Source: Tessaracoccus lacteus
GTDB lineage: Bacteria > Actinomycetota > Actinomycetes > Propionibacteriales > Propionibacteriaceae
Length of the DNA stretch: 64,000 bases
Reading direction: 5' to 3'
NCBI RefSeq assembly: GCF_029917005.1
Contig: NZ_CP123967.1
Location: 1,922,001-1,986,000 of the forward strand
Both the position numbers and the translations under genes were made by a program. Shown piece after piece: positions 1-64,000 of this stretch (position 1 is its first letter; every line of letters starts with the position of its first letter). The notes beneath the pieces are model-generated. The model searched no databases. It saw only the letters and a list, made by a program, of their open reading frames with translations, and was not told the DNA's origin.

Positions 1-127
1 CCTCGCGGAGCCGCGTCGCCTGGTCGCGCCCGGCCTCGTCGAGGCGGATCCCGGCAGCCCTTCCCGCGAGCACCCCGTCCGCGTTCGCGGTGGAGCGTCC
101 GTGGCGGATGAGCACGACCCTGGTCAT
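1..127 (-). CDS. Histidine phosphatase family protein (N-terminal fragment, runs off window)
   Basis: Only the first 42 codons are present; the gene continues beyond the left edge. The translation begins MTRVVLIRHGRSTAN, which carries the RHG motif of the phosphoglycerate-mutase-like histidine phosphatases. The His of RHG would be the phospho-acceptor (family knowledge). In actinobacteria a phosphomutase-like member of this family often lies close to uppP and an aldo/keto reductase, as here. The ATG is preceded by a TAGGCT hexamer at 134-139 and no Shine-Dalgarno, so the mRNA may be leaderless. Substrate cannot be told from the fragment. Confidence 0.8.
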   Translation of the reverse strand, partial: MTRVVLIRHGRSTANADGVLAGRAAGIRLDEAGRDQATRLRE

Positions 128-198
128 GCCGCCAGCCTATGCGCTGGCCGGGAGGGGTAGAGTGACGCTGTTTTGTCTTCTCCCGAGGGGAATCGTCC

Positions 199-1023
199 AT
201 GGACTGGTTGCAGGCCATCGTGCTCGGCCTCGTGCAGGGTCTCACCGAGTTCCTGCCCGTCAGCTCAAGCGCCCACGTCTCGATCGTCGGCCAGCTGTTC
301 TTCGGCGGCGACGACCCGGGCGCGGCCTTCACGGCCGTGACCCAGCTGGGCACCGAGACCGCAGTGCTGGTCTACTTCCGGCGGGACATCGCCCGCATCA
401 TCACGCAGTGGATCGGCAGCCTCCGAGGCACCGTCGACCGGAAGGACCCCGACGCCCGGATGGGCTGGCTGGTGATCATCGGCTCCGTCCCGATCGTGCT
501 GCTCGGTGTGATCTTCGAGAACGCCATCGACGCGACGCTGCGCAACCTGTGGATCACGGTGGCGATGCTGGCCGGCGTGGCGATCATCCTGGCCATCGCC
601 GACCGCTTCGGCGCGAACAACACGCGCACCATGAAGGAGCTCACCTGGCCGCACGGCATCCTGTTCGGCCTGTTCCAGGCGTGCGCCCTGATTCCCGGCG
701 TGTCCCGCTCGGGCGCGACGATCTCCGGTGGCCTCTTCCTCGGCTACTCCCGCGAGGCCGCGGCCCGCTACGCGTTCCTGCTCGCCGTCCCCGCCGTGTT
801 CGGTTCCGGCCTGTACAAGCTGAAGGACATCCCCGGCGACCCGCACGTGTCGTGGGGTCCGACGATCGTCGCGACGCTGATCGCGTTCTTCGTCGGCTAC
901 GCCGTCATCGCCTGGCTGCTGCGCTACATCTCGACGCACAACTTCACGATCTTCGTCGTCTACCGCCTCGCGGTCGCCGCGGTCGTCGCGGGCCTCATCT
1001 GGTCCGGCGTACTCGTCGCCTGA
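199..1023 (+). CDS. uppP: Undecaprenyl-diphosphatase
   Basis: This 274-residue polytopic membrane protein dephosphorylates undecaprenyl diphosphate to recycle the lipid carrier for peptidoglycan synthesis, and gives bacitracin tolerance in many bacteria. The two BacA/UppP signatures are clear: GLTEFLPVSSSAH at residues 14-26 and PGVSRSGAT at about 166-174, with the essential Glu, Ser and Arg of the family. Length is normal. The start is well supported by GAGGGGA about 7 bases before the ATG. It is followed 23 bases later by an aldo/keto reductase on the same strand, as in many actinobacteria. Confidence 0.95.
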   Translation: MDWLQAIVLGLVQGLTEFLPVSSSAHVSIVGQLFFGGDDPGAAFTAVTQLGTETAVLVYFRRDIARIITQWIGSLRGTVDRKDPDARMGWLVIIGSVPIVLLGVIFENAIDATLRNLWITVAMLAGVAIILAIADRFGANNTRTMKELTWPHGILFGLFQACALIPGVSRSGATISGGLFLGYSREAAARYAFLLAVPAVFGSGLYKLKDIPGDPHVSWGPTIVATLIAFFVGYAVIAWLLRYISTHNFTIFVVYRLAVAAVVAGLIWSGVLVA

Positions 1024-1046
1024 GACCCGGGTTATAGGGTCGGGGA

Positions 1047-2009
1047 ATGCTGACACGACCGCTGGGATCATCCGGGCTGCAGGTGTCCGCCCTCGGGCTT
1101 GGCACCATGGCCTGGGGCCGCGACGTCGAGTGGCCCGTGGCCCGCGACATGCTCACCGAGTTCGTGGCCGCCGGCGGCAACCTCGTCGACACTGCGCCCG
1201 CCTACGGGGCCGGTGTCGCGGAGAAGATGATCGGAAAGGCCATCGCCGCCGGCCTGCCGCGCGAGTCGCTCGTCATCGCCTCCAAGGCGGGGTTCGTCGT
1301 GCGCGGCGGTCACCGCGTGATCGACACCTCTCGCGGTGCGCTGCTCGACGACCTGACGGCATCCCTGGCGCGACTACGGACCGACCACGTGGACCTGTGG
1401 CAGGTGCACGCCTGGGGCGACGCCCCGATCGAGGAGACGCTCTCGGCGCTCGACACCGCCGTCGCCCGGGGGATGGCCCGCTACGTCGGCGTGTCGAACT
1501 TCGTCGGCTGGCAGAGCGCCACCGCCGCCGCCTGGCAGGAGGCGGACCGCTCCCGCACGAAGCTCAGCAGCGTGCAGGTCGAGTACTCGCTCCTGGCCCG
1601 CCGGGCGGAGGTCGAGGTCATCGGCTCGGCCCGCCACCACGGGATGGGCGTGCTCGCCTGGTCGTCGCTGGGCCGCGGCGTGCTGACCGGCAAGTACCGG
1701 GGGAACCGCCTCCCGGGAGGCTCCCGCGGCGCGTCCGAACACTTCGGCTGGTTCGTCGAGCCGTACCTGCAGCCCCGCTCCGCCGCCATCGTCGACGCCG
1801 TCGCGCACGCCGCGCAGGGCCTGGGCCTGACACCGTCGCAGGTGGCGATGCTGTGGGTGCGCGACGCGCCGCAGGTCGCCTCAGCCCTCATCGGTCCGCG
1901 CACCGTCGACCAGCTCGCGGAGCTGCTCGAGACCGACGGCAAGGAACTCGTCGCGCCGATCGTCTCGGCGCTCGACGACATCTCCGGCGGCCCCAACGCC
2001 TACCGCTGA
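1047..2009 (+). CDS. Aldo/keto reductase
   Basis: A 320-residue NADPH-dependent oxidoreductase of the AKR superfamily, predicted TIM barrel. The catalytic tetrad is visible: Asp48 and Tyr53 in VDTAPAYGAG, Lys80 in IASKAGF and His121 in LWQVHAWGD. The physiological carbonyl substrate is unknown. It lies just after uppP. A TAGGGT hexamer at 1035-1040 ends 6 bases before the ATG and the GGGG is too close to act as a ribosome site, so this gene could have its own leaderless transcript. Family assignment is firm; the specific reaction is not. Confidence 0.9.
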   Translation: MLTRPLGSSGLQVSALGLGTMAWGRDVEWPVARDMLTEFVAAGGNLVDTAPAYGAGVAEKMIGKAIAAGLPRESLVIASKAGFVVRGGHRVIDTSRGALLDDLTASLARLRTDHVDLWQVHAWGDAPIEETLSALDTAVARGMARYVGVSNFVGWQSATAAAWQEADRSRTKLSSVQVEYSLLARRAEVEVIGSARHHGMGVLAWSSLGRGVLTGKYRGNRLPGGSRGASEHFGWFVEPYLQPRSAAIVDAVAHAAQGLGLTPSQVAMLWVRDAPQVASALIGPRTVDQLAELLETDGKELVAPIVSALDDISGGPNAYR

Positions 2010-2088
2010 CGAGGCCAGCATCCGCTGAGCCACAATTGTCCGTAAAGCAGCGGCGTCAATCGAGCGCACGGAACCGGGGAGAGAACGT

Positions 2089-3546
2089 ATGGCGGATCAG
2101 AGCTTCGACGCGGCAGACATTCGGAAGTTCCTTGACCACCTCCGCGCGAGCGCGATGTCGGTTCGGCCCGGTGATTCGTTCGCCATGGGAGGCCTGGACG
2201 ACCTCTGGCGCCGTCCCGAGCCGCAGCTCCTCCCCGTCCCCGCAACGGTGCGGGGTTTCCGCATCCGTATCGACCTGCAGCGCACGAAGCCGCCGGTGTG
2301 GCGACGGGTCGAGGTCCCCGGCGACATCCTCCTCCCCCGGTTGCACGAGCTGATCCAGGCGACGATGGGATGGACCGACAGCCACCTGCACCGCTTCCGC
2401 ACGAGCAACGACCGAAGCCCTCCCGAGTTCCTCACCCAGTTCGACCTCGACGAGGGTCACGAGGGGATGCTCGAGGACGACGTGCGTCTCGATCAGCTCC
2501 TCTCTGCCGAGGGCGATCGGCTCTGGTACGACTACGACTCCGGCGATGACTGGAACCATGTGCTCCGCGTCGAGAAGGTGCTCGACGGCCCTCCTCCGGC
2601 TCCGACGTGCGTCGGCGGAAAGCTCGCCTGCCCGCCGGAGGACTGCGGCGGCGTCTGGGGCTACGCCGAACTCGCTGACTGGGTGCGCAGCGACTACGAC
2701 GACGCGCTCCGCCCCGAGGTGTTCGACAGCACTGAGGAAGGTCGCGCATGGCTGCCCGCCGGCTGGCATCCCGACGCCTTCGACATGGATGAGACGAACG
2801 AATCGATCACCGCCGTGACCGCCGAGCCGATCCCGGACGTCGAGGAACTCGCGTCGCTGCTCGAGCTGTCTCGCAACCGCGGCGCACGAGGCCTGCGCAC
2901 CGCTCTCGCGCATCCCTCCGCTTCCGGTACCACTGATATCGACGCAGACGATGCCGCCGAGCTCACCGAGCCGTTCCGTGTGCTGCTCGACGTTGTCGGG
3001 GACGGCGCGGCGCTCACCGGCGCCGGCTATCTGAAACCCGTCGTCGTCGAACAGATCGCACATCGCACGGGCATCACCGGATGGTGGATCGGCAAGGCCA
3101 ACCGCGAGGACCTCACCTGGCCCGTCTGGGAGCTTCGCGCCACGGCACGGGCACTGGGACTCGTCTCGGTGCGAAAAGGCCGCATCGCTCCGACCCGGGC
3201 GATAGCGGCACGCCGGGATGATCCGCAGGCGATCCTGCGCCACATCACCGGCCGACTCCCACTCGGAACAACTCCCGCCGAGCGACATGCCGGATGGATA
3301 GCTCTCGCCGTCGTCGCGAATGAGACACCCGCTGAGCTGTGGGAGGAGAGCATCAGCGAACTCCTGTTCGGCCTCGGCTGGCGCGACCGTCAGGGTCCCT
3401 ACCGCGCGCCCTCATCCGACAGCCCAACGCTCGACGCGCTCCGCCTCCTTGCCGGCGCGACGCGCGCGAACTGGAGACCCACGGGGGTGAACACGGCTGT
3501 CGCAGCGATCGCCCGGACCGTCATCCGGGCTAGAGCTGACGTCTAG
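2089..3546 (+). CDS. Plasmid pRiA4b ORF-3-like family protein
   Basis: A 485-residue protein. Residues about 56-235 match the pRiA4b ORF-3-like domain: an RIRIDLQRTKPPVWRRVEV strand, a WTDSHLHRF helix, the WYDYDSGDDW motif and the typical cysteine patch CPPEDCGG near residue 181. The domain is common in bacteria and on mobile DNA, but its biochemical role is not established. The C-terminal half (about 240-485) is helical and I do not recognise it. The ATG has a good ribosome site (GGGGAGAG). The stop codon overlaps that of the convergent ABC ATPase gene inside the palindrome GTCTAGAC. Confidence 0.75.
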   Translation: MADQSFDAADIRKFLDHLRASAMSVRPGDSFAMGGLDDLWRRPEPQLLPVPATVRGFRIRIDLQRTKPPVWRRVEVPGDILLPRLHELIQATMGWTDSHLHRFRTSNDRSPPEFLTQFDLDEGHEGMLEDDVRLDQLLSAEGDRLWYDYDSGDDWNHVLRVEKVLDGPPPAPTCVGGKLACPPEDCGGVWGYAELADWVRSDYDDALRPEVFDSTEEGRAWLPAGWHPDAFDMDETNESITAVTAEPIPDVEELASLLELSRNRGARGLRTALAHPSASGTTDIDADDAAELTEPFRVLLDVVGDGAALTGAGYLKPVVVEQIAHRTGITGWWIGKANREDLTWPVWELRATARALGLVSVRKGRIAPTRAIAARRDDPQAILRHITGRLPLGTTPAERHAGWIALAVVANETPAELWEESISELLFGLGWRDRQGPYRAPSSDSPTLDALRLLAGATRANWRPTGVNTAVAAIARTVIRARADV

Positions 3547-4523
3547 ACGACGTCACGCACCTTCGGGAAGTGGCAGGCCACGATGTGGCCGGGTTCGATC
3601 TCGACGGGCAGCGGCACCTCGACGGCGCACCTCTCGCTCGCCATGGGGCACCGCGTGCGGAACACGCAGCCCGACGGCGGATTCTGGGGGCTGGGCAGGT
3701 CACCCTGGAGCAGGATCCGCTCCCGGTCGCGGCGCGGCTCCGGCACCGGAACCGCGGACAGCAGCGCCTGTGTGTAGGGGTGCATGGGCCGCTCGTACAG
3801 CGCGTCGCGGTCGGCGATCTCCATCGTCTTACCGAGGTACATCACCATGACCCGGTCGGAGATGTGGCGCACCACGGACAGGTCGTGCGCGATGAAGACG
3901 TAGGCCAGGTCGCGCTCCTCCTGCAGGTCTTCGAGCAGGTTGATGACCTGCGCCTGGATGGACACGTCGAGCGCGGAGACCGGCTCGTCGCAGACGATGA
4001 GCTTGGGCTTCAGGGCGATGGCCCGCGCGACGCCGATGCGCTGGCGCTGGCCGCCGGAGAACTCGTGCGGGTAGCGGTTGTAGTGCTCGGGGTTGAGGCC
4101 GACGCGCTCCATCAGTTCCTGCACGGTGCGGCGGACGCCTCCCTCGGGTCTGATGCCCTGGATCAGGAACGGTGCGGCGATGATGGCGCCGATCGGGTGG
4201 CGGGGGTTCAGCGAGCCGAACGGGTCCTGGAAGACCATCTGCATCTCGCGGCGCAGGTGGCGCAACTCCTCGCCCTTGACGCCGGTGACGTCCCTGCCCT
4301 GGAACTCGATCCGCCCGCCGGTGGGCTCCAGGAGACGCAAGATCGTGCGGCCGGCGGTCGACTTGCCGCAGCCGGACTCCCCCACGACGCCGAGCGTCTC
4401 GCCGGAGTCGAGGGTGAAGCTCAGTCCGTCGACGGCCTTGACCGGATCACCCTCCCTGCGGATCAGCTTCTGCTGATAGGTCGGGAAGTGCTTCTTCAGG
4501 TCGTGCACTGCAAGCAGGCTCAT
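3543..4523 (-). CDS. Oligopeptide/dipeptide ABC transporter ATP-binding protein (OppF/DppF type)
   Basis: A 326-residue ATPase that, paired with the upstream OppD-type subunit, would power peptide import. Walker A is GESGCGKST (residues 48-56), the ABC signature SGGQRQRIGVARA is near 155, and the Walker B region reads LIVCDEPVSALDV. The C-terminus has the OppF-type cysteine-rich tail CVFRTRCPMASERC, which in some relatives binds an Fe-S cluster. It is the last gene of the five-gene operon, 8 bases after the D subunit. There is no room for a terminator before the convergent gene. Peptide versus nickel or another substrate cannot be settled from sequence. Confidence 0.9.
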   Translation of the reverse strand: MSLLAVHDLKKHFPTYQQKLIRREGDPVKAVDGLSFTLDSGETLGVVGESGCGKSTAGRTILRLLEPTGGRIEFQGRDVTGVKGEELRHLRREMQMVFQDPFGSLNPRHPIGAIIAAPFLIQGIRPEGGVRRTVQELMERVGLNPEHYNRYPHEFSGGQRQRIGVARAIALKPKLIVCDEPVSALDVSIQAQVINLLEDLQEERDLAYVFIAHDLSVVRHISDRVMVMYLGKTMEIADRDALYERPMHPYTQALLSAVPVPEPRRDRERILLQGDLPSPQNPPSGCVFRTRCPMASERCAVEVPLPVEIEPGHIVACHFPKVRDVV

Positions 4524-4531
4524 GGTGTCTC

Positions 4532-5554
4532 CTACAGCCTCGGGGCGATCTGCTCGGCGAAGAGCTCGGCGCGCAGGGGCACCGGGATGTGGCAGCGCGA
4601 GTCGTGCTTCGGGTATGACTCGGCCAGCTCGGGCACGGCCACGTCGCAGGGTCGCGAGCCGAACTCGGTGAATGCACAGCGCGGGTTGAAGGCGCAGCCC
4701 GGCGGCACGTTGATCAGCGACGGCGGGTTGCCGACGACCGGCAGCAGCCGCTCCGACTTTGCCCGGTCGAGCCTCGGCATGGAGGTCAGCAGCCCCCAGG
4801 TGTAGGGGTGGTCGGGCTGGTGGAAAAGGTCGTCGACCTCGGCGTACTCCACGGCCTTCCCGCCGTACATGACCATGACGTCGTCGGCGATCTCGGCGAC
4901 GACTCCGAGATCGTGCGTGATCATGATGATGGCCGAGCCGAACTCCCGCTGGAGGTCGCGCATCAGGTCGAGGATCTGGGCCTGGACGGTGACGTCGAGC
5001 GCGGTGGTCGGCTCGTCGGCGATCAGCAGCTCGGGGTTGTTGATCAGCGCCATGGCGATCATCGCCCGCTGCCTCATGCCGCCGGAGAACTCGTGCGGGT
5101 ACTGGTCGAAGCGGCGCGACGGGTTCGGGATGCCGACGCGGCCGAGCATGTCGACGACGGTGGCGCGGGCGGCCTGCCGCGACACCTTCTCGTGGACGCG
5201 GATGGCCTCGGTGAGCTGCTTTCCGACCGTGTAGTACGGGTGCATCGCCGAGAGCGGATCCTGGAAGATCATCGCGAGCTTGCGGCCGCGGAGTCGGCGG
5301 AGTTCCTCGTCGCCGATGGCCAGCAGGTCGGTGCCGTCGAGCATCACGGAGCCGCTGACCTTGGCGCGGGTGCCGCGGTGCAGACCCATGATCGCGAGCG
5401 AGGTGACGGACTTGCCGGACCCGGACTCGCCGACGATGCCCAGCGTCTCGCCCTTGCGCAGCGTGAAGCTGAGACCGTCGACGGCGCGGACGACGCCGTC
5501 ATCGGTCGGGAAGTGGACGGCCAGATCGTTGGCCTGCAGGAACGGTTCGCTCAT
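4532..5554 (-). CDS. Oligopeptide/dipeptide ABC transporter ATP-binding protein (OppD/DppD type)
   Basis: A 340-residue ABC ATPase with Walker A GESGSGKS (residues 42-49), signature SGGMRQRAMIAMA and Walker B ELLIADEPTTALDV. The C-terminal oligopeptide-transporter tail contains CAFNPRCAF. It should form a heterodimer with the OppF-type subunit downstream. Its ATG overlaps the stop of the upstream permease by one base (TGATG), which suggests coupled translation. Nothing is missing compared with the family. Confidence 0.9.
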   Translation of the reverse strand: MSEPFLQANDLAVHFPTDDGVVRAVDGLSFTLRKGETLGIVGESGSGKSVTSLAIMGLHRGTRAKVSGSVMLDGTDLLAIGDEELRRLRGRKLAMIFQDPLSAMHPYYTVGKQLTEAIRVHEKVSRQAARATVVDMLGRVGIPNPSRRFDQYPHEFSGGMRQRAMIAMALINNPELLIADEPTTALDVTVQAQILDLMRDLQREFGSAIIMITHDLGVVAEIADDVMVMYGGKAVEYAEVDDLFHQPDHPYTWGLLTSMPRLDRAKSERLLPVVGNPPSLINVPPGCAFNPRCAFTEFGSRPCDVAVPELAESYPKHDSRCHIPVPLRAELFAEQIAPRL

Positions 5555-6567
5555 CAGGCAACCTTCACTCTCGGGTCGATGAAGCCGTACAGGACGTCGA
5601 CGATCATGTTGGCGATGACGACGAAGGCGGAGACGATCATCACCATCGCGACGATGGTCGGCAGGTCCATGTTGGTGACGGAGCGGACGGCCAGGAAGCC
5701 GAGGCCGTGCATCGAGAACACCGACTCGGTGATGATGGCGCCGCCGAGCAGTCCGCCGAGGTCGAGGCCGGCCGCTGTGACCAGCGGCGTCGTCGTGGCC
5801 CTCAGCCCGTGGCGGAACACGACGCGGGATCTCCGCACGCCCTTCGCCTTGGCCGTGCGGATGTAGTCCTCGCTGAGGGTCTCGATCATGTAGGCCCTCG
5901 TCAGGCGCACGTAGCTGGCGGCGTAGAAGAAGGCGAGCGTGATCCAGGGCAGGACCAGGTTCTGGGCCCAGGCGATCGGACTCTCGTGGAATGGCACGTA
6001 GTCAGGGATGGGGACCCAGCCCCACTTGATGGCCGGGAAGGTCAGCAGGATGAGGCCGACGAAGAAGGTGGGCAGCGAGAAGCCCGTGAGCGCCGCGCCG
6101 ACGATGGCGCGGTCGGGCCATCGGCCCTTGGTGAGCGCCGCGATGATGCCGCCGCCGACGCCGACGAGGATCCACAGGATGAAGGCGCCCACTGCGATGG
6201 AGACGGACACGGGCCAGGCCTCGCCGACCATCTCGTTGATGGTGCGGTGCTGGCTCGGCGAGTAGCCGAGGCAGGGGGCGGCGCAGTGCACGACCTGCTC
6301 GGGGTTGGCCTCGCGGAGGGCCTCGTTGTCGGGGAAGTCGCGGCCCACGACGAGGCCGGCGACGAACTTGCCGTACTGGACGGCGACCGGCTGGTCGTAG
6401 CCGAGGGCGACGCGGTTGCCCTCGAGGATGGTGGGCGTGCAGTTCTTGCCGCAGGTGTATCTGGCCGGGTCGATCGGCGATGCGTAGAACAGCATGAAGG
6501 TGGTTGCCGTGATGAGAAACAGCATCACGACGACGGAGATCATCCGCCTGAGAATGTAGTAGAACAC
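5554..6567 (-). CDS. Peptide ABC transporter permease (OppB/DppB type)
   Basis: A 337-residue inner-membrane permease starting with a hydrophobic helix (residues about 10-30). It carries the conserved cytoplasmic EAA-type loop TLSEDYIRTAKAKGV that docks with the ATPases. A large extracytoplasmic loop with four cysteines (about residues 35-105) is longer than in enteric DppB but common in actinobacterial relatives. It starts with GTG preceded by AAGGAG. A strong hairpin lies between it and the binding-protein gene upstream. Confidence 0.9.
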   Translation of the reverse strand: MFYYILRRMISVVVMLFLITATTFMLFYASPIDPARYTCGKNCTPTILEGNRVALGYDQPVAVQYGKFVAGLVVGRDFPDNEALREANPEQVVHCAAPCLGYSPSQHRTINEMVGEAWPVSVSIAVGAFILWILVGVGGGIIAALTKGRWPDRAIVGAALTGFSLPTFFVGLILLTFPAIKWGWVPIPDYVPFHESPIAWAQNLVLPWITLAFFYAASYVRLTRAYMIETLSEDYIRTAKAKGVRRSRVVFRHGLRATTTPLVTAAGLDLGGLLGGAIITESVFSMHGLGFLAVRSVTNMDLPTIVAMVMIVSAFVVIANMIVDVLYGFIDPRVKVA

Positions 6568-6584
6568 GCCCGCTCCTTGGCAGA

Positions 6585-6612
6585 TGGGGGCGCGCCCGAA
6601 GGCGCACCCCCA
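6585..6612 (-). terminator. Intercistronic hairpin between binding protein and permease genes
   Basis: A 12-bp inverted repeat with one mismatch and a CGAA/TTCG tetraloop (arms 6585-6596 and 6601-6612) lies in the 63-base gap after the binding-protein stop. There is no run of U after it on the minus strand. It may act as a partial terminator or 3'-end stabiliser that keeps the binding-protein message more abundant than the downstream permease and ATPase messages, as is known in other ABC operons. That role is inferred. Confidence 0.6.
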
Positions 6613-6630
6613 CCCGGTTTGTCTGTCAGA

Positions 6631-8364
6631 TCAGCTCTTGACCGAGACGGTCGCGATGTCGTAGTAGCCGGTGAAGGTGCCGTTGACGTAGGCACCCTGC
6701 ACGTTGCTGCCACGCACGAAGACGAACTGGTCGACGATCATCGGGATCACTGCGTAGTACTTCGTGACGGCGTCGGTGTCGAGCGCGGCCCAGGCAGCCT
6801 CACGCTCCGTGGCGTCGGCGATGGCGTAGGCCTTGTCGATGCCGGCGTTGAACTCGTCGTTGTCGAAGTAGCCGTAGTCCTGGCCGGGGCCACCCTCGCT
6901 GATCTGCGAGCGGCTGTCGAGGAGCTGCGGGATGACGGTGGATGCCGACGGGTAGTCCGCGCCCCAGCCGGCCCAGTAGACGTCGTACTTGTCGGCCGAG
7001 TCCGGGGACTGCAGCGTGCCGTAGTACTGCTCGGCGGGAATCCCGATCAGGTTCGTCTCGAAGCCGGCGGCGTCCCAGCCCTCCTTGAGGCCCGCGAAGA
7101 TCTTGTCCATCGTGTCGTTCTTGCGGTACGCCACGTTGATCGACACCGGCAGGGTGTAGCCGGCGTCCTCGAGGAGCTTCTTCGCGGCGGCCGGATCGCC
7201 GGACTCACCGGCGAGCAGCGGGGTGTCCGGGAAGGCCGGGAGAGCGGGGTTGATCAGCGAGTTGGTCGGGCTGGCGACCTCCTCACCGCCACTCGCCGTG
7301 ACGTAGGCCGAGCGGTCGGCGGAGAGCGCGAGGGCCTCGCGGGCCACCTCGTCGCTCATGACCTTCGACTTGAAGTTCGGCACGAGGTAGCGCGTGTAGG
7401 GCGAGGCGACGATGTCGGTGCGGTCCGAGGCCGACGTGGTGTTCGCGAGCGCGGTGACGGGGGCCGCGTCGAACGAGATGGCGTTCTTGTCGTCGCCCTG
7501 GTCGGCGATCAGGCGCTCGTAGACGACCTCCTGGGTCAGAGACTCGTCCCAGACGATCTGGTCGGGGTAGGCCTTGCGGACCTCATCGGTGGAGGCGTCC
7601 CAGTACTCGTTGCGCACGAAGGTGCCGCCGCTGTTCGGCGACCAGGTGCCCTCGAGCTTGTAGGGGCCGTTGGAGAAGATCTGGTAGTTCGACTTGTCGC
7701 CCTGGTCCTTGTCCTCTCGGAAGGCGCCGAAGGCCGTCATCGTGATGGTGCTGTTGAAGTCCATGACGGGCTGGTTCAGCTTGAACGTGATGACGTTGCC
7801 GTCGCAGCTGACGGCCTTGTCGTAGAGGTCCTGGCCCTCACCGCTGTAGGGGCCGGCGTACTGCGACGAGCCGTCGTCGTTCTTGGGGATGTCCAGGAAC
7901 TGGATGGCGTAGTTGGGGCCGCCCGTGATGACGTCGACGGCATAGGTGCGGGAGATGCCGTACTTGTAGTCCTCGCAGGTGACGTCCTTGCCGTCCTCCC
8001 ACTTGATGCCGTCCTTGAGCGTGAACGTCCAGGTCTTGCCGTCGTCACTCACGGTGCCGGTGTCGGTCGCGGCGTCGGCGACCAGCGTGGCCTGCTCCGT
8101 GTTGGAGTCGACGGCGGACCAGGTGGTCAGCGTGCGTGCGAAGGCGCGGTTGCCGAACTCGATGGCGGTGCCCACGTAGGTGCGCTGAGGGTCCCAGTGT
8201 TCGGTGGCGGTGCCGATGAGCAGGTTCAGGGTGCCGCCCGCTGTGGGTTCCGCCTCGGCTGCCGCCGCACCGGAGGGGCTTTCCGAAGACGTGGTGGACC
8301 CGCAGGCCGAGACCAGGCCTACGGCCATCAGTGCCGCGACCGCGGCGATCTTGCTACGCCTCAT
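6631..8364 (-). CDS. ABC transporter substrate-binding lipoprotein, family 5 (peptide/nickel type)
   Basis: A 577-residue extracytoplasmic binding protein. The N-terminus is a lipoprotein signal: basic MRRSK, a hydrophobic stretch, then the lipobox LVSAC with the lipidated Cys at residue 21, followed by a Ser/Gly/Ala-rich linker. The mature part has the SBP_bac_5 pattern (TATEHWDPQRTYVGTAIEFG near the start, WTFTLKDGIKWEDGKDVT near 110). It captures the ligand, probably an oligopeptide, and delivers it to the flanking permeases. It has a GGAGAG ribosome site. The gene sits between the two permease genes rather than first or last in the operon. Confidence 0.92.
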   Translation of the reverse strand: MRRSKIAAVAALMAVGLVSACGSTTSSESPSGAAAAEAEPTAGGTLNLLIGTATEHWDPQRTYVGTAIEFGNRAFARTLTTWSAVDSNTEQATLVADAATDTGTVSDDGKTWTFTLKDGIKWEDGKDVTCEDYKYGISRTYAVDVITGGPNYAIQFLDIPKNDDGSSQYAGPYSGEGQDLYDKAVSCDGNVITFKLNQPVMDFNSTITMTAFGAFREDKDQGDKSNYQIFSNGPYKLEGTWSPNSGGTFVRNEYWDASTDEVRKAYPDQIVWDESLTQEVVYERLIADQGDDKNAISFDAAPVTALANTTSASDRTDIVASPYTRYLVPNFKSKVMSDEVAREALALSADRSAYVTASGGEEVASPTNSLINPALPAFPDTPLLAGESGDPAAAKKLLEDAGYTLPVSINVAYRKNDTMDKIFAGLKEGWDAAGFETNLIGIPAEQYYGTLQSPDSADKYDVYWAGWGADYPSASTVIPQLLDSRSQISEGGPGQDYGYFDNDEFNAGIDKAYAIADATEREAAWAALDTDAVTKYYAVIPMIVDQFVFVRGSNVQGAYVNGTFTGYYDIATVSVKS

Positions 8365-8416
8365 GGGCGCTCTCCTTCACTAGTGGTTGGGGATGGGAAG
8401 TAACAGGTGGGCGGCG

Positions 8417-9421
8417 TCACTGACGATCCGCCTTGGGGTCGAGCGCGTCGCGCAACCCGTCGCCGAGGAGGTTGAACGCGAGGACGACCAGGAACAGGGT
8501 GAGGCCGGGGAAGATGAAGTACGCGGGGTCGGACGTCGCGTAGTGCACCGAGTCGTTGAGGATCGACCCGAAAGACGGCGTCGGCGCCTGGATTCCGACG
8601 CCCAGGAACCCGAGCGCGGCCTCGGTCGCGATGTTCTGCGGCATCACGAGCGTCATGTACACGAGGATCGGGGCCCAGAGGTGCGGGAGCAGTTCCTTGA
8701 AGTAGATGCGTCCTCGGCCGGCGCCCAATGAGCGGGCCGCCTCGACGAACTCGCGCTCCTTGAGCGAGAGGACCTGGCCGCGGATGATGCGGGCGAAGTA
8801 GGGCCACCCGAAGAATCCCATCACCGCGATCATGAACAGCATGGACGCTGGCGTGCGCCCCACGCCGAGGGCCGACTGGAGGAGGTCGATCGTGATGGTG
8901 GACAGGGCGATGAGCATCAGGGTCTGCGGGAAGCTCAGCACGAAGTCGATGAGTCGGGAGAAGAACCAGTCGACCTTGCCGCCCGCCGTGCCAGAGACGA
9001 TGCCGATGATCGTGCCGAGCACCACGGAGATCGCGACGGCGGAGGTCGCGACCACGAGCGAGACGGTGAGCCCGGACAGCACGCGCGAGAGCAGGTCGCG
9101 GCCGGTGCCAGGCTCCACCCCCATCGGGTGCTCCCAGGAGACGCCGCCGAAATCCCCGATCGGCAGCGACCCGAGCCCGCCGACGAGGTCGCTGTTGTTC
9201 AGGTAGGGGTTGATGATCCCGAAGCGAGTCATCAGGGGTGCGGTGAGCGCAAGCAGGACGAACAGCACCGCCACGCCGAAGGCCACCATGGTGACCTTGT
9301 CCCGGACCAGTCTGGTCCGCACGATCTGCCACGGCGTACGGCCTGCGATGGCCACCGCTCCGTCGCGGGCATCCGCAACGGGATCGGACGCCTCGGCGGC
9401 GCGCGCTGTGTCGGCTGACAT
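8417..9421 (-). CDS. Peptide ABC transporter permease (OppC/DppC type)
   Basis: A 334-residue permease, first gene of the operon. A cytoplasmic N-terminal tail of about 45 residues precedes the first helix. The OppC N-terminal domain and five further helices follow, with the EAA loop LKEREFVEAARSLGAG near residue 220. The start is fixed by GAGGAG 5 bases before the ATG. A perfect 8-bp hairpin lies immediately upstream of that ribosome site. It pairs with the OppB-type permease encoded after the binding protein. Confidence 0.92.
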   Translation of the reverse strand: MSADTARAAEASDPVADARDGAVAIAGRTPWQIVRTRLVRDKVTMVAFGVAVLFVLLALTAPLMTRFGIINPYLNNSDLVGGLGSLPIGDFGGVSWEHPMGVEPGTGRDLLSRVLSGLTVSLVVATSAVAISVVLGTIIGIVSGTAGGKVDWFFSRLIDFVLSFPQTLMLIALSTITIDLLQSALGVGRTPASMLFMIAVMGFFGWPYFARIIRGQVLSLKEREFVEAARSLGAGRGRIYFKELLPHLWAPILVYMTLVMPQNIATEAALGFLGVGIQAPTPSFGSILNDSVHYATSDPAYFIFPGLTLFLVVLAFNLLGDGLRDALDPKADRQ

Positions 9422-9435
9422 GTGTTCTCCTCACT

Positions 9436-9457
9436 GCCCTGCTCCTCGAAGCAGGGC
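9436..9457 (-). promoter_or_regulatory. Leader hairpin just before the ABC operon ribosome site
   Basis: GCCCTGCT (9436-9443) and AGCAGGGC (9450-9457) form a perfect 8-bp stem with a 6-base loop. On the mRNA the stem ends 3 bases before the GAGGAG of the first permease gene. It could modulate ribosome access or mRNA stability. No known riboswitch class is recognised. Confidence 0.45.
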
Positions 9458-9621
9458 GGCGAGCACAAGTTAGCGAACCAGAGGTGACCGGTAGGGAACG
9501 TGCGTGTAACAGTCACGTTGCGATGTGTTCAACGAATCGCGAAATCGGGCTGCGGGAGCCGAGCGCCGTAGGTGCCAGCCCGGGCCGGGAGAACCGATGC
9601 ACGCCCCAGTTCGGCGTCGCG

Positions 9622-9996
9622 TCAGGAGAGGTCGAACGTCACGTGATGCAGGCCGTCGTCGTCGATCTCCAGGCGGAGCACTCCCCCGACCTCGGCCAGT
9701 TCGCCGGTGCCGGAACCGGGCACGATCTCGTAGCGCAGGTCCTGCACCCCGCCCCGCATGGATCCGAACTGGTGGAAGGACACTGTCCCCCGACGCCCCG
9801 CGAGCACGCCGTCGAAAACCTCGAGGGCGACGTAGCCGGCCGTGCCGTCGACGGGGGTGCCGGCCGACATCATCAGCCCGCTGCTGACACCCTCGACGTC
9901 GCCGGACCATCGCTTGGTGAAGTCGAAGCGCCCGGTACCGGGCAGCAGTCCCTCTGCGGGCGTGATCTCGATCTCGAATGTTGCGACGACAGCCAT
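9622..9996 (-). CDS. DUF3224 domain-containing protein
   Basis: A 124-residue soluble protein with the DUF3224 pattern: an N-terminal strand ATFEIEITPAEG, the GRFDFTKRWSGDVEGVSSG segment at about 22-40, the MMSAGTPVDGTAGYVALEVF segment, and a C-terminal HHVTFDLS strand. Family members form small beta-barrel proteins resembling allene oxide cyclase-like folds; function is unknown. It is a single-gene unit between the ABC operon and tRNA-Leu. Confidence 0.8.
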   Translation of the reverse strand: MAVVATFEIEITPAEGLLPGTGRFDFTKRWSGDVEGVSSGLMMSAGTPVDGTAGYVALEVFDGVLAGRRGTVSFHQFGSMRGGVQDLRYEIVPGSGTGELAEVGGVLRLEIDDDGLHHVTFDLS

Positions 9997-10126
9997 CGGT
10001 CCTCCTCGACCAGGGTCCTGCCCCCAGCGTAGGCCGCCAAGCCCCGCCGCGGGAGCCTCGATTGTGCATCGCGTCCCCAGACCTGCTAGTGTTTCGTGTC
10101 GCGCCCCGAAAGGGAACGCACCACTC

Positions 10127-10214
10127 GTCCGGGTGGCGGAATAGGTAGACGCGCTAGCTTGAGGTGCTAGTGCCCGTTAAGGGCATGGAGGTTCAAGTCC
10201 TCTCTCGGACACCA
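10127..10214 (+). tRNA. tRNA-Leu (anticodon GAG), CCA encoded
   Basis: All arms can be folded by eye. The acceptor stem pairs 10127-10133 with 10204-10210 (one G-U pair). The anticodon stem is CTAGC/GCTAG around loop TTGAGGT, giving anticodon GAG. A long variable arm (about TGCCCGTTAAGGGCA) is typical of the type II leucine tRNA. The T arm reads GGAGG-TTCAAGT-CCTCT. The discriminator is A at 10211 and CCA is encoded at 10212-10214. It reads CUC and CUU codons. A terminator-like hairpin follows. Confidence 0.95.
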
Positions 10215-10221
10215 GCGAAAC

Positions 10222-10264
10222 CCCCAGTTGACAAGGCAGATCGCCGAGTCGGCTGGGGTCTTTT
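10222..10264 (+). terminator. Intrinsic terminator after tRNA-Leu
   Basis: CCCCAG at 10222-10227 pairs with CTGGGG at 10253-10258. Inside are further short pairings (GAC/GTC and GGC/GCC), and the stem is followed by TCTTTTC. This is a Rho-independent terminator for the tRNA transcript. Confidence 0.7.
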
Positions 10265-10402
10265 CATGCCCAGATCCGCCAGCCGCTTCGCACGAAGGGC
10301 ACGGCAGGGGCACGTCGACGCCAGCCCTCGCTCCGGCAGGGCGCACATCACGGGACCGTGCACTCCTCCGGTTCTGAATCCACCGGCCTGCCCGAAGGAT
10401 CT

Positions 10403-10453
10403 GTTCAATTTCAAGGCTTGTTCAGATATATTGAACGCATGGATCTTTTGAAC
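10403..10453 (+). promoter_or_regulatory. Candidate promoter with nested palindromic operator for the AbiE-like operon
   Basis: Four half-sites are arranged symmetrically about base 10428: GTTCA at 10403-10407 and 10420-10424, and its complement TGAAC at 10432-10436 and 10449-10453. Both pairs share the same centre and the half-sites are 17 bases apart on each side. A good -10 hexamer, TATATT (10427-10432), sits at the dyad centre, with a weak TTCAAT -35 at 10404-10409 and 17-base spacing. The expected transcription start is at or within a base of the ATG at 10439, so the message would be leaderless. AbiEi antitoxins of known type IV systems bind promoter inverted repeats and repress their own operon; the same is inferred here. 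Confidence 0.65.
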
Positions 10454-11449
10454 GCCAGTGGGGACCAGCTGGCACGCGATGTCCAGCGAGGTCTGGTCCG
10501 CGCTGGGCTCAGGGATGTCACCGCGCTGTCGGTGGACCCCAAGGCGGGGCGGCGACTCATCCTGCGCCGCGGACCCCATCTGTATCGGATGGAGGTCCGA
10601 CCGGCAGTCGGGCTCACCGAGGTCCCCTCCGCAGAACCGGGCTGGATCACGCTCGTCGTGGACAACCGGTTCGACGACACCAGAGCCCGACAGCTCACGG
10701 ACATGGGCGTGAGCTTCCTGGACGACCGAGGCAACGTCCATCTGGCCCTCGATGGAGCGACGGTCGCCCTCACGGCCGGCCGCACCGAGGCGCCAGTTGC
10801 TGCCCCCGCCGGCCCCGCAGGCCAACGGGGAGCAGACACACTTGCCCTGAACCGCGCCAGCCACCGGGTGGCCTTCGCACTGCTGTGCAGACCGACGTTG
10901 GCCGGGGGCCCGATCCGGGAGCTCGCCGCCGCCGCGAAGGTGTCCGTCGGCACCGTGCACAACACCCTGGCGCAACTTGCCTCCGCCGGATTCCTGCTTG
11001 ACGGAGACCTGCATGACACGGGCCGCCTGCTCGATACGTGGGCCGAGGCTTACCAACGGCTGACCGTTCGCTCCCTGAGCGACCGCGCCCTCTACGCGCC
11101 TGATGGGAACTGGCCAGGGGCCCTGGCCCAGGAGCCGCAGGACATGCTTCTCGGCGGCGCCGCGGCTGCGGCCCTTCTCGACGATCACTTCCGGGCCACG
11201 GACGGGCTCGTCTACACCGCCGAGCTCGGGCCGGCGGTGACCCGCCTGCGTCTGACAACCGCGGTGACCGCCTTCCCTGTCGAGGTCCGGCAGCGCTTCT
11301 GGGGCGACGGCCTGCCATCACCCCGGGCCGACCTGACGCCGTCGATCCTGATCTACGGTGATCTGCTCCGCGACAACGATGCCCGCTCCGTGGAGATGGC
11401 CGCCCGATTGAGGAGCAGCGATGCGCACCTTCGCACCCTTGACCGGTAG
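10439..11449 (+). CDS. AbiEi-like antitoxin/transcriptional regulator (type IV TA family)
   Basis: A 336-residue protein. An N-terminal half rich in beta strands (residues 1-130, with LDDRGNVHLAL) is followed by a winged helix-turn-helix at about 158-186 (IRELAAAAKVSVGTVHNTLA) and a C-terminal domain ending in PSILIYGDLLRDNDARSVEMA. This order matches the AbiEi_2-type antitoxins, although without a search I rate the family call as probable. I chose ATG 10439 because it directly follows a -10 hexamer and begins MDLLNASGDQLARD; an upstream in-frame extension to 10358 would lie in front of the promoter. It overlaps the next gene by 29 bases, typical of a TA pair. Predicted roles are autorepression and restraint of the partner nucleotidyltransferase. 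Confidence 0.7.
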   Translation: MDLLNASGDQLARDVQRGLVRAGLRDVTALSVDPKAGRRLILRRGPHLYRMEVRPAVGLTEVPSAEPGWITLVVDNRFDDTRARQLTDMGVSFLDDRGNVHLALDGATVALTAGRTEAPVAAPAGPAGQRGADTLALNRASHRVAFALLCRPTLAGGPIRELAAAAKVSVGTVHNTLAQLASAGFLLDGDLHDTGRLLDTWAEAYQRLTVRSLSDRALYAPDGNWPGALAQEPQDMLLGGAAAAALLDDHFRATDGLVYTAELGPAVTRLRLTTAVTAFPVEVRQRFWGDGLPSPRADLTPSILIYGDLLRDNDARSVEMAARLRSSDAHLRTLDR

Positions 11450-12203
11450 CGACCTGCCGGTCCCCGGCGATCTTCTCGACGCGCTGGTCGACGCCCTGGG
11501 CGCCCCCGGGAACTGGGTACTCATCGGCGCGACCGCTCGTGATCTCGCTCTGGTTCTCGGCCAGGTCTCGCTCCCCCGACGCGCCACCAACGACGTCGAC
11601 GTCGCCGTGGCCGCACTGGACGCGGTCGATTTCGACACGACGCTCGAGACCATCGGCGAGTCCACTCGCGCCTGGCAGCGCCGACGCTTGCTGGGGCACC
11701 AGGTCGACATCGTGCCGTTCGGACCTCTGGAGAGCGATGGCGAGGTCATCATCCACGAGGCGAGCCTCACGGTCATCGGCTGCGCGGAAGCTGCGGCATT
11801 CGCAGACCATGTGCGCCTGCCCTCGGGGAGACTGCTTCCCGTCGCCCCACTGGAGCTCATCTCCGTGCTGAAGCTCATCGCATTCGCAGAGCGCCAGCCG
11901 GCCCAGACCAAGGATGCCGACGATCTCCTGACCGTACTTCGAGCCGCGTCGGAGGGCAGCTACGGCGATGAGACCTGGGTCGATGCGGCATCCCTGGCCG
12001 CGACCGACTTCGATCACGAGCTCGCCAGCGCTCACCGGCTCGGCCGCCGGGCCATCTCATGCTTTTCCTCAGACCGCGCGGCCACATTGCTGATGGTGGC
12101 CAATCGCATCCAACCAGCCTTGCGACTCGCGTGGCGAGGGAAACACGACGCTCTCCTCGAGGCCTGGCTCGCGGGCATGAACACCCACGACCACACCCGC
12201 TGA
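11421..12203 (+). CDS. AbiEii-like nucleotidyltransferase (putative toxin of type IV TA pair)
   Basis: A 260-residue protein of the polymerase-beta nucleotidyltransferase superfamily. The sequence WVLIGATARDLAL (residues 32-44) takes the place of the canonical Gly-Ser loop. TNDVDVAVA supplies the paired acidic residues Asp58 and Asp60, and VDIVPFG at 95-101 supplies the third Asp (Asp96). AbiEii toxins transfer nucleotides to target RNA and cause growth arrest, protecting against phage; activity here is inferred. The Ser of the usual GS motif is replaced by Ala, as in many AbiEii-like proteins. The gene overlaps its partner by 29 bases and must be co-transcribed with it. Confidence 0.7.
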   Translation: MRTFAPLTGSDLPVPGDLLDALVDALGAPGNWVLIGATARDLALVLGQVSLPRRATNDVDVAVAALDAVDFDTTLETIGESTRAWQRRRLLGHQVDIVPFGPLESDGEVIIHEASLTVIGCAEAAAFADHVRLPSGRLLPVAPLELISVLKLIAFAERQPAQTKDADDLLTVLRAASEGSYGDETWVDAASLAATDFDHELASAHRLGRRAISCFSSDRAATLLMVANRIQPALRLAWRGKHDALLEAWLAGMNTHDHTR

Positions 12204-13033
12204 CCGCCGGTTGCCCCCGGTGTGAGCGGCGCCACCGAGAGGGCGCTCGGCTCAGGCGTCCCAGACGCCCGTGGCCGCTGTCCGGCGCGCAAAGACCGAG
12301 AAGCCCAGCGGGTCGCGGCGCCTGTCGCGTCGCGCGCCCCGGCGGCGAGCTTCTCCTCCGCGGTTGCCCGAGCCACGGCCATCCACTCGGCATCCTCGGG
12401 ACAGATCTGCTCGGCGATGAGTTGCGCCTCGACGGACTTGCTCGGGCCGACCTTCCAGAACATGCCGACTGGTGGGCCGAAATCGGGGCCAGGTGTCTGG
12501 AGGACTCCGGGTTCAGCGGCGACCCCAGCGGAGCCTGCCGGGTCACTCAGCCGCGTCCAGGCATCTCCCGCATCAACCCAGTCGGCGTCCAGTCGATCGG
12601 GATTCCAACGAGCGGGGGCGGAGCAAGGATCTCCAATGGCCGAACCGGAAGACCCCTTTCCTCCGATCCCGCATCGACGGAACGGAACTCATCCCACCAC
12701 GGAATCGAAGGTAGTTCAGATAGCTGGACATCCACACGCATTGAGTGACCAGCTTGTGCACAACGCCGGGGGTCAGCGGGTCCGGGACAGGCTTTCCCCA
12801 TCGTGAGACCGGGACGAGTCCGGGATTGATCACCTGACTGGCCACAGGGTACGGCTTGGACCGCCGCGAACAGTGGAATCAGCCGAGCCCCGGAGCAGCG
12901 CCGGGCAATCTTCACGAAGATCGAGTTGCGCTTCGCGCAGTTCCGCTGACGGTGCTACCCACACCATTCCGGCGGGGAGGGTTTCTCGCGACCGCGTACT
13001 GTTGTGCCCTGACAGCGACGAGGGAGTACGCAC
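12204..13033. other. 830-bp stretch without a convincing gene; possible decayed coding remnant
   Basis: No frame gives a full-length plausible gene. On the minus strand, about 12310-12630 reads as protein-like sequence with high GC3 (WNPDRLDADWVDAGDAW, then MFWKVGPSKSVEAQLIAEQI and PEDAEWMAVARATAEEKLAA). It has no start codon before the ATG at 12463 and no sensible end. A neighbouring minus-strand frame from about 12742 (MRVDVQLSELPSIPWWDEF) stops at 12547. Together they look like one gene broken by a frameshift and deletion. The right-hand part (12850-13033) is plain intergenic sequence leading to the next gene. Confidence 0.4.
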
Positions 13034-13420
13034 ATGGGACTGTTCAGCAAGCTCTTCGGCGGCGAGGAGGCGGCCGAACCATCGACGACCGCATTCAGCC
13101 GCGACGCGGTGCGTGAGCCGGTCGAGCGGCTCATCGCCGCGCTCGACGCCCTGACCGCCGAGATGAAGACCGACGCGTCGAAGCTGCACAACCCGGGCTG
13201 GCAGGGCCGCATCAAGGACCTCCGCGGTTCCTCGGGCTCGCTGTCCCTGCTGGTCCGCAACCCCGGCTTCGAGAAGGACGACCTCTTCGAGGTCCTCTCC
13301 ACCGTCCGCCCCCTCTACCGGGGCGAGCCGACCGAGCATGTCGAGCACCTGCACCATCTGAACCAGGAGGTTGTGGACGCGATCGAGGGCGTGCACGCCG
13401 CCTCAAGGGCGTCCGTCTAG
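13034..13420 (+). CDS. Small hypothetical protein
   Basis: A 128-residue soluble protein that I do not recognise. It begins MGLFSKLFGGEE, an amphipathic basic N-terminus common in small actinobacterial cytoplasmic or membrane-associated proteins. It continues with predicted helices (VERLIAALDALTAEMK; EHVEHLHHLNQEVVDAIEG). A GAGGGAG ribosome site lies 7 bases before the ATG and codon use is typical for the genome, so it is probably real. It precedes the PPi-PEPCK gene by 81 bases on the same strand, but no functional link is evident. Confidence 0.7.
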   Translation: MGLFSKLFGGEEAAEPSTTAFSRDAVREPVERLIAALDALTAEMKTDASKLHNPGWQGRIKDLRGSSGSLSLLVRNPGFEKDDLFEVLSTVRPLYRGEPTEHVEHLHHLNQEVVDAIEGVHAASRASV

Positions 13421-13501
13421 GACACACGTCAGGCCGGCAACTGGTCTGACCGAACGACGGGCACCCCTGGTCTGCGCTTCTCCTACGCGCCATAGTGGAG
13501 C

Positions 13502-16500
13502 ATGGCGAATTTCGCGGACACCGCTGCTATCAACCTCCGCCTCGGGCTCCTCGGCATCCCCCTGCCTGACGAGGGGCTGGCCGGGCAGGCCGCCGATCTG
13601 GTGCGGCCCATCCTTGCCCGACAGCGTGAGCTCAGTCGTCGGCTGCAGAACCGGCTGCCCGCCGTGGATGCCCGGATCCAGACCTTCCTCGACGCTTATC
13701 TGGAGGGCACCGGCACCGCGCCGGCTCTGCCGCGCCAGACACTCGTGCTCGACCAGGCCGGACTTGCCCGGCAGATGAGCCTCCCCGTCGACGGGGACAC
13801 CTTCACCTCGGAGACCCTGTCGAGCTACCGGCTGGTCAACGGCATCCTGCACAACCCCGCCAACGACCGCCGCACCACCAAGGGCGTCTTCCACATTGCC
13901 GAGGGTGGCCTGCCCATCCAGGACGACAAGCTCGCCGTCCCCCGCGCCGTGTTCGGCAGGCTGCTGGAGCACGCCTTCAACCCGCCCGCGGACTCCATGG
14001 TCCTGCCCTACACGTCCGCGCAGGAACCCCAGCCTCGCTGCTGGGTCTCGCTGCTGCTGCGCCCCGTCGTCGTGCCCAACGTGCCGGGCTACACCGACGA
14101 GGTGTCGATGGAGACGCGCTTCTTCGCGCCCGCGACTCTGATGGCCAACCTCGACTTCGTCGAGGGGATCTTCCGCAACGGCGGGGACCCGTACCTGCCC
14201 GAGAACGACGCCTCCCTGAACCCCGAGTCGTGGACGGGCCACTCGGGCCTGGTCGTGCTGGCGCCGCACCTCACGAAGCTCACGAAGAAGGAGCTCGGGC
14301 TCCCCCACGTCGACGACGCCACCGAGCGCCAGAAGCGCGACGGCATGTGCTGGAGCGACCCCGAGGAGCGCTACAACGGCGGCTCCGCGTTCAAGGCGTG
14401 CGCGCGCGACGAGCGCGGCGTGATCGTCACGGTGATCGCCGACAACTACTTCGGCTACTGCAAGAAGGAGGTCAAGGCCCAGATCAGCTACTCGGCCAAC
14501 CTCCTCGGCCGCGTCGAGGAGGAGCACTCGGGCGGCGCCATCGCCTTCCCCCGCTACAACCTCGGCCAGACGTTCACCGACAAGTACGCCGACCCGAGCT
14601 ACACCATCGACGAGGTCATCGCCCGCGACGCCGACCGGTTCGAGCAGCAGGCCGAGGGCCACGCCATCGACCTCGAGCACCCCGACGTCGTGCTCGTGCC
14701 CGAGCGCTCCACCTTCTCGCTGCGCGACCTCTCGGTCACCTGGGAGCGGGGCGGCGAGCAGTTCAGCATCCCGCTGCGCGCCGCGACCCACTACATCGGC
14801 CCCGACGGATACATCGTCGAGCTGACACACCTGGCGGCCGACGGTGAGCAGTGGACCCTGGTGGGCACCTCCCCCGTCGCCACCTCCTGCCACAAGCCCG
14901 CCACGGTCTCGGGCGGCGGCAAGTCGGAGATCTCCAAGTCCATCACCGACGCGTTCGTGCAGGGCAACGCGTACATCGCGGACTTCGCCGACGACATGGC
15001 CAAGGTCGCCGACATCATCGACCGCGACTACTCCACCAGGTTCATCCAGCCGCCTGACAAGGACAGCCGGCCGCTGCTGTCGGACGCCCGCAGCGTCGGG
15101 TCCGTCATCAAGCTGTTGACCCCGTCGGACGAGTACACGCAGGAGTACAACGCGTGGCTCGAGAGCATCGAGCATCACATCAAGGAACTGGTCTTCGTCG
15201 TCAAGCGGTTCTACCGCCCCGAGTGGGGCGGCGACTGGGCCAGCCACTTCTCCGTCGGCCGCATCAACGGCCGCGCCGGGCACGCCCTCCGCCTCGACGG
15301 CGACAAGATCGTCGTGAACATGCTGCGCGTCGGCTTCGCCCCCGACGGCTCCTGGCGCCTGTTCGGCCTGCGGCACGACTTCCACCCCGCGGCCAAGGTA
15401 CAGACCGAGGACGACATTACCGCCAGCATCGTGGTGCCGGGAGCCGTGGCCGGGCGCGAGGACGGGCTCTCGCGCAAGTACGTCACCAACTGCGAGCAGT
15501 TGCTGTTCCAGCGCCCCGACGACGCCATCCACCGCGGCTACGACAAGCAGGCGGAGGCGGACATCGCCGGCGGCCCATTCCTGAGCAACTTCGAGCCGCT
15601 GACCACCAAGGACGCCCGTGCCCTCGTGGAAGACGCCATCGCGTTCTCGCAGTTCACGCGTCCGATGCAGGACCTCATCCGCCAGGTCGCCGACGGCCAC
15701 GCGAAGGCCCCGTTCTTCGTCAGCTCCGCGAACCCGCGCATCGTGAACGGCGCCAGGTCCAAGAACCCCCGCTACCTGCAGGTGCGCCCCGACCACTCCC
15801 GCCCCGACGAGACCGCGCTGGCGGACCTCGCGGCCCACATGTTCCGCAGGCTGCCCGTGTCGGCGGATCTTCGGCTCCCCGTCGACGTGGTGGCGGCGGG
15901 CCGCCGCAACAACGCCGCGGAGGAGGGCGTGCCGCCGCTGTGCTGCTACGCGCCGCTGCACTACCTGGAGCTGCCGGAGCTCTTCATGGAGTTCATCTCG
16001 TCGATGACCGGCAAGTCGCCGTCGACGACCGGGGCCGGCTCCGAGGGCGCCATGACGAAGGGGCCTTTCAACGCGCTTCCATCGGTCGTCGACCTCAACG
16101 CGGCCTTCCTGTCCTTCGCGCTGACCGGCTACGACGGCTGGCTGTCGTCCGCCGGCGTGATCGGTCCCAGCGTCCGCGTCGACCACGACATCTCGCTGCT
16201 GATCCCGGAGCTGTTCTCGCGCATGTCCCCCGCAGAGCGCAGCGCGGCCCACCTGATCGAGGAGGGCGCCCTGGAGCGCATCGGCGACTTCCGCGCCGGC
16301 GACGAGCTGATCGAGGCGAGCCGGCTCGGGTACCGCATCACGGAGCGGTTCCAGACGAAGTACTTCGGCCGCATCTTCATGCACCCGCACGTGGTGTTCA
16401 CGGAGAACATGCTGCGCCCGGAGCTGCAGGACGAGGCCGCCTACGCCGAGTCCGTCCGCACGATCGTCACGACGCATCAGCGGGTGGCGCAGTCGTACTT

Positions 16501-16882
16501 CGACGACGGCACCATCGCCCTGGCCGTCCCGCCGCTGAAGGCGCTGCTGGAGATCATGGCCCACGGCGCCTCATCGGAGGGGTGGACGCTGGCGGACCCG
16601 GAGTTCCGGGCGCTGTTCGACCGCGAGACCGTGCTGGCGTCCGCCTGGTACGCCGAGCGGCTGCTGACGCAGGCGAACCAGATGGCCCTGCACGCGGAGC
16701 GGGCCGTGGGTGCGATGAAGCGGTTCGTGGAGGAGCCGACCAACGCGGCCGCGGCCGCGCGGCTCGGGATCGTGGAGAAGATCTCCGCGATGCAGTCCGC
16801 CCTGGCGGACGCCAGTTCCCCGGAGGCGCCGGAGCGCCTGAAGGGAACGCTGGGGAGGCAGGTCAGCTGGCGGCTCGGCTGA
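13502..16882 (+). CDS. Putative pyrophosphate-type phosphoenolpyruvate carboxykinase
   Basis: A very large single-chain protein of 1126 residues. Size and sequence style match the PPi-dependent PEP carboxykinase described from Propionibacterium freudenreichii and Entamoeba (about 130 kDa), which interconverts PEP + CO2 + Pi and oxaloacetate + PPi. A PEPCK-like phosphate-binding loop is visible at about residues 466-480 (KPATVSGGGKSEISKS). Other dense motifs include RFYRPEWGGDW near 577 and NPRIVNGARSKNPRYLQVRP near 745. No separate ATP/GTP adenine-binding insert can be identified by eye. CATAGT (13491-13496) sits 11 bases before the ATG with no proper Shine-Dalgarno, so a leaderless message is possible. 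The 3' end overlaps the convergent HAD gene by 20 bases. The assignment is from memory of the family. Confidence 0.78.
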   Translation: MANFADTAAINLRLGLLGIPLPDEGLAGQAADLVRPILARQRELSRRLQNRLPAVDARIQTFLDAYLEGTGTAPALPRQTLVLDQAGLARQMSLPVDGDTFTSETLSSYRLVNGILHNPANDRRTTKGVFHIAEGGLPIQDDKLAVPRAVFGRLLEHAFNPPADSMVLPYTSAQEPQPRCWVSLLLRPVVVPNVPGYTDEVSMETRFFAPATLMANLDFVEGIFRNGGDPYLPENDASLNPESWTGHSGLVVLAPHLTKLTKKELGLPHVDDATERQKRDGMCWSDPEERYNGGSAFKACARDERGVIVTVIADNYFGYCKKEVKAQISYSANLLGRVEEEHSGGAIAFPRYNLGQTFTDKYADPSYTIDEVIARDADRFEQQAEGHAIDLEHPDVVLVPERSTFSLRDLSVTWERGGEQFSIPLRAATHYIGPDGYIVELTHLAADGEQWTLVGTSPVATSCHKPATVSGGGKSEISKSITDAFVQGNAYIADFADDMAKVADIIDRDYSTRFIQPPDKDSRPLLSDARSVGSVIKLLTPSDEYTQEYNAWLESIEHHIKELVFVVKRFYRPEWGGDWASHFSVGRINGRAGHALRLDGDKIVVNMLRVGFAPDGSWRLFGLRHDFHPAAKVQTEDDITASIVVPGAVAGREDGLSRKYVTNCEQLLFQRPDDAIHRGYDKQAEADIAGGPFLSNFEPLTTKDARALVEDAIAFSQFTRPMQDLIRQVADGHAKAPFFVSSANPRIVNGARSKNPRYLQVRPDHSRPDETALADLAAHMFRRLPVSADLRLPVDVVAAGRRNNAAEEGVPPLCCYAPLHYLELPELFMEFISSMTGKSPSTTGAGSEGAMTKGPFNALPSVVDLNAAFLSFALTGYDGWLSSAGVIGPSVRVDHDISLLIPELFSRMSPAERSAAHLIEEGALERIGDFRAGDELIEASRLGYRITERFQTKYFGRIFMHPHVVFTENMLRPELQDEAAYAESVRTIVTTHQRVAQSYFDDGTIALAVPPLKALLEIMAHGASSEGWTLADPEFRALFDRETVLASAWYAERLLTQANQMALHAERAVGAMKRFVEEPTNAAAAARLGIVEKISAMQSALADASSPEAPERLKGTLGRQVSWRLG

Positions 16883-17525
16883 GCGCCTCCGCCACGACGT
16901 CGAGCGTGAGCTGGTCGAGGCTCTCCACCACGGTGGCCTCGGCCAGCAGTTCGGCGCTCGGCGGGTGGAAGTGCGGGGGGACGGCGACGACCGCCATGCC
17001 TGCGGCCAGCGCCGAGCGGATGCCATTGGGGGCGTCCTCGACGGCGACGGCCTCGCCGGGCGCGACGCCCAGCAGCTCACACGCCCGCAGGTAGCCGTCC
17101 GGCGCGGGCTTCCCGCGCTCGACCTCCTCTGTGGAGACGGTGGCCTGCAGCAGGTCTCCGATGCCGAGCGCCTCGACGGCCGCGTCGATCAGGACCCGCG
17201 GCGACGAGCTGGCGATCGCCACCGGGTAGCGGTCCGCCATCCGCCGCACCGCCTCGACGGCGCCGGGGAGGACATCGACGCCGGCGCGGTGGTGCGCGGC
17301 CATCGCCTCGATGGTCAGCCGGGCCGCCTCATCGGGCGTCACGGGGAGGCCCACAGCGTCGACGAGGTAGGCGCTCCATTCCTGCGTGCTCATGCCCATC
17401 ATCGCCTGCGTGGCCCCGTCCGGCCAGGCCAGCCCCGCGTCGCGGGCGAGGCCGCGCCGGACGATGTCCCAGCTCTCCTCCGTGTCGATCAGGGTGCCGT
17501 CGAGGTCGAAGATGATCGCTGCCAT
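16863..17525 (-). CDS. HAD family hydrolase (beta-phosphoglucomutase-like)
   Basis: A 220-residue HAD phosphatase. Motif I is DLDGTLIDT at residues 6-14 with the nucleophile Asp6, motif II is ASSSPRV, motif III includes RGKPAPDGY, and motif IV is VEDAPNGI. An alpha-helical C1 cap (about 17-90) places it with the phosphoglucomutase/phosphoglycolate phosphatase group; the natural substrate is unknown. The longer reading from 17588 adds an arginine-rich leader, so I start at ATG 17525, which has TAGGCT 13 bases upstream. Its end overlaps the PPi-PEPCK end by 20 bases. Confidence 0.88.
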   Translation of the reverse strand: MAAIIFDLDGTLIDTEESWDIVRRGLARDAGLAWPDGATQAMMGMSTQEWSAYLVDAVGLPVTPDEAARLTIEAMAAHHRAGVDVLPGAVEAVRRMADRYPVAIASSSPRVLIDAAVEALGIGDLLQATVSTEEVERGKPAPDGYLRACELLGVAPGEAVAVEDAPNGIRSALAAGMAVVAVPPHFHPPSAELLAEATVVESLDQLTLDVVAEALSRAAS

Positions 17526-17530
17526 GCGCC

Positions 17531-18643
17531 TCAGCCTAGCCTCCGGGACGGGAGGGAGAACTCCCCGTCCCCGCTGAGCTGCAGCCATCCGCTCTCGATC
17601 AGCTGCTGGGCCCCGTCCAGCACGTCGATGATGCGCTGGCCCGTCCGCGCCGACAGCTGCGCAGCCGTCACCCGCTCCCCGCTGCCGACTGCCTCCCGCA
17701 GCTCGCGCAGCGGTCCGGGCAGCCGGTCGATCGGCACGGACTCTCCCCTCGAGGACTCCTCAGGCACGGAGCCCGGAGGGGCGAGCAGCGCCCGGATCTC
17801 GTCGGCGCTTGTCACGAGAGTGGCCTCCGCGTCGCGGATCAGCCGGTGCGGGGTGACCGACAGCGACGACGTGACTGGGCCGGGCACGGCCGCGACAGGC
17901 CGGCCGAGTGCGGCGGCCCAGGAGGCCGTGTTTTTCGCCCCCGACCGCGCGGCGGCCTCCACCACCACGACGATGCCCGACAGCGCGGCGATGATCCGGT
18001 TCCTCGCGAGGAAGGCGTGCCTGCTCGGCCGTTCCCCCGGCGGTAGCTCGCTGATCAGGGTCCCGGAGGCCGCCACCGACTTGGCGAGGCGCGCGTGGGC
18101 GCTGGGGTAGGGCTCGTCGAGGCCTCCGGCCAGCACCGCGTGCGTGATCCCGCCAGCGCCGAGCGCGCCGCGGTGAGCGGCGGCGTCGATCCCGAAGGCC
18201 AGCCCCGATACGACCGGGTGCCCCGCCGCGGCGAGGTCGGCGGCCAGCCCGACTGCAGTGTGCTCTCCGTAGCTCGTGCAGGCCCTGGCGCCGACCAACG
18301 CGACGGCGCGGTCCACGGCGCCCAGGTATTCGCCCCGCAGCCAGAGCCCCGCCGGCGTCCCTCCCATGCCCGCCACCTCTACGTGTTCCAGGTCGGCCAG
18401 CGGCGCGGGCCACTCCTCGTCACCCGGCATGATGAACCGGGCCCCACACGCCTGGCCCGCCGCGGCGACGGCCGCCGGATCGACCACCGCCGCCCGGCGC
18501 CCGAACGTCGACGACTCGCCCTCCGCGACGAGCGCCTCCCAGAGCTCGGCCGCTCCGAAGTCCTGCCAGGCCCTGGCCAGCGCCGGGGAACTCCAGGCCT
18601 TCAGGGCACAGAGCCCCATCCGGGCCATCCGTTCGCGGTTCAC
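17531..18643 (-). CDS. dprA: DNA-processing protein DprA/Smf
   Basis: A 370-residue protein with the DprA Rossmann domain: VALVGARACTSYG near residue 110, then GHPVVSGLAFGIDAAAH and AVLAGGLDEPYP. A C-terminal winged-helix DprA domain (about 310-365) follows. In transformable bacteria DprA loads RecA on incoming single strands; it is also found widely in bacteria not known to transform. The GTG start overlaps the yifB stop by 4 bases (GTGA). The yraN-yifB-dprA order is the usual actinobacterial cluster. Confidence 0.93.
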   Translation of the reverse strand: MNRERMARMGLCALKAWSSPALARAWQDFGAAELWEALVAEGESSTFGRRAAVVDPAAVAAAGQACGARFIMPGDEEWPAPLADLEHVEVAGMGGTPAGLWLRGEYLGAVDRAVALVGARACTSYGEHTAVGLAADLAAAGHPVVSGLAFGIDAAAHRGALGAGGITHAVLAGGLDEPYPSAHARLAKSVAASGTLISELPPGERPSRHAFLARNRIIAALSGIVVVVEAAARSGAKNTASWAAALGRPVAAVPGPVTSSLSVTPHRLIRDAEATLVTSADEIRALLAPPGSVPEESSRGESVPIDRLPGPLRELREAVGSGERVTAAQLSARTGQRIIDVLDGAQQLIESGWLQLSGDGEFSLPSRRLG

Positions 18644-20172
18644 GCCGCGCTCCGCGCGCTGCCCAGCCGTAGCTGGAGCGCCGCCCGCACCTCGCGCCCG
18701 CCGGGCACGTCGCGGCCTGACATGTCGGTCAGGGTCCAGGCGACCTTCAGGACCTTGTCGACGCCGCGCATGCTCAGCCGGCCGCGCTCGAGGGCGTTAT
18801 TGAGGGCGCCGAGATCCTGCGGCAGCGGGAGGTGTCTGCGCAGGTACGGCCCGGGGATCTCGCCGTTGGTGCTCCACGGGGTGCCGCGGAGTCGCCGCGC
18901 CTGCCGGTCCCTGGCCTCCAGAACCCGCTGCAGCACCGTGGAGCTGGGCTCGGGAGCGGACTCCCCCAGGTCGGCCAACACCCGGTTGACCCCGGTCATG
19001 TGGTGCCGCAGATCGATCCGGTCCATGATGGGGCCGCTCAGGCGGTCCTGGTATCTGCGCACCTTGACGGCGTCGCAGCGGCACTCCGCCCCGGCCACGC
19101 CGTGCATGCCGCAGGGACAGGGGTTGGCGGCGAGCACGAGCAGGAACCGTGCGGGAAAGCGCGCGGACGCCCGCGCCCTATTGACGGTGATCCAGCCACC
19201 CTCGAGCGGCGTGCGCAGCGCGTCCAGCTTCGGGCCGAAGTCGGGCGCCTCGTCCAGGAACAGGACCCCGCGGTGGGCCAGCGAGATCTCGCCGGGGCGC
19301 AGTTCGCCCGATCCCCCGCCCACCAGCGCGACCGGCGTCACCGTGTGGTGCGGGTCCGCGAACGGTGGCCGGGTCACGAGCCCGTCCAGCCTCCGCCCCG
19401 CCAGCGAGTGCACCGCGGACACCTCGACCGACTCGTCGAGGGTGAGGTCGGGCAGGATGGATGGGAGACGCGACGCCAGCATCGTCTTTCCGACGCCCGG
19501 CGCGCCGTGCAGGAACAGGTGGTGCCTGCCCGACGCGGCGACCTCCAGCGCGAAGCGCCCGTCCGCGTGGCCGATGACGTCGGACAGGTCCGCGTGCCCG
19601 TCGGCGCGGTCCTCGGCAGGCAGCCAGGACGGATCCGCCGACTCCGTCGGGTTGTCCACCGGCTTCCCGTTGAGGATCAGCGCCACCTCCTGCAGCCGTC
19701 CGGCTGCCCACACGGTCAGGCCAGGCACCAGCGAGGCCTCGTCCTGCTGCCCCGTCGGCACGATGGCGTGGTCGAACCCCGCCCTGGCCGCCGCGAGCAG
19801 CGCGGGCAGCACCCCGCGCACGCGGCGCACGCGCCCGTCGAGGCTGAGCTCCCCCAGCAGCACCGTCCGCGACAGCAGCCCGGGCCGGACGCCGCCCTCC
19901 GCGGCCATGGCCGCCACGGCGATGGCCACGTCGTAATGCGAGCCCATCTTCGGCAGGCTGGCCGGCGACAGGTTGATGGTGACCAGCTGGGGCGGGTACG
20001 GCAACCCCTCGGCTGCGACGGCGGCCTTGACCCGATCCTTGGCCTCCGACAGCGCCTTGTCCGGCAGCCCGACCAGCAGCGTCCGGGGTAGCCCGCCGCC
20101 CTTGGCCGCCTCCACCTCGACGGGCACGCCGTCGATGCCGGACAGCGCGACCGACCATGCCGATGGCCTCAC
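18640..20172 (-). CDS. YifB/ComM family Mg-chelatase-like AAA+ ATPase
   Basis: A 510-residue protein. It has an N-terminal Lon-protease-like fold (LLGELSLDGRVRRVRGVLP near 115-133), a Mg-chelatase AAA+ core with Walker A GAPGVGKTMLASRLP near 222, and a Walker B region reading GVLFLDEAPDF. A four-cysteine insert reads CPCGMHGVAGAECRCD, and a C-terminal helical domain follows. ComM promotes branch migration during natural transformation in some species. I chose GTG 20172: it has GAGGAG just upstream and overlaps the yraN stop as GTGA. The longer reading to 20226 would run inside yraN. Confidence 0.9.
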   Translation of the reverse strand: MRPSAWSVALSGIDGVPVEVEAAKGGGLPRTLLVGLPDKALSEAKDRVKAAVAAEGLPYPPQLVTINLSPASLPKMGSHYDVAIAVAAMAAEGGVRPGLLSRTVLLGELSLDGRVRRVRGVLPALLAAARAGFDHAIVPTGQQDEASLVPGLTVWAAGRLQEVALILNGKPVDNPTESADPSWLPAEDRADGHADLSDVIGHADGRFALEVAASGRHHLFLHGAPGVGKTMLASRLPSILPDLTLDESVEVSAVHSLAGRRLDGLVTRPPFADPHHTVTPVALVGGGSGELRPGEISLAHRGVLFLDEAPDFGPKLDALRTPLEGGWITVNRARASARFPARFLLVLAANPCPCGMHGVAGAECRCDAVKVRRYQDRLSGPIMDRIDLRHHMTGVNRVLADLGESAPEPSSTVLQRVLEARDRQARRLRGTPWSTNGEIPGPYLRRHLPLPQDLGALNNALERGRLSMRGVDKVLKVAWTLTDMSGRDVPGGREVRAALQLRLGSARSAA

Positions 20173-20540
20173 CGCTCCTCGATCCCGCGGGCGTGGATCA
20201 GCTCCGGATCTTTGCCCGGCGGCCACAGGACGCCGATCGCGTCGACCCGCAGCAGGCGCACGTGGGCCCGGGCGCCCTTCGCGTAGATCGCCGCGAGTCG
20301 CCGCAGCCGCCTGGCCTTCTCGAAGGTGATGGCGTCGAGGGGATGACCGTAGCCCAGGCCCGAGCGTGACTTCACCTCCACGATCACCAGCGCCCCGGCC
20401 TCGTGGTCGAGCGCGACGATGTCCGCCTCGCCCTCCGGGCAGCGCCAGTTACGGGTCAGAATCGTCCACCCGAGCCCCGCCACATACGCTGCGGCGAGGT
20501 CCTCCCCCCTACGGCCGAACTCGGCCCGCGCGTTGCACAT
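20169..20540 (-). CDS. yraN: YraN family (UPF0102) endonuclease-like protein
   Basis: A 123-residue protein with the restriction-endonuclease-like YraN fold: RRGEDLAAAYVAGLGWTIL, then GEADIVALD and VIVEVKSRS, which carry the Asp and the E-x-K of the PD-(D/E)XK core. Biochemical role is unproven. I start at ATG 20540 because GGAGGTGG lies 5 bases upstream; the longer reading from 20555 would place that ribosome site inside the coding region. Confidence 0.88.
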   Translation of the reverse strand: MCNARAEFGRRGEDLAAAYVAGLGWTILTRNWRCPEGEADIVALDHEAGALVIVEVKSRSGLGYGHPLDAITFEKARRLRRLAAIYAKGARAHVRLLRVDAIGVLWPPGKDPELIHARGIEER

Positions 20541-20587
20541 CGCATCCACCTCCATCTCAGTGATGGCGGATCCGGGCGCGCAAATGC

Positions 20588-20605
20588 CAGCCGGCTACGC
20601 GGCTG
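20588..20605 (-). terminator. Short hairpin between DUF2469 gene and yraN
   Basis: CAGCCG (20588-20593) and CGGCTG (20600-20605) form a 6-bp stem with a 6-base loop in the 80-base gap. There is no U tract, so it may be a weak terminator or attenuator. Confidence 0.3.
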
Positions 20606-20620
20606 TGGACAGATCCAGGG

Positions 20621-20944
20621 TCAGGAGGCCGGGGAGTCCTGGTCGGGCACCTGCAGGTCCGAGTGGACGATCTCCTCGATGGAGACGTCTCGGAACGTCA
20701 GGACCTTGGCGGACTTCACGAAGCGCGCCGGTCGGTACATGTCCCACACCCAGGCGTCCCCCATGGACACCTCGTAGTACACGTCACCGCCCTCGGTCCG
20801 GACCTTCAGGTCGACGGCGTTGCACAGGTAGAACCGGCGTTCGGTCTCCACCGCGTAGGTGAAGATGCCGACGACATCCTTGTACTCGCGGTACAGGTCA
20901 AGCTCCAGCTTGCTCTCGTACTGCTCCAGGTCTTCGGCGCTCAT
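20621..20944 (-). CDS. DUF2469 domain-containing protein
   Basis: A 107-residue acidic protein that begins MSAEDLEQYESKLELDLYRE. The whole sequence, including FTYAVETERRFYLCN and YYEVSMGDAWVWDMYRPARF, is diagnostic of DUF2469, a family nearly confined to actinobacteria and almost always encoded between rnhB and yraN. Function is unknown. Its start overlaps the rnhB stop by 4 bases (ATGA). Confidence 0.93.
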   Translation of the reverse strand: MSAEDLEQYESKLELDLYREYKDVVGIFTYAVETERRFYLCNAVDLKVRTEGGDVYYEVSMGDAWVWDMYRPARFVKSAKVLTFRDVSIEEIVHSDLQVPDQDSPAS

Positions 20945-21573
20945 GATTGGACCACTCTAGCGCTCCGCACGACGTTGTCGAAGCACCACCGGTGGATAGC
21001 GGATGGCCCGTGCTCGTCGAGGGCGCGTTGGTGCACAGCCGTGCAGTAGCCCTTGTGCACCGCGAAGCCGTACTCCGGGTACAGGGCGTCGTAGTCGACC
21101 ATGATGCGGTCCCGGGTGACCTTCGCGATGATCGAGGCGGCGCTGACGCAGGCGGCGACCTTGTCACCCTTCCACATCGACACGGCGGGCACGCCGAGGC
21201 CATCGACGGCAAAGCCGTCGGTGATGACGAAGCTCGGAGCCACGTCCAGGCGCAGGACGGCGCGTCGCAGGCCGTGCAGGTCGGCCTGGTGCATGCCCAG
21301 TTCGTCGCACTCCCCCGGCTCGACGATGGCGACGGCGACGGCGACGGCCTCCCGACGGATGACGTCGTAGAGCCGGTCGCGCGCCCTGGCGGTGATGGCC
21401 TTGGAGTCGTCGAGCCCCTCGATGGGCCGACGCGGGTCAAGGATGGCCGCGGCAGCGACCAGTGGCCCGGCGCAGGCGCCGCGGCCTGCCTCGTCCGCTC
21501 CGGCGACGGGGCCGAGGCCGGCGCGGTCCAGCGCCCGCTCGTAGCTGTAGGCGCCACGCCCGAGGCGGATCAT
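20941..21573 (-). CDS. rnhB: Ribonuclease HII
   Basis: A 210-residue enzyme that cuts RNA in RNA-DNA hybrids and removes misincorporated ribonucleotides. The active-site acidic pair Asp27-Glu28 is in VAGADEAGRGACAGPLVAAA. Further motifs are GLDDSKAIT, SFVITDGF and SAASIIAKVTRD. The ATG overlaps the lepB stop by one base (TGATG), and it is translationally coupled to DUF2469 downstream. Confidence 0.95.
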   Translation of the reverse strand: MIRLGRGAYSYERALDRAGLGPVAGADEAGRGACAGPLVAAAAILDPRRPIEGLDDSKAITARARDRLYDVIRREAVAVAVAIVEPGECDELGMHQADLHGLRRAVLRLDVAPSFVITDGFAVDGLGVPAVSMWKGDKVAACVSAASIIAKVTRDRIMVDYDALYPEYGFAVHKGYCTAVHQRALDEHGPSAIHRWCFDNVVRSARVVQS

Positions 21574-22352
21574 CAGCAGCCGGACTCCACGTGGATGAGC
21601 TCGGGATCCTCCGGGGCGGGTTCGGTCGCGTCGGGTACCGTCTCGTAGGTCGAGGGCAGCTGGAAGGTCGCCAGGCGGTCGAGCGGCGCGACGATCGCCA
21701 CCGAAGCGCCGACGACGTTCTCGATCGGCACGAAGGCGCTCTCACCGGGGTTCTGGGACACGTCCGCCAGGCGGCAGCGCGAGTCGTTGGACGCGTTGCG
21801 GTGGTCGCCCATCACGAAGATGTGGTCGGACGGCACGACGATGTCGAACGGCACGGTGCTCGGGGCCACCTGCACGCCGTCCTGCGCGTACAGGTACGAG
21901 GTCTCGTCGAGGACCTGACCGTTGACCTCGATGCTGCCGTCGTCGGTGGTACGGACGTGGTCGCCCGGCATCCCGATGACGCGCTTGATGAGGTGCTCGG
22001 TCCCGGAGTTCGGCAGCACGCCGACGAACTCGAGGGCCTGCTTGATCGCGTTGGGCTCCTCGGTCACGGGAGTCAGCCAGTTGCCGGGGTCCTCGAACAC
22101 GACGACATCGCCGCGCTGGAAGCCGCCGAACTTCGCGACCAGAACACGGTCGTTGACCTGCAGCGTGTTCTCCATCGACCCGGACGGGATCACGAACATC
22201 TGCCCCACGAACGTGCGGATCAGCGTCGCGATCACGATGGCACCGACGACAACGAGCACGCCCTCCAGCAGCCAGCCGAGCAGCCGACGCCCGACGGACG
22301 GGGCCTTCGGCTCGGGCGCGTCAGTCTCGCCGGAGGTTGTGCCTGATTCCAC
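21573..22352 (-). CDS. lepB: Signal peptidase I
   Basis: A 259-residue membrane-anchored serine protease that removes signal peptides from exported proteins. There is one N-terminal transmembrane helix (about 25-46). The nucleophile Ser59 is in FVIPSGSMENTL and the general base Lys123 is in HLIKRVIGMPGD; the GDHRNASNDSR box follows. It starts with GTG after an AAGGAC ribosome site. It lies downstream of rplS, separated by a strong terminator. Confidence 0.95.
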   Translation of the reverse strand: MESGTTSGETDAPEPKAPSVGRRLLGWLLEGVLVVVGAIVIATLIRTFVGQMFVIPSGSMENTLQVNDRVLVAKFGGFQRGDVVVFEDPGNWLTPVTEEPNAIKQALEFVGVLPNSGTEHLIKRVIGMPGDHVRTTDDGSIEVNGQVLDETSYLYAQDGVQVAPSTVPFDIVVPSDHIFVMGDHRNASNDSRCRLADVSQNPGESAFVPIENVVGASVAIVAPLDRLATFQLPSTYETVPDATEPAPEDPELIHVESGC

Positions 22353-22412
22353 GGATCGTCCTTCTTCGGGTGTCGGGTCTGAGCATACCGCCGCGACCCG
22401 GAGTCACGACGA

Positions 22413-22450
22413 CACGAGCCGCCGGGTCGGATTCGACCCGGCGGCTCGTG
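22413..22450 (-). terminator. Strong hairpin terminator after rplS
   Basis: A perfect 17-bp inverted repeat (22413-22429 with 22434-22450) with a 4-base loop lies 36 bases after the rplS stop and before lepB. There is no U-rich tail, as is usual in actinobacteria. It separates rplS from the lepB unit or attenuates read-through. Confidence 0.75.
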
Positions 22451-22485
22451 GAAGATGAAGGTTCAGCGTCGGTGACGCTGGACGA

Positions 22486-22833
22486 TCAGCGCTTCTCCTT
22501 GATCTTGGCGGCCTTGCCGCGCAGCCCACGCAGGTAGTAGAGCTTGGCGCGACGGACGTCACCGCGACGCTCGACCTCGATCTTCTCGATGATCGGGGAG
22601 TTCACCGGGAAGGTGCGCTCGACTCCGACACCGAAGGACACCTTGCGGACCGTGAAGGCCTCCTGCACGCCGGCAGCGTTGCGCGCGATGACGACGCCCG
22701 CGAACACCTGCACACGCGACCGAGTGCCCTCGACAACACGCACGTGCACCTTGACGGAGTCGCCGGCGCGGAACTCCGGGACGTCGTCGCGGAGCGCGGC
22801 CTTGTTGATCTCCTGGATCAGGGGATTGGTCAT
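22486..22833 (-). CDS. rplS: 50S ribosomal protein L19
   Basis: A 115-residue ribosomal protein at the 30S-50S interface. The sequence is standard L19: [43 protein letters not shown] and [18 protein letters not shown] at the end. I use ATG 22833 (MTNPLIQEI); it has AAGGTGAG just upstream and gives the normal length, unlike the longer reading to 22860. The leader is long (see the region 22834-22973). Confidence 0.96.
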
Positions 22834-22973
22834 GGTTCTCACCTTTTCCGTCAGTGCCATAGGTCACCGCGGCCATTAGTTTCGATGCGACTCGTCCGGG
22901 ACGGACCCCCCATGGCAGGAGCCCGGGCGCGCCGCTGTCACCCCCTGGCAGGGAGCAACGACTCTCCATTATG
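22834..22973 (-). promoter_or_regulatory. Probable rplS promoter and about 130-base leader
   Basis: On the minus strand a CATAAT hexamer (complement of 22968-22973) could be the -10 element, which would give a leader of about 130 bases before rplS. The leader contains short palindromes, for example GTCC-GTCCC-GGAC around 22898-22910. Leaders of ribosomal protein genes often carry autoregulatory folds; none recognised here matches a known class. Confidence 0.4.
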
Positions 22974-23013
22974 GCAGAGGGGCACCAGAGGGGAAAATCC
23001 TCAGGGGACACGT

Positions 23014-23041
23014 CAGGGGCGGCACCGAAGTGCCGCCCCTG
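23014..23041 (-). terminator. Terminator after sdhCAB
   Basis: A perfect 12-bp stem (23014-23025 with 23030-23041) with a CGAA/TTCG tetraloop, 24 bases after the sdhB stop. It is a GC-rich terminator of the actinobacterial type without U tract and marks the end of the sdh operon. Confidence 0.8.
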
Positions 23042-23064
23042 CGATGTGGCTCAGTCTCTGATGA

Positions 23065-23813
23065 CTACTGCTTGCCGTCGCCCTTGAACAGCGACTTGAT
23101 GAGGTCGCGGTTGAGGTGGGCGATGGACTCGAGCGGGATGCCCTTGGGGCAGACCGCGGCGCACTCACCGATGTTGGTGCAGTTGCCGAAGCCCTCCTCG
23201 TCGTGCTGCGCGACCATGGCCTTGACGCGACGGTAGCGCTCGGGCTGGCCCTGGGGCAGCATCGCGAGGTGCGTGATCTTCGCCGACGTGAACAGCATGG
23301 CGGAGCTGTTCGGGCAGGCGGCGACACACGCACCACAGCCGATGCACGTCGCGTTGTCGAACGCGACGTCCGACTCCCGCTTCGGCGCCGGGGTGGCGTG
23401 AGCGTCGGGGGCCGAACCGGTGTTGCTCGAGATGAAGCCGCCGGCCTGGATGATGTGATCCAGGGCAGTGCGGTCCACGACGAGGTCCTTGATCACCGGG
23501 AACGCGCCCGCGTGCCACGGCTCGATGTCGATGGTCGCGCCATCGGCGAACGAGCGCATGTGCAGCTGGCAGGTGGTGGTGGCGGAACCGCCGTGCGCGA
23601 CGCCGTTGATGACGACGCCACACATGCCGCAGATGCCCTCGCGGCAGTCGTGGTCGAAGGCCACCGGCTCCTGGTTCGCGTTCGTGAGCTGCTCGTTGAG
23701 AAGGTCAAGCATCTCCAGGAACGACATGTCCTCGGACACGCCATCCAGGTCGTACTCGACCATCTTGCCGGCGGCGTTGGCGCCGGCCTGACGCCAGATA
23801 CGTAGCTTGAGCT

Positions 23814-23817
<4 letters not shown>
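23065..23817 (-). CDS. sdhB: Succinate dehydrogenase/fumarate reductase iron-sulfur subunit
   Basis: A 250-residue electron-transfer subunit. Ligands of the [2Fe-2S] centre are Cys58, Cys63, Cys66 and Cys83 ([10 protein letters not shown] ... TTTC). The C-terminal ferredoxin-like domain has [13 protein letters not shown] and [15 protein letters not shown] for the [4Fe-4S] and [3Fe-4S] clusters. I choose GTG 23817, which overlaps the sdhA stop (GTGA) and is preceded by GGAG; the longer reading adds an arginine-rich non-homologous leader. Sequence alone does not say whether the complex works mainly as SDH or FRD. Confidence 0.95.
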
Positions 23818-25825
<2,008 letters not shown>

Positions 25826-25826
<1 letters not shown>

Positions 25827-26551
25827 CAGATCACTCCGATCAGAATTGCGATGGGCATGCTCATGAAGCCGACGAACAGGGCGACAGCGACGATGATGCC
25901 GAGGACGTTGAGGACCTTGCGCGCGTTCGGGCTGGTGTTGCCACCGAGCGTGTTGAACGCGCTGAAGAACCCGTGCCGCACGTGCATGCAGATCAGCACC
26001 ATGCAGATCGCGTAGATCAGCACCATCCACCACTGCTCGAACGCGTAGTGGACCATGACGCTCGGCTTGGCCGGGTCGGTCTCGCCGAACTGCGCCGGGA
26101 TGATCGTGAACTGGAGCAGGTGGAAGATGATGAAGGCCAGCACGATGACGCCGCCCCAGCGCATGGTGCGCACGGAGTAGGTCGAGGCCTGACGCTTGTA
26201 GTTGACGTACTTGTCACCACGGTTCGCGATGGTCTGGCGCGACAGCGTCGCCGCGGCCCAGACGTGCGCACCGACCGCGACGAGCATCACTGCGCGGAAG
26301 ACGATGATGAACTGACCGGCAGGCATGAGCGGGTACATGATGCCGCCCTCATGGTCGATGCCGTTCTCCGCGAGGCCCTTGAGCCAGTGCGCGTAGTGAT
26401 CGTAAGCCTCGGGGCTGACGAACATCTTCAGGTTGCCGTACATGTGCACGAGGAGGAACACGATCATGATCAAGCCGGACACCGCCATGATGACCTTCTT
26501 GACGACCGTGCTTCTCAACGCTCGTTGATGAATAGTGAGAGTTGTTGCCAC
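25826..26551 (-). CDS. sdhC: Succinate dehydrogenase cytochrome b subunit (single-chain membrane anchor)
   Basis: A 241-residue five-helix anchor of the type-B (di-heme b558) class, so no SdhD is needed. Candidate heme ligands lie in [24 protein letters not shown] and [12 protein letters not shown]. It passes electrons to or from menaquinone. I favour GTG 26551 ([14 protein letters not shown]) because a promoter-like TAGAGT lies 13 bases upstream; GTG 26560 or TTG 26569 are alternatives that differ by 3 to 6 residues. Confidence 0.92.
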
Positions 26552-26558
26552 GCGCCTC

Positions 26559-26587
26559 ACTCTAGCCAACGTGTTACGCGCTGTCCC
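26559..26587 (-). promoter_or_regulatory. Probable sdhCAB promoter
   Basis: On the minus strand, GGGACA (complement of 26582-26587) and TAGAGT (complement of 26559-26564) are separated by exactly 17 bases. The -10 element ends 7 bases before GTG 26551, so the transcript may begin at the start codon. The nearby short palindrome GTCCC...GGGAC (about 26583-26599) could be a regulator site. Confidence 0.5.
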
Positions 26588-26613
26588 TAAGAGGGGGACT
26601 TTAACTTTCCCGT

Positions 26614-26636
26614 CGCCTAAATGCTCAATTTAGGCG
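26614..26636 (-). terminator. AT-rich hairpin after trmD
   Basis: CGCCTAAAT (26614-26622) and ATTTAGGCG (26628-26636) form a perfect 9-bp stem with a 5-base loop, 18 bases after the trmD stop. It probably ends the rpsP-trmD transcript. It lies close before the sdh promoter and its low GC makes it stand out. Confidence 0.6.
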
Positions 26637-26654
26637 TGAATGTAGTTTCGTAAA

Positions 26655-27365
26655 TCAGGCACGCCCGTCCGGCGTCAGCAGATCCGGGCGACGCCTGCGC
26701 GTGCGCTCCACGGCCTGCTCCCGGCGCCACTTCGCGACGAGGCCATGGTTGCCGCTCAGCAGCACCTGGGGCACCTCGCGCCCCCTCCACACCGGCGGCT
26801 TGGTGTAGTTCGGGTACTCGAGCAGGGACTCATTCCCGGCCGAGTGCGACTCCTCCGCCAGCGACTCCGGGTTCCCGATCACGCCGGGTAGGAGGCGCAC
26901 GACGGCCTCGATGACAGCCAGCGAGGCCACCTCTCCCCCGTTGAGGACGTAGTCGCCCAGGGACACCTCGAAGACCTCGTAGTGCTCGACGCAGTGGTCG
27001 ATGACGCGCTGGTCGATGCCCTCGTAGCGGCCGCACGCGAACACGAGCCGCTGCTTCGCGGCCAGTTCGTAGGCGAGCTCCTGTGTGAAGGGGCGGCCGG
27101 CCGGCGTGGGCACCACGATCGTCATGGGCGCGAGGTCGAGCTCCTCGAGGGCGTCGAGCGCCTCGCCCCACGGCTCGGGCTTCATGACCATGCCGGCTCC
27201 ACCGCCGTAGGGGGTGTCGTCGGTGGTGTTGTGCCGGTCGTGCGTCCAGCCTCGCAGGTCGTGGACCCCCAGCTCGACTATCCCCGAGGAGATGGCCTTG
27301 CCGACGAGGCTCAGGTGCAGCGGGGCGAAGTAGTCGGGGAAGATGCTGACGACGTCGATCCTCAT
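26655..27365 (-). CDS. trmD: tRNA (guanine37-N1)-methyltransferase
   Basis: A 236-residue SPOUT-class enzyme that makes m1G37 in tRNAs, preventing +1 frameshifting. The knotted SAM-binding region is plain: [39 protein letters not shown] and LLPGVIGN. The C-terminal domain has [19 protein letters not shown]. It overlaps the end of rimM by 4 bases (ATGA), as is usual. Confidence 0.96.
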
Positions 27366-27883
27366 TCGACGTCCTCCAGCAGGCCGGGGACGTCGGCCAG
27401 CTGCACGTGTCCCGAGGCGAGGTCGACGACGGGGACCAGCGCGCTGACGAACGGCACGAGCCGCTCCTCGCCTGTGACGTCGACCTGGAGCACCTCCTGA
27501 GCCGGCATGTGCAGCACCTCGGTGACCGTGCCCACCTGGGCACCGCGGTGGTCGAGGACCTTCAGCCCGACGAGTTGCCGGTCGAAGTACTCCTCCGGCT
27601 CGCTCGGGCGTTCGTCCGACGGCACCAGGGCGTGGAGCAGGAGACCGGTCAGCGCCTCGACGGCGGTGCGGTCGGGGTAGCCCACCAGCGTGACCGCCAG
27701 CCGACCGCGGTTCCAGCGCACCTGATCGATCTCGACGCTGCGACCCGTGTCGCCGAGGCGCAGCGAGACGCCCGGCCGGAACCGGCGCGCGGGCTCGTCG
27801 GTGCGCAGCTCGACGGCGATCTCACCGCGGATGCCTACGGCGCGCCCGAACCGGCCCACCGTCACCTCAACCTGCTCTGACAC
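27362..27883 (-). CDS. rimM: Ribosome maturation factor RimM
   Basis: A 173-residue 16S rRNA processing factor that helps assemble the 30S head by binding S19. The N-terminal RimM barrel starts [20 protein letters not shown], followed by the PRC-barrel domain (about 95-165; [19 protein letters not shown]). It has a GTG start. It lies between khpA and trmD in the standard order. Confidence 0.94.
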
Positions 27884-27974
27884 GTGCTTGCTCCTGGAAA
27901 GTCGGGGGGAATGCGGCGACGCCGACCGGATCAGGCTCGAAAGCCCCTCCGGTCGGCGTCGACGTATGGTGTGC

Positions 27975-28223
27975 TCAGCGGCGGCGGGGACGGTCCACGT
28001 CGACGAAGTCCACGCGGACGCTCTCCTTGCCGGCCAGCGCGCCGATGACCGTGCGCAGCGCCTGGGCGGTGCGGCCCTGGCGGCCGATCACCTTGCCGAC
28101 ATCGTCGGGGTGCACGCGCACCTCGAGCAGCCGGCCGCGACGCAGGTCCTTGTCCTTGACGTTCACGTCGTCGGGGTTCGACACGATCCCCGCGACGAGG
28201 TGCTCAAGGGCGTCGGCAAGCAT
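27975..28223 (-). CDS. khpA: KH-domain RNA-binding protein
   Basis: An 82-residue single KH domain with the GxxG loop in VIGRQGRTAQALR. KhpA proteins bind RNA, often with KhpB/Jag, and affect small-RNA function and cell size in Gram-positives. It follows rpsP by 2 bases. GTG 28229, which overlaps the rpsP stop, is an alternative start two codons upstream. The C-terminus ends in a basic RPRRR tail. Confidence 0.9.
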   Translation of the reverse strand: MLADALEHLVAGIVSNPDDVNVKDKDLRRGRLLEVRVHPDDVGKVIGRQGRTAQALRTVIGALAGKESVRVDFVDVDRPRRR

Positions 28224-28225
28224 GG

Positions 28226-28684
28226 TCACTCGCCCTCGGCGGGAGCCTCAGCGGAGGCGTCCTCGGCAACGGCCTCGGTGGCCTTCTTGGCGGCGTCCTC
28301 GTCGGCCTTCTTCTTGGCCTTGGAGATGGCCGGGGCGGTGGCGCCGGCGTCCTCGGCCAGGGCCTTGGCGAACTCGGCCTCGCGGTCGCGACGCTCGGGC
28401 TGCGGGTCAACGCCCGACGGCGTGGTGTCGCCGGAGAACTTCTGCCAGTCGCCGGTCCGCTTGAGGATGGCGACGACGGCCTCGGTCGGCTGGGCGCCGA
28501 CGGACAGCCAGTACTGGGCGCGCTCGGAGTCGACGCGGATCACGCTGGGATCGTTCTTCGGGTGGTACAGGCCGATCTCCTCGATGGCCTGACCGTCGCG
28601 CTTGGCGCGGGAGTCGATGACGATGATGCGGTAGTGGGGCGAGCGAATCTTGCCGAGACGCTTCAGACGAATCTTGGTAGCCAC
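28226..28684 (-). CDS. rpsP: 30S ribosomal protein S16
   Basis: A 152-residue protein: an 80-residue S16 core ([21 protein letters not shown] ... [17 protein letters not shown]) plus a C-terminal tail of about 65 residues rich in Ala, Glu and Lys ([20 protein letters not shown]). Such tails occur in actinobacterial S16 but this one is long. It starts with GTG. It is first gene of the rpsP-khpA-rimM-trmD operon. Confidence 0.95.
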
Positions 28685-28833
28685 GAGTGTGGTTTCTCCT
28701 GTTTACTCAAAGTGCCTGCCGGGCAGGCGAGCCGGATGGACGCGCTTCGCGTGTGGGGCACACTCCGCGCAAACCTGTGGGGCCTTGAGTCCACGTGAGA
28801 GGGCGCGGACAAAAAGCTGCATCCGACATTGTG
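28685..28833 (-). promoter_or_regulatory. rpsP leader with hairpins
   Basis: CACAAT on the minus strand (complement of 28828-28833) may be the -10 element, giving a leader of about 135 bases. It holds a hairpin GCCTGC/GCAGGC (28714-28719 with 28723-28728) about 30 bases before the GTG, and other short GC palindromes upstream. This could be an autoregulatory region; that is inference. Confidence 0.35.
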
Positions 28834-28874
28834 CCAGATTCCGCCCCGCTCCCCCAAACGCCGTGGTCAGCACC

Positions 28875-29219
28875 TCAGCCCCAGCCCAGGTCGTGCAACG
28901 CATGCTCCTCGATGCCGTGGTAGTGCCCGAGCTCGTGGAGCAGGGTGACCCAGATCTCGTCGTAGAGGTGGTCCTCGTCGGAACACATGCGGGTGAGCGG
29001 CCCGCGGAACAGCACGACTCTGTCGGGCAGCTGCCCGAACCCGTACTGGTCACGTTCGGTCAGCGCGGTGCCCTCGTACCAGCCGAGCGTGTCCGAGCCG
29101 TCCTCCGGCTCGTCCTCGATGACGAAGATGAGGTTGTCGAGGCCGTCGGTGAGTCGCTCGGGCAGCTGGCCCAGCGCCTCCTCGACGAGGGCCTCGAAGG
29201 CGTCGGCGGTGATGTCCAT
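28875..29219 (-). CDS. Metallopeptidase family protein (zincin)
   Basis: A 114-residue protein of the small Zincin_1 family. The zinc motif HELGHYHGIEE gives ligands His95 and His99, catalytic Glu96 and a third acidic ligand near Glu105. There is no signal peptide, so it is cytoplasmic. Substrate is unknown. It lies between the amidohydrolase and rpsP on the same strand; relatives are often seen near ffh/rpsP in actinobacteria. Confidence 0.88.
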   Translation of the reverse strand: MDITADAFEALVEEALGQLPERLTDGLDNLIFVIEDEPEDGSDTLGWYEGTALTERDQYGFGQLPDRVVLFRGPLTRMCSDEDHLYDEIWVTLLHELGHYHGIEEHALHDLGWG

Positions 29220-29248
29220 CCGGCAAGGGTACCCAGGCGTCCGCGTGG

Positions 29249-30322
29249 TCAGGCGACGCGCCTGCCGCGCAGGATCAGCGCGACGGGCCGGCGCAGCGTG
29301 GTGAGGTCCTCGCGGGGGTCGGCGTCCAGCACGAGGAGGTCCGCGCTCGCACCGTCGGTGAGGATGTCGGCGCCGAGCCAGGGGCGCGCGTTCCAGCTGG
29401 CCGCGCCCAGCGCGTACTCGTTGCCGGCGATCTTCGCGAGCTCGTCGATCTCGTCGCGGACCCTGCCGTGCCGCACGACGGTGCCCGCGTCCGTGCCGGA
29501 GAAGACGGTGATGCCCGCGTCGACGGCCTTGCCGATCGTCTCGTGGCGGCGGTCGTAGAGGTGGTGCATGTGCGCGAAATACGTCGGGAACCGCTCCTCG
29601 GCGGGAGCGGCGTAGTTGGGGAAGCGGTCCAGGTTGATCATGGTGGGCACCAGCGCGGTGCCGCGCCCGGCCATCTGCGCGATGACCTCGTCCGACATGC
29701 CGGTGCCGTGCTCGATGCAGTCGATTCCCGCGGCGACGAGTTCAGCGACGGACTGCTCGGCGAAGCAGTGCGCCGTGACGCGCGCGCCCTCTTCATGCGC
29801 GGCGGCGATGGCCTGTTCGGCGACGTCTGCGGGCCACAGGGGTGTCAGGTCGCCGACCGAACGGTCGATCCAGTCGCCGACGAGCTTGACCCAGCCGTCG
29901 CCGGCGCGCGCCTGGCTGCGGACCTCGGCGACCAGTTCGGCGGGCTCCACCTCCGCGGCCAGGTTGCGGATGTAGCGCTTCGGCCTTGCGATGTGGCGGC
30001 CTGCTCGGATGAGGCGCGGCTGTTCCGCGCGGCCCTGCAGCCACCGGGTGTCGGAGGCGGATCCCGCGTCGCGGATCAGCATGGTGCCGGACATCAGGTC
30101 GTCCTGCGCCTGCTGCGCCGCGACCTCGTCGGTCACGGCGCCGTCGGGTCCGAGGCCGACGTGGCAGTGCGCGTCGACGAGGCCCGGCATGACCCAGCAG
30201 CCCGTCGCGACGGTCTCGGCGCCGGCGACCGGCTCCGGGGAGATGACGCCGTCGGCGATCCAGAGATCGCGTCGTTCGCCGTCGGGAAGGACAACTCCGT
30301 CGATGTGCAGCGCGTTGCTCAT
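29249..30322 (-). CDS. Amidohydrolase family protein
   Basis: A 357-residue metal-dependent hydrolase of the amidohydrolase superfamily, imidazolonepropionase/prolidase-like branch. Metal ligands can be placed at GLVDAHCHVG (HxH), VTAHCFAEQS, CIEHGTG and the final Asp in FSGTDAGT. A Lys in WVKLVGDW is the likely carbamylated or bridging residue. The substrate is unknown. ATG 30322 has an AGGGTGG ribosome site; GTG 30331 is an alternative. It follows ffh by 41 bases. Confidence 0.88.
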   Translation of the reverse strand: MSNALHIDGVVLPDGERRDLWIADGVISPEPVAGAETVATGCWVMPGLVDAHCHVGLGPDGAVTDEVAAQQAQDDLMSGTMLIRDAGSASDTRWLQGRAEQPRLIRAGRHIARPKRYIRNLAAEVEPAELVAEVRSQARAGDGWVKLVGDWIDRSVGDLTPLWPADVAEQAIAAAHEEGARVTAHCFAEQSVAELVAAGIDCIEHGTGMSDEVIAQMAGRGTALVPTMINLDRFPNYAAPAEERFPTYFAHMHHLYDRRHETIGKAVDAGITVFSGTDAGTVVRHGRVRDEIDELAKIAGNEYALGAASWNARPWLGADILTDGASADLLVLDADPREDLTTLRRPVALILRGRRVA

Positions 30323-30363
30323 GGGTGCCACCCTAGCGCCGCCCAGCGGCGCGCCGTCTCCGG

Positions 30364-31896
30364 CTAGAACTTGGGCTTGTTCTGCTCGAACATCTTCGCC
30401 AGATCCGGTGGCAGCTGGAAGTCGTCCATGCTCTGCGGCGCCTCGGGGGCCGCCGCCTGCGGGCGCTGCTGAGGCAGCTGGCGGCCCTTGACGGGACGGG
30501 CCTTCTTGCCCTTGCGGGCCTTGCCGGGGGCCTTCTTCGTGGCGCTCGCGCCACGGGCCCTGCCCATGCCGGGCATGCCCGGCATGGGCATGCCACCGCC
30601 GGCCATGGACTCCATCATCTTGCGGGCCTCGACGAAGCGCGTGACGAGCTTGTTGACGTCCGAGACCTGCACGCCGGCGCCCTTGGCGATGCGGGCGCGG
30701 CGCGAGCCGTTGAGGATCGATACGTCGTCGCGCTCCTTGGGCGTCATCGAGTAGATGATCGCCTCGACGCGGTCGATCTCCTTCTCGTCGATCTCGTTGA
30801 TGGCGTCCTTGAACTGCCCGGCGCCCGGCAGCATGCCGAGGATCTTGCTCATCGGGCCCATCTTGCGCAGCTGCTGCATCTGCGAGAGGAAGTCCTGCAG
30901 GCCGAACTTGCCCCGGCCCATCAGCTTCTCGGCAGCGGCGCGCGACTGCTCAGCGTCGAAGGTCTTCTCCGCCTGCTCGATCAGGGTGAGGACGTCGCCC
31001 ATCCCGAGGATGCGCGAGGCCATCCGGTCGGGGTGGAACATATCGAAGTCGGCCAGCGCCTCGCCGTTGCTCGCGAACATGATCGGCTTGCCGAGCACGC
31101 GGGCGATCGACAGGGCCGCGCCGCCGCGGGCGTCGCCGTCGAGCTTGGTCAGCACGACGCCGTCGATGCCGACGCCCTCGTCGAAGGCCTTGGCGGTGTT
31201 GACGGCGTCCTGGCCGATCATGGCGTCGACGACGAATAGGGTCTCGTCGGGGTTGACGGCGGCCTTGATGTCGGCGGCCTGCTGCATCAGCTCGGCGTCG
31301 ACGCCCAGCCGACCTGCGGTGTCGACGATCACGACGTCGTGCAGCTTGGTGCGGGCGTGCTCGATGGCTCGGCGGGCCACGTCGACGGGGTCGCCTACGC
31401 CGTTGCCGGGCTCGGGCGCGAAGACCTGCACGCCGGCGCGCTGGCCGACGATCTGCAGCTGGTTGACGGCGTTGGGCCGCTGCAGGTCGGCGGCCACCAG
31501 CAGCGGGGAGTGCTGCGAGCCGGCCAACCACTTGGCGAGCTTGCCGGCCAGCGTCGTCTTACCCGCGCCCTGCAGGCCGGCGAGCATGATGACCGTCGGG
31601 GGCCGCTTCGCGAAGCGGATGGTGCGGGCCTCGCCGCCAAGGATGGAGACGAGCTCCTCGTTGACGATCTTGATGATCTGCTGCGACGGGTTGAGCGCCT
31701 TGGAGAGCTCAGCGCCGAGCGAGCGTTCCTTGACCGCCGCGACGAACTCCTTGACCACGCCGAGGTTGACGTCTGCCTCGAGGAGCGCGATGCGGATCTC
31801 GCGCATCGTGGCGTCGAGGTCGGCCTCGGTCAGCCGCCCCTTGGAGCGGAGCCCCTTGAACACCGTCGAGAGCCGGTCCTGCAGAGTGTCGAACAC
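30364..31896 (-). CDS. ffh: Signal recognition particle protein Ffh
   Basis: A 510-residue SRP GTPase that binds 4.5S RNA and signal sequences of membrane proteins. It has an N domain, a G domain with P-loop GLQGAGKTT near 107, DTAGR and TKLDGDARGG, and a Met-rich M domain from about 300. The C-terminal tail is long and basic (ATKKAPGKARKGKKARPVKG), preceded by GGGMPMPGMPGMG. The start is GTG with AAGGA upstream. It works with FtsY encoded just upstream. Confidence 0.96.
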   Translation of the reverse strand: MFDTLQDRLSTVFKGLRSKGRLTEADLDATMREIRIALLEADVNLGVVKEFVAAVKERSLGAELSKALNPSQQIIKIVNEELVSILGGEARTIRFAKRPPTVIMLAGLQGAGKTTLAGKLAKWLAGSQHSPLLVAADLQRPNAVNQLQIVGQRAGVQVFAPEPGNGVGDPVDVARRAIEHARTKLHDVVIVDTAGRLGVDAELMQQAADIKAAVNPDETLFVVDAMIGQDAVNTAKAFDEGVGIDGVVLTKLDGDARGGAALSIARVLGKPIMFASNGEALADFDMFHPDRMASRILGMGDVLTLIEQAEKTFDAEQSRAAAEKLMGRGKFGLQDFLSQMQQLRKMGPMSKILGMLPGAGQFKDAINEIDEKEIDRVEAIIYSMTPKERDDVSILNGSRRARIAKGAGVQVSDVNKLVTRFVEARKMMESMAGGGMPMPGMPGMGRARGASATKKAPGKARKGKKARPVKGRQLPQQRPQAAAPEAPQSMDDFQLPPDLAKMFEQNKPKF

Positions 31897-31951
31897 GTGG
31901 GGAGTCCTTCGTGGATGGGAGGTGCTACGCGGAAAGGATAGTTGAGGGGGC

Positions 31952-31967
31952 GGCGGAAGGCTCCGCC
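31952..31967 (-). terminator. Hairpin between ftsY and ffh
   Basis: GGCGGA (31952-31957) and TCCGCC (31962-31967) make a perfect 6-bp stem with a 4-base loop just after the ftsY stop. It is a weak terminator; a TATCCT hexamer downstream could start a separate ffh transcript. Confidence 0.4.
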
Positions 31968-31971
31968 GACC

Positions 31972-33189
31972 TCACTCGCCGAGGATGCCTGCGACGAATC
32001 CCTCGGCGTCGAAGGGCGCGAGGTCGTCGACGCCCTCGCCGAGCCCGACGAGCTTGACGGGGACGCCGAGCTCGCGCTGCACCTGCACGACGATGCCGCC
32101 CTTGGCGGAGCCGTCGAGCTTGGTCAGCACGATGCCGGTGACGTCGACCACCTCGGCGAAGATGCGGGCCTGCGTCATGCCGTTCTGGCCGGTGGTCGCG
32201 TCGAGGACGAGCAGCACCTCGGTGACGGGTGCCTTCTTCTCGATGACGCGCTTGACTTTGCCGAGCTCGTCCATCAGGCCCGTCTTGGTGTGCAGGCGGC
32301 CGGCGGTGTCGACCAGGACGACATCGGTGCCGTCGGCGGCGCCCTTCGCGACCGCGTCGAAGGCGACGGAGGCGGGGTCGGCCCCGTCGACGTCGCTGCG
32401 GACGGTCTCGACGCCGACGCGATCGCCCCAGGTGGCGAGCTGCTCAGCGGCGGCTGCGCGGAAGGTGTCGGCAGCGCCGAGCACGACGGTCTTCCCCTCC
32501 GCGACGAGCACGCGGGCAAGCTTGCCGACCGTGGTGGTCTTGCCGGTGCCGTTGACGCCGACGACCATCACGACGGCGGGGTCGCCCTCGACCGCCGGGG
32601 TCAGGTTGAGGGAACGGTCGAGCGTGGGGTCGACGAGCTTGATCAGTTCGGCGCGCAGGATCTCGCGGGCGCGCTCCGGGTCGGCGATGCCGTCGATCGC
32701 CAGCTGCGAGCGGAGCGCCTCGGTGAGCTCGGTGGCGGGTCCGACGCCCAGGTCGGAGGTGATGAGCGTGGACTCGAAGTCGTCCCACACGTCCGCGTCG
32801 AGGCGGTCGACGCTCAGCAGCTCGGACAGGGCCCTGGCCAGCGCGTTGTTGCTGCCGGCCAGCCGACGACGCAGGCGCGCCCAGCGGCTGACGGGCGCCT
32901 CCGGGGTCTCGAGGGCGGGAGTCTCAGGCTCGGCATCGACCTCGGGCTCGACGACCACGTCGGGGGAGGTCGGGGTTACCGGCTCCGCGGGCGCGACGGG
33001 CGTGGGCGCCGGGACGGCGGGCGTCTCGACGGTGGGAGCCACGACCACAGGCTCGTCCTCCGTGGTCGGCGTCAGCTCACCGCGGGATGAGCCCTCGAGT
33101 TCCTGCCTGCGCTGCTCGCGGTAGACGACGATGCCGCCCACGATCAGCGCGACTCCGATGACGGCGAGCATTACCCAGAAGATCCACAC
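31972..33189 (-). CDS. ftsY: Signal recognition particle receptor FtsY
   Basis: A 405-residue SRP receptor. The N-terminus has a real transmembrane helix (residues 2-22, WIFWVMLAVIGVALIVGGIV), then an acidic Pro/Val/Thr/Glu-rich A domain to about 100, then the NG domain with P-loop GVNGTGKTTTVGKLA near 209, DTAGRL and TKLDGSAKGG. The membrane anchor is typical of actinobacterial FtsY. The GTG start lies 12 bases after a TAGGAT hexamer (complement of 33196-33201), suggesting a leaderless message. Confidence 0.95.
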   Translation of the reverse strand: MWIFWVMLAVIGVALIVGGIVVYREQRRQELEGSSRGELTPTTEDEPVVVAPTVETPAVPAPTPVAPAEPVTPTSPDVVVEPEVDAEPETPALETPEAPVSRWARLRRRLAGSNNALARALSELLSVDRLDADVWDDFESTLITSDLGVGPATELTEALRSQLAIDGIADPERAREILRAELIKLVDPTLDRSLNLTPAVEGDPAVVMVVGVNGTGKTTTVGKLARVLVAEGKTVVLGAADTFRAAAAEQLATWGDRVGVETVRSDVDGADPASVAFDAVAKGAADGTDVVLVDTAGRLHTKTGLMDELGKVKRVIEKKAPVTEVLLVLDATTGQNGMTQARIFAEVVDVTGIVLTKLDGSAKGGIVVQVQRELGVPVKLVGLGEGVDDLAPFDAEGFVAGILGE

Positions 33190-33227
33190 GCCGCCATCCT
33201 AGTGTCTGTGGAGCTGGGCCCCGATTC

Positions 33228-33452
33228 TCAGCCCACGCGGGGTCGGGAGTTCTGGTCGCCGATGTCGTCGAGGCGCTCGAGGAACCGCGGCATATCGCCC
33301 TGACCCTCGAGGACCTCCTCGGTGCGCTCGGCAAACTGCTGCAGCCGGGGGCGGTTGGTCTGGAGCTTGCCGGAGGCAATGGCCACGACGGCCACGACGG
33401 CTCCGGCCAGCAGCACGGCAGCGAAAATCGCGAGGACGTAGGGAAACGGCAT
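33228..33452 (-). CDS. Small single-pass membrane protein, unknown function
   Basis: A 74-residue protein: one hydrophobic helix (residues 4-27, YVLAIFAAVLLAGAVVAVVA) followed by a charged cytoplasmic tail (RLQQFAERTEEVLEGQGDM). An AAAGG ribosome site precedes the ATG. It lies between smc and ftsY in the same direction and its GC3 matches the genome, so it is probably real. No family recognised. Confidence 0.6.
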   Translation of the reverse strand: MPFPYVLAIFAAVLLAGAVVAVVAIASGKLQTNRPRLQQFAERTEEVLEGQGDMPRFLERLDDIGDQNSRPRVG

Positions 33453-33565
33453 GACCGTCGCCTTTCAGGAGGAGCGGAAGCACCTCCAGTGTGCCAGCCG
33501 GGTGCCGATCGGCCGTGGTCACTGCGCGCGGCGCTCCGCTTTCGAGACCGTCGTCGCACATTTCG

Positions 33566-36500
33566 TCACTCGGAGTGCAACCGCTGGCTGACGACGGTGG
33601 AGATGCCGTCTCCTCGCATGGTGACGCCGTAGAGGGAGTCCGCGATCTCCATGGTGCGCTTCTGATGCGTGATGATCAGCAGCTGGGAGTTCGCGCGGAG
33701 CTCCTCGTAGATGCCGAGCAGGCGGCCGAGGTTGGCGTCGTCGAGGGCCGCCTCCACCTCGTCGAGGATGTAGAACGGGCTGGGCCGGGCGATGAACAGC
33801 GCGACGAGGAAAGCCACGGCCACCAGCGAGCGCTCGCCCCCCGACAGCAGGGAGAGCCGCTTGACCTGCTTGCCGGCGGGCCGGGCCTCGACGTCGACGC
33901 CGGTGTTGAGCCAGTCCCCCGGCTCGGTGAGCACCAGCTTTCCCTCGCCGCCGGGAAAGAGCCGCGAGAAGACGTCGACGAAGCTGGCTTCGACGTCGCG
34001 GTAGGCGGCCTCGAACACCTCCTGCACCCGACGGTCCACCTCCTCGACGATGCCGAGCAGGTCGCTGCGGGTCTGCTTCAGATCGTCGAGCTGTTCCGCG
34101 AGGAAGCGGTGGCGGGCCGTCATCGCGTCGAACTCCTCCAGCGCGAGCGGGTTGACCCGGCCGAGGGCCGCGAGGCTGCGTTCTGCGGAACGCAGGCGGG
34201 TGCTCTGGGCCGCCCGGTCATAGGGCACGGGGGCCGGGACCTCGTCGTCGTCGGTCAACGCCGAGCCATCGGGCCTCGTCAGGACGGGGACGGGCTCGGT
34301 AGGGCCGTACTGGGCGACGAGCTCGTCGGGCTCGAGGCCGAGGTCGCCCAACGCCTTCTCGGAGAGTTGCTCGACGCGCATGCGCAGTTCGATGCGGACC
34401 ATCTCGTCGCGGTGCGCGCCGCGGACGATCTCCTCGAGTCGGGCGGCGGCTGCCTTCGCGCGGTGCCGCGCGGCCGTGGTGCCCGCCTCGGCCTCGCGGC
34501 GGGCGGTGTCCGCGGCGTCCCGCTCGGCGGTGGCCCGGTGTCGGGCGGCGTCGACGTGCTCGGCCAGCTGGGCGGCTGCGGCGTTGACGACGGCGGCGAC
34601 CTCGGCCTCGCGGCGCAGCTGTTCGGCCCTGGCCTGGGCCTTTGCCCGCGACTGGCGCTCGTGCTGCGCCGCTCGGAGCAGGCCGTCGGCTCGGCCCGCG
34701 ACGGCCTTGAGCTGTTCCTCCAGCGACCGGACGGCCAGCCGAGCGTCCATCTCGGCCTGCCGGGCGGCCCGGGCCTGGGCGGCCTTCGCGTCTCGGTCTG
34801 CGGGGTCGGGTTCGACGGCCTCGTCCTCGGCCCCGGCCGCTGCGAGCCGCGCGGCCAACTCGTCGCGCTGGGCCTCGTCGGCGGCCCGGGTGGCGACGGC
34901 GGCCTCGATGGCCTCGGCCAGCCGCTCCGCCTCGCGGATGGCGGCGGCCTGCGCCTGCCTGGCCGCGCCCAGCCGGTCCGTGATGGCCGCCAGCCGCGCG
35001 TCGGACTCGTTGAGCGCGGCCAGGGCCGCGTCGTGCTCCGCCCGAGCCTCGGCGACGCTGTCCCGGGCCTGCTCTGCGGCGAATCGCAGCCGCTCGCCCT
35101 CGGCGACGGCCTCGGCGAGTTCGTGCCGCGCGTCGGCCAGCTGCGCCTGCACTTCCAGGAGGGAGGGCGCCGAGGAGGCGCCGCCCGTGACGAGCCAGGC
35201 GGACACCCACTCGCCCGCTCGGGTGACGGCGCTGAGCATCGGGTCGCCGGCGACGACGTCCGCGGCCTCCGCAAGGGTCTCCACGGCGACGCAGGCGCCG
35301 AGCAGCGCGTCGAGGGCGCCGTCGAGCGAGGCCGGGCCGTCGACGAGGGTGCGGGCGGACCTGGCGCCCGCGCCGGGCCGGGTGAGCGGCGCATCGGCGA
35401 TGACGAGCGGCCCGGGATCGGCGTCGGCGAGGTGCGCGGTGGCGGCGAGCGCCCCGTCGAGCCCCGCGACGACGACGGCCTCCGTCGCCCCGCGCAGGGC
35501 GGCGTCGACGGCCGACTCCCAGCCCGGCTCGACCGTCAGCAGGTCGCTGAGCCGGCCGACCACCTCCGGCCGCCCGGAGCCGAGCAGGTCCGCCGAGCCG
35601 TCCCTGCGCTCGGCCATCAGGGTCAGCGCGTCGACGCGCGCGCCGAGCGCGGCGCAGGTCCGCGAGTTGTCGGCCGCGCGCTGCGCTACCGACGACGCCT
35701 CGGCCTCGGCCGCGTCCACGGCGGCGGCGGAGCTCTCGAAGACGGCGTCCAGGTCCGTCTCGGAGGCGCCGAGCCCGGCGAGCTCCGCCTCCCCCGCGTG
35801 ATAATGAGCCGCCGCCGCGGCGGCGCGGGCGAGCGCCTCCTCGCGCCGGGCGACGAGCCGGGCGACCTCCTCCTCGGAGGCCCCGATGCGGGAGGTGACG
35901 CTGGCGAGCCTGCCGTTCAGGCGTGCGAGCCCCTCGCGCCGGTCGGCGATGGCCCGCAGTGCGGCGCCGTAGGCCTGCTCGGCGACCGCGTGCACGCGTT
36001 CGGCCTCGTTGCGGGCCGACGTGGCGGCGGCGAGCGCCTCCTCGGCCTCGGCACCGCGCTCGCGGAGCTCCTCCTCGCGGCGTCGGAACTCCGCCGCCTC
36101 GCGTTCGAGGGCCTCCGGGTCGCGGCCACCCACGTCGAGGGTCGGCTGGTTGTCGCGGGCGCGCATGCGCTCGGCGGAGATCGACACCGTCGTCGCGACC
36201 CGCTCACGCAGCGCGGCCAGCGCGTACCACTGCTCCTGGGCGGCGTCGAAGTCCTGGGCGGCGGCGCGCAGCCTCCGCTCGGCTGCCTCCTCATCGGCCT
36301 GCGCAGCGGTCACCGCGCTCTCGACGGCGGCGCGGGCTTCGGCGGCGGCCGCCTCGTCGGCGAGTTCGGCGGCCAGCTCCCGGCGGGCGGCGGCGAGGTC
36401 GTCGGCCAGTAGCCGCGCCTTCGCGTCGCGGAGCTCGGCCTGGATGACGGCAGCGCGACGGGCCGTCTGCGCCTGCCTCCCGAGCGGCCCCAGCTGGCGC

Positions 36501-37096
36501 TGGAGTTCCGCGACCAGGTCCTGAAGGCGGTCGAGGTTCTGGCGGGTCGCCTCCAGCTTCCGCAGCGCCTTCTCCTTGCGCTTGCGGTGCTTGAGGACGC
36601 CCGCGGCCTCCTCGATGAACCCGCGGCGCGACTCCGGGGTCGCCTGCAGGATCGCGTCGAGCTGGCCCTGGCCGACGATCACGTGCATCTCGCGGCCGAT
36701 GCCGGAGTCGCTGAGCAGCTCCTGCACGTCGAGGAGTCGGGCTGAGGCGCCGTTGATGGCGTACTCGGATCCCCCGCTGCGGAACATCGTGCGGGTGATG
36801 GTGACCTCGGTGTACTCGATGGGCAGCGCCCCGTCCGAGTTGTCGATGGTCAGCTCCACCTCGGCGCGGCCGAGCGGCGCCCGTCTGGCGGTCCCTGCGA
36901 AGATGACGTCCTCCATCTTGCCGCCGCGCAGGCTCTTGGCACCCTGCTCGCCCATGACCCAGCTCAGCGCGTCGACCACGTTGGACTTGCCCGACCCGTT
37001 CGGGCCGACGACGCACGTGATCCCAGGCTCGAAGACGAGAGTCGTCGCGGAGGCGAACGACTTGAACCCGCGCAGTGTGAGCTTCTTCAGATACAT
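33566..37096 (-). CDS. smc: Chromosome segregation protein SMC
   Basis: An 1176-residue SMC ATPase that organises the chromosome with ScpA/ScpB. The N-terminal ATPase half has Walker A GPNGSGKSNVVDALSW (32-47). Two long coiled coils rich in Ala, Glu and Arg flank the hinge at about 500-640. The C-terminal half has the signature LSLLSGGERSL near 1082 and Walker B FYILDEVEAALDD. Length is normal. A TAGGCT hexamer lies 15 bases before the ATG. The gtrA gene is directly upstream. Confidence 0.96.
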   Translation of the reverse strand: MYLKKLTLRGFKSFASATTLVFEPGITCVVGPNGSGKSNVVDALSWVMGEQGAKSLRGGKMEDVIFAGTARRAPLGRAEVELTIDNSDGALPIEYTEVTITRTMFRSGGSEYAINGASARLLDVQELLSDSGIGREMHVIVGQGQLDAILQATPESRRGFIEEAAGVLKHRKRKEKALRKLEATRQNLDRLQDLVAELQRQLGPLGRQAQTARRAAVIQAELRDAKARLLADDLAAARRELAAELADEAAAAEARAAVESAVTAAQADEEAAERRLRAAAQDFDAAQEQWYALAALRERVATTVSISAERMRARDNQPTLDVGGRDPEALEREAAEFRRREEELRERGAEAEEALAAATSARNEAERVHAVAEQAYGAALRAIADRREGLARLNGRLASVTSRIGASEEEVARLVARREEALARAAAAAAHYHAGEAELAGLGASETDLDAVFESSAAAVDAAEAEASSVAQRAADNSRTCAALGARVDALTLMAERRDGSADLLGSGRPEVVGRLSDLLTVEPGWESAVDAALRGATEAVVVAGLDGALAATAHLADADPGPLVIADAPLTRPGAGARSARTLVDGPASLDGALDALLGACVAVETLAEAADVVAGDPMLSAVTRAGEWVSAWLVTGGASSAPSLLEVQAQLADARHELAEAVAEGERLRFAAEQARDSVAEARAEHDAALAALNESDARLAAITDRLGAARQAQAAAIREAERLAEAIEAAVATRAADEAQRDELAARLAAAGAEDEAVEPDPADRDAKAAQARAARQAEMDARLAVRSLEEQLKAVAGRADGLLRAAQHERQSRAKAQARAEQLRREAEVAAVVNAAAAQLAEHVDAARHRATAERDAADTARREAEAGTTAARHRAKAAAARLEEIVRGAHRDEMVRIELRMRVEQLSEKALGDLGLEPDELVAQYGPTEPVPVLTRPDGSALTDDDEVPAPVPYDRAAQSTRLRSAERSLAALGRVNPLALEEFDAMTARHRFLAEQLDDLKQTRSDLLGIVEEVDRRVQEVFEAAYRDVEASFVDVFSRLFPGGEGKLVLTEPGDWLNTGVDVEARPAGKQVKRLSLLSGGERSLVAVAFLVALFIARPSPFYILDEVEAALDDANLGRLLGIYEELRANSQLLIITHQKRTMEIADSLYGVTMRGDGISTVVSQRLHSE

Positions 37097-37130
37097 GGCG
37101 CGTTCAGCCTAGTGGCGTCCGGTTCGAGGG

Positions 37131-37655
37131 TCAGGCGCGGCGCACGGAGCGGAAGGTCCAGAGCTTGTTCACGACGAAGTTGATGGGCATGGTGATGACG
37201 ATGGCGATCAGCTGCGACCAGTACTCGCGGGAGTGGATGCCCGCCTCCTCGTGGAACCACGGCTCGGGCAGGTAGACGGGGCTGCTCGGGTTGGTCAGCG
37301 CGATCTTGATCACCAGACCGACGGCTGCGGCGGCGCTGCCGACGGCGAGGAAGGGCCAGAACTCCTTCCACCACCCCGCTGCGGCTGCGGACCTGAAGGT
37401 CCACCAGCGGTTGAGCTGGAAGTTGTAGAGGTTGGCGACCAGGAACCCGCCGATCCAGACAAGGGCCGTGAAGCGGATGTTGAACGGGGTGCCGGGGATG
37501 GCCCAGACGATGTTCTGCGCGTTGGCGGAGCCGCCGTTGAGGCGGTTCATCACGACCGCCACCAGCATGTTGACCAGCACCCCGGTTCCACCGACGACGG
37601 CGAACTTCACGAACTGCCGCATCGAGTGGCGGTAGCGCTGGTAAAGCTCGGTCAT
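37131..37655 (-). CDS. GtrA family membrane protein
   Basis: A 174-residue four-helix membrane protein of the GtrA/DPMS family, thought to help flip or hold polyprenyl-linked sugars for surface glycosylation. It begins [22 protein letters not shown] and has helices near 17-37, 62-84, 98-118 and 145-165, each followed by basic loops ([23 protein letters not shown]). ATG 37655 overlaps the mutM stop by 4 bases (ATGA), so translation is coupled. The longer open frame to 38303 is only read-through inside mutM. Its position between mutM and smc is unusual. Confidence 0.9.
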
Positions 37656-38491
37656 CTGGTTCCCTTCGGAGCACGCTGGCATCTCGGGCAGAGGTACGAG
37701 CTGCGGTTCATGAAGCTGCGGCGCACGATCGGCGTCCCGCAGCGGCGGCATGGCTGCCCCTCCCGGCCGTACGCCTCCAGCGACCGGGAGAAGTACCCGG
37801 ACTCGCCGTTGACGTTGACGTAGAGGGAGTCGAAGGAGGTGCCGCCCTCGGCGAGCGCGTCGGCCATGACGTCGCGGGCGGTGGACAGCAGCGTCACTGC
37901 GCGGCGTGGCCCGAGCTCGCCGGTCGGCAGCTCGAAGTGCGTGGCCGTGCGCCAGAGTGTCTCGTCGGCGTAGATGTTGCCGATGCCGCTGACCAGTCCC
38001 TGGTCGAGCAGGGCGCGCTTGACCGTCGTGCGCCGGCTGCGCATCCGCGCGGCCACGGCCGCGGCGTCGAAGCCGGGATCGAAGGGGTCCGCGGCGATGT
38101 GCGGGACCGGGGAGGAGGCCAGGCCGGGGCGCCACTCGAGGCCGCCGAACATGCGCTGGTCGACGAAGCGGAGCTCGGAGCCGTCGTCGAGGAGGAAGGT
38201 GACGCGGGTGTTGCGTTGCCGCGGGTCCGACGGCGCGTTGACGCGCAACTGGCCGCTCATGCCGAGATGGATGACCAGCGCGTCGTCGGCCAGGGAGAGC
38301 CACAGGTACTTGCCGCGGCGGTGGACGGCGTCGACCGTGCGGCCGCCCAGGTCTGCGGCGAAGCCGTCGGCGCCGAAGGGGTGGCTGCGGACGGGCCGCG
38401 GATGGAGGACCGTCACGCGCTCGAGGGTGCGCCCCTGCACGTGCGCTGTCAGCCCCCGCCTGACGACCTCCACCTCAGGCAGTTCAGGCAA
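37652..38491 (-). CDS. mutM: Formamidopyrimidine-DNA glycosylase
   Basis: A 279-residue bifunctional glycosylase/AP lyase that removes 8-oxoguanine and Fapy lesions. The catalytic N-terminus [13 protein letters not shown] gives Pro2 and Glu3. The helix-two-turn-helix region has [20 protein letters not shown], and the C-terminal zinc finger is CRRCGTPI...CPRC. The start is TTG, overlapping the rnc stop by 8 bases. Confidence 0.95.
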
Positions 38492-39164
38492 CGCCCAGAT
38501 CCTTCACGGCGATCCGTGCAGCGATCTGTTCGGCGCGCTTCTTGCTCCCGGCCGTGCCGGTGCCCATCTCGCGGGCGTCGACGACTACCACCGCGGTGAA
38601 GGTGCGTTCGTGGTCGGGGCCCTCGCCCACGACGTCGTAGCGGGGCAGGTCCCAGCCGCGGGCGGCGCACATCTCCTGCAGGACCGTCTTGTAGTCGGCG
38701 TAGTCGCCGGCCGCCTCGGAGGCGGCGATGAGGTCGTCGAAGGTCGCGTGGATGAACCGTGACGCCGCCGCGGAGCCGGCCGAGATGTGGATGGCGCCGA
38801 TGACGGCCTCCATCGTGTCGGCCAGGATCGAGGTCTTCGTGTCGCCGTGCGTGGCGATCTCGCCCTTGCCGAGCAGGATGTGGCCGCCCAGGTCGAGCGA
38901 CCTGGCCACCTCGGCGAGCGCGACAGAGCTCACGACGCTTGCCCTGAGCTTGGCCAGGTGTCCCTCGGGGAGCTCTGGGTAAGTGCGGAAGATGTGCTCG
39001 GTGACGACGATCTCCAGCACGGCGTCGCCGAGGAACTCCAGTCGCTCGTTGGACGCGAGTCCGGGGTGCTCGTAGGCGTAGCTCCGGTGCGTGAAGGACA
39101 GCTCAAAGAGCTGGGCATCGACCTCGATGCCCAGCTCCTGCAGCCTGTCAAGCAGTCGACTCAC
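38484..39164 (-). CDS. rnc: Ribonuclease III
   Basis: A 226-residue double-strand-specific endonuclease for rRNA and mRNA processing. The signature [16 protein letters not shown] is at 39-54, further active-site acids are in [10 protein letters not shown], and the C-terminal dsRNA-binding domain ends with [16 protein letters not shown] choose GTG 39164 ([13 protein letters not shown]) to give the normal length; the longer reading to 39248 would run into rpmF. Confidence 0.94.
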
Positions 39165-39187
39165 CCGCGTGACTCGCGGGACTCGAC

Positions 39188-39379
39188 TCAGGCCTCGAGG
39201 ACCTGACGACGCGCGCCACGCGGACCGTACTGGCCGCAGCTCGGGCACGCGGTGTGCTGAAGGTGGGGCTCACGGCACGCCGGGTTGGCGCACACGACGG
39301 TGGGAACCACGGTCGTCTTCCACTGGGCCCGACGCGAACGGGTGTTGCTGCGCGACATCTTCCGCTTCGGAACGGCCAC
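39188..39379 (-). CDS. rpmF: 50S ribosomal protein L32
   Basis: A 63-residue protein beginning MAVPKRKMSRSNTRSRRAQW, which is standard for L32. It keeps the four zinc cysteines (Cys30, Cys35, Cys45, Cys48), so it is the zinc-containing paralogue type. It follows the DUF177 gene, the conserved partner. Confidence 0.95.
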   Translation of the reverse strand: MAVPKRKMSRSNTRSRRAQWKTTVVPTVVCANPACREPHLQHTACPSCGQYGPRGARRQVLEA

Positions 39380-39408
39380 GATCTTCTCCTTGGTCTACAG
39401 ACAAAAAG

Positions 39409-39957
39409 TCAGTTGGGGGTGTCCCCGGTCAGCCCGGTGAGCTTCGACCACCGAGGGTCGATGCGGTCACCATGCGTGTGCGTGGGGTCGAGGTTGCGGT
39501 TGAAGCCGCAGTCCGGGCACAGGCCCAGACAATCATCCTCGCACAGGGGGGTGAACGGCAACTCGAGCACCACGGTGTCCCGCAGGACCTCCTCGAGGTC
39601 GATCGTCTCGTCGACGACGAGACTCTCCTCCTCGTCCACCTCGTTGCCGGGGTAGAAATAGAGCTCCTGGATGTCGAAGGAATCCGTTCCTTCGATACCC
39701 GTCAGGCAGCGGGAGCACTGGCCGCGCAGCTGCGCGGTCGCTGTCCCCGTCACCAGGACACCTTCGGTGACCGACTGGAGCGTGAGTTCAAGCTCGATGT
39801 CGGAACCCTCCGGCACTCCGATCACTCCGACGACAAGTTCGGCAGGAGCGGGAACCGTCGCGTCGATCCTCTTCATGGCCCCAGCCCGGCGTCCCAGCTC
39901 GTGCACCTCGAAAACGAGGGGCGAGCGGCGATCCGGTTGGGCATGCGTGGGCGACAC
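39409..39957 (-). CDS. DUF177 (YceD) domain protein
   Basis: A 182-residue protein of the YceD/DUF177 family, linked to 23S rRNA or L32 accumulation and nearly always encoded just before rpmF. It has CSRCLTG near 90 and a C-terminal metal-site-like CEDDCLGLCPDCGFN. I choose GTG 39957, which has AGGGGA upstream; a start at 39984 would add nine residues without a ribosome site. Confidence 0.9.
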   Translation of the reverse strand: MSPTHAQPDRRSPLVFEVHELGRRAGAMKRIDATVPAPAELVVGVIGVPEGSDIELELTLQSVTEGVLVTGTATAQLRGQCSRCLTGIEGTDSFDIQELYFYPGNEVDEEESLVVDETIDLEEVLRDTVVLELPFTPLCEDDCLGLCPDCGFNRNLDPTHTHGDRIDPRWSKLTGLTGDTPN

Positions 39958-40051
39958 GGCTGTTCCCCTTCCTTGACCGTCCATGACATCGTCATGACCG
40001 ACGACCTACCTTACCCCGGGGCCCGACGGGGACCAAATCCGGGGGCTCGGG

Positions 40052-40528
40052 TCAGGAGCGCGGGAACTTCACCGCCAGGGCCTCGGCAACGTTTCGCGGC
40101 ACGTAGCGCGACACGTCGCCGCCCAGCCGGATGACCTGCCGGATGATGGTGGAGCTGAGGGTCGCGTGGTCACGCGCCGCGGGCAGCAGCACGGTCTCGA
40201 TGTCCCCCATCTCGGCGTTCATGTGGGCCATCTGCAGCTCGAAGTCGAAGTCGGCACCGAAGCGCAGCCCCTTCACCACGGCGGGGATGCCCCGATCGCG
40301 ACAGAAGTCGACGAGCAGGCCGTCCATCGCCTCGACCGTGATGCCGGGCAGGTCCGAAGTGGCGCCGTTCACCAACTCGACACGCTCCTCGAACGTGAAC
40401 ATGTAGTCCTTCGTGGAGTTGTTGCCGATCGCCACGAGGACCTCTCCGAACAGCGCGTGCGCGCGCCTCACGATGTCGAGGTGTCCGACGGTGATGGGAT
40501 CGAAAGAGCCCGGGACCAGTACCTTCAC
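40052..40528 (-). CDS. coaD: Phosphopantetheine adenylyltransferase
   Basis: A 158-residue enzyme that makes dephospho-CoA from 4'-phosphopantetheine and ATP. The nucleotidyltransferase motif GSFDPITVGHLDIV (residues 7-20) includes the TxGH box, and the C-terminal phosphate loop reads LSSTIIRQVI. The GTG start has a strong AAGGAGAG ribosome site. It follows rsmD, its usual partner. Confidence 0.95.
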   Translation of the reverse strand: MKVLVPGSFDPITVGHLDIVRRAHALFGEVLVAIGNNSTKDYMFTFEERVELVNGATSDLPGITVEAMDGLLVDFCRDRGIPAVVKGLRFGADFDFELQMAHMNAEMGDIETVLLPAARDHATLSSTIIRQVIRLGGDVSRYVPRNVAEALAVKFPRS

Positions 40529-40561
40529 GTCTCTCCTTGCGTTGGCCGTGTGTGCGACAAA

Positions 40562-41137
40562 CTAGTCGACCGAGCCGAATAACAGGCAGGTCTCCCCGTA
40601 GTCGCGGCGCCAGGTCTCGGTGAAGGCCGGCGGCCAGGCGGGCTCGCGGTCGCGCACCGACCGCTCGACGACCACCAGCCCGCGGGGGGCCACGGCGCCG
40701 TCGACCAGCTGGGCGAGCAGCGCCTCGACCTGCTCGGTGGGCACCGCGTAGGGAGGGTCGATGAAGATCAGGTCGAAGGAGCGTCCGGGGGCGGCGGCGA
40801 ACGTCTCGGCCTTCCCTGCCCGGACGTCGGCCTGCAGCCCGGCCGACGCGGCGTTGGCGGAGATGAGCTTCGCGGTGGATCGGTCGGCCTCGACGAGCAC
40901 CACGGGCGACGCGCCGCGGCTGGCGGCCTCGAGACCGACGGCGCCGGTGCCCGCGAACAGGTCGAGCATCGAGTAGCCGGCGAGCTGCTCCTCGGCGGTG
41001 GCGTCGGCGGCGTCGAACCAGCTGGCGAGGGCCGAGAACAGGGCCTCGCGGGTGCGGTCGGTGGTGGGACGGGTGTTGGCCCCCTTGGGCGCGGCCAGGC
41101 GGCGGCCCTTCGCCCGGCCGGCGATGATGCGGCTCAC
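40562..41137 (-). CDS. rsmD: 16S rRNA (guanine966-N2)-methyltransferase RsmD
   Basis: A 191-residue SAM-dependent methyltransferase. It begins VSRIIAGRAKGRRL with TTDRTREALFSAL, and has the SAM motif MLDLFAGTGAVGLEA near 55-70 and the catalytic DPPY near 126. The GTG start overlaps the recG stop (GTGA). The open frame upstream to 41863 is read-through inside recG and is rejected. Confidence 0.94.
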   Translation of the reverse strand: MSRIIAGRAKGRRLAAPKGANTRPTTDRTREALFSALASWFDAADATAEEQLAGYSMLDLFAGTGAVGLEAASRGASPVVLVEADRSTAKLISANAASAGLQADVRAGKAETFAAAPGRSFDLIFIDPPYAVPTEQVEALLAQLVDGAVAPRGLVVVERSVRDREPAWPPAFTETWRRDYGETCLLFGSVD

Positions 41138-43359
41138 GACTTCTCCATCCACTCTCCGGCGGCCATCAGCTCCGCCTTGGTCATCAGGTCCGTGAGCAGC
41201 GGGTCGGTGGCCGCCCGCTCGTCGGAGATCACGCGTTCGGCGAGCACCTTGGCCTCGCCGATGACATCGGCGTTCTCCAGTGCCCGCAGCAGCTTCAACG
41301 TCCCTGCCCCGCTCTGCGCCTCCCCCAGCACGTTGCCCTCGCGGCGCAGCGTCAGGTCGAGGTCGGCCAGCTCGAAGCCGTCGGTGGTGTTCGCCATGGC
41401 CTCCAGCCTGGCGAGCGCGTGCTCGTTGTCGGCGACGGGGGCCAGCAGCAGGCAGAGCCCCGGGTGCTCTCCGCGGCCGACGCGGCCGCGGAGCTGGTGC
41501 AGCTGGCTCAGGCCGAACCGGTCGGCATCGAGCACGACCATCATGGAGGCGTTCGGCACGTCGACGCCGACCTCGATCACGGTGGTGGCCACGAGCACGT
41601 CGACCTCGCCCCCCACGAAGGCAGCCATGGTCTCGTCCCGCTCCGCGACTGCCTGCTTCCCGTGCACCACGCCGATCCTCAGCCCGCGGAGCGGCCCGGA
41701 GGCCAGCTGCGGGGCGAGTTCCTCGACGGCGGCCAGGGCGCGCTGGTCGTCGGCCTTCCCGCCGCCCTCCAGCTGCGTGCCGGTGATGGCCGGGCAGACG
41801 ATGAATGCCTGCCGCCCTGCGGCGACCTCCTCGCGGATCCGTTCCCAGGCCCGCGACACCCACGCGGGGTGCGTCAGCATGTTGACGAAGACCGTCTGGA
41901 TCGGCTTGCGCCCGCGCGGCAGCTCGCGCAGCTCGGAGACCTCGAGGTCACCGAAAACTGTCATGGCGATCGACCTGGGGATGGGGGTGGCCGTCATGAT
42001 CAGCGTGTGCGGGCGCTGCCTGGCCTTGGCCGCCAGTGCGGCCCGCTGCTCCACGCCGAAGCGGTGCTGCTCGTCGACGACCACCAGGCCGAGGTCGTCG
42101 AACTCGACGGGGTCGCTGAGCAGCGCATGCGTTCCCACGATGATCCCGGCCTCGCCGCTCGCGATCGAGGCGAGCGTCTCTCGCTTGATGGCGCTCGACC
42201 GGGACCCAGTGAGCAGGACCACGCCGGTGGCAGCCTCGGGCGCGCCGAGCTGCCCGCCCTCGGCCAGGTCCCCCATCAGCGCCGAGATGGAGCGGTGGTG
42301 CTGCTTGGCGAGCACCTCCGTCGGGGCCAGCAGGACGGCCTGACCTCCGTTGTCCACGACGTCGAGCATGGCGCGCAGCGCCACGACGGTCTTGCCGGAG
42401 CCCACCTCTCCCTGCAGCAGCCGGTTCATCGGCACGGGCCGCGCCAGCTCGCCGAAGATGGTCTCCCCGATCTCCTGCTGCCCGGCGGTGAGCACGAAGG
42501 GCAGTGCCGCGTCGAAGGCGTCGAGCAGGCCGCCGGCGCGGCGCGGCCGGGGTGTCGCCGGGTCCTTGGCGAGCTCCCGGCGGCGCGCTGCCATGGCGAG
42601 CTGGATGCCGAAGGCCTCGTCGAAGCGGAGCCGGTCGACGCCGACGGCGGCCTGCGCCTCCGAGGTGGGCTCGTGCACGGCGGTGAGCGCCTCCTCGAAC
42701 GGCAGCACGCCGGCCGCGTCCACGACCCACCCTGGCAGCGTGTCGCCCTCGAGCATGGGCAGCACGAGCTCGATGGACTCGGCGATGCTCCAGGTGGGCA
42801 GCGCCTTCGTCGCGGGATAGAGGCCGATCATCGTTGCGCGCTGGACGGCCCGCGACATCGCCTCCCGTGACTCACGGCCGAGGCGCTGCTTCTCGGTCTC
42901 GCCCCTGCGCTTCCCGCCCCCGGTGCGGACGCCGTCGAGCATGACGAAGTCGGGGTTGGTCAGCTGGAGCTCGCCGTTGAACTCGCCGACCTTCCCGACG
43001 AAGATGCCGCGCCGGCCGGGTTCGAGCAGCAGCTTCCAGTGGTTGAGGTGGTGGACATTCTTGGCGAAGAAGGTGAGCGACAGGGTCCGGCCGGATCCGT
43101 CACCGATGGACGCCGCAAGTCGGCCGGGGCCCACCGCGGACCGCCGGACCTCCGCGATGACGGCGGCCTCGTCGCCTGGGCGGAGACTGGCGAAGTCGCT
43201 CATGCCGGTGCCGGAGACGTAACGACGCGGGACGTGCCGGACCAGGTCGTCGACCGTGACGATGCCGAGCTTGGCGAACGCGGTCGCTGTCCTGCCCCCC
43301 AGCACGTCGGTGAGCCTGCGCGACAGCTCGCGGTAGATCGGGGTGCGCCAGTTCGCCAT
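41134..43359 (-). CDS. recG: ATP-dependent DNA helicase RecG
   Basis: A 741-residue helicase that remodels stalled forks and branched DNA. It has an N-terminal wedge/OB domain (about 60-160), Walker A GEVGSGKT near 318, the DEQH box near 426, motif III TATPIPRS and C-terminal motifs VATTVIEVGVDVPNAS and QLRGRVGRG. The ATG has TAAGGT 12 bases upstream and no ribosome site, so a leaderless message is likely. Head of the recG-rsmD-coaD unit. Confidence 0.95.
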   Translation of the reverse strand: MANWRTPIYRELSRRLTDVLGGRTATAFAKLGIVTVDDLVRHVPRRYVSGTGMSDFASLRPGDEAAVIAEVRRSAVGPGRLAASIGDGSGRTLSLTFFAKNVHHLNHWKLLLEPGRRGIFVGKVGEFNGELQLTNPDFVMLDGVRTGGGKRRGETEKQRLGRESREAMSRAVQRATMIGLYPATKALPTWSIAESIELVLPMLEGDTLPGWVVDAAGVLPFEEALTAVHEPTSEAQAAVGVDRLRFDEAFGIQLAMAARRRELAKDPATPRPRRAGGLLDAFDAALPFVLTAGQQEIGETIFGELARPVPMNRLLQGEVGSGKTVVALRAMLDVVDNGGQAVLLAPTEVLAKQHHRSISALMGDLAEGGQLGAPEAATGVVLLTGSRSSAIKRETLASIASGEAGIIVGTHALLSDPVEFDDLGLVVVDEQHRFGVEQRAALAAKARQRPHTLIMTATPIPRSIAMTVFGDLEVSELRELPRGRKPIQTVFVNMLTHPAWVSRAWERIREEVAAGRQAFIVCPAITGTQLEGGGKADDQRALAAVEELAPQLASGPLRGLRIGVVHGKQAVAERDETMAAFVGGEVDVLVATTVIEVGVDVPNASMMVVLDADRFGLSQLHQLRGRVGRGEHPGLCLLLAPVADNEHALARLEAMANTTDGFELADLDLTLRREGNVLGEAQSGAGTLKLLRALENADVIGEAKVLAERVISDERAATDPLLTDLMTKAELMAAGEWMEKS

Positions 43360-43440
43360 GCCACGACCTTACCGACCCCCGCCGACGGACGGACAGCGAA
43401 GGCCCCGGGGCGCGGCCACCTGACAAGGGCACACGACACA

Positions 43441-43474
43441 GAACTGGCGGCCCGCAGAAGCGGACCGCCAGTTC
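43441..43474 (-). terminator. Terminator after rpmB
   Basis: A 15-bp stem with one mismatch (43441-43455 with 43460-43474) and a 4-base loop begins 16 bases after the rpmB stop. It separates rpmB from recG. Confidence 0.75.
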
Positions 43475-43489
43475 CTCAGAACCTGGTGC

Positions 43490-43675
43490 TCAGCGAGAGA
43501 CCTTGCCGGCCTTCAGGCAGGAGGTGCACACGTTGAGGCGCTGTGGCGCACCGTTCACGACGGCGCGCACGCGCTGAATGTTCGGGTTCCAGCGGCGGTT
43601 GGTCTTCTTCTTCGACCAAGGCACGTTGTGACCGAAGCCGGGTCCCTTGGCGCAAACGTCACACTTGGCAGCCAC
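43490..43675 (-). CDS. rpmB: 50S ribosomal protein L28
   Basis: A 61-residue L28 with MAAKCDVCAKGPGFGHNVP and SKKKTNRRWNPNIQRVR. It has two Cys pairs (Cys5/Cys8 and Cys50/Cys53), so it is the zinc-binding form; actinobacteria often also have a zinc-free paralogue elsewhere. The GTG start follows AAGGAG. It is flanked by terminators on both sides, so it is a single-gene unit. Confidence 0.95.
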   Translation of the reverse strand: MAAKCDVCAKGPGFGHNVPWSKKKTNRRWNPNIQRVRAVVNGAPQRLNVCTSCLKAGKVSR

Positions 43676-43760
43676 TGGATTCTCCTTGATTTGCTCGTGC
43701 CCAGGCCACGGCCTGGAATGGATTCGGCGCCCTCCGGAGAAGGCAACCTGACGATTCTAT

Positions 43761-43795
43761 CGCGCCCGGCCGGTCTGGACCAAACCGGGCGCGAC
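43761..43795 (-). terminator. Terminator after rne
   Basis: TCGCGCCCGG (43761-43770) pairs perfectly with CCGGGCGCGA (43786-43795), with an inner GGTC/GACC pairing, starting 3 bases after the rne stop. On the minus strand it is followed by TAGAATC rather than U. Confidence 0.75.
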
Positions 43796-43797
43796 CC

Positions 43798-46503
43798 TCA
43801 CTTCCTGCGGCGGCGGGGCTTCCGCTCGCCACCGTCTGCGGGGGCCTGCGAGTCGACGGGCTCGTCGAAGCGCAGGTAGCCGGCCCCGTGGCAGTGCTCG
43901 CACGGCTCGGTGAAGGCCTCCGCCAGCCCCGTGCCGATCTTCTTGCGGGTCAGCTGCACGAGGCCGAGGCTCGTGACCTCGGCGACCTGATGGCGTGTCC
44001 GGTCGCGGCCGAGGCACTCGACGAGACGACGCAGCAGCAGGTCCCGGTTGCTCGGGAGCACCATGTCGATGAAGTCGATCACGATGATGCCGCCGATGTC
44101 GCGGAGCCTCAGCTGGCGGACGATCTCCTCGGCCGCCTCCAGGTTGTTGGAGGTGACGGTCGCCTCGAGGTTGCCCGCCGAGCCGGTGAAGCGGCCGGTG
44201 TTGACGTCGATGACGGTCATGGCCTCGGTACGGTCGATGACGAGCGATCCGCCGGACGGGAGGTAGACCTTCCGGTCGAGCGCCTTCGCGATCTGATCGT
44301 CGACCTTGTACTGCGCGAACAGGTCGTGGCCGTCGTCGCCGACCTCGAACTTCTCGAGGCGGTCCTTCAGGTGCGGGGCGACGTGGTCCACGTAGGCGGC
44401 GATGGCCTCGTAGGAGTCCTCCTGAGAGCCGTTGCCCTGGACGATCAGGTGGCCGAAGTCCTCGGTGAAGAGGTCACGGACGATGCGCAGGGTCAGGTCG
44501 GGCTCCGAGTAGAGGGCCTGCGGGGCGCCGCCCTGCTTCGACTTCTTCTCGATGACCTCCCACTGCGCCTTCAGCCGGTTGACGTCGCGCACCAGCTCGT
44601 CCTCGCTGACGCCCTCGGCGGCCGTCCGCACGATCACGGACTCCTCGTCGGAGATCAGGTGGCCGAGCACGGTGCGCAGGCGGTGACGCTCGGTGTCGGG
44701 CAGCTTGCGGGAGATGCCGGACAGGTGGCCGCCCGGCGAGTAGACGATGTAGCGGCCGGGCAGCGAGATGTGCGCCGTCAGGCGGGCACCCTTCGCGCCG
44801 ACGGGGTCCTTCGTGACCTGCACGAGGACGCTCTGGCCGGACTTGAGCACCTTCTCGACCTTGCGGTCCTCGCCGGTGACGTTGAAGGAGGCCCAGTCGA
44901 CCTCTCCCGCGTAGAGCACGGCGTTGCGGCCACGGCCGATGTCGATGAAGGCGGCCTCCATGCTCGGCAGCACGTTCTGCACCTTGCCGAGGTAGATGTT
45001 GCCGATCAGCGACGTGGCCGAGGCCTTGTCGACGTAGTGCTCGACCAGGATGTCGTCCTCGATGACCGCCAGCTGGGTGTACTCCTCCTTCTGGCGGATC
45101 AGGAGGCGTCGGTCGACGGACTCGCGGCGGGCCAGGAACTCGGCCTCGCTGAGGATCGGGGCCCGGCGGCGTCCCGCGGCGCGGGACTCCTTGCGGCGCT
45201 GCCGCTTGGCCTCCATACGGGTCGATCCCTCGATGCCGGTGATCTCGTCGTCGCCGGTGCCGTGGGACTCGCCCTCGCCACGACGGCGGCGGCGGCGACG
45301 ACGACGGGTGGTTGTGCCGCCCTCGTCCGACGACTCGGACTCGCCGTCGGGCTCGCCCTCGGCGTCGGTATCGGTGCCCTGCTCGTCGGGGGACTCGTCG
45401 GACTCGTCCGTGTCGTCGCCCTGCTCGCCCTCGCCGTCGTCGCGGGAGTCGGAGCGGCGGCGGCGGCGGCCGCCCCGGCGGCGACGGCGGCGCGACGGGC
45501 GCGCGTCGGACTCCTCCGCGTCGGCATCCTCGTCCTCGTTCTCCTCGGAGTCCTCGGATTCCTCGGCGTCGGCATCGGCGTCCGCGGACTCCTCGTCGGA
45601 GTCGGCCTCGGCGGTCTCCTCGTCCTCGTCCTCATCGTCGCCACCGGCGATGGCGCCGGCGAGCGCGGCCAGCTCGGCCGCGCGGGCCTCTGCAGTCATG
45701 AAGGGGTCGGCGAGCACGGCCTTGCGGGCCTCGGCGAGCTTTTCGGCCTCGCGCAGCGCGGCGCCGATGGGATCTGACTCGTCCGCCTCGGCGGCGGGCT
45801 CGGGCGCTGCAGCGGGTCGTGCGGCCCGGCGACGGCGGGCGCGGGGCGCCTCGCGGGCGGGTTCGGCCTCGGTCACCGGCTCGGGAACGGCCTCGGGCTC
45901 CGGGGTGGCGGCGGGCTCAGGTGCGACGACCTCGTCGGCGGGAGCCGCGACAGGCTCCGGAGCCGCGGCGGGCCGGGAGGCGGCACGACGGCGGCGGGCA
46001 GGCTTCGTCTCGGCGGGCTCGGCGACGACCGCGGGGGTCTCCTCGACGACGGGCTCGGCCACGGCCTCGGGGGCCGGCGCCTCGACCGCGGCGGGCGCCT
46101 CGGGTGCCGGGGCCTTCTCGGCGGGGGCGCTCTGGCGGGTGGCGCGACGGCGCGCGGGCTTCTTCACGGGCTCGGCGGGGGCGTCGTCGGCCGCGGCCTC
46201 GGGCGCCGTGTCCGCGGGGGCCTCGGCCTGATCGGCGGGGGTCTCGTCGGCGACCTGCACGCGACGTCGGCGGCCGGCGGGCTCAGCGACCCTGGTGCTG
46301 GCGCGGCGGCGCCTCGGGGTGAGGTCCTCCTCGGGGGCCGCGTCGGGCGCCTCGACCGCGGGGGCCTCGGGCTGCACGGTGACCTCGGGCTGGGCGGGGG
46401 TCTCGACCTTGACGGGGGCCCCGGCCGGTCGGGCGGCTGCCCTGCGGCGACGGGTGGGGGTGGTCGGTGCTGTGATTTCCGGACCGTTTTCCGTGTCGAG
46501 CAT
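43798..46503 (-). CDS. rne: Ribonuclease E/G
   Basis: A 901-residue endoribonuclease for mRNA decay and rRNA/tRNA processing. The first 430 or so residues are low complexity: Pro/Ala/Glu repeats broken by RRRRA-type basic patches, a long Asp/Glu-Ser stretch, then RRRRRRRRR. The S1 domain begins near 475 (YTQLAVIEDDILVEHYVD). The Mg ligands are in VIDVNTGRF (about 763) and IDFIDM (about 808), and the zinc-link is CEHC near 868. The actinobacterial layout, with disorder at the N-terminus rather than the C-terminus, matches Mycobacterium and Streptomyces RNase E. ATG 46503 has AAGGAG 4 bases upstream; the longer reading lacks one. Confidence 0.93.
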   Translation of the reverse strand: MLDTENGPEITAPTTPTRRRRAAARPAGAPVKVETPAQPEVTVQPEAPAVEAPDAAPEEDLTPRRRRASTRVAEPAGRRRRVQVADETPADQAEAPADTAPEAAADDAPAEPVKKPARRRATRQSAPAEKAPAPEAPAAVEAPAPEAVAEPVVEETPAVVAEPAETKPARRRRAASRPAAAPEPVAAPADEVVAPEPAATPEPEAVPEPVTEAEPAREAPRARRRRAARPAAAPEPAAEADESDPIGAALREAEKLAEARKAVLADPFMTAEARAAELAALAGAIAGGDDEDEDEETAEADSDEESADADADAEESEDSEENEDEDADAEESDARPSRRRRRRGGRRRRRSDSRDDGEGEQGDDTDESDESPDEQGTDTDAEGEPDGESESSDEGGTTTRRRRRRRRRGEGESHGTGDDEITGIEGSTRMEAKRQRRKESRAAGRRRAPILSEAEFLARRESVDRRLLIRQKEEYTQLAVIEDDILVEHYVDKASATSLIGNIYLGKVQNVLPSMEAAFIDIGRGRNAVLYAGEVDWASFNVTGEDRKVEKVLKSGQSVLVQVTKDPVGAKGARLTAHISLPGRYIVYSPGGHLSGISRKLPDTERHRLRTVLGHLISDEESVIVRTAAEGVSEDELVRDVNRLKAQWEVIEKKSKQGGAPQALYSEPDLTLRIVRDLFTEDFGHLIVQGNGSQEDSYEAIAAYVDHVAPHLKDRLEKFEVGDDGHDLFAQYKVDDQIAKALDRKVYLPSGGSLVIDRTEAMTVIDVNTGRFTGSAGNLEATVTSNNLEAAEEIVRQLRLRDIGGIIVIDFIDMVLPSNRDLLLRRLVECLGRDRTRHQVAEVTSLGLVQLTRKKIGTGLAEAFTEPCEHCHGAGYLRFDEPVDSQAPADGGERKPRRRRK

Positions 46504-46515
46504 GCGGCTCCTTAA

Positions 46516-46659
46516 CGCGCGAACGCGCGGACCTGGCACAGCGAGCTGTGCGCTAAGACTGACGGTCGACCGGAGCGGGTGAAGAGTCGCGGCACGCTTG
46601 CCGCGGTGCGGTTCCCGCCGCCCCTGGTGGCACCGGGAGGTGCCCTGACCTACGGGTCA
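46516..46659 (-). promoter_or_regulatory. Structured rne 5' leader with five consecutive hairpins
   Basis: Five short hairpins occur one after another: TGACC/GGTCA (46646-46659), GGCACC/GGTGCC (46629-46644), CGCGGC/GCCGCG (46588-46605), GCACAG/CTGTGC (46536-46551) and CGCGC/GCGCG (46516-46529). The last ends 13 bases before the ATG. In E. coli, rne mRNA controls its own decay through hairpins in its 5' leader; a similar feedback role is inferred here. Confidence 0.6.
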
Positions 46660-46696
46660 TTCTCTCACAAGTCACCAAAAAGGCGCCATCTGTGAC

Positions 46697-46711
46697 CGGC
46701 GGGTCCCGCCG
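46697..46711 (-). terminator. Small hairpin after the DUF2344 gene
   Basis: CGGCGG (46697-46702) and CCGCCG (46706-46711) form a 6-bp stem with a 3-base loop 11 bases after the stop codon. It is a weak terminator candidate, lying just before the rne leader. Confidence 0.35.
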
Positions 46712-46721
46712 ATTTCACCCC

Positions 46722-47420
46722 TCAGCTGAGTGGGTCGCCGATCTCGCCGTCGCGGAGCGGACCCTGCACGAGGCGGGTCAGCAGCGCCTGCTGCGGCACG
46801 CGGTCGTCGATCATCCGCAGGGCCGTCATGACGTCGTCGGGCCGCACCAGTGGCGTCTGGTGGATCGACCGGAGCCGGAGCGTCTCGTCGTCAGCGGCCT
46901 CCAGCGAGATGATCGCCGACCGCACGTCGAAGCTGCGCAGCCCGTTCTTCGTCATGCGCTCGACGGGGAACTCGTCCCGCGCCAGGAGTCCGGCCACCGC
47001 CCCGGCGAGCACGCCCGGCTCCGCGTCGGCGACCTTCAGCACCCAGTCGGAGGCCTGGAGGAGGTCGCCGAGGGAAGCTTTGACTGCGTCGGCCGCGGCC
47101 AGCACGACGAACCCCGTGGGGAGCACCTCGTTGAGGGCCGCGACGATCTTGGCCGGGTCGCAGACCTCCCTCAGCCCCAGCTCGACGTACTCGGCCTCCG
47201 ACGCGGCGGACGTGGGCGCCGCGTTGGCGTAGGAGATGCGGGGATGCGGGTTGAAGCCGGACGAGTAGGCCATCGGGATCTCGGCGCGCCGGAGGGCACG
47301 CTCGAGGGCGCGCCCGAAGTCGCGGTGCGACGTGAACCGGCCGGGCCCGCGCTTGGCGTAGCGGAGGCGGAGCTTCTGCGCAGGCGGGGCCTGCTGGACC
47401 GGCGGCTGTCGATTTCCCAC
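46722..47420 (-). CDS. Radical SAM-associated DUF2344 protein (TIGR03936 family)
   Basis: A 232-residue protein with the family hallmark LRLRYAKRGPGRFTSHRDFGRALERALRR near the start and AYSSGFNPHPRISYA. It is normally fused to, or directly follows, the TIGR03960 B12/radical-SAM protein, and the pair is thought to act on RNA or lipid substrates; the reaction is unknown. Here the partner lies at 49433-51391, separated by two plus-strand genes. It starts with GTG, with TACACT 13 bases upstream, so it has its own, probably leaderless, promoter. Confidence 0.88.
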   Translation of the reverse strand: MGNRQPPVQQAPPAQKLRLRYAKRGPGRFTSHRDFGRALERALRRAEIPMAYSSGFNPHPRISYANAAPTSAASEAEYVELGLREVCDPAKIVAALNEVLPTGFVVLAAADAVKASLGDLLQASDWVLKVADAEPGVLAGAVAGLLARDEFPVERMTKNGLRSFDVRSAIISLEAADDETLRLRSIHQTPLVRPDDVMTALRMIDDRVPQQALLTRLVQGPLRDGEIGDPLS

Positions 47421-47427
47421 GGCGTGA

Positions 47428-47464
47428 AGTGTAACTGGGCGCTGCCCGACGACGGGGATAGGGT
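47428..47464. promoter_or_regulatory. Divergent promoter pair
   Basis: Two -10-like hexamers face away from each other: TACACT on the minus strand (complement of 47428-47433) for the DUF2344 gene, and TAGGGT at 47459-47464 on the plus strand for the MFS gene. The plus-strand start would lie near 47471, giving a leader of about 33 bases to ATG 47504. Confidence 0.4.
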
Positions 47465-47503
47465 GACGTGGTTCCGTCCCCCAACGAGAAGAGACCCACG
47501 ACG

Positions 47504-48691
47504 ATGACCTGGCTCAGACGGTGGTGGCCCCTCGTGGCGATCCTGGCGTTGGCCTTCAACCTGCGCCCGGTCGCCTCGTCGATCGGCCCGGTGCTGACCG
47601 AGATCACCGTCGACCTCGGCCTCAGCGGCGCCACCGCCGGGCTGCTCACGTCCCTGCCGACCATCTGCTTCGCCGTCTTCGGCGCCGCGGCTCCCTGGAT
47701 CTCGCAGCGGCTCGGCCTGTCGTGGACGATCGCGCTCGCGCTGGGGGCCCTCGTCGTGGGCCAGACGGGGCGCGTGCTGGCACCCTCGGGGACCCTCTTC
47801 CTCGGCTGGTCGATGCTGGCGCTGGCGGGCATGGCGCTGGCCAACGTGCTGATGCCGACCCTGGTGCGTCTCCACTACCCGGACCGGATCGCGCTGGCGA
47901 CGTCGCTCTACTCCCTCACCCTGTCGCTGGGCCTGACCGCCGCGAGCAGCGTGACCGTGCCGCTGGCGAACGCGCTGGGAGGATGGCGCGCCGCCCTGTC
48001 GGCGGGCATCGTCGCCGCCGCCCTCGCCCTGCTGTGCTGGCTGCCGCTGCTGCTGCGCGGGCGCTCCGCGACCGGGTCCACGGGAAAGCCGGTGTCGCTG
48101 GCACGCGTGGCCCGCACGCCGCTCGGCTGGGCCATGGCGGTGTTCTTCGGCATCCAGTCGGCGCAGGCCTACTCGATCTTCGGCTGGCTGCCGTCGGTCT
48201 ACCGCGGCGCCGGCCTGAGTGAGGTGGAGGCCGGGCTGATGCTGGGCATCGCGACGGGCGTCGGCGTGATCCCCGCGTTCCTGATCCCGGCCTATGTGGC
48301 GCGCGCGCGGAACCCCGGGCGGCTCTTCCTGGTCATCATGTGCTTCCTGGTGATGGGCTACGTGGGGCTGCTGAGCGCGCCGACGACCGTCCCCTGGCTG
48401 TGGGCGGTGTTCCTGGCGCTCGGCACCACGTCGTTCCCGCTGATCCTGGCACTGTTCGGCACCCGCGCCACCACGCCGGCCGCGACAGCCGCGCTGAGCG
48501 GCTTCGCGCAGGCCGTCGGCTACGCCATCGCGACGGTCGGGCCGCTGTCCTTCGGCATCCTGCACCAGGTCACCGGCGGCTGGGTCGCGCCGATCGGCCT
48601 GCAGCTGGCGCTCTGCATCCCCATGGTGATCGCCGGCCTCTACGCCTGCCGGCCGATCGTCATCGAGGACCAGCTACGTTGGGGCGCATGA
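47504..48691 (+). CDS. MFS transporter, CynX/NimT-like
   Basis: A 395-residue twelve-helix transporter. LALAFNLRPVASSIGPVLTEI near the N-terminus is characteristic of the CynX/NimT cyanate and nitroimidazole transporter branch. The substrate is unknown; efflux of small anions or drugs is plausible. ATG 47504 (MTWLRRWWPL) begins just before the first helix; GTG 47468 is an alternative that would place the start before the likely transcription start. Its stop overlaps the next gene's ATG (ATGA). Confidence 0.85.
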   Translation: MTWLRRWWPLVAILALAFNLRPVASSIGPVLTEITVDLGLSGATAGLLTSLPTICFAVFGAAAPWISQRLGLSWTIALALGALVVGQTGRVLAPSGTLFLGWSMLALAGMALANVLMPTLVRLHYPDRIALATSLYSLTLSLGLTAASSVTVPLANALGGWRAALSAGIVAAALALLCWLPLLLRGRSATGSTGKPVSLARVARTPLGWAMAVFFGIQSAQAYSIFGWLPSVYRGAGLSEVEAGLMLGIATGVGVIPAFLIPAYVARARNPGRLFLVIMCFLVMGYVGLLSAPTTVPWLWAVFLALGTTSFPLILALFGTRATTPAATAALSGFAQAVGYAIATVGPLSFGILHQVTGGWVAPIGLQLALCIPMVIAGLYACRPIVIEDQLRWGA

Positions 48692-49428
48692 GCGAACTCA
48701 CCGTCCACACGTACGGCCGCGACGACGCGCCGACTATGGTCCTGGTGCACGGCCTCTCCGACGACGGCACGGCCTGGCCCGACGCCGTCGAACGCTGGGG
48801 CGACGACTGGCGGCTGCTGGCCGTCGACCAGCGGGGACACGGCGCCTCGCCGCGCTTCCGGCCCGACGAGCTGGCCCACACCGCGGAGATCCTGGAGGAC
48901 GACCTCGTCGCCGTGCTGGAGGAGCAGGACTCCCCCGTCGTGCTGGTCGGGCACTCGCTCGGCGGCCTGATGGCCGCCCGCGCCGCCCTCCGGGTCCCGG
49001 AGAAGGTCCGGGCGCTCGTGCTGGAGGATCCCGCCAAGCCTCGCCCGGGCGAGGACACCGAGTTCCTGCCGTTCGTGGAGTCGGTCGTCGCCAACCCGGG
49101 CGCGGCGATCGCGCGGCAGGCCGCGGAGTCGACGTGGAGCGGCCAGGAGCTGCTGGCCTGGGCCAAGTCCAAGGAGCGCGTCGACCTCGGCTACCTCGCG
49201 GGTGGGCTGACGCTCGGCCGGATGGGCTGGGAGACGGGCCTGTTCGACCGGCTGGCCACGCCCACCCTCGTCCTGGTGCCCGTCGACGGCCCGATGGCCC
49301 CGGACCCCGAGCTGATCCCCGGCGATCTCGTCCGGGTCGCCGAGGTGCCGGGCGCGGGCCACTGCGTGCGCCGCGACCGGCCCGAGGCGTTCTACGGCGC
49401 CGTCGAGGAGTTCCTCGCCGGGTTGTGA
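48688..49428 (+). CDS. Alpha/beta-fold hydrolase
   Basis: A 246-residue soluble hydrolase. It has the oxyanion HG dipeptide in VLVHGLSDDG (18-27), the nucleophile elbow VGHSLGG with Ser90, and the catalytic His225 in GAGHCVRRDRP. An acidic residue before it (in VPVDGP) is the likely third member. There is no signal peptide. It is coupled to the MFS gene by an ATGA overlap, so the two may act together, for example on a compound that is taken up or expelled. Substrate is unknown. Confidence 0.88.
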   Translation: MSELTVHTYGRDDAPTMVLVHGLSDDGTAWPDAVERWGDDWRLLAVDQRGHGASPRFRPDELAHTAEILEDDLVAVLEEQDSPVVLVGHSLGGLMAARAALRVPEKVRALVLEDPAKPRPGEDTEFLPFVESVVANPGAAIARQAAESTWSGQELLAWAKSKERVDLGYLAGGLTLGRMGWETGLFDRLATPTLVLVPVDGPMAPDPELIPGDLVRVAEVPGAGHCVRRDRPEAFYGAVEEFLAGL

Positions 49429-49432
49429 GCCG

Positions 49433-51391
<1,959 letters not shown>

Positions 51392-51429
51392 AGCGCGGAC
51401 AAGGATAACCCGCGCGTACCGTCAGTTCC

Positions 51430-52449
51430 TCACTGACGAGGGCCGGCGGCCTCGATCCCGCGCCTGCGGGCCATGAGTTCGACCACGACGACGATCGCCG
51501 CGACGAAGACCAGCTGGATCAGCACGGCCGGGCTGCCGGCGCCCTCGCCCCGGTCGAAGAGCGCGTCGATGTCCTGGAACGGGACGAAGGCCATGCCGAT
51601 CATGTTGTTCGCCACGTGCACCGCCACGGCGGCCTCCAGCCCTCCGGTGCGCCAGGTCAGCCAGGCGAGCAGCATGCCCATGGTGAAGTAGAAGACGTTG
51701 AGCCACGGGTCGCTCGCGGCATGCAGCGACATGAACACGCCGGAGCTGACGACCGCCGCGACGACGAAGGCGACGCGGTCGGACGGGATCCAGGAGCCGA
51801 CGGTCCGGAGCAGGACGCCGCGCAGCAGGTACTCCTCAGCGGCGGCCTGGAACGGGGTGACGAGCATCAGGCCGAGGAACAGCCACCAGGAGTAGGGGAA
51901 GACCTGCAGGCCGAGCGAGTCGACGCCGTCGATGAGCACGGAGATCCCCGTGTAGAGGGCGATGCCGACGAGCGCCACGCCGACCGCCGGCCAGAACCAG
52001 CGCCAGCGGAAGTGGCCGACGACGCTGCTCAGGTAGCCGGGCCGCTGGCCCGCGATCCGGCCGAGCAGGAAAGCGACGGGGACGAGCAGGGCAAGGCCCA
52101 GGCTGTTGGCGAAGACGATGCCGGGCGTGAAGGACCCCCCGGCCATCGACTCGATGAGTTCGATGAGGTCGGTGCCGGTCATGTAGGCCTCGACGAAGAC
52201 TGCGACCAGCGTCACGACCGTGCTGACCAGGAGGAACATGGCCGCGCCGACCAGCGCCGCGACGATCGGGCGCCAGGCGGGCAGGCCGGGGGCGCGCCAG
52301 AACTGCGGGTAACGCGTCGGCGTGACAGGCAGCACGGGGGCAGGAGGCAGGGGCGGAGGGGCGGGCGCGGCCACCACGGGCGGCGGCCACGCGGGCGGCG
52401 CCCACTGCGGGGGCGGGCCGTACGAAGGGGGAGTCTGCGGGTCCGTCAC
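51430..52449 (-). CDS. CPBP family intramembrane glutamic endopeptidase
   Basis: A 339-residue polytopic membrane protein. A Pro-rich N-terminal tail (PPPLPPAPVLPV) precedes about eight helices. The CPBP/Abi motif EEYLLRG near 203 carries the catalytic Glu pair, and further conserved His residues are in SLHAASDPW and VAVHVANN. Members cleave membrane peptides (CAAX-like processing, bacteriocin self-immunity); the target here is unknown. It starts with GTG directly after the ndk stop. Confidence 0.9.
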   Translation of the reverse strand: MTDPQTPPSYGPPPQWAPPAWPPPVVAAPAPPPLPPAPVLPVTPTRYPQFWRAPGLPAWRPIVAALVGAAMFLLVSTVVTLVAVFVEAYMTGTDLIELIESMAGGSFTPGIVFANSLGLALLVPVAFLLGRIAGQRPGYLSSVVGHFRWRWFWPAVGVALVGIALYTGISVLIDGVDSLGLQVFPYSWWLFLGLMLVTPFQAAAEEYLLRGVLLRTVGSWIPSDRVAFVVAAVVSSGVFMSLHAASDPWLNVFYFTMGMLLAWLTWRTGGLEAAVAVHVANNMIGMAFVPFQDIDALFDRGEGAGSPAVLIQLVFVAAIVVVVELMARRRGIEAAGPRQ

Positions 52450-52450
52450 G

Positions 52451-52858
52451 TCAGAGGCCCGGGAACCAGAGCGCGATCTCGGCGTCCGCGGAGCCCTGGG
52501 AATCGGAGGCGTGCACCGCGTTGTGACGCGTGGAGGTGGCGAACTGGGCCCGGATGGTGCCGGGTGCCGCCTTCGCCGGGTCGGTGGCGCCGTGCAGCAC
52601 CCGGACGCGGGCGACCGCGTCGTCGCCGCTGACCACGGCGGCCACCAGCGGGCCTGAGGTCATGAAGTCGCGCAGCGGCGCGTAGTACTCGCGCCCGACG
52701 TGCTCGTGGTAATGGCGGTCGGCGAAGTCGTCGTCGATCGTGCGCAGGCTCAGCGCCTCGATGACGAGCCCCTCGCGCTCGTAGCGCGCGAGGATGTCGC
52801 CGACGTTGCCCGCCGACACCGCGTCGGGCTTGATGATGATGAAGGTCCGCTGCGTCAC
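52451..52858 (-). CDS. ndk: Nucleoside diphosphate kinase
   Basis: A 135-residue enzyme that equalises NTP pools using ATP. It has IIIKPDAV (Lys10), the HGATDPAKAAPGTIRAQFA loop, and the phospho-histidine His116 in NAVHASDS. The GTG start overlaps the DUF4233 stop (GTGA). The folC-DUF4233-ndk order is typical of actinobacteria. Confidence 0.96.
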   Translation of the reverse strand: MTQRTFIIIKPDAVSAGNVGDILARYEREGLVIEALSLRTIDDDFADRHYHEHVGREYYAPLRDFMTSGPLVAAVVSGDDAVARVRVLHGATDPAKAAPGTIRAQFATSTRHNAVHASDSQGSADAEIALWFPGL

Positions 52859-53202
52859 TGGGCAGCCTCCTGTCGGGTCTCGAGGCGCCGTCCGAGCACG
52901 ACGCACGACGCCCAGATGAGGGCGAAGATGATGCCCATGGCGTACATCCACGGGGTCAGGAGGCCAAGTCCGATCGTCACGACCTGGGCGGCCCAGCCGA
53001 CCAGGTAACCCCACCGCCTCCTCAGGCCGACGACGCCGACGAGGCAGAGGACCGTCGCCACGGCACACCAGGCCGCTCCCGTCCCCATGGAGACGCCGGA
53101 GACCTGGATCATGCCGATGTAGCCGAGCCAGATGACGATCACCTGGCAGATGAGCGTGCCCATGGCAGGCATGTGCATCGGGCTCTTCGGGTCCAGCGTC
53201 AC
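52855..53202 (-). CDS. DUF4233 membrane protein
   Basis: A 115-residue protein with four predicted helices (about 12-32, 38-58, 64-84, 86-106), beginning VTLDPKSPMHMP. The sequence between folC and ndk, with RRRWGYLVGWAAQVVTIGLG, fits DUF4233, an actinobacterial family of unknown function. GTG 53202 overlaps the folC stop (GTGA); a longer reading to 53364 lies inside folC and is rejected. Confidence 0.88.
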   Translation of the reverse strand: MTLDPKSPMHMPAMGTLICQVIVIWLGYIGMIQVSGVSMGTGAAWCAVATVLCLVGVVGLRRRWGYLVGWAAQVVTIGLGLLTPWMYAMGIIFALIWASCVVLGRRLETRQEAAQ

Positions 53203-54533
53203 GAGTCCTCCCCGGTGGCGAGCAGCTCGAGTGCCTCCCCGGCCGCGATGACGGACCCGGCGACGAGCACGCCCGCCTGGCCGTCGGCCGTGTCGGCGAG
53301 CATCACGGCGAGGTCGATCGCCTCCGCGATCGTGCCCGCCCGGTGGACCTGCTCGGTGCGCCACACCGTCTCGGCCACGGCGGCCAGGTCGTCGACGCTG
53401 CGCGCCCGCGGCGTGGAGGACACCTTCGTGATGACCACCTGGTCCATCCGTTCGGCGAAGATCTCCAGCACCCCGGTGGCGTCCTTGTCGCTCATCATGG
53501 CGACGACACCGATGACGGGCGCGAAGTCGAAGCTCTCGGTCAGCGCGTCGATGGTGACGCGCGCGGCCTGCGGGTTGTGGGCCGTGTCGACGACGATGGG
53601 CGGCGAGGTGCGGGCCAGCTGCAGGCGGGCGGGAGCCTCGACGGCTCCGAGTCCCTCGACGATGATCTCGGGGTTGAGCGGCTGCGACCCGAGGAAGGCC
53701 TCCACCGCCGCGACGGCGAGCGCCGCGTTGCGGGCCATGTGCTCGCCGTAGAGGGGGAGGAACACGTCGGCGACGGGGCCGCCGGTGGTCTCGAGCCGCA
53801 GGAGCTGGCCGCCGACCGCGAGCTGCCTCGAGAGGAGCCCGAAGTCGGGGCCCTCCGCCTTGATGGGGGCGCCGACCTCGACGGCGCGGTTGAGCAGCAC
53901 CCGCGCGGCCTCTGGATCCTGGCCGGCGAGGACGGCGGTGCCGCCCTCCTTGATGACGCCGGCCTTCTCCCCCGCGATCTCCGCGATGGTGTTGCCGAGG
54001 ATGTGCGTGTGGTCCAACCCGATGGGGGCGACGACGGCGATGGTGGCGTCCGCGACGCTCGTGGCGTCCCAGCGTCCGCCGAGGCCGACCTCCATGACCG
54101 CGACGTCGACGGGTGCGTCGGCGAAGGCGGCGTAGGCCATGCCCGTGATGACCTCGAAAAAGGTCATGGCGACCCCGTCGATCTGCTGCTCGTCGACCAT
54201 GGCGACGTAGGGCTCGATGTCGTGCCAGACCTCGTCGAAGCGCTCGACGGAGATGGGCTCGCCGTCGATGACGATGCGCTCGCGCACGTCGGTCAGGTGC
54301 GGGCTCGCGAAGCGGCCGGTGCGCAGCCCCGCGGCGCGCAGCAGCGTCTCGATCATGATGGCCGTGCTGCCCTTGCCGTTGGTGCCCGCGACCTGGATCA
54401 CGGGGGTGGCCCGCTGCGGGTCGCCGAGGAGTTCCATCAGCGCGGAGATGCGGCCGAGGCCGGGGGCGACCCGGTGCTCGGGCCAGCGGCTGGTCAGCTC
54501 TGCAACGAGCTCTGCGTGCGTCGATTGGGTCAT
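53199..54533 (-). CDS. folC: Bifunctional folylpolyglutamate synthase/dihydrofolate synthase
   Basis: A 444-residue Mur-ligase-family enzyme that adds glutamate to dihydropteroate and folates. The P-loop is VAGTNGKGST (48-57), with SPHLTDVRERI, GLGGRWDAT and GLDHTHILG. The C-terminal domain has DTAHNPQAA. ATG 54533 (MTQSTHAEL) is clear. In most actinobacteria folC follows valS on the same strand; here valS is on the opposite strand, about 1.1 kb away. Confidence 0.94.
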   Translation of the reverse strand: MTQSTHAELVAELTSRWPEHRVAPGLGRISALMELLGDPQRATPVIQVAGTNGKGSTAIMIETLLRAAGLRTGRFASPHLTDVRERIVIDGEPISVERFDEVWHDIEPYVAMVDEQQIDGVAMTFFEVITGMAYAAFADAPVDVAVMEVGLGGRWDATSVADATIAVVAPIGLDHTHILGNTIAEIAGEKAGVIKEGGTAVLAGQDPEAARVLLNRAVEVGAPIKAEGPDFGLLSRQLAVGGQLLRLETTGGPVADVFLPLYGEHMARNAALAVAAVEAFLGSQPLNPEIIVEGLGAVEAPARLQLARTSPPIVVDTAHNPQAARVTIDALTESFDFAPVIGVVAMMSDKDATGVLEIFAERMDQVVITKVSSTPRARSVDDLAAVAETVWRTEQVHRAGTIAEAIDLAVMLADTADGQAGVLVAGSVIAAGEALELLATGEDS

Positions 54534-54720
54534 GGTGGGGCCAAGACTAGCCGCCCGGCAGAACCGGCCGGCACGGAACTGAACCACGACATCGCATTGT
54601 CGTCGACAGCAGATGGAGGTCTCCGACGCGGACGACCACCGCACCAACTAGTTGAACTTTCCATCTTTATGGACGCCACCTAAGATGGCCCCGACCGCCG
54701 AACTTTCAGGAGCTACGCCC

Positions 54721-55527
54721 ATGGCCAACAACTCGTCGCTGAGCAAGCGCGCCGCGCTGCGGCAGCAGCAGGAACTCGAGGAGCGCAACAAGCGCAACCG
54801 GCGCATCCTCGGCGCGGGCATCGGGCTGGCGGTGGTGACCGTGGTTGTCGTGCTGGCCATCGTCATCGTGCAGGCGCTCACCTCGCGCGTCGAGGTGACC
54901 GCCGAGCAGCAGACGCCGCCCAACGCCACGGCCAACCACGGCATCCTGTACAACGGCGTGGAGCCCTCCGACGACGTCCCGCACCTCGTGGTCTGGGAGG
55001 ACTTCCAGTGCCCCTGGTGCAAGGTCTACGAGGACACCTACGGCTCGACGTTCCACCAGCTTGCCGCCGACGGGAAGATCACGATCGAGGTCCGCACCGC
55101 GACGTTCCTGGACGGCACGAGCGGTGACGACTCGCACCGCGCGGCACTGGCCGCCGCCGCCGCCGACGCCGTCGGGAAGTTCGCCGAGTACCACGACGTC
55201 GTCTACGCCAACCAGCCCGAGGAGGGCGTCGGGTTCACCGACGAGCAGCTGCGGGTCGACTTCGCGGAGCAGGCCGGCATCACGGGCGACGACCTGACGA
55301 AGTTCCAGGAGCTCTTCGACACCCGCGCTTTCGAGACCTGGGTGACCGAGGCCGCCGAGAGGTTCACGACCGACCAGATCGGCTCGACGCCGACCTATCT
55401 CGTGGCCGGCACCAAGCTCGAGTTCACCGACGACGCGGGCAACGCCCTGATCCAGCCCACCGAGGAGTCGTTCATGGCTGCCGTCAACGAGGCCTGGGAG
55501 GCCGGCGACCGCAACAACGACTTCTGA
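54721..55527 (+). CDS. DsbA-like thioredoxin-fold protein, membrane anchored
   Basis: A 268-residue protein with a basic cytoplasmic N-terminus, one transmembrane helix (about 30-51), then an extracytoplasmic DsbA domain. The redox motif is CPWC (97-100) in VWEDFQCPWCKVYE, and the cis-Pro region is STPTYLVAG. It probably forms or repairs disulfides in secreted proteins. ATG 54721 has AGGAG 8 bases upstream, and TAAGAT at 54681-54686 is a likely -10. A strong terminator follows. Confidence 0.9.
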   Translation: MANNSSLSKRAALRQQQELEERNKRNRRILGAGIGLAVVTVVVVLAIVIVQALTSRVEVTAEQQTPPNATANHGILYNGVEPSDDVPHLVVWEDFQCPWCKVYEDTYGSTFHQLAADGKITIEVRTATFLDGTSGDDSHRAALAAAAADAVGKFAEYHDVVYANQPEEGVGFTDEQLRVDFAEQAGITGDDLTKFQELFDTRAFETWVTEAAERFTTDQIGSTPTYLVAGTKLEFTDDAGNALIQPTEESFMAAVNEAWEAGDRNNDF

Positions 55528-55538
55528 TCCTCCAGCAC

Positions 55539-55573
55539 CGACGAGGGCCCCGCGACCGGCGGGGCCCTCGTCG
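55539..55573 (+). terminator. Terminator between the DsbA-like gene and valS
   Basis: A perfect 15-bp stem (55539-55553 with 55559-55573) with a 5-base loop starts 11 bases after the stop codon. GC-rich, without a long U tract. Confidence 0.85.
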
Positions 55574-55596
55574 CCTGTTCATCCGTCCCGGGCGGT

Positions 55597-55625
55597 TTCA
55601 GTGCCGCGCGGCCGCTCACTAAGAT
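55597..55625 (+). promoter_or_regulatory. Probable valS promoter
   Basis: TAAGAT at 55620-55625 with a weak TTCAGT at 55597-55602 (17-base spacer). The start of transcription would fall at or next to ATG 55633, giving a leaderless message. No T-box leader is seen. Confidence 0.5.
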
Positions 55626-55632
55626 TGGCACC

Positions 55633-58191
55633 ATGACCGACACCCCCGCGCCCAGCCGCGCCCTGCCCGCAAAGCCCGTCCTCGAAGGCCTCGAAGCCAA
55701 GTGGGGACAGGTATGGGCGGAGGAGGGCACCTACGCCTTCCGGCGCCCCGCCAGCCGCGAGCAGGTGTTCTCCATCGACACGCCGCCGCCGACCGTCTCC
55801 GGCTCGCTGCACGTCGGTCACGTCTTCAGCTACACACACACCGACACCGTCGCACGCTACCAGCGTATGACCGGCAAGGAGGTGTTCTACCCGATGGGCT
55901 GGGACGACAACGGCCTGCCCACCGAGCGTCGCGTGCAGAACTTCTACGGCGTCCGCTGCGACCCATCGATCCCGTACGACCCCGACTTCCAACCCCCCGC
56001 CAAGCCCGACCCGAAGCGCCAGGTGGCCATCAGCCGCCGCAACTTCATCGAGCTGTGTCACGAGCTGACCAAGGTCGACGAGCAGGCGTTCGAGGACCTG
56101 TGGCGCCAGCTCGGCCTCTCGGTCGACTGGGACACTCTCTACACGACGATCTCGGCCGAGTCCCAGGCCGTGGCGCAGAAGGCGTTCCTGAGGAACTACT
56201 CCCGCGGCGAGGCCTACCTCAGCTACGCCCCGACGCTGTGGGACGTCACGTTCCACACCGCGGTGGCTCAGGCGGAGCTGGAGGCCCGCGAGTACCCCGG
56301 CGCCTACCACCGCGTCGCGTTCCGCAAGGCCGACGGCACGCCCGTCCACATCGAGACCACACGCCCCGAGCTGCTGGTCAGCGTCTGCGCGCTCATCGCC
56401 CACCCGGACGACGAGCGGTACAAGGACCTGTTCGGCACCACGGTCATCTCCCCGCTCTTCGGCGTGGAGATTCCGGTGCTTGCGCACCCGGCCGCCGAGC
56501 CCGACAAGGGCGCCGGCATCGCGATGTGCTGCACCTTCGGCGACCTGACCGACGTCACCTGGTGGCGCGAGCTCAACCTCCCGACCCGCACGGTGATCGG
56601 CCGCGACGGCCGCCTGCAGCGCGAGACCCCCGACTGGGTCGTCAACGCCGAGGCCTACGAGGCCATCGCCGGCAAGACGACGTTCTCGGCCCGCGAGGCC
56701 ACCGTGGCGGCGCTGCGCGAGGCGGGCGACCTGGACGGCGAGCCGAAGCCCACGTCCCGCATGGCGAACTTCTACGAGAAGGGCGACAAGCCGCTCGAGA
56801 TCGTCGCCACCCGCCAGTGGTACATCACCAACGGCGGCCGCTCCGAGGAACTCAAGAGGACGTTCCTCGCCCGCGGCGAGGAGCTCGCCTGGACGCCCGA
56901 GCACATGCGCCACCGCTACGAGAACTGGGTCTCGGGACTCAACGGCGACTGGCTGATCTCGCGTCAGCGCTTCTTCGGCGTGCCGTTCCCGATCTGGTAC
57001 CGCCTGGATGCCGAGGGCGAGCCGGACTACGACAGCCCGATCGTGCCAGAAGAGTCGTCGCTGCCCGTCGACCCCATGTCGGACGTCCCCGCGGGGTTCA
57101 CTGCGGAGCAGCGCAACCAGCCGGGCGGCTTCGCGGCCGACCCCGACGTCATGGACACCTGGGCCACCAGCTCCCTGACGCCGCAGATCGCCACCGCCTG
57201 GGAGCGCGACGAGGAGCTGTTCAACCTCACGTTCCCGATGGACATCGCCCCACAGGCGCACGACATCATCCGCACCTGGCTGTTCTCCCGTGTCGTCAGG
57301 GCGCACTTCGAGAACGGCTCGCTGCCGTGGAAGCGCGCCACGATCTCGGGCTTCGTGGTCGACCCCGACCGCAAGAAGATGAGCAAGTCCAAGGGCAATG
57401 TCGTCGTGCCGACGCACATCCTCGACAAGTTCGGCTCCGACGCCGTGCGCTGGCGCGCCGCGATGGCCCGCCCGGGACTGGACTCGCCGTTCGACGAGTC
57501 GCAGATGAAGGTCGGCCGCCGCCTCGCGATGAAGGTCCTGAACGCCGGCAGGTTCGTGCTGTCGCTGGCCGAGGCCCCCGGTGGCGTGGCCGCCGTGACG
57601 AACCCCGTCGACAAGGCGCTGCTGGCGGCGCTACGGGGAATCGTCGAGCAGGCGACCGCCTCCTTCGAGGACTTTGACTACACCGGCGCCCTCGAGGCGA
57701 CCGAGTCGTTCTTCTGGTCCTTCTGCGATGACTACCTCGAGCTCGTCAAGGAGCGCGCCTACACGGGCGACGACGCGGAGAAGGCGTCCGCCCAGGCCGC
57801 CCTGGCACTGGCCCTCGACGTGCAGCTGCGCCTGTTCGCGCCGTTCCTGCCCTTCGTCACCGAGGAGGTGTGGCGGTGGACCAACGACTCGTCCATCCAT
57901 CGCTCCGCCTGGCCGAAGGCCGACGAGCTGGCCGTCGACGGTGACCCCTCGCTGCTGGCCGACGTCGCCTCGGCGCTGATCGCGATCCGCGGCGCGAAGT
58001 CCACCGCGAAGGTGTCGATGAAGACCGAGGCGTCCCGCGCCGCGTTCTCCGGCCCGGCCGACGTCCTGGCGCGGCTGGAGGCGATCGAGCCCGACCTGCG
58101 CGCCGTCGGCCGCCTGGTCGGCGAGGTCACCTGGACCACGTCGGAGCAGCCGCTGACGGTCGACGTCGAGCTCGTCGCCCCCGAGGCCTGA
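55633..58191 (+). CDS. valS: Valyl-tRNA synthetase, archaeal-type
   Basis: An 852-residue class I synthetase. The HIGH-type motif is HVGH (60-63) in [20 protein letters not shown], followed by [21 protein letters not shown] is near 582-586. WDDNGLPTE and the short length without the usual C-terminal coiled coil are those of the archaeal/rickettsial ValS type rather than of the standard bacterial enzyme (which reads NVTGSLHxGHA with GxDHAGIATQ). The editing domain is present (about 200-370). It is the only valS in the window. Confidence 0.93.
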
Positions 58192-58231
58192 TCCCCGCGC
58201 GCACCACCACCGGCCACAGGATCCGCTGACG

Positions 58232-59431
58232 ATGTTCAGGCAGATCCTGTGGCCGGTCCTCATTCCGTCGCTGCTGTTCGCCGTCTCGATGGGGGCGCTG
58301 ACCCCTGTGCTGGTGCTGGCGGCGCTGGGAGTCGGCGCGAGCGAGTCCTTCGCCGCGATCCTCGTCGGCCTGATGGGCGCGGTGTCGCTGTGCCTGGCCG
58401 TCCCGGCGGGCATCATGATCGACCGCCTCGGCGACACGCGCGCGATGTACGCCGCGACGATCGCCTCGGTGTTCTTGTTCGGCGCCATCGTCGTCGCCCT
58501 GGCCTGGCATTCGGCGGCCTCGCTTGCGCTCTACACCGCCGGCCTGATGCTGCTCGCACCCATCTCTGACGTGTGGAACCTCGCCCGCCAGGCGGTCGTC
58601 GCGGAGACGGTCGCGCCGGCGGACCTGGGGCGGGCCATGACGTCGCTCGGCGGGTGCATGCGCGTCGGCACGCTCGTCGGGCCGATCGCGAGCGCCGGGC
58701 TGCTCTACCTCTTCCCGATGTGGTCGGTCTTCGTGTTCTCCGCCTGTTGCGGCATCGCGGCGATCGTCGTGCTCTCGCTGCCCGTCGCCCGGACCCTGGA
58801 GGAGCGCACACCGCGTCCCCGGCCGGCCGCCGACGGGCACCGGCCGCGGCTCGAGGTCGCGTGGACCCCGGTCGTCCTGGCGGGCGTGTCGATCTCGACG
58901 CTAGCGGTGGCCCGCGCGATCCAGCCGGTCTCCGTGCAGCTGTGGGGCGTGCAGATCGGGCTGCACGAGTCGGCGATCTCGCTGCTGATCGCGCTGGGCG
59001 CGGCGCTGGAGCTGATCCTGATGTTCCCCGGCGGTTACCTGAAGGACCGGCTGGGCCGCTCCGCGGTGCTGCTCGCCTGCCTCGGCGCGTTCGCCGTCGG
59101 GTTCACGGTGATGGTGCTCGCCCCGAGCCTCACGGGCCTGATCGCCGCCATCGTTGTGATGGCCGTGGGCAACGGGCTGGGCGCCGGCGTCAACATGACC
59201 ATCGGAGCCGACCTGAGCCCCGCCGTCGGCCGGGCGAGGTTCCTCGGTATCTGGGCGCTGTTCACCAACACCGGCAAGCTGGGCGGCCCATCGCTGTTCT
59301 CCCTGGCGATCCTGCTGTCGTCCCTGTCCGCCGGCATCCTGACCAGCGCGGCGCTGGCCGCCTTCGGAGCCGTGTGGATCCTGGCCTGGAGCCGGCGGAT
59401 CGGGCTGCCGAAGGGGCTGCGGCGCGGCTGA
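58232..59431 (+). CDS. MFS transporter
   Basis: A 399-residue twelve-helix major facilitator. The conserved loop 2-3 motif is present as GIMIDRLGDTRAMY, and a second copy is in GYLKDRLGRSAVL. Substrate is unknown; drug efflux is plausible. It follows valS by 40 bases. Its TGA abuts the TCA of the convergent tricorn gene (TGATCA), so there is no intergenic space. Confidence 0.85.
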   Translation: MFRQILWPVLIPSLLFAVSMGALTPVLVLAALGVGASESFAAILVGLMGAVSLCLAVPAGIMIDRLGDTRAMYAATIASVFLFGAIVVALAWHSAASLALYTAGLMLLAPISDVWNLARQAVVAETVAPADLGRAMTSLGGCMRVGTLVGPIASAGLLYLFPMWSVFVFSACCGIAAIVVLSLPVARTLEERTPRPRPAADGHRPRLEVAWTPVVLAGVSISTLAVARAIQPVSVQLWGVQIGLHESAISLLIALGAALELILMFPGGYLKDRLGRSAVLLACLGAFAVGFTVMVLAPSLTGLIAAIVVMAVGNGLGAGVNMTIGADLSPAVGRARFLGIWALFTNTGKLGGPSLFSLAILLSSLSAGILTSAALAAFGAVWILAWSRRIGLPKGLRRG

Positions 59432-62400
59432 TCAGAAACGGGGAGCGTCGAACGACGGCGGGGCTACCGCGGGCGAGGCCTCCAGCAGCCGCAGCGCCTC
59501 CGCGATGGCCGCGTCGAGCTGCACGTCGCTGTCGGACTCCCACTCCGCGGGGCCGACCTCGACGGGGATGTCGGGGTCGACGCCGTGGTTCTCGAGACCG
59601 AAGCCCTGGCCGTCGAAGTAGGTCCAGTAGCGCGGCTGCGTGACCTCGGTGCCGTCGACCAGTGCGAACCGGCCGTCGATGCCGACCACGCCGCCCCAGC
59701 TGCGCTCCCCCACGACGGGCCCCAGCCCGAGGTTCTGCGCGGCCGCGGTGACGATGTCGCCGTCGGAGCCCGCGAACGGGTTGGTGATGAACACCACCGG
59801 GCCGCGACGCGCCTGGCTCGGGTATGTGATGGGCACGTCGTGGTGGCGCGCCCCCATCCAGCCGACGGCCCGGCGGGCGAGCCGCTCGATGACCAGCTCG
59901 GACGTGTGGCCGCCGCCGTTGAAGCGGACATCCACGATCAGTCCCTCGCAGCGCATGGCCGCGTCCACCAGGCGGGTGAACTCGGCCCAGCCGTTGGCAA
60001 CCATGTCGGGCACGTGGATGTAGCCGAGTCGGCCGGCGGTGTGTTCCGTGACATAGTCGACGCGGCCGGAGACCCAGGCGTGGTAGCGCAGGGAGGCCTC
60101 GTGGGCGATGGGCACGACCGCGACGCGGCGCTTCTGCCTGCCGTGGGCCATGGTCAGTTCGACGACCTTGTCCGCGGCGCCGAGCAGCAGTTGCCCGATG
60201 TGGGGCACGTCGGCGGTGCTGTGGCCGTCGACGGCGATGATCACGTCGCCGGGCTGAGCGGCGACGCCGGCGGCGCGCAGCGGCGAGCGGGCGCTCGGGT
60301 CGGAGGTCTCGCCGGGCAGCACCCGCTCGATCACGACCTCCCCCTTGGCGTTGCGCGAGTACTCGGCCCCGAGGAAGGCGGCCCGCGGGGCGGGGTCCTG
60401 GGGAGCGGGCGGGTCGACGTAGGCGTGCGAGGTGTTGAGCTCCCCGACGCACTCCCACAGGACGTCCACCAGGTCGTCGTGCGTGGTGATCTCGTCGAGC
60501 AGCGGGCGGTAGCGGCTGACGGCCGCGGCCCAGTCGACGCCGTCGAAGTCCTCGCGCCAGAAGTGGTCGCGCATCAGGCGCGCATTCTCCTCGAACATCT
60601 GCCGCCACTCGGCGCGCGGGTCGAGTTCGCGACGGAGCCGGCTGAGGTCGACGTGGATGCGGCCATCCTCGTCGTCTCCTGGAGCCTGTTCCGCGGACTG
60701 GACCCAGACCTCTTCGCCGTTGCGGACCACGAGGCGCTCGCCGTCGCCCGTGACGGCGGCGGAGTCGCAGGCGTCCACGAGCGTGGCACCCTTGCGGGTC
60801 TTGAACGAGAACCGCTCGATGGTGTCCTTGACCTCTCCCTCGACGCCGGCGCGGACCGCGCCCAGCTCTCCGACGGAGCGGAGGTTCTGCCAGACGAGGG
60901 CGTCCTTGGTGGCCTGGAGGTCCGTGTACCGGCCGGACGGCACGGGGAGCGGGATCATCCGGTCCTCGAAGCCGTCCACATCGAAGACCACCGCGGGCTC
61001 CTGGTCGTCCGCCTTGTTCTCCTTGCCACCCTTTTCGTCGCCCGACTTCTCGTCTGCTTCCTGGGGCTCGGAGATGGGCCAGCCGTCGGCGGCGGGCCCG
61101 AAGGGGGCGGGCTCGGTGGCGCTCAGCGGCGCGACCCAGGGCCGGATGGTGTGTGTGAAGGACAGGTCGAAGCCCAGCTCGTCGTAGGTAGGGTCGATGG
61201 TCCGGCTGGACAGGAAGCAGAGGTAGCGGCCGTCGTGGCTGAATGTGGGCGAGAAGTCGTTGAACTGGCCCCTGGTCAGGGTGAACGCCTTGTCGTCCGT
61301 CACGTCGTAGCCGACGAGCCTACCCAGCGTGCCCTCGCGGCCGATGGCGGACCGCCAGACGAGGTAGCGGGCGTCCGGGGACCAGGTGAAGCCGGTCGGC
61401 TCCCCCTCGGTGGAGCGGCCGATCCGCTTCACGGAGCCGCGGCCGGTGTCGACGAGGTAGACGGTTCCGTCGTGGCTGCCCACGGCGACCTTGGGGCCGA
61501 CGGGCGCGGGCTCCATGGCCAGCACGCGGCCCAGCCTGCCGCCGGCCAGCCTTCGGACCTTCTCGCTGCCGTCGACGTGGCGGACCTCGAGGCAGTCCTC
61601 GCCGTCTGCGTCGCTGACCCAGATGCCCCGGCCACTCTGGCCGAGGAAGCGGGGCTCGCGGATTCGCACGCCGGGTACGTCGGCGAGCGCCCGGGCGGGG
61701 CCGCCGCGGTGCGTCAGGAGGTAGGCGGCGCCGCGCCACTCCACGAGCGAGGAGTCGCCGCCGTGGTCAGGGACGATGACCTCGAGCCTGTCGCTGGGGG
61801 CGACCGACACCGGGGCTGGGCGGCCGACAGGTACGGTCAGCTCGAGCGGCTGGGGCTCGGCCTTCAGGCTCGCCAGGTGGTAGAGCCGTCCGCGGGCGTG
61901 GTACACGATCCCCTGCCCGTCGCCGACGGCGTCGCGGACGTAGCCGGTCGCGGCGGTGTGGCTGGTGTGCTGTCGCAGATCGCGTCCTTGGGCGTTGACG
62001 GACCAGACCTGGGCCTGCACGTCGGGGGCGTCGCCGAGGTCGGAGGTGAAGACCAGCCGCTCGCCGATCCAGGTGGGCCCGAACAGGCCGGCAGTGGCGT
62101 CGGGCAGGATCCGGCGCCAGTCGCCCTTCCCGTCCGCCGAGACGTAGAGGCGCGCCGCCATGCCGCCGCGGTACCGCTTCCAGCCGGAGGGATCGCGGAA
62201 GTTCGCCGACGCGACGGCCACCTTGCCCGACGGGCTGACCGCGGCCGCGGTGCCGATGCCCCAGGGCAGGCGGCGGAGCTTGCCGTCGAGGGACAGCGAG
62301 TAGAGCGAGGCATCGACGCGGTGGATGCCCTCGTGGTCGGAGCAGAGCAGGATGTGCTCGGCGTCGAGCCAGCCGGAGACCTTCATGCGGCGGGCGCTCA

Positions 62401-62641
62401 GCCAGGTGAGGCGGCGGGTGCCGCCGTCGGGGTCGACGACGTAGCAGTCCCAGCCTCCGTTGGTGGTTGCCGTAAACGCGATCCTGGTGCCGTCGCCGGA
62501 GAATCGCGGGTTGACCGGCGTGGACTCCCCCATCGTGATCCGCGCCGCCCGTCCGCCGCCCAGGTCTCCCATCCACAGGTCCTCGTCGGCAACGAAGACG
62601 ACCTTGTCGCGGTGGAGATGGGGGTAGCGGGAGTAAGCCAT
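59432..62641 (-). CDS. Tricorn-type protease (S41 family)
   Basis: A 1069-residue cytosolic protease that in archaea and Streptomyces degrades peptides released by the proteasome. It has two N-terminal beta-propellers (about 1-330 and 330-650, with WD40-like repeats), a charged linker, a PDZ domain near 770-850 (GDVIIAVDGHSTADVPHIG) and the S41 core. The nucleophile Ser is in FAGSDGDIV near 959, VDVRFNGGGH is near 900, and the C-terminal part ends DAAIAEALRLLE. I could not place the catalytic His by eye. TAGGCT lies 13 bases before the ATG. Confidence 0.9.
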   Translation of the reverse strand: MAYSRYPHLHRDKVVFVADEDLWMGDLGGGRAARITMGESTPVNPRFSGDGTRIAFTATTNGGWDCYVVDPDGGTRRLTWLSARRMKVSGWLDAEHILLCSDHEGIHRVDASLYSLSLDGKLRRLPWGIGTAAAVSPSGKVAVASANFRDPSGWKRYRGGMAARLYVSADGKGDWRRILPDATAGLFGPTWIGERLVFTSDLGDAPDVQAQVWSVNAQGRDLRQHTSHTAATGYVRDAVGDGQGIVYHARGRLYHLASLKAEPQPLELTVPVGRPAPVSVAPSDRLEVIVPDHGGDSSLVEWRGAAYLLTHRGGPARALADVPGVRIREPRFLGQSGRGIWVSDADGEDCLEVRHVDGSEKVRRLAGGRLGRVLAMEPAPVGPKVAVGSHDGTVYLVDTGRGSVKRIGRSTEGEPTGFTWSPDARYLVWRSAIGREGTLGRLVGYDVTDDKAFTLTRGQFNDFSPTFSHDGRYLCFLSSRTIDPTYDELGFDLSFTHTIRPWVAPLSATEPAPFGPAADGWPISEPQEADEKSGDEKGGKENKADDQEPAVVFDVDGFEDRMIPLPVPSGRYTDLQATKDALVWQNLRSVGELGAVRAGVEGEVKDTIERFSFKTRKGATLVDACDSAAVTGDGERLVVRNGEEVWVQSAEQAPGDDEDGRIHVDLSRLRRELDPRAEWRQMFEENARLMRDHFWREDFDGVDWAAAVSRYRPLLDEITTHDDLVDVLWECVGELNTSHAYVDPPAPQDPAPRAAFLGAEYSRNAKGEVVIERVLPGETSDPSARSPLRAAGVAAQPGDVIIAVDGHSTADVPHIGQLLLGAADKVVELTMAHGRQKRRVAVVPIAHEASLRYHAWVSGRVDYVTEHTAGRLGYIHVPDMVANGWAEFTRLVDAAMRCEGLIVDVRFNGGGHTSELVIERLARRAVGWMGARHHDVPITYPSQARRGPVVFITNPFAGSDGDIVTAAAQNLGLGPVVGERSWGGVVGIDGRFALVDGTEVTQPRYWTYFDGQGFGLENHGVDPDIPVEVGPAEWESDSDVQLDAAIAEALRLLEASPAVAPPSFDAPRF

Positions 62642-62700
62642 GCGGACGAGCCTACAACGCGCCTGCGACAGGCTCGCGGGGCCGCTCGCCCCTCAGCGCA

Positions 62701-63981
<1,281 letters not shown>

Positions 63982-64000
63982 TGCGGTCCACCTCCTCCAC

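Follow-up and report, generated by a model that had tools for sequence, protein, structure and literature searches.

The question raised by this locus is what a nested, four-box palindrome is doing across the presumed promoter of an AbiEi-like gene in Tessaracoccus lacteus, and which protein reads it. The locus lies in a stretch of 64,000 nucleotides that was analysed as a whole and is called the window here. The four-box element, or quad, very probably serves an AbiE-type (type IV-like) toxin-antitoxin operon as its autoregulatory operator, read by four winged helices of the antitoxin, as the comparisons given below suggest.

Pattern matching in the 64-kb window gave the operator as GTTCA-N12-GTTCA-N7-TGAAC-N12-TGAAC, a 51-bp element at 10403-10453 (Table 1). 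An earlier note on this DNA had placed GTTCA at 10403 and 10420 and TGAAC at 10432 and 10449, symmetrically about base 10428 with the boxes on each side 17 bp apart. All of this was borne out, as was its claim that the rightmost box is coding; it falls in codons 4-5. The exact four-site pattern occurs once in the window and in none of 100 dinucleotide shuffles, and 1.9e-9 matches per window are expected from base composition. In the 3.05 Mb genome, with up to three mismatches allowed, 10403-10453 is the sole site. When the half-site was left free to be any 5-mer and 18 x 20 symmetric geometries were scanned, the 64 kb held just two perfect four-site palindromes, the second being a G+C-rich one at 32331. 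The element is thus no artefact of trying many shapes, and by the comparative evidence it is judged to be real and functional.

Table 1. Coordinates of the operator, the presumed promoter and the gene pair in the window
Feature	Position	Strand	Remarks
Outer left half-site GTTCA	10403..10407	+	overlaps presumed -35; kept in 5/5 intact orthologues
Presumed -35 TTCAAT	10404-10409	+	17 bp spacer; matches TTGACA at 3/6
Inner left half-site GTTCA	10420..10424	+	pattern match; kept in 5/5 intact orthologues
Presumed -10 hexamer TATATT	10427..10432	+	near operator centre; TATATT-N6-(A/G)TG kept in 6/6 close loci
Inner right half-site (TGAAC on +)	10432..10436	-	pattern match; kept in 5/5 intact orthologues
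Start codon ATG	10439..10441	+	6 nt past -10; position kept in 6/6 close loci including the window
Outer right half-site (TGAAC on +)	10449..10453	-	inside codons 4-5 of antitoxin gene
AbiEi_2-type antitoxin / presumed autorepressor gene, 336 aa	10439..11449	+	PF09952 at residues 191-324
Winged-helix DNA-binding region, residues 139-188	10853..11002	+	structure model
MenT-like nucleotidyltransferase (presumed toxin) gene, 260 aa	11421..12203	+	overlaps antitoxin stop

The gene behind the operator had been called AbiEi-like, and the profile search agrees: residues 191-324 match PF09952 (AbiEi_2) with 50 bits against a curated cut-off of 21, which places the protein in that family. In the structure model (mean pLDDT 86.8), it consists of an N-terminal domain, a central winged helix and the C-terminal AbiEi_2 domain, with one winged helix per chain and a domain of about 110 residues preceding it. 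The N-terminal domain of the family (residues 5-111, 10451-10771) has a D...ExK consensus, which we take to resemble restriction-endonuclease folds. As the window copy reads EVR instead of ExK, this domain is probably inactive in it. The antitoxin and nucleotidyltransferase genes share 11421-11449, in the gene order of AbiE type IV systems, where a DUF1814-type gene follows directly downstream. Among 146 downstream ORFs of homologous loci, a set that mixes protein-found and quad-found loci and includes some duplicates, 135 form one family, and 120 of these 135 overlap the antitoxin stop. Structure comparison gives the window toxin a MenT-like fold; its best Foldseek match is MenT1 at E 0.001, with none below 0.001. 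The window toxin itself gave no Pfam match; five of six homologues match PF08843 (DUF1814/AbiEii), three of them above the cut-off.

The surroundings of the module were also inspected. A tRNA-Leu(gag) gene lies directly upstream at 10127-10214, and the same tRNA stands upstream (1971-2056) of a broken copy of the module, L017, in the same genus. It is a possible island site; a repeated tRNA end was looked for in the window and was not found. For the 1126-aa ORF downstream (13502-16882), no Pfam match was found at E 0.1.

The -10 hexamer had been put exactly at the centre of the palindrome. It is indeed near the centre, but the middle of TATATT is 1.5 bp off. A simple sigma-70 consensus scan did not find a promoter in the 10403-10453 region. 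The arrangement TATATT-N6-ATG/GTG is shared by the window with its five intact orthologues, six close loci in all, and it is the pattern expected of a leaderless gene. In distant homologues, the start codon lies elsewhere relative to the operator; in 80 genome loci chosen by the quad among the matches listed, the earliest candidate start codon has varied offsets from the operator centre. A leaderless start is therefore likely in the window's clade only.

If the quad is an operator, it should persist beside the gene. A family search of 198 genomes gave eight loci besides the window that reach 58% identity or more across some or all of the protein. Five of these (L010-L014) are intact orthologues, with 58-60% identity to the window protein (alignment A1). 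Missing half-sites upstream of close homologues had been named in advance as the observation that would speak against the operator; what was found is the exact quad, with identical spacing, in all five, with TATATT central and ATG or GTG six bases on. The other three are L015, a truncated gene that matches from residue 41 onward only and has no operator (best 12/20); L016, which is cut by a contig end; and L017, a broken gene (its second piece is L027) with a decayed, degenerate site.

Since the right half-site is coding, protein conservation alone could mimic its conservation. One may argue that the half-sites are kept only because of the underlying coding sequence and the promoter hexamers, as the right half-site encodes part of L-L-N and the presumed -10 occupies the centre. 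The antitoxin codons 3-5 read CTT TTG AAC (L3 L4 N5) in the window. All six genes use TTG at codon 4 and AAC at codon 5; codon 3 is CTT in five and ATT in one. Across five window ORFs, CTT accounts for 16/269 and TTG for 11/269 leucine codons; in the six genes themselves, counted from codon 9, the figures are 36/290 and 32/290, so that the counts from the window ORFs overstate the codon argument. A single codon is used across all six genes in 4 of 35 invariant leucine columns. The retention of synonymous sites in codons 3-5 thus favours a constraint at the level of DNA and is no proof by itself. Together with the widely varying distance from quad to start codon among other homologues, and with the concerted change of all four half-sites described below, it leaves the explanation by coding and promoter sequence with hardly any credence.

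Homologues outside this close group are 18-32% identical to the window protein (alignment A2), and the operator is still met with among them. The exact pattern occurs in the family at 15 sites in 13 of the 198 genomes (reversed control, 0), and 13 of the 15 adjoin an AbiEi_2 and nucleotidyltransferase gene pair. For an operator-blind sample, 100 loci were taken from protein or Pfam searches and 80 were retained, the window included; 12 were unusable (four at edges, three duplicates, five with no profile match) and eight stemmed from genomes or records chosen for carrying a quad (L310-L317). The quad is perfect in 32 of these 80 loci and has at least 16 of its 20 letters in 47, against a shuffle mean of 11.1, and none of 200 shuffles attains the score of any of the 47. 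The geometry, which had been called distinctive, is therefore real and far wider than was supposed. Strong homologues (profile score of at least 180) account for all of it: 47 of 54 have at least 16/20 letters, against none of the 26 weak ones. The seven strong homologues that are devoid of a clear GTTCA quad are L005, which has a degenerate GGTCA version, and L015, L036, L354, L355, L356 and L364. The right arm is one base shorter or longer in L347, L348, L349, L351, L367 and L019. Among the matches listed for 80 quad-selected homologous loci, 18 have a second whole operator (at least 17/20) 59-131 bp away. The grammar of four identical boxes at 17-12-17 bp extends over Actinomycetota, Bacteroidota, Pseudomonadota and other phyla.

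The boxes also change in concert. When no half-site sequence was prescribed, a self-consistent quad (at least 18/20) was seen in 44 of the 80 loci. L020 carries GGTCA four times, L359 GTACA four times and L025 TTTCC four times, and L026 has three TTTCT and one TTTCC. In alignment A2, from which the TTTCC and TTTCT types are absent and in which the 71 GTTCA-type proteins include pattern-selected loci, residue 160 is R in 71/71 proteins of the GTTCA type, and L005 and L020, the two of the GGTCA type, have E. At position 170, where the recognition helix begins, 68/71 GTTCA-type proteins have L, V or I, each of the two GGTCA types has K and the GTACA type has H. This correlation rests on three variant proteins, two of which are 57% identical. 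As all four half-sites change together, and the GGTCA and GTACA variants come with differences at two winged-helix residues, it is most likely that one kind of protein domain reads all four boxes.

In the proposed mechanism, four chains of the antitoxin would each place one winged helix on one GTTCA half-site. Two of these half-sites form the inner inverted pair, 12 bp apart, and the other two flank it at a distance of 17 bp. Once bound, the protein would in this locus lie over the -35, the -10 and the start codon together, and the transcription of both antitoxin and toxin would then stay off until the antitoxin level falls. This reading, in which the antitoxin probably represses its own operon via the quad, is favoured by the conserved boxes, their nearly constant spacing, their joint change (in three loci along with winged-helix residues) and their linkage to the gene pair.

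The number of chains can be read differently. In two published accounts (PMC7319586, PMC3985639), AbiEi of S. agalactiae binds as monomers on two 23-bp inverted repeats that are 3 bp apart, and the 49-bp operator there is close in length to the 51 bp here. By analogy, only two chains may bind, one monomer per 22-bp arm, with the winged helix on the outer box and another surface on the inner one. This is distinctly unlikely for the window, as inner and outer boxes are identical and change together (GGTCA, GTACA and TTTCC, each four times), which fits one domain, and the modelled antitoxin has a single winged helix per chain. The earlier note had suggested cooperative binding by a pair of regulator dimers; the operator-like site stood, while the wording as a dimer pair found no support, as both AbiEi proteins characterised in PMC7319586 are monomers.

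How the proposed operator relates to known systems can be seen from the same sources. S. agalactiae AbiEi and M. tuberculosis Rv2827c repress their own promoters through inverted repeats (PMC3985639, PMC7319586). The S. agalactiae system resembles the window in having the antitoxin gene first, the nucleotidyltransferase toxin second and an operator of about 50 bp. Its repeat, TGTTGCTTTTA-N27-TAAAAGCAACA (outer ends only), starts with TGTT and is of similar length, but no further copy of its box lies within the arms, whereas the window has four boxes; its mapped start has a ribosome site, unlike the presumed leaderless start here. In COG5340-type AbiEi proteins (S. agalactiae, Rv2827c), the winged helix is N-terminal and the operators are 23-bp inverted repeats; in the window protein, it is central (residues 139-188), and the operator consists of GTTCA boxes at 17/12/17 bp. 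Given the missing inner copies and the N-terminal winged helix of that group, the window system is AbiE-like in organisation and presumed action and falls outside the COG5340-type AbiEi group. Rv2827c is likewise an autorepressor, and its AbiE-family promoter also has four sites, which are two tandem pairs of 23-bp repeats over 131 bp, with differing affinities and negative cooperativity (PMC7319586). The window boxes, in contrast, are short and identical and share a single centre as a nested set within 51 bp. A second AbiE branch, COG4861-COG4849, has its regulator gene before the DUF1814 toxin gene (PMC3985639); the window shares this order and may belong to that branch, for which the literature search found no published operator.

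The quad also occurs away from AbiEi_2 genes. A pattern scan of an 84,980-species collection gave at least 119 stretches; among the 119 listed, the quad adjoins an AbiEi_2 ORF in 80, and the other 39 have none in the stretch. Two of the 39 (L056, L162) are edge cases, whose genomes carry AbiEi_2 at an identical operator sequence. In the matches listed, 36 genomes of orphan loci were searched whole, and PF09952 was not found in 29. The remaining seven comprise the two edge cases, four genomes (L072, L099, L129, L148) with AbiEi_2 elsewhere at its own, different quad, and that of L101, which has a weak PF09952 match with no quad. Orphan operators in bacterial chromosomes are also seen at L043 (G013) and L054 (G139), at position 1501. 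As the genomes of L054, L072, L099, L129 and L148 hold an AbiEi_2 gene with its own quad elsewhere, the antitoxin may target the orphans there in trans. Several orphan quads are near other toxin-antitoxin or defence-like genes; the neighbours are presumably HipB-like (L072, L079, L103), Fic-like (L080, L102) and DUF6088-like (L070).

A similar scan of a viral collection gave at least 120 stretches (L174-L293) at the 17-bp spacing, and a reversed-pattern scan gave none. In 119 of the 120 viral stretches listed, AbiEi_2 is absent beside the quad (the exception is L247). In 38 longer viral records searched whole, which may be fragments, it was not found in 37. Each of the 38 has exactly one perfect quad, and four have one further match, either overlapping (two mismatches) or distant (three mismatches).

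Other readers are possible, since these orphan quads have no AbiEi_2 match. It can be proposed that several unrelated regulators use the quad, with AbiEi_2 being one user and the orphans belonging to another protein. The stretches and genomes where AbiEi_2 is missing, both viral and chromosomal (with at least two edge cases among the 39), and the neighbours assumed to be HipB-like, Fic-like and DUF6088-like, suit such a proposal. However, the 33 letters in and beside the gaps of the pattern beat the mean of 200 of their own permutations under the AbiEi-operator matrix at 39/39 orphan genomic and 103/103 distinct viral sites among the matches listed. This implies a near-identical DNA-binding surface, and 13 of the 15 family sites are at AbiEi_2, which makes a set of unrelated readers unlikely. 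As the unselected letters of the viral sites fit the AbiEi matrix, their reader would be one that has, or imitates, an AbiEi_2-like surface. T/A flanks are likewise frequent in the matches listed (266/316 at AbiEi, 127/156 at orphan and 318/412 at viral sites). The placement is mostly intergenic: the quad centre falls within an ORF of at least 90 aa at 25 of 118 genome stretches, where 97.8 are expected from ORF coverage, and at 18 of 103 distinct viral sites, where 73.8 are expected (matches listed in both cases).

The same collections bear on a further possibility, that the element acts as an RNA hairpin (attenuator or terminator) and not as a DNA operator. It is palindromic, and full hairpins do exist at the orphans L076, L087, L133 and L137, the viral L199 and the AbiEi-linked L362. 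But all 12 arm positions are complementary in just 4/119 genome and 1/120 viral stretches listed, the presumed promoter lies inside the element, and the 17-bp spacing is held, with at least 120 viral stretches against 5 at 16 bp and 11 at 18 bp. A hairpin is thus a very improbable account. The 16- and 18-bp (N11/N13) viral variants also resemble real sites, with the centre within an ORF in 4/16 against 12.8 expected.

Related viral loci differ in the presence of the quad. Among ten loci sharing one structural gene, it is found in L371 and L372 only, both already found by the scan; these are 63% identical over the structural protein, with the quad in the same gap and diverged spacers. The other eight are devoid of it (best 12-14/20), and L373 and L374 (63-65% identity) have a short gap at its place. 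For terminase relatives, 80 of 298 were fetched and 69 had enough upstream DNA; six of the 69 have the quad, two of them already known, and L392, L397 and L416 have its left part only. Viral sites are, by these comparisons, gained or lost quickly, as is expected under changing selection; mobile or neutral origins are also possible. A tentative and rather doubtful idea is that the single, intergenic, perfect copies in several phage lineages are operator mimics, which capture the antitoxin-repressor of the infected host. If so, titration would disarm or trip the toxin-antitoxin system, and it would connect infection with AbiE-type responses, a link that has been missing. A related idea has been published for an S. 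suis element, whose AbiEi binds at oriT to a promoter-like sequence (PMC11062541).

The quad is a new operator variant of AbiE-type autoregulation, of which the literature search found few cases, and those have different operators; what is novel is the existence of orphan copies in viral DNA. The natural variants, in which all boxes change together (in three cases along with two protein residues), offer a code for testing DNA recognition and the number of chains. Any link between phage infection and toxin-antitoxin systems can be tested directly with the orphan copies found in chromosomes and in virus-like contigs, and it is the viral ones that are most worth laboratory attention.
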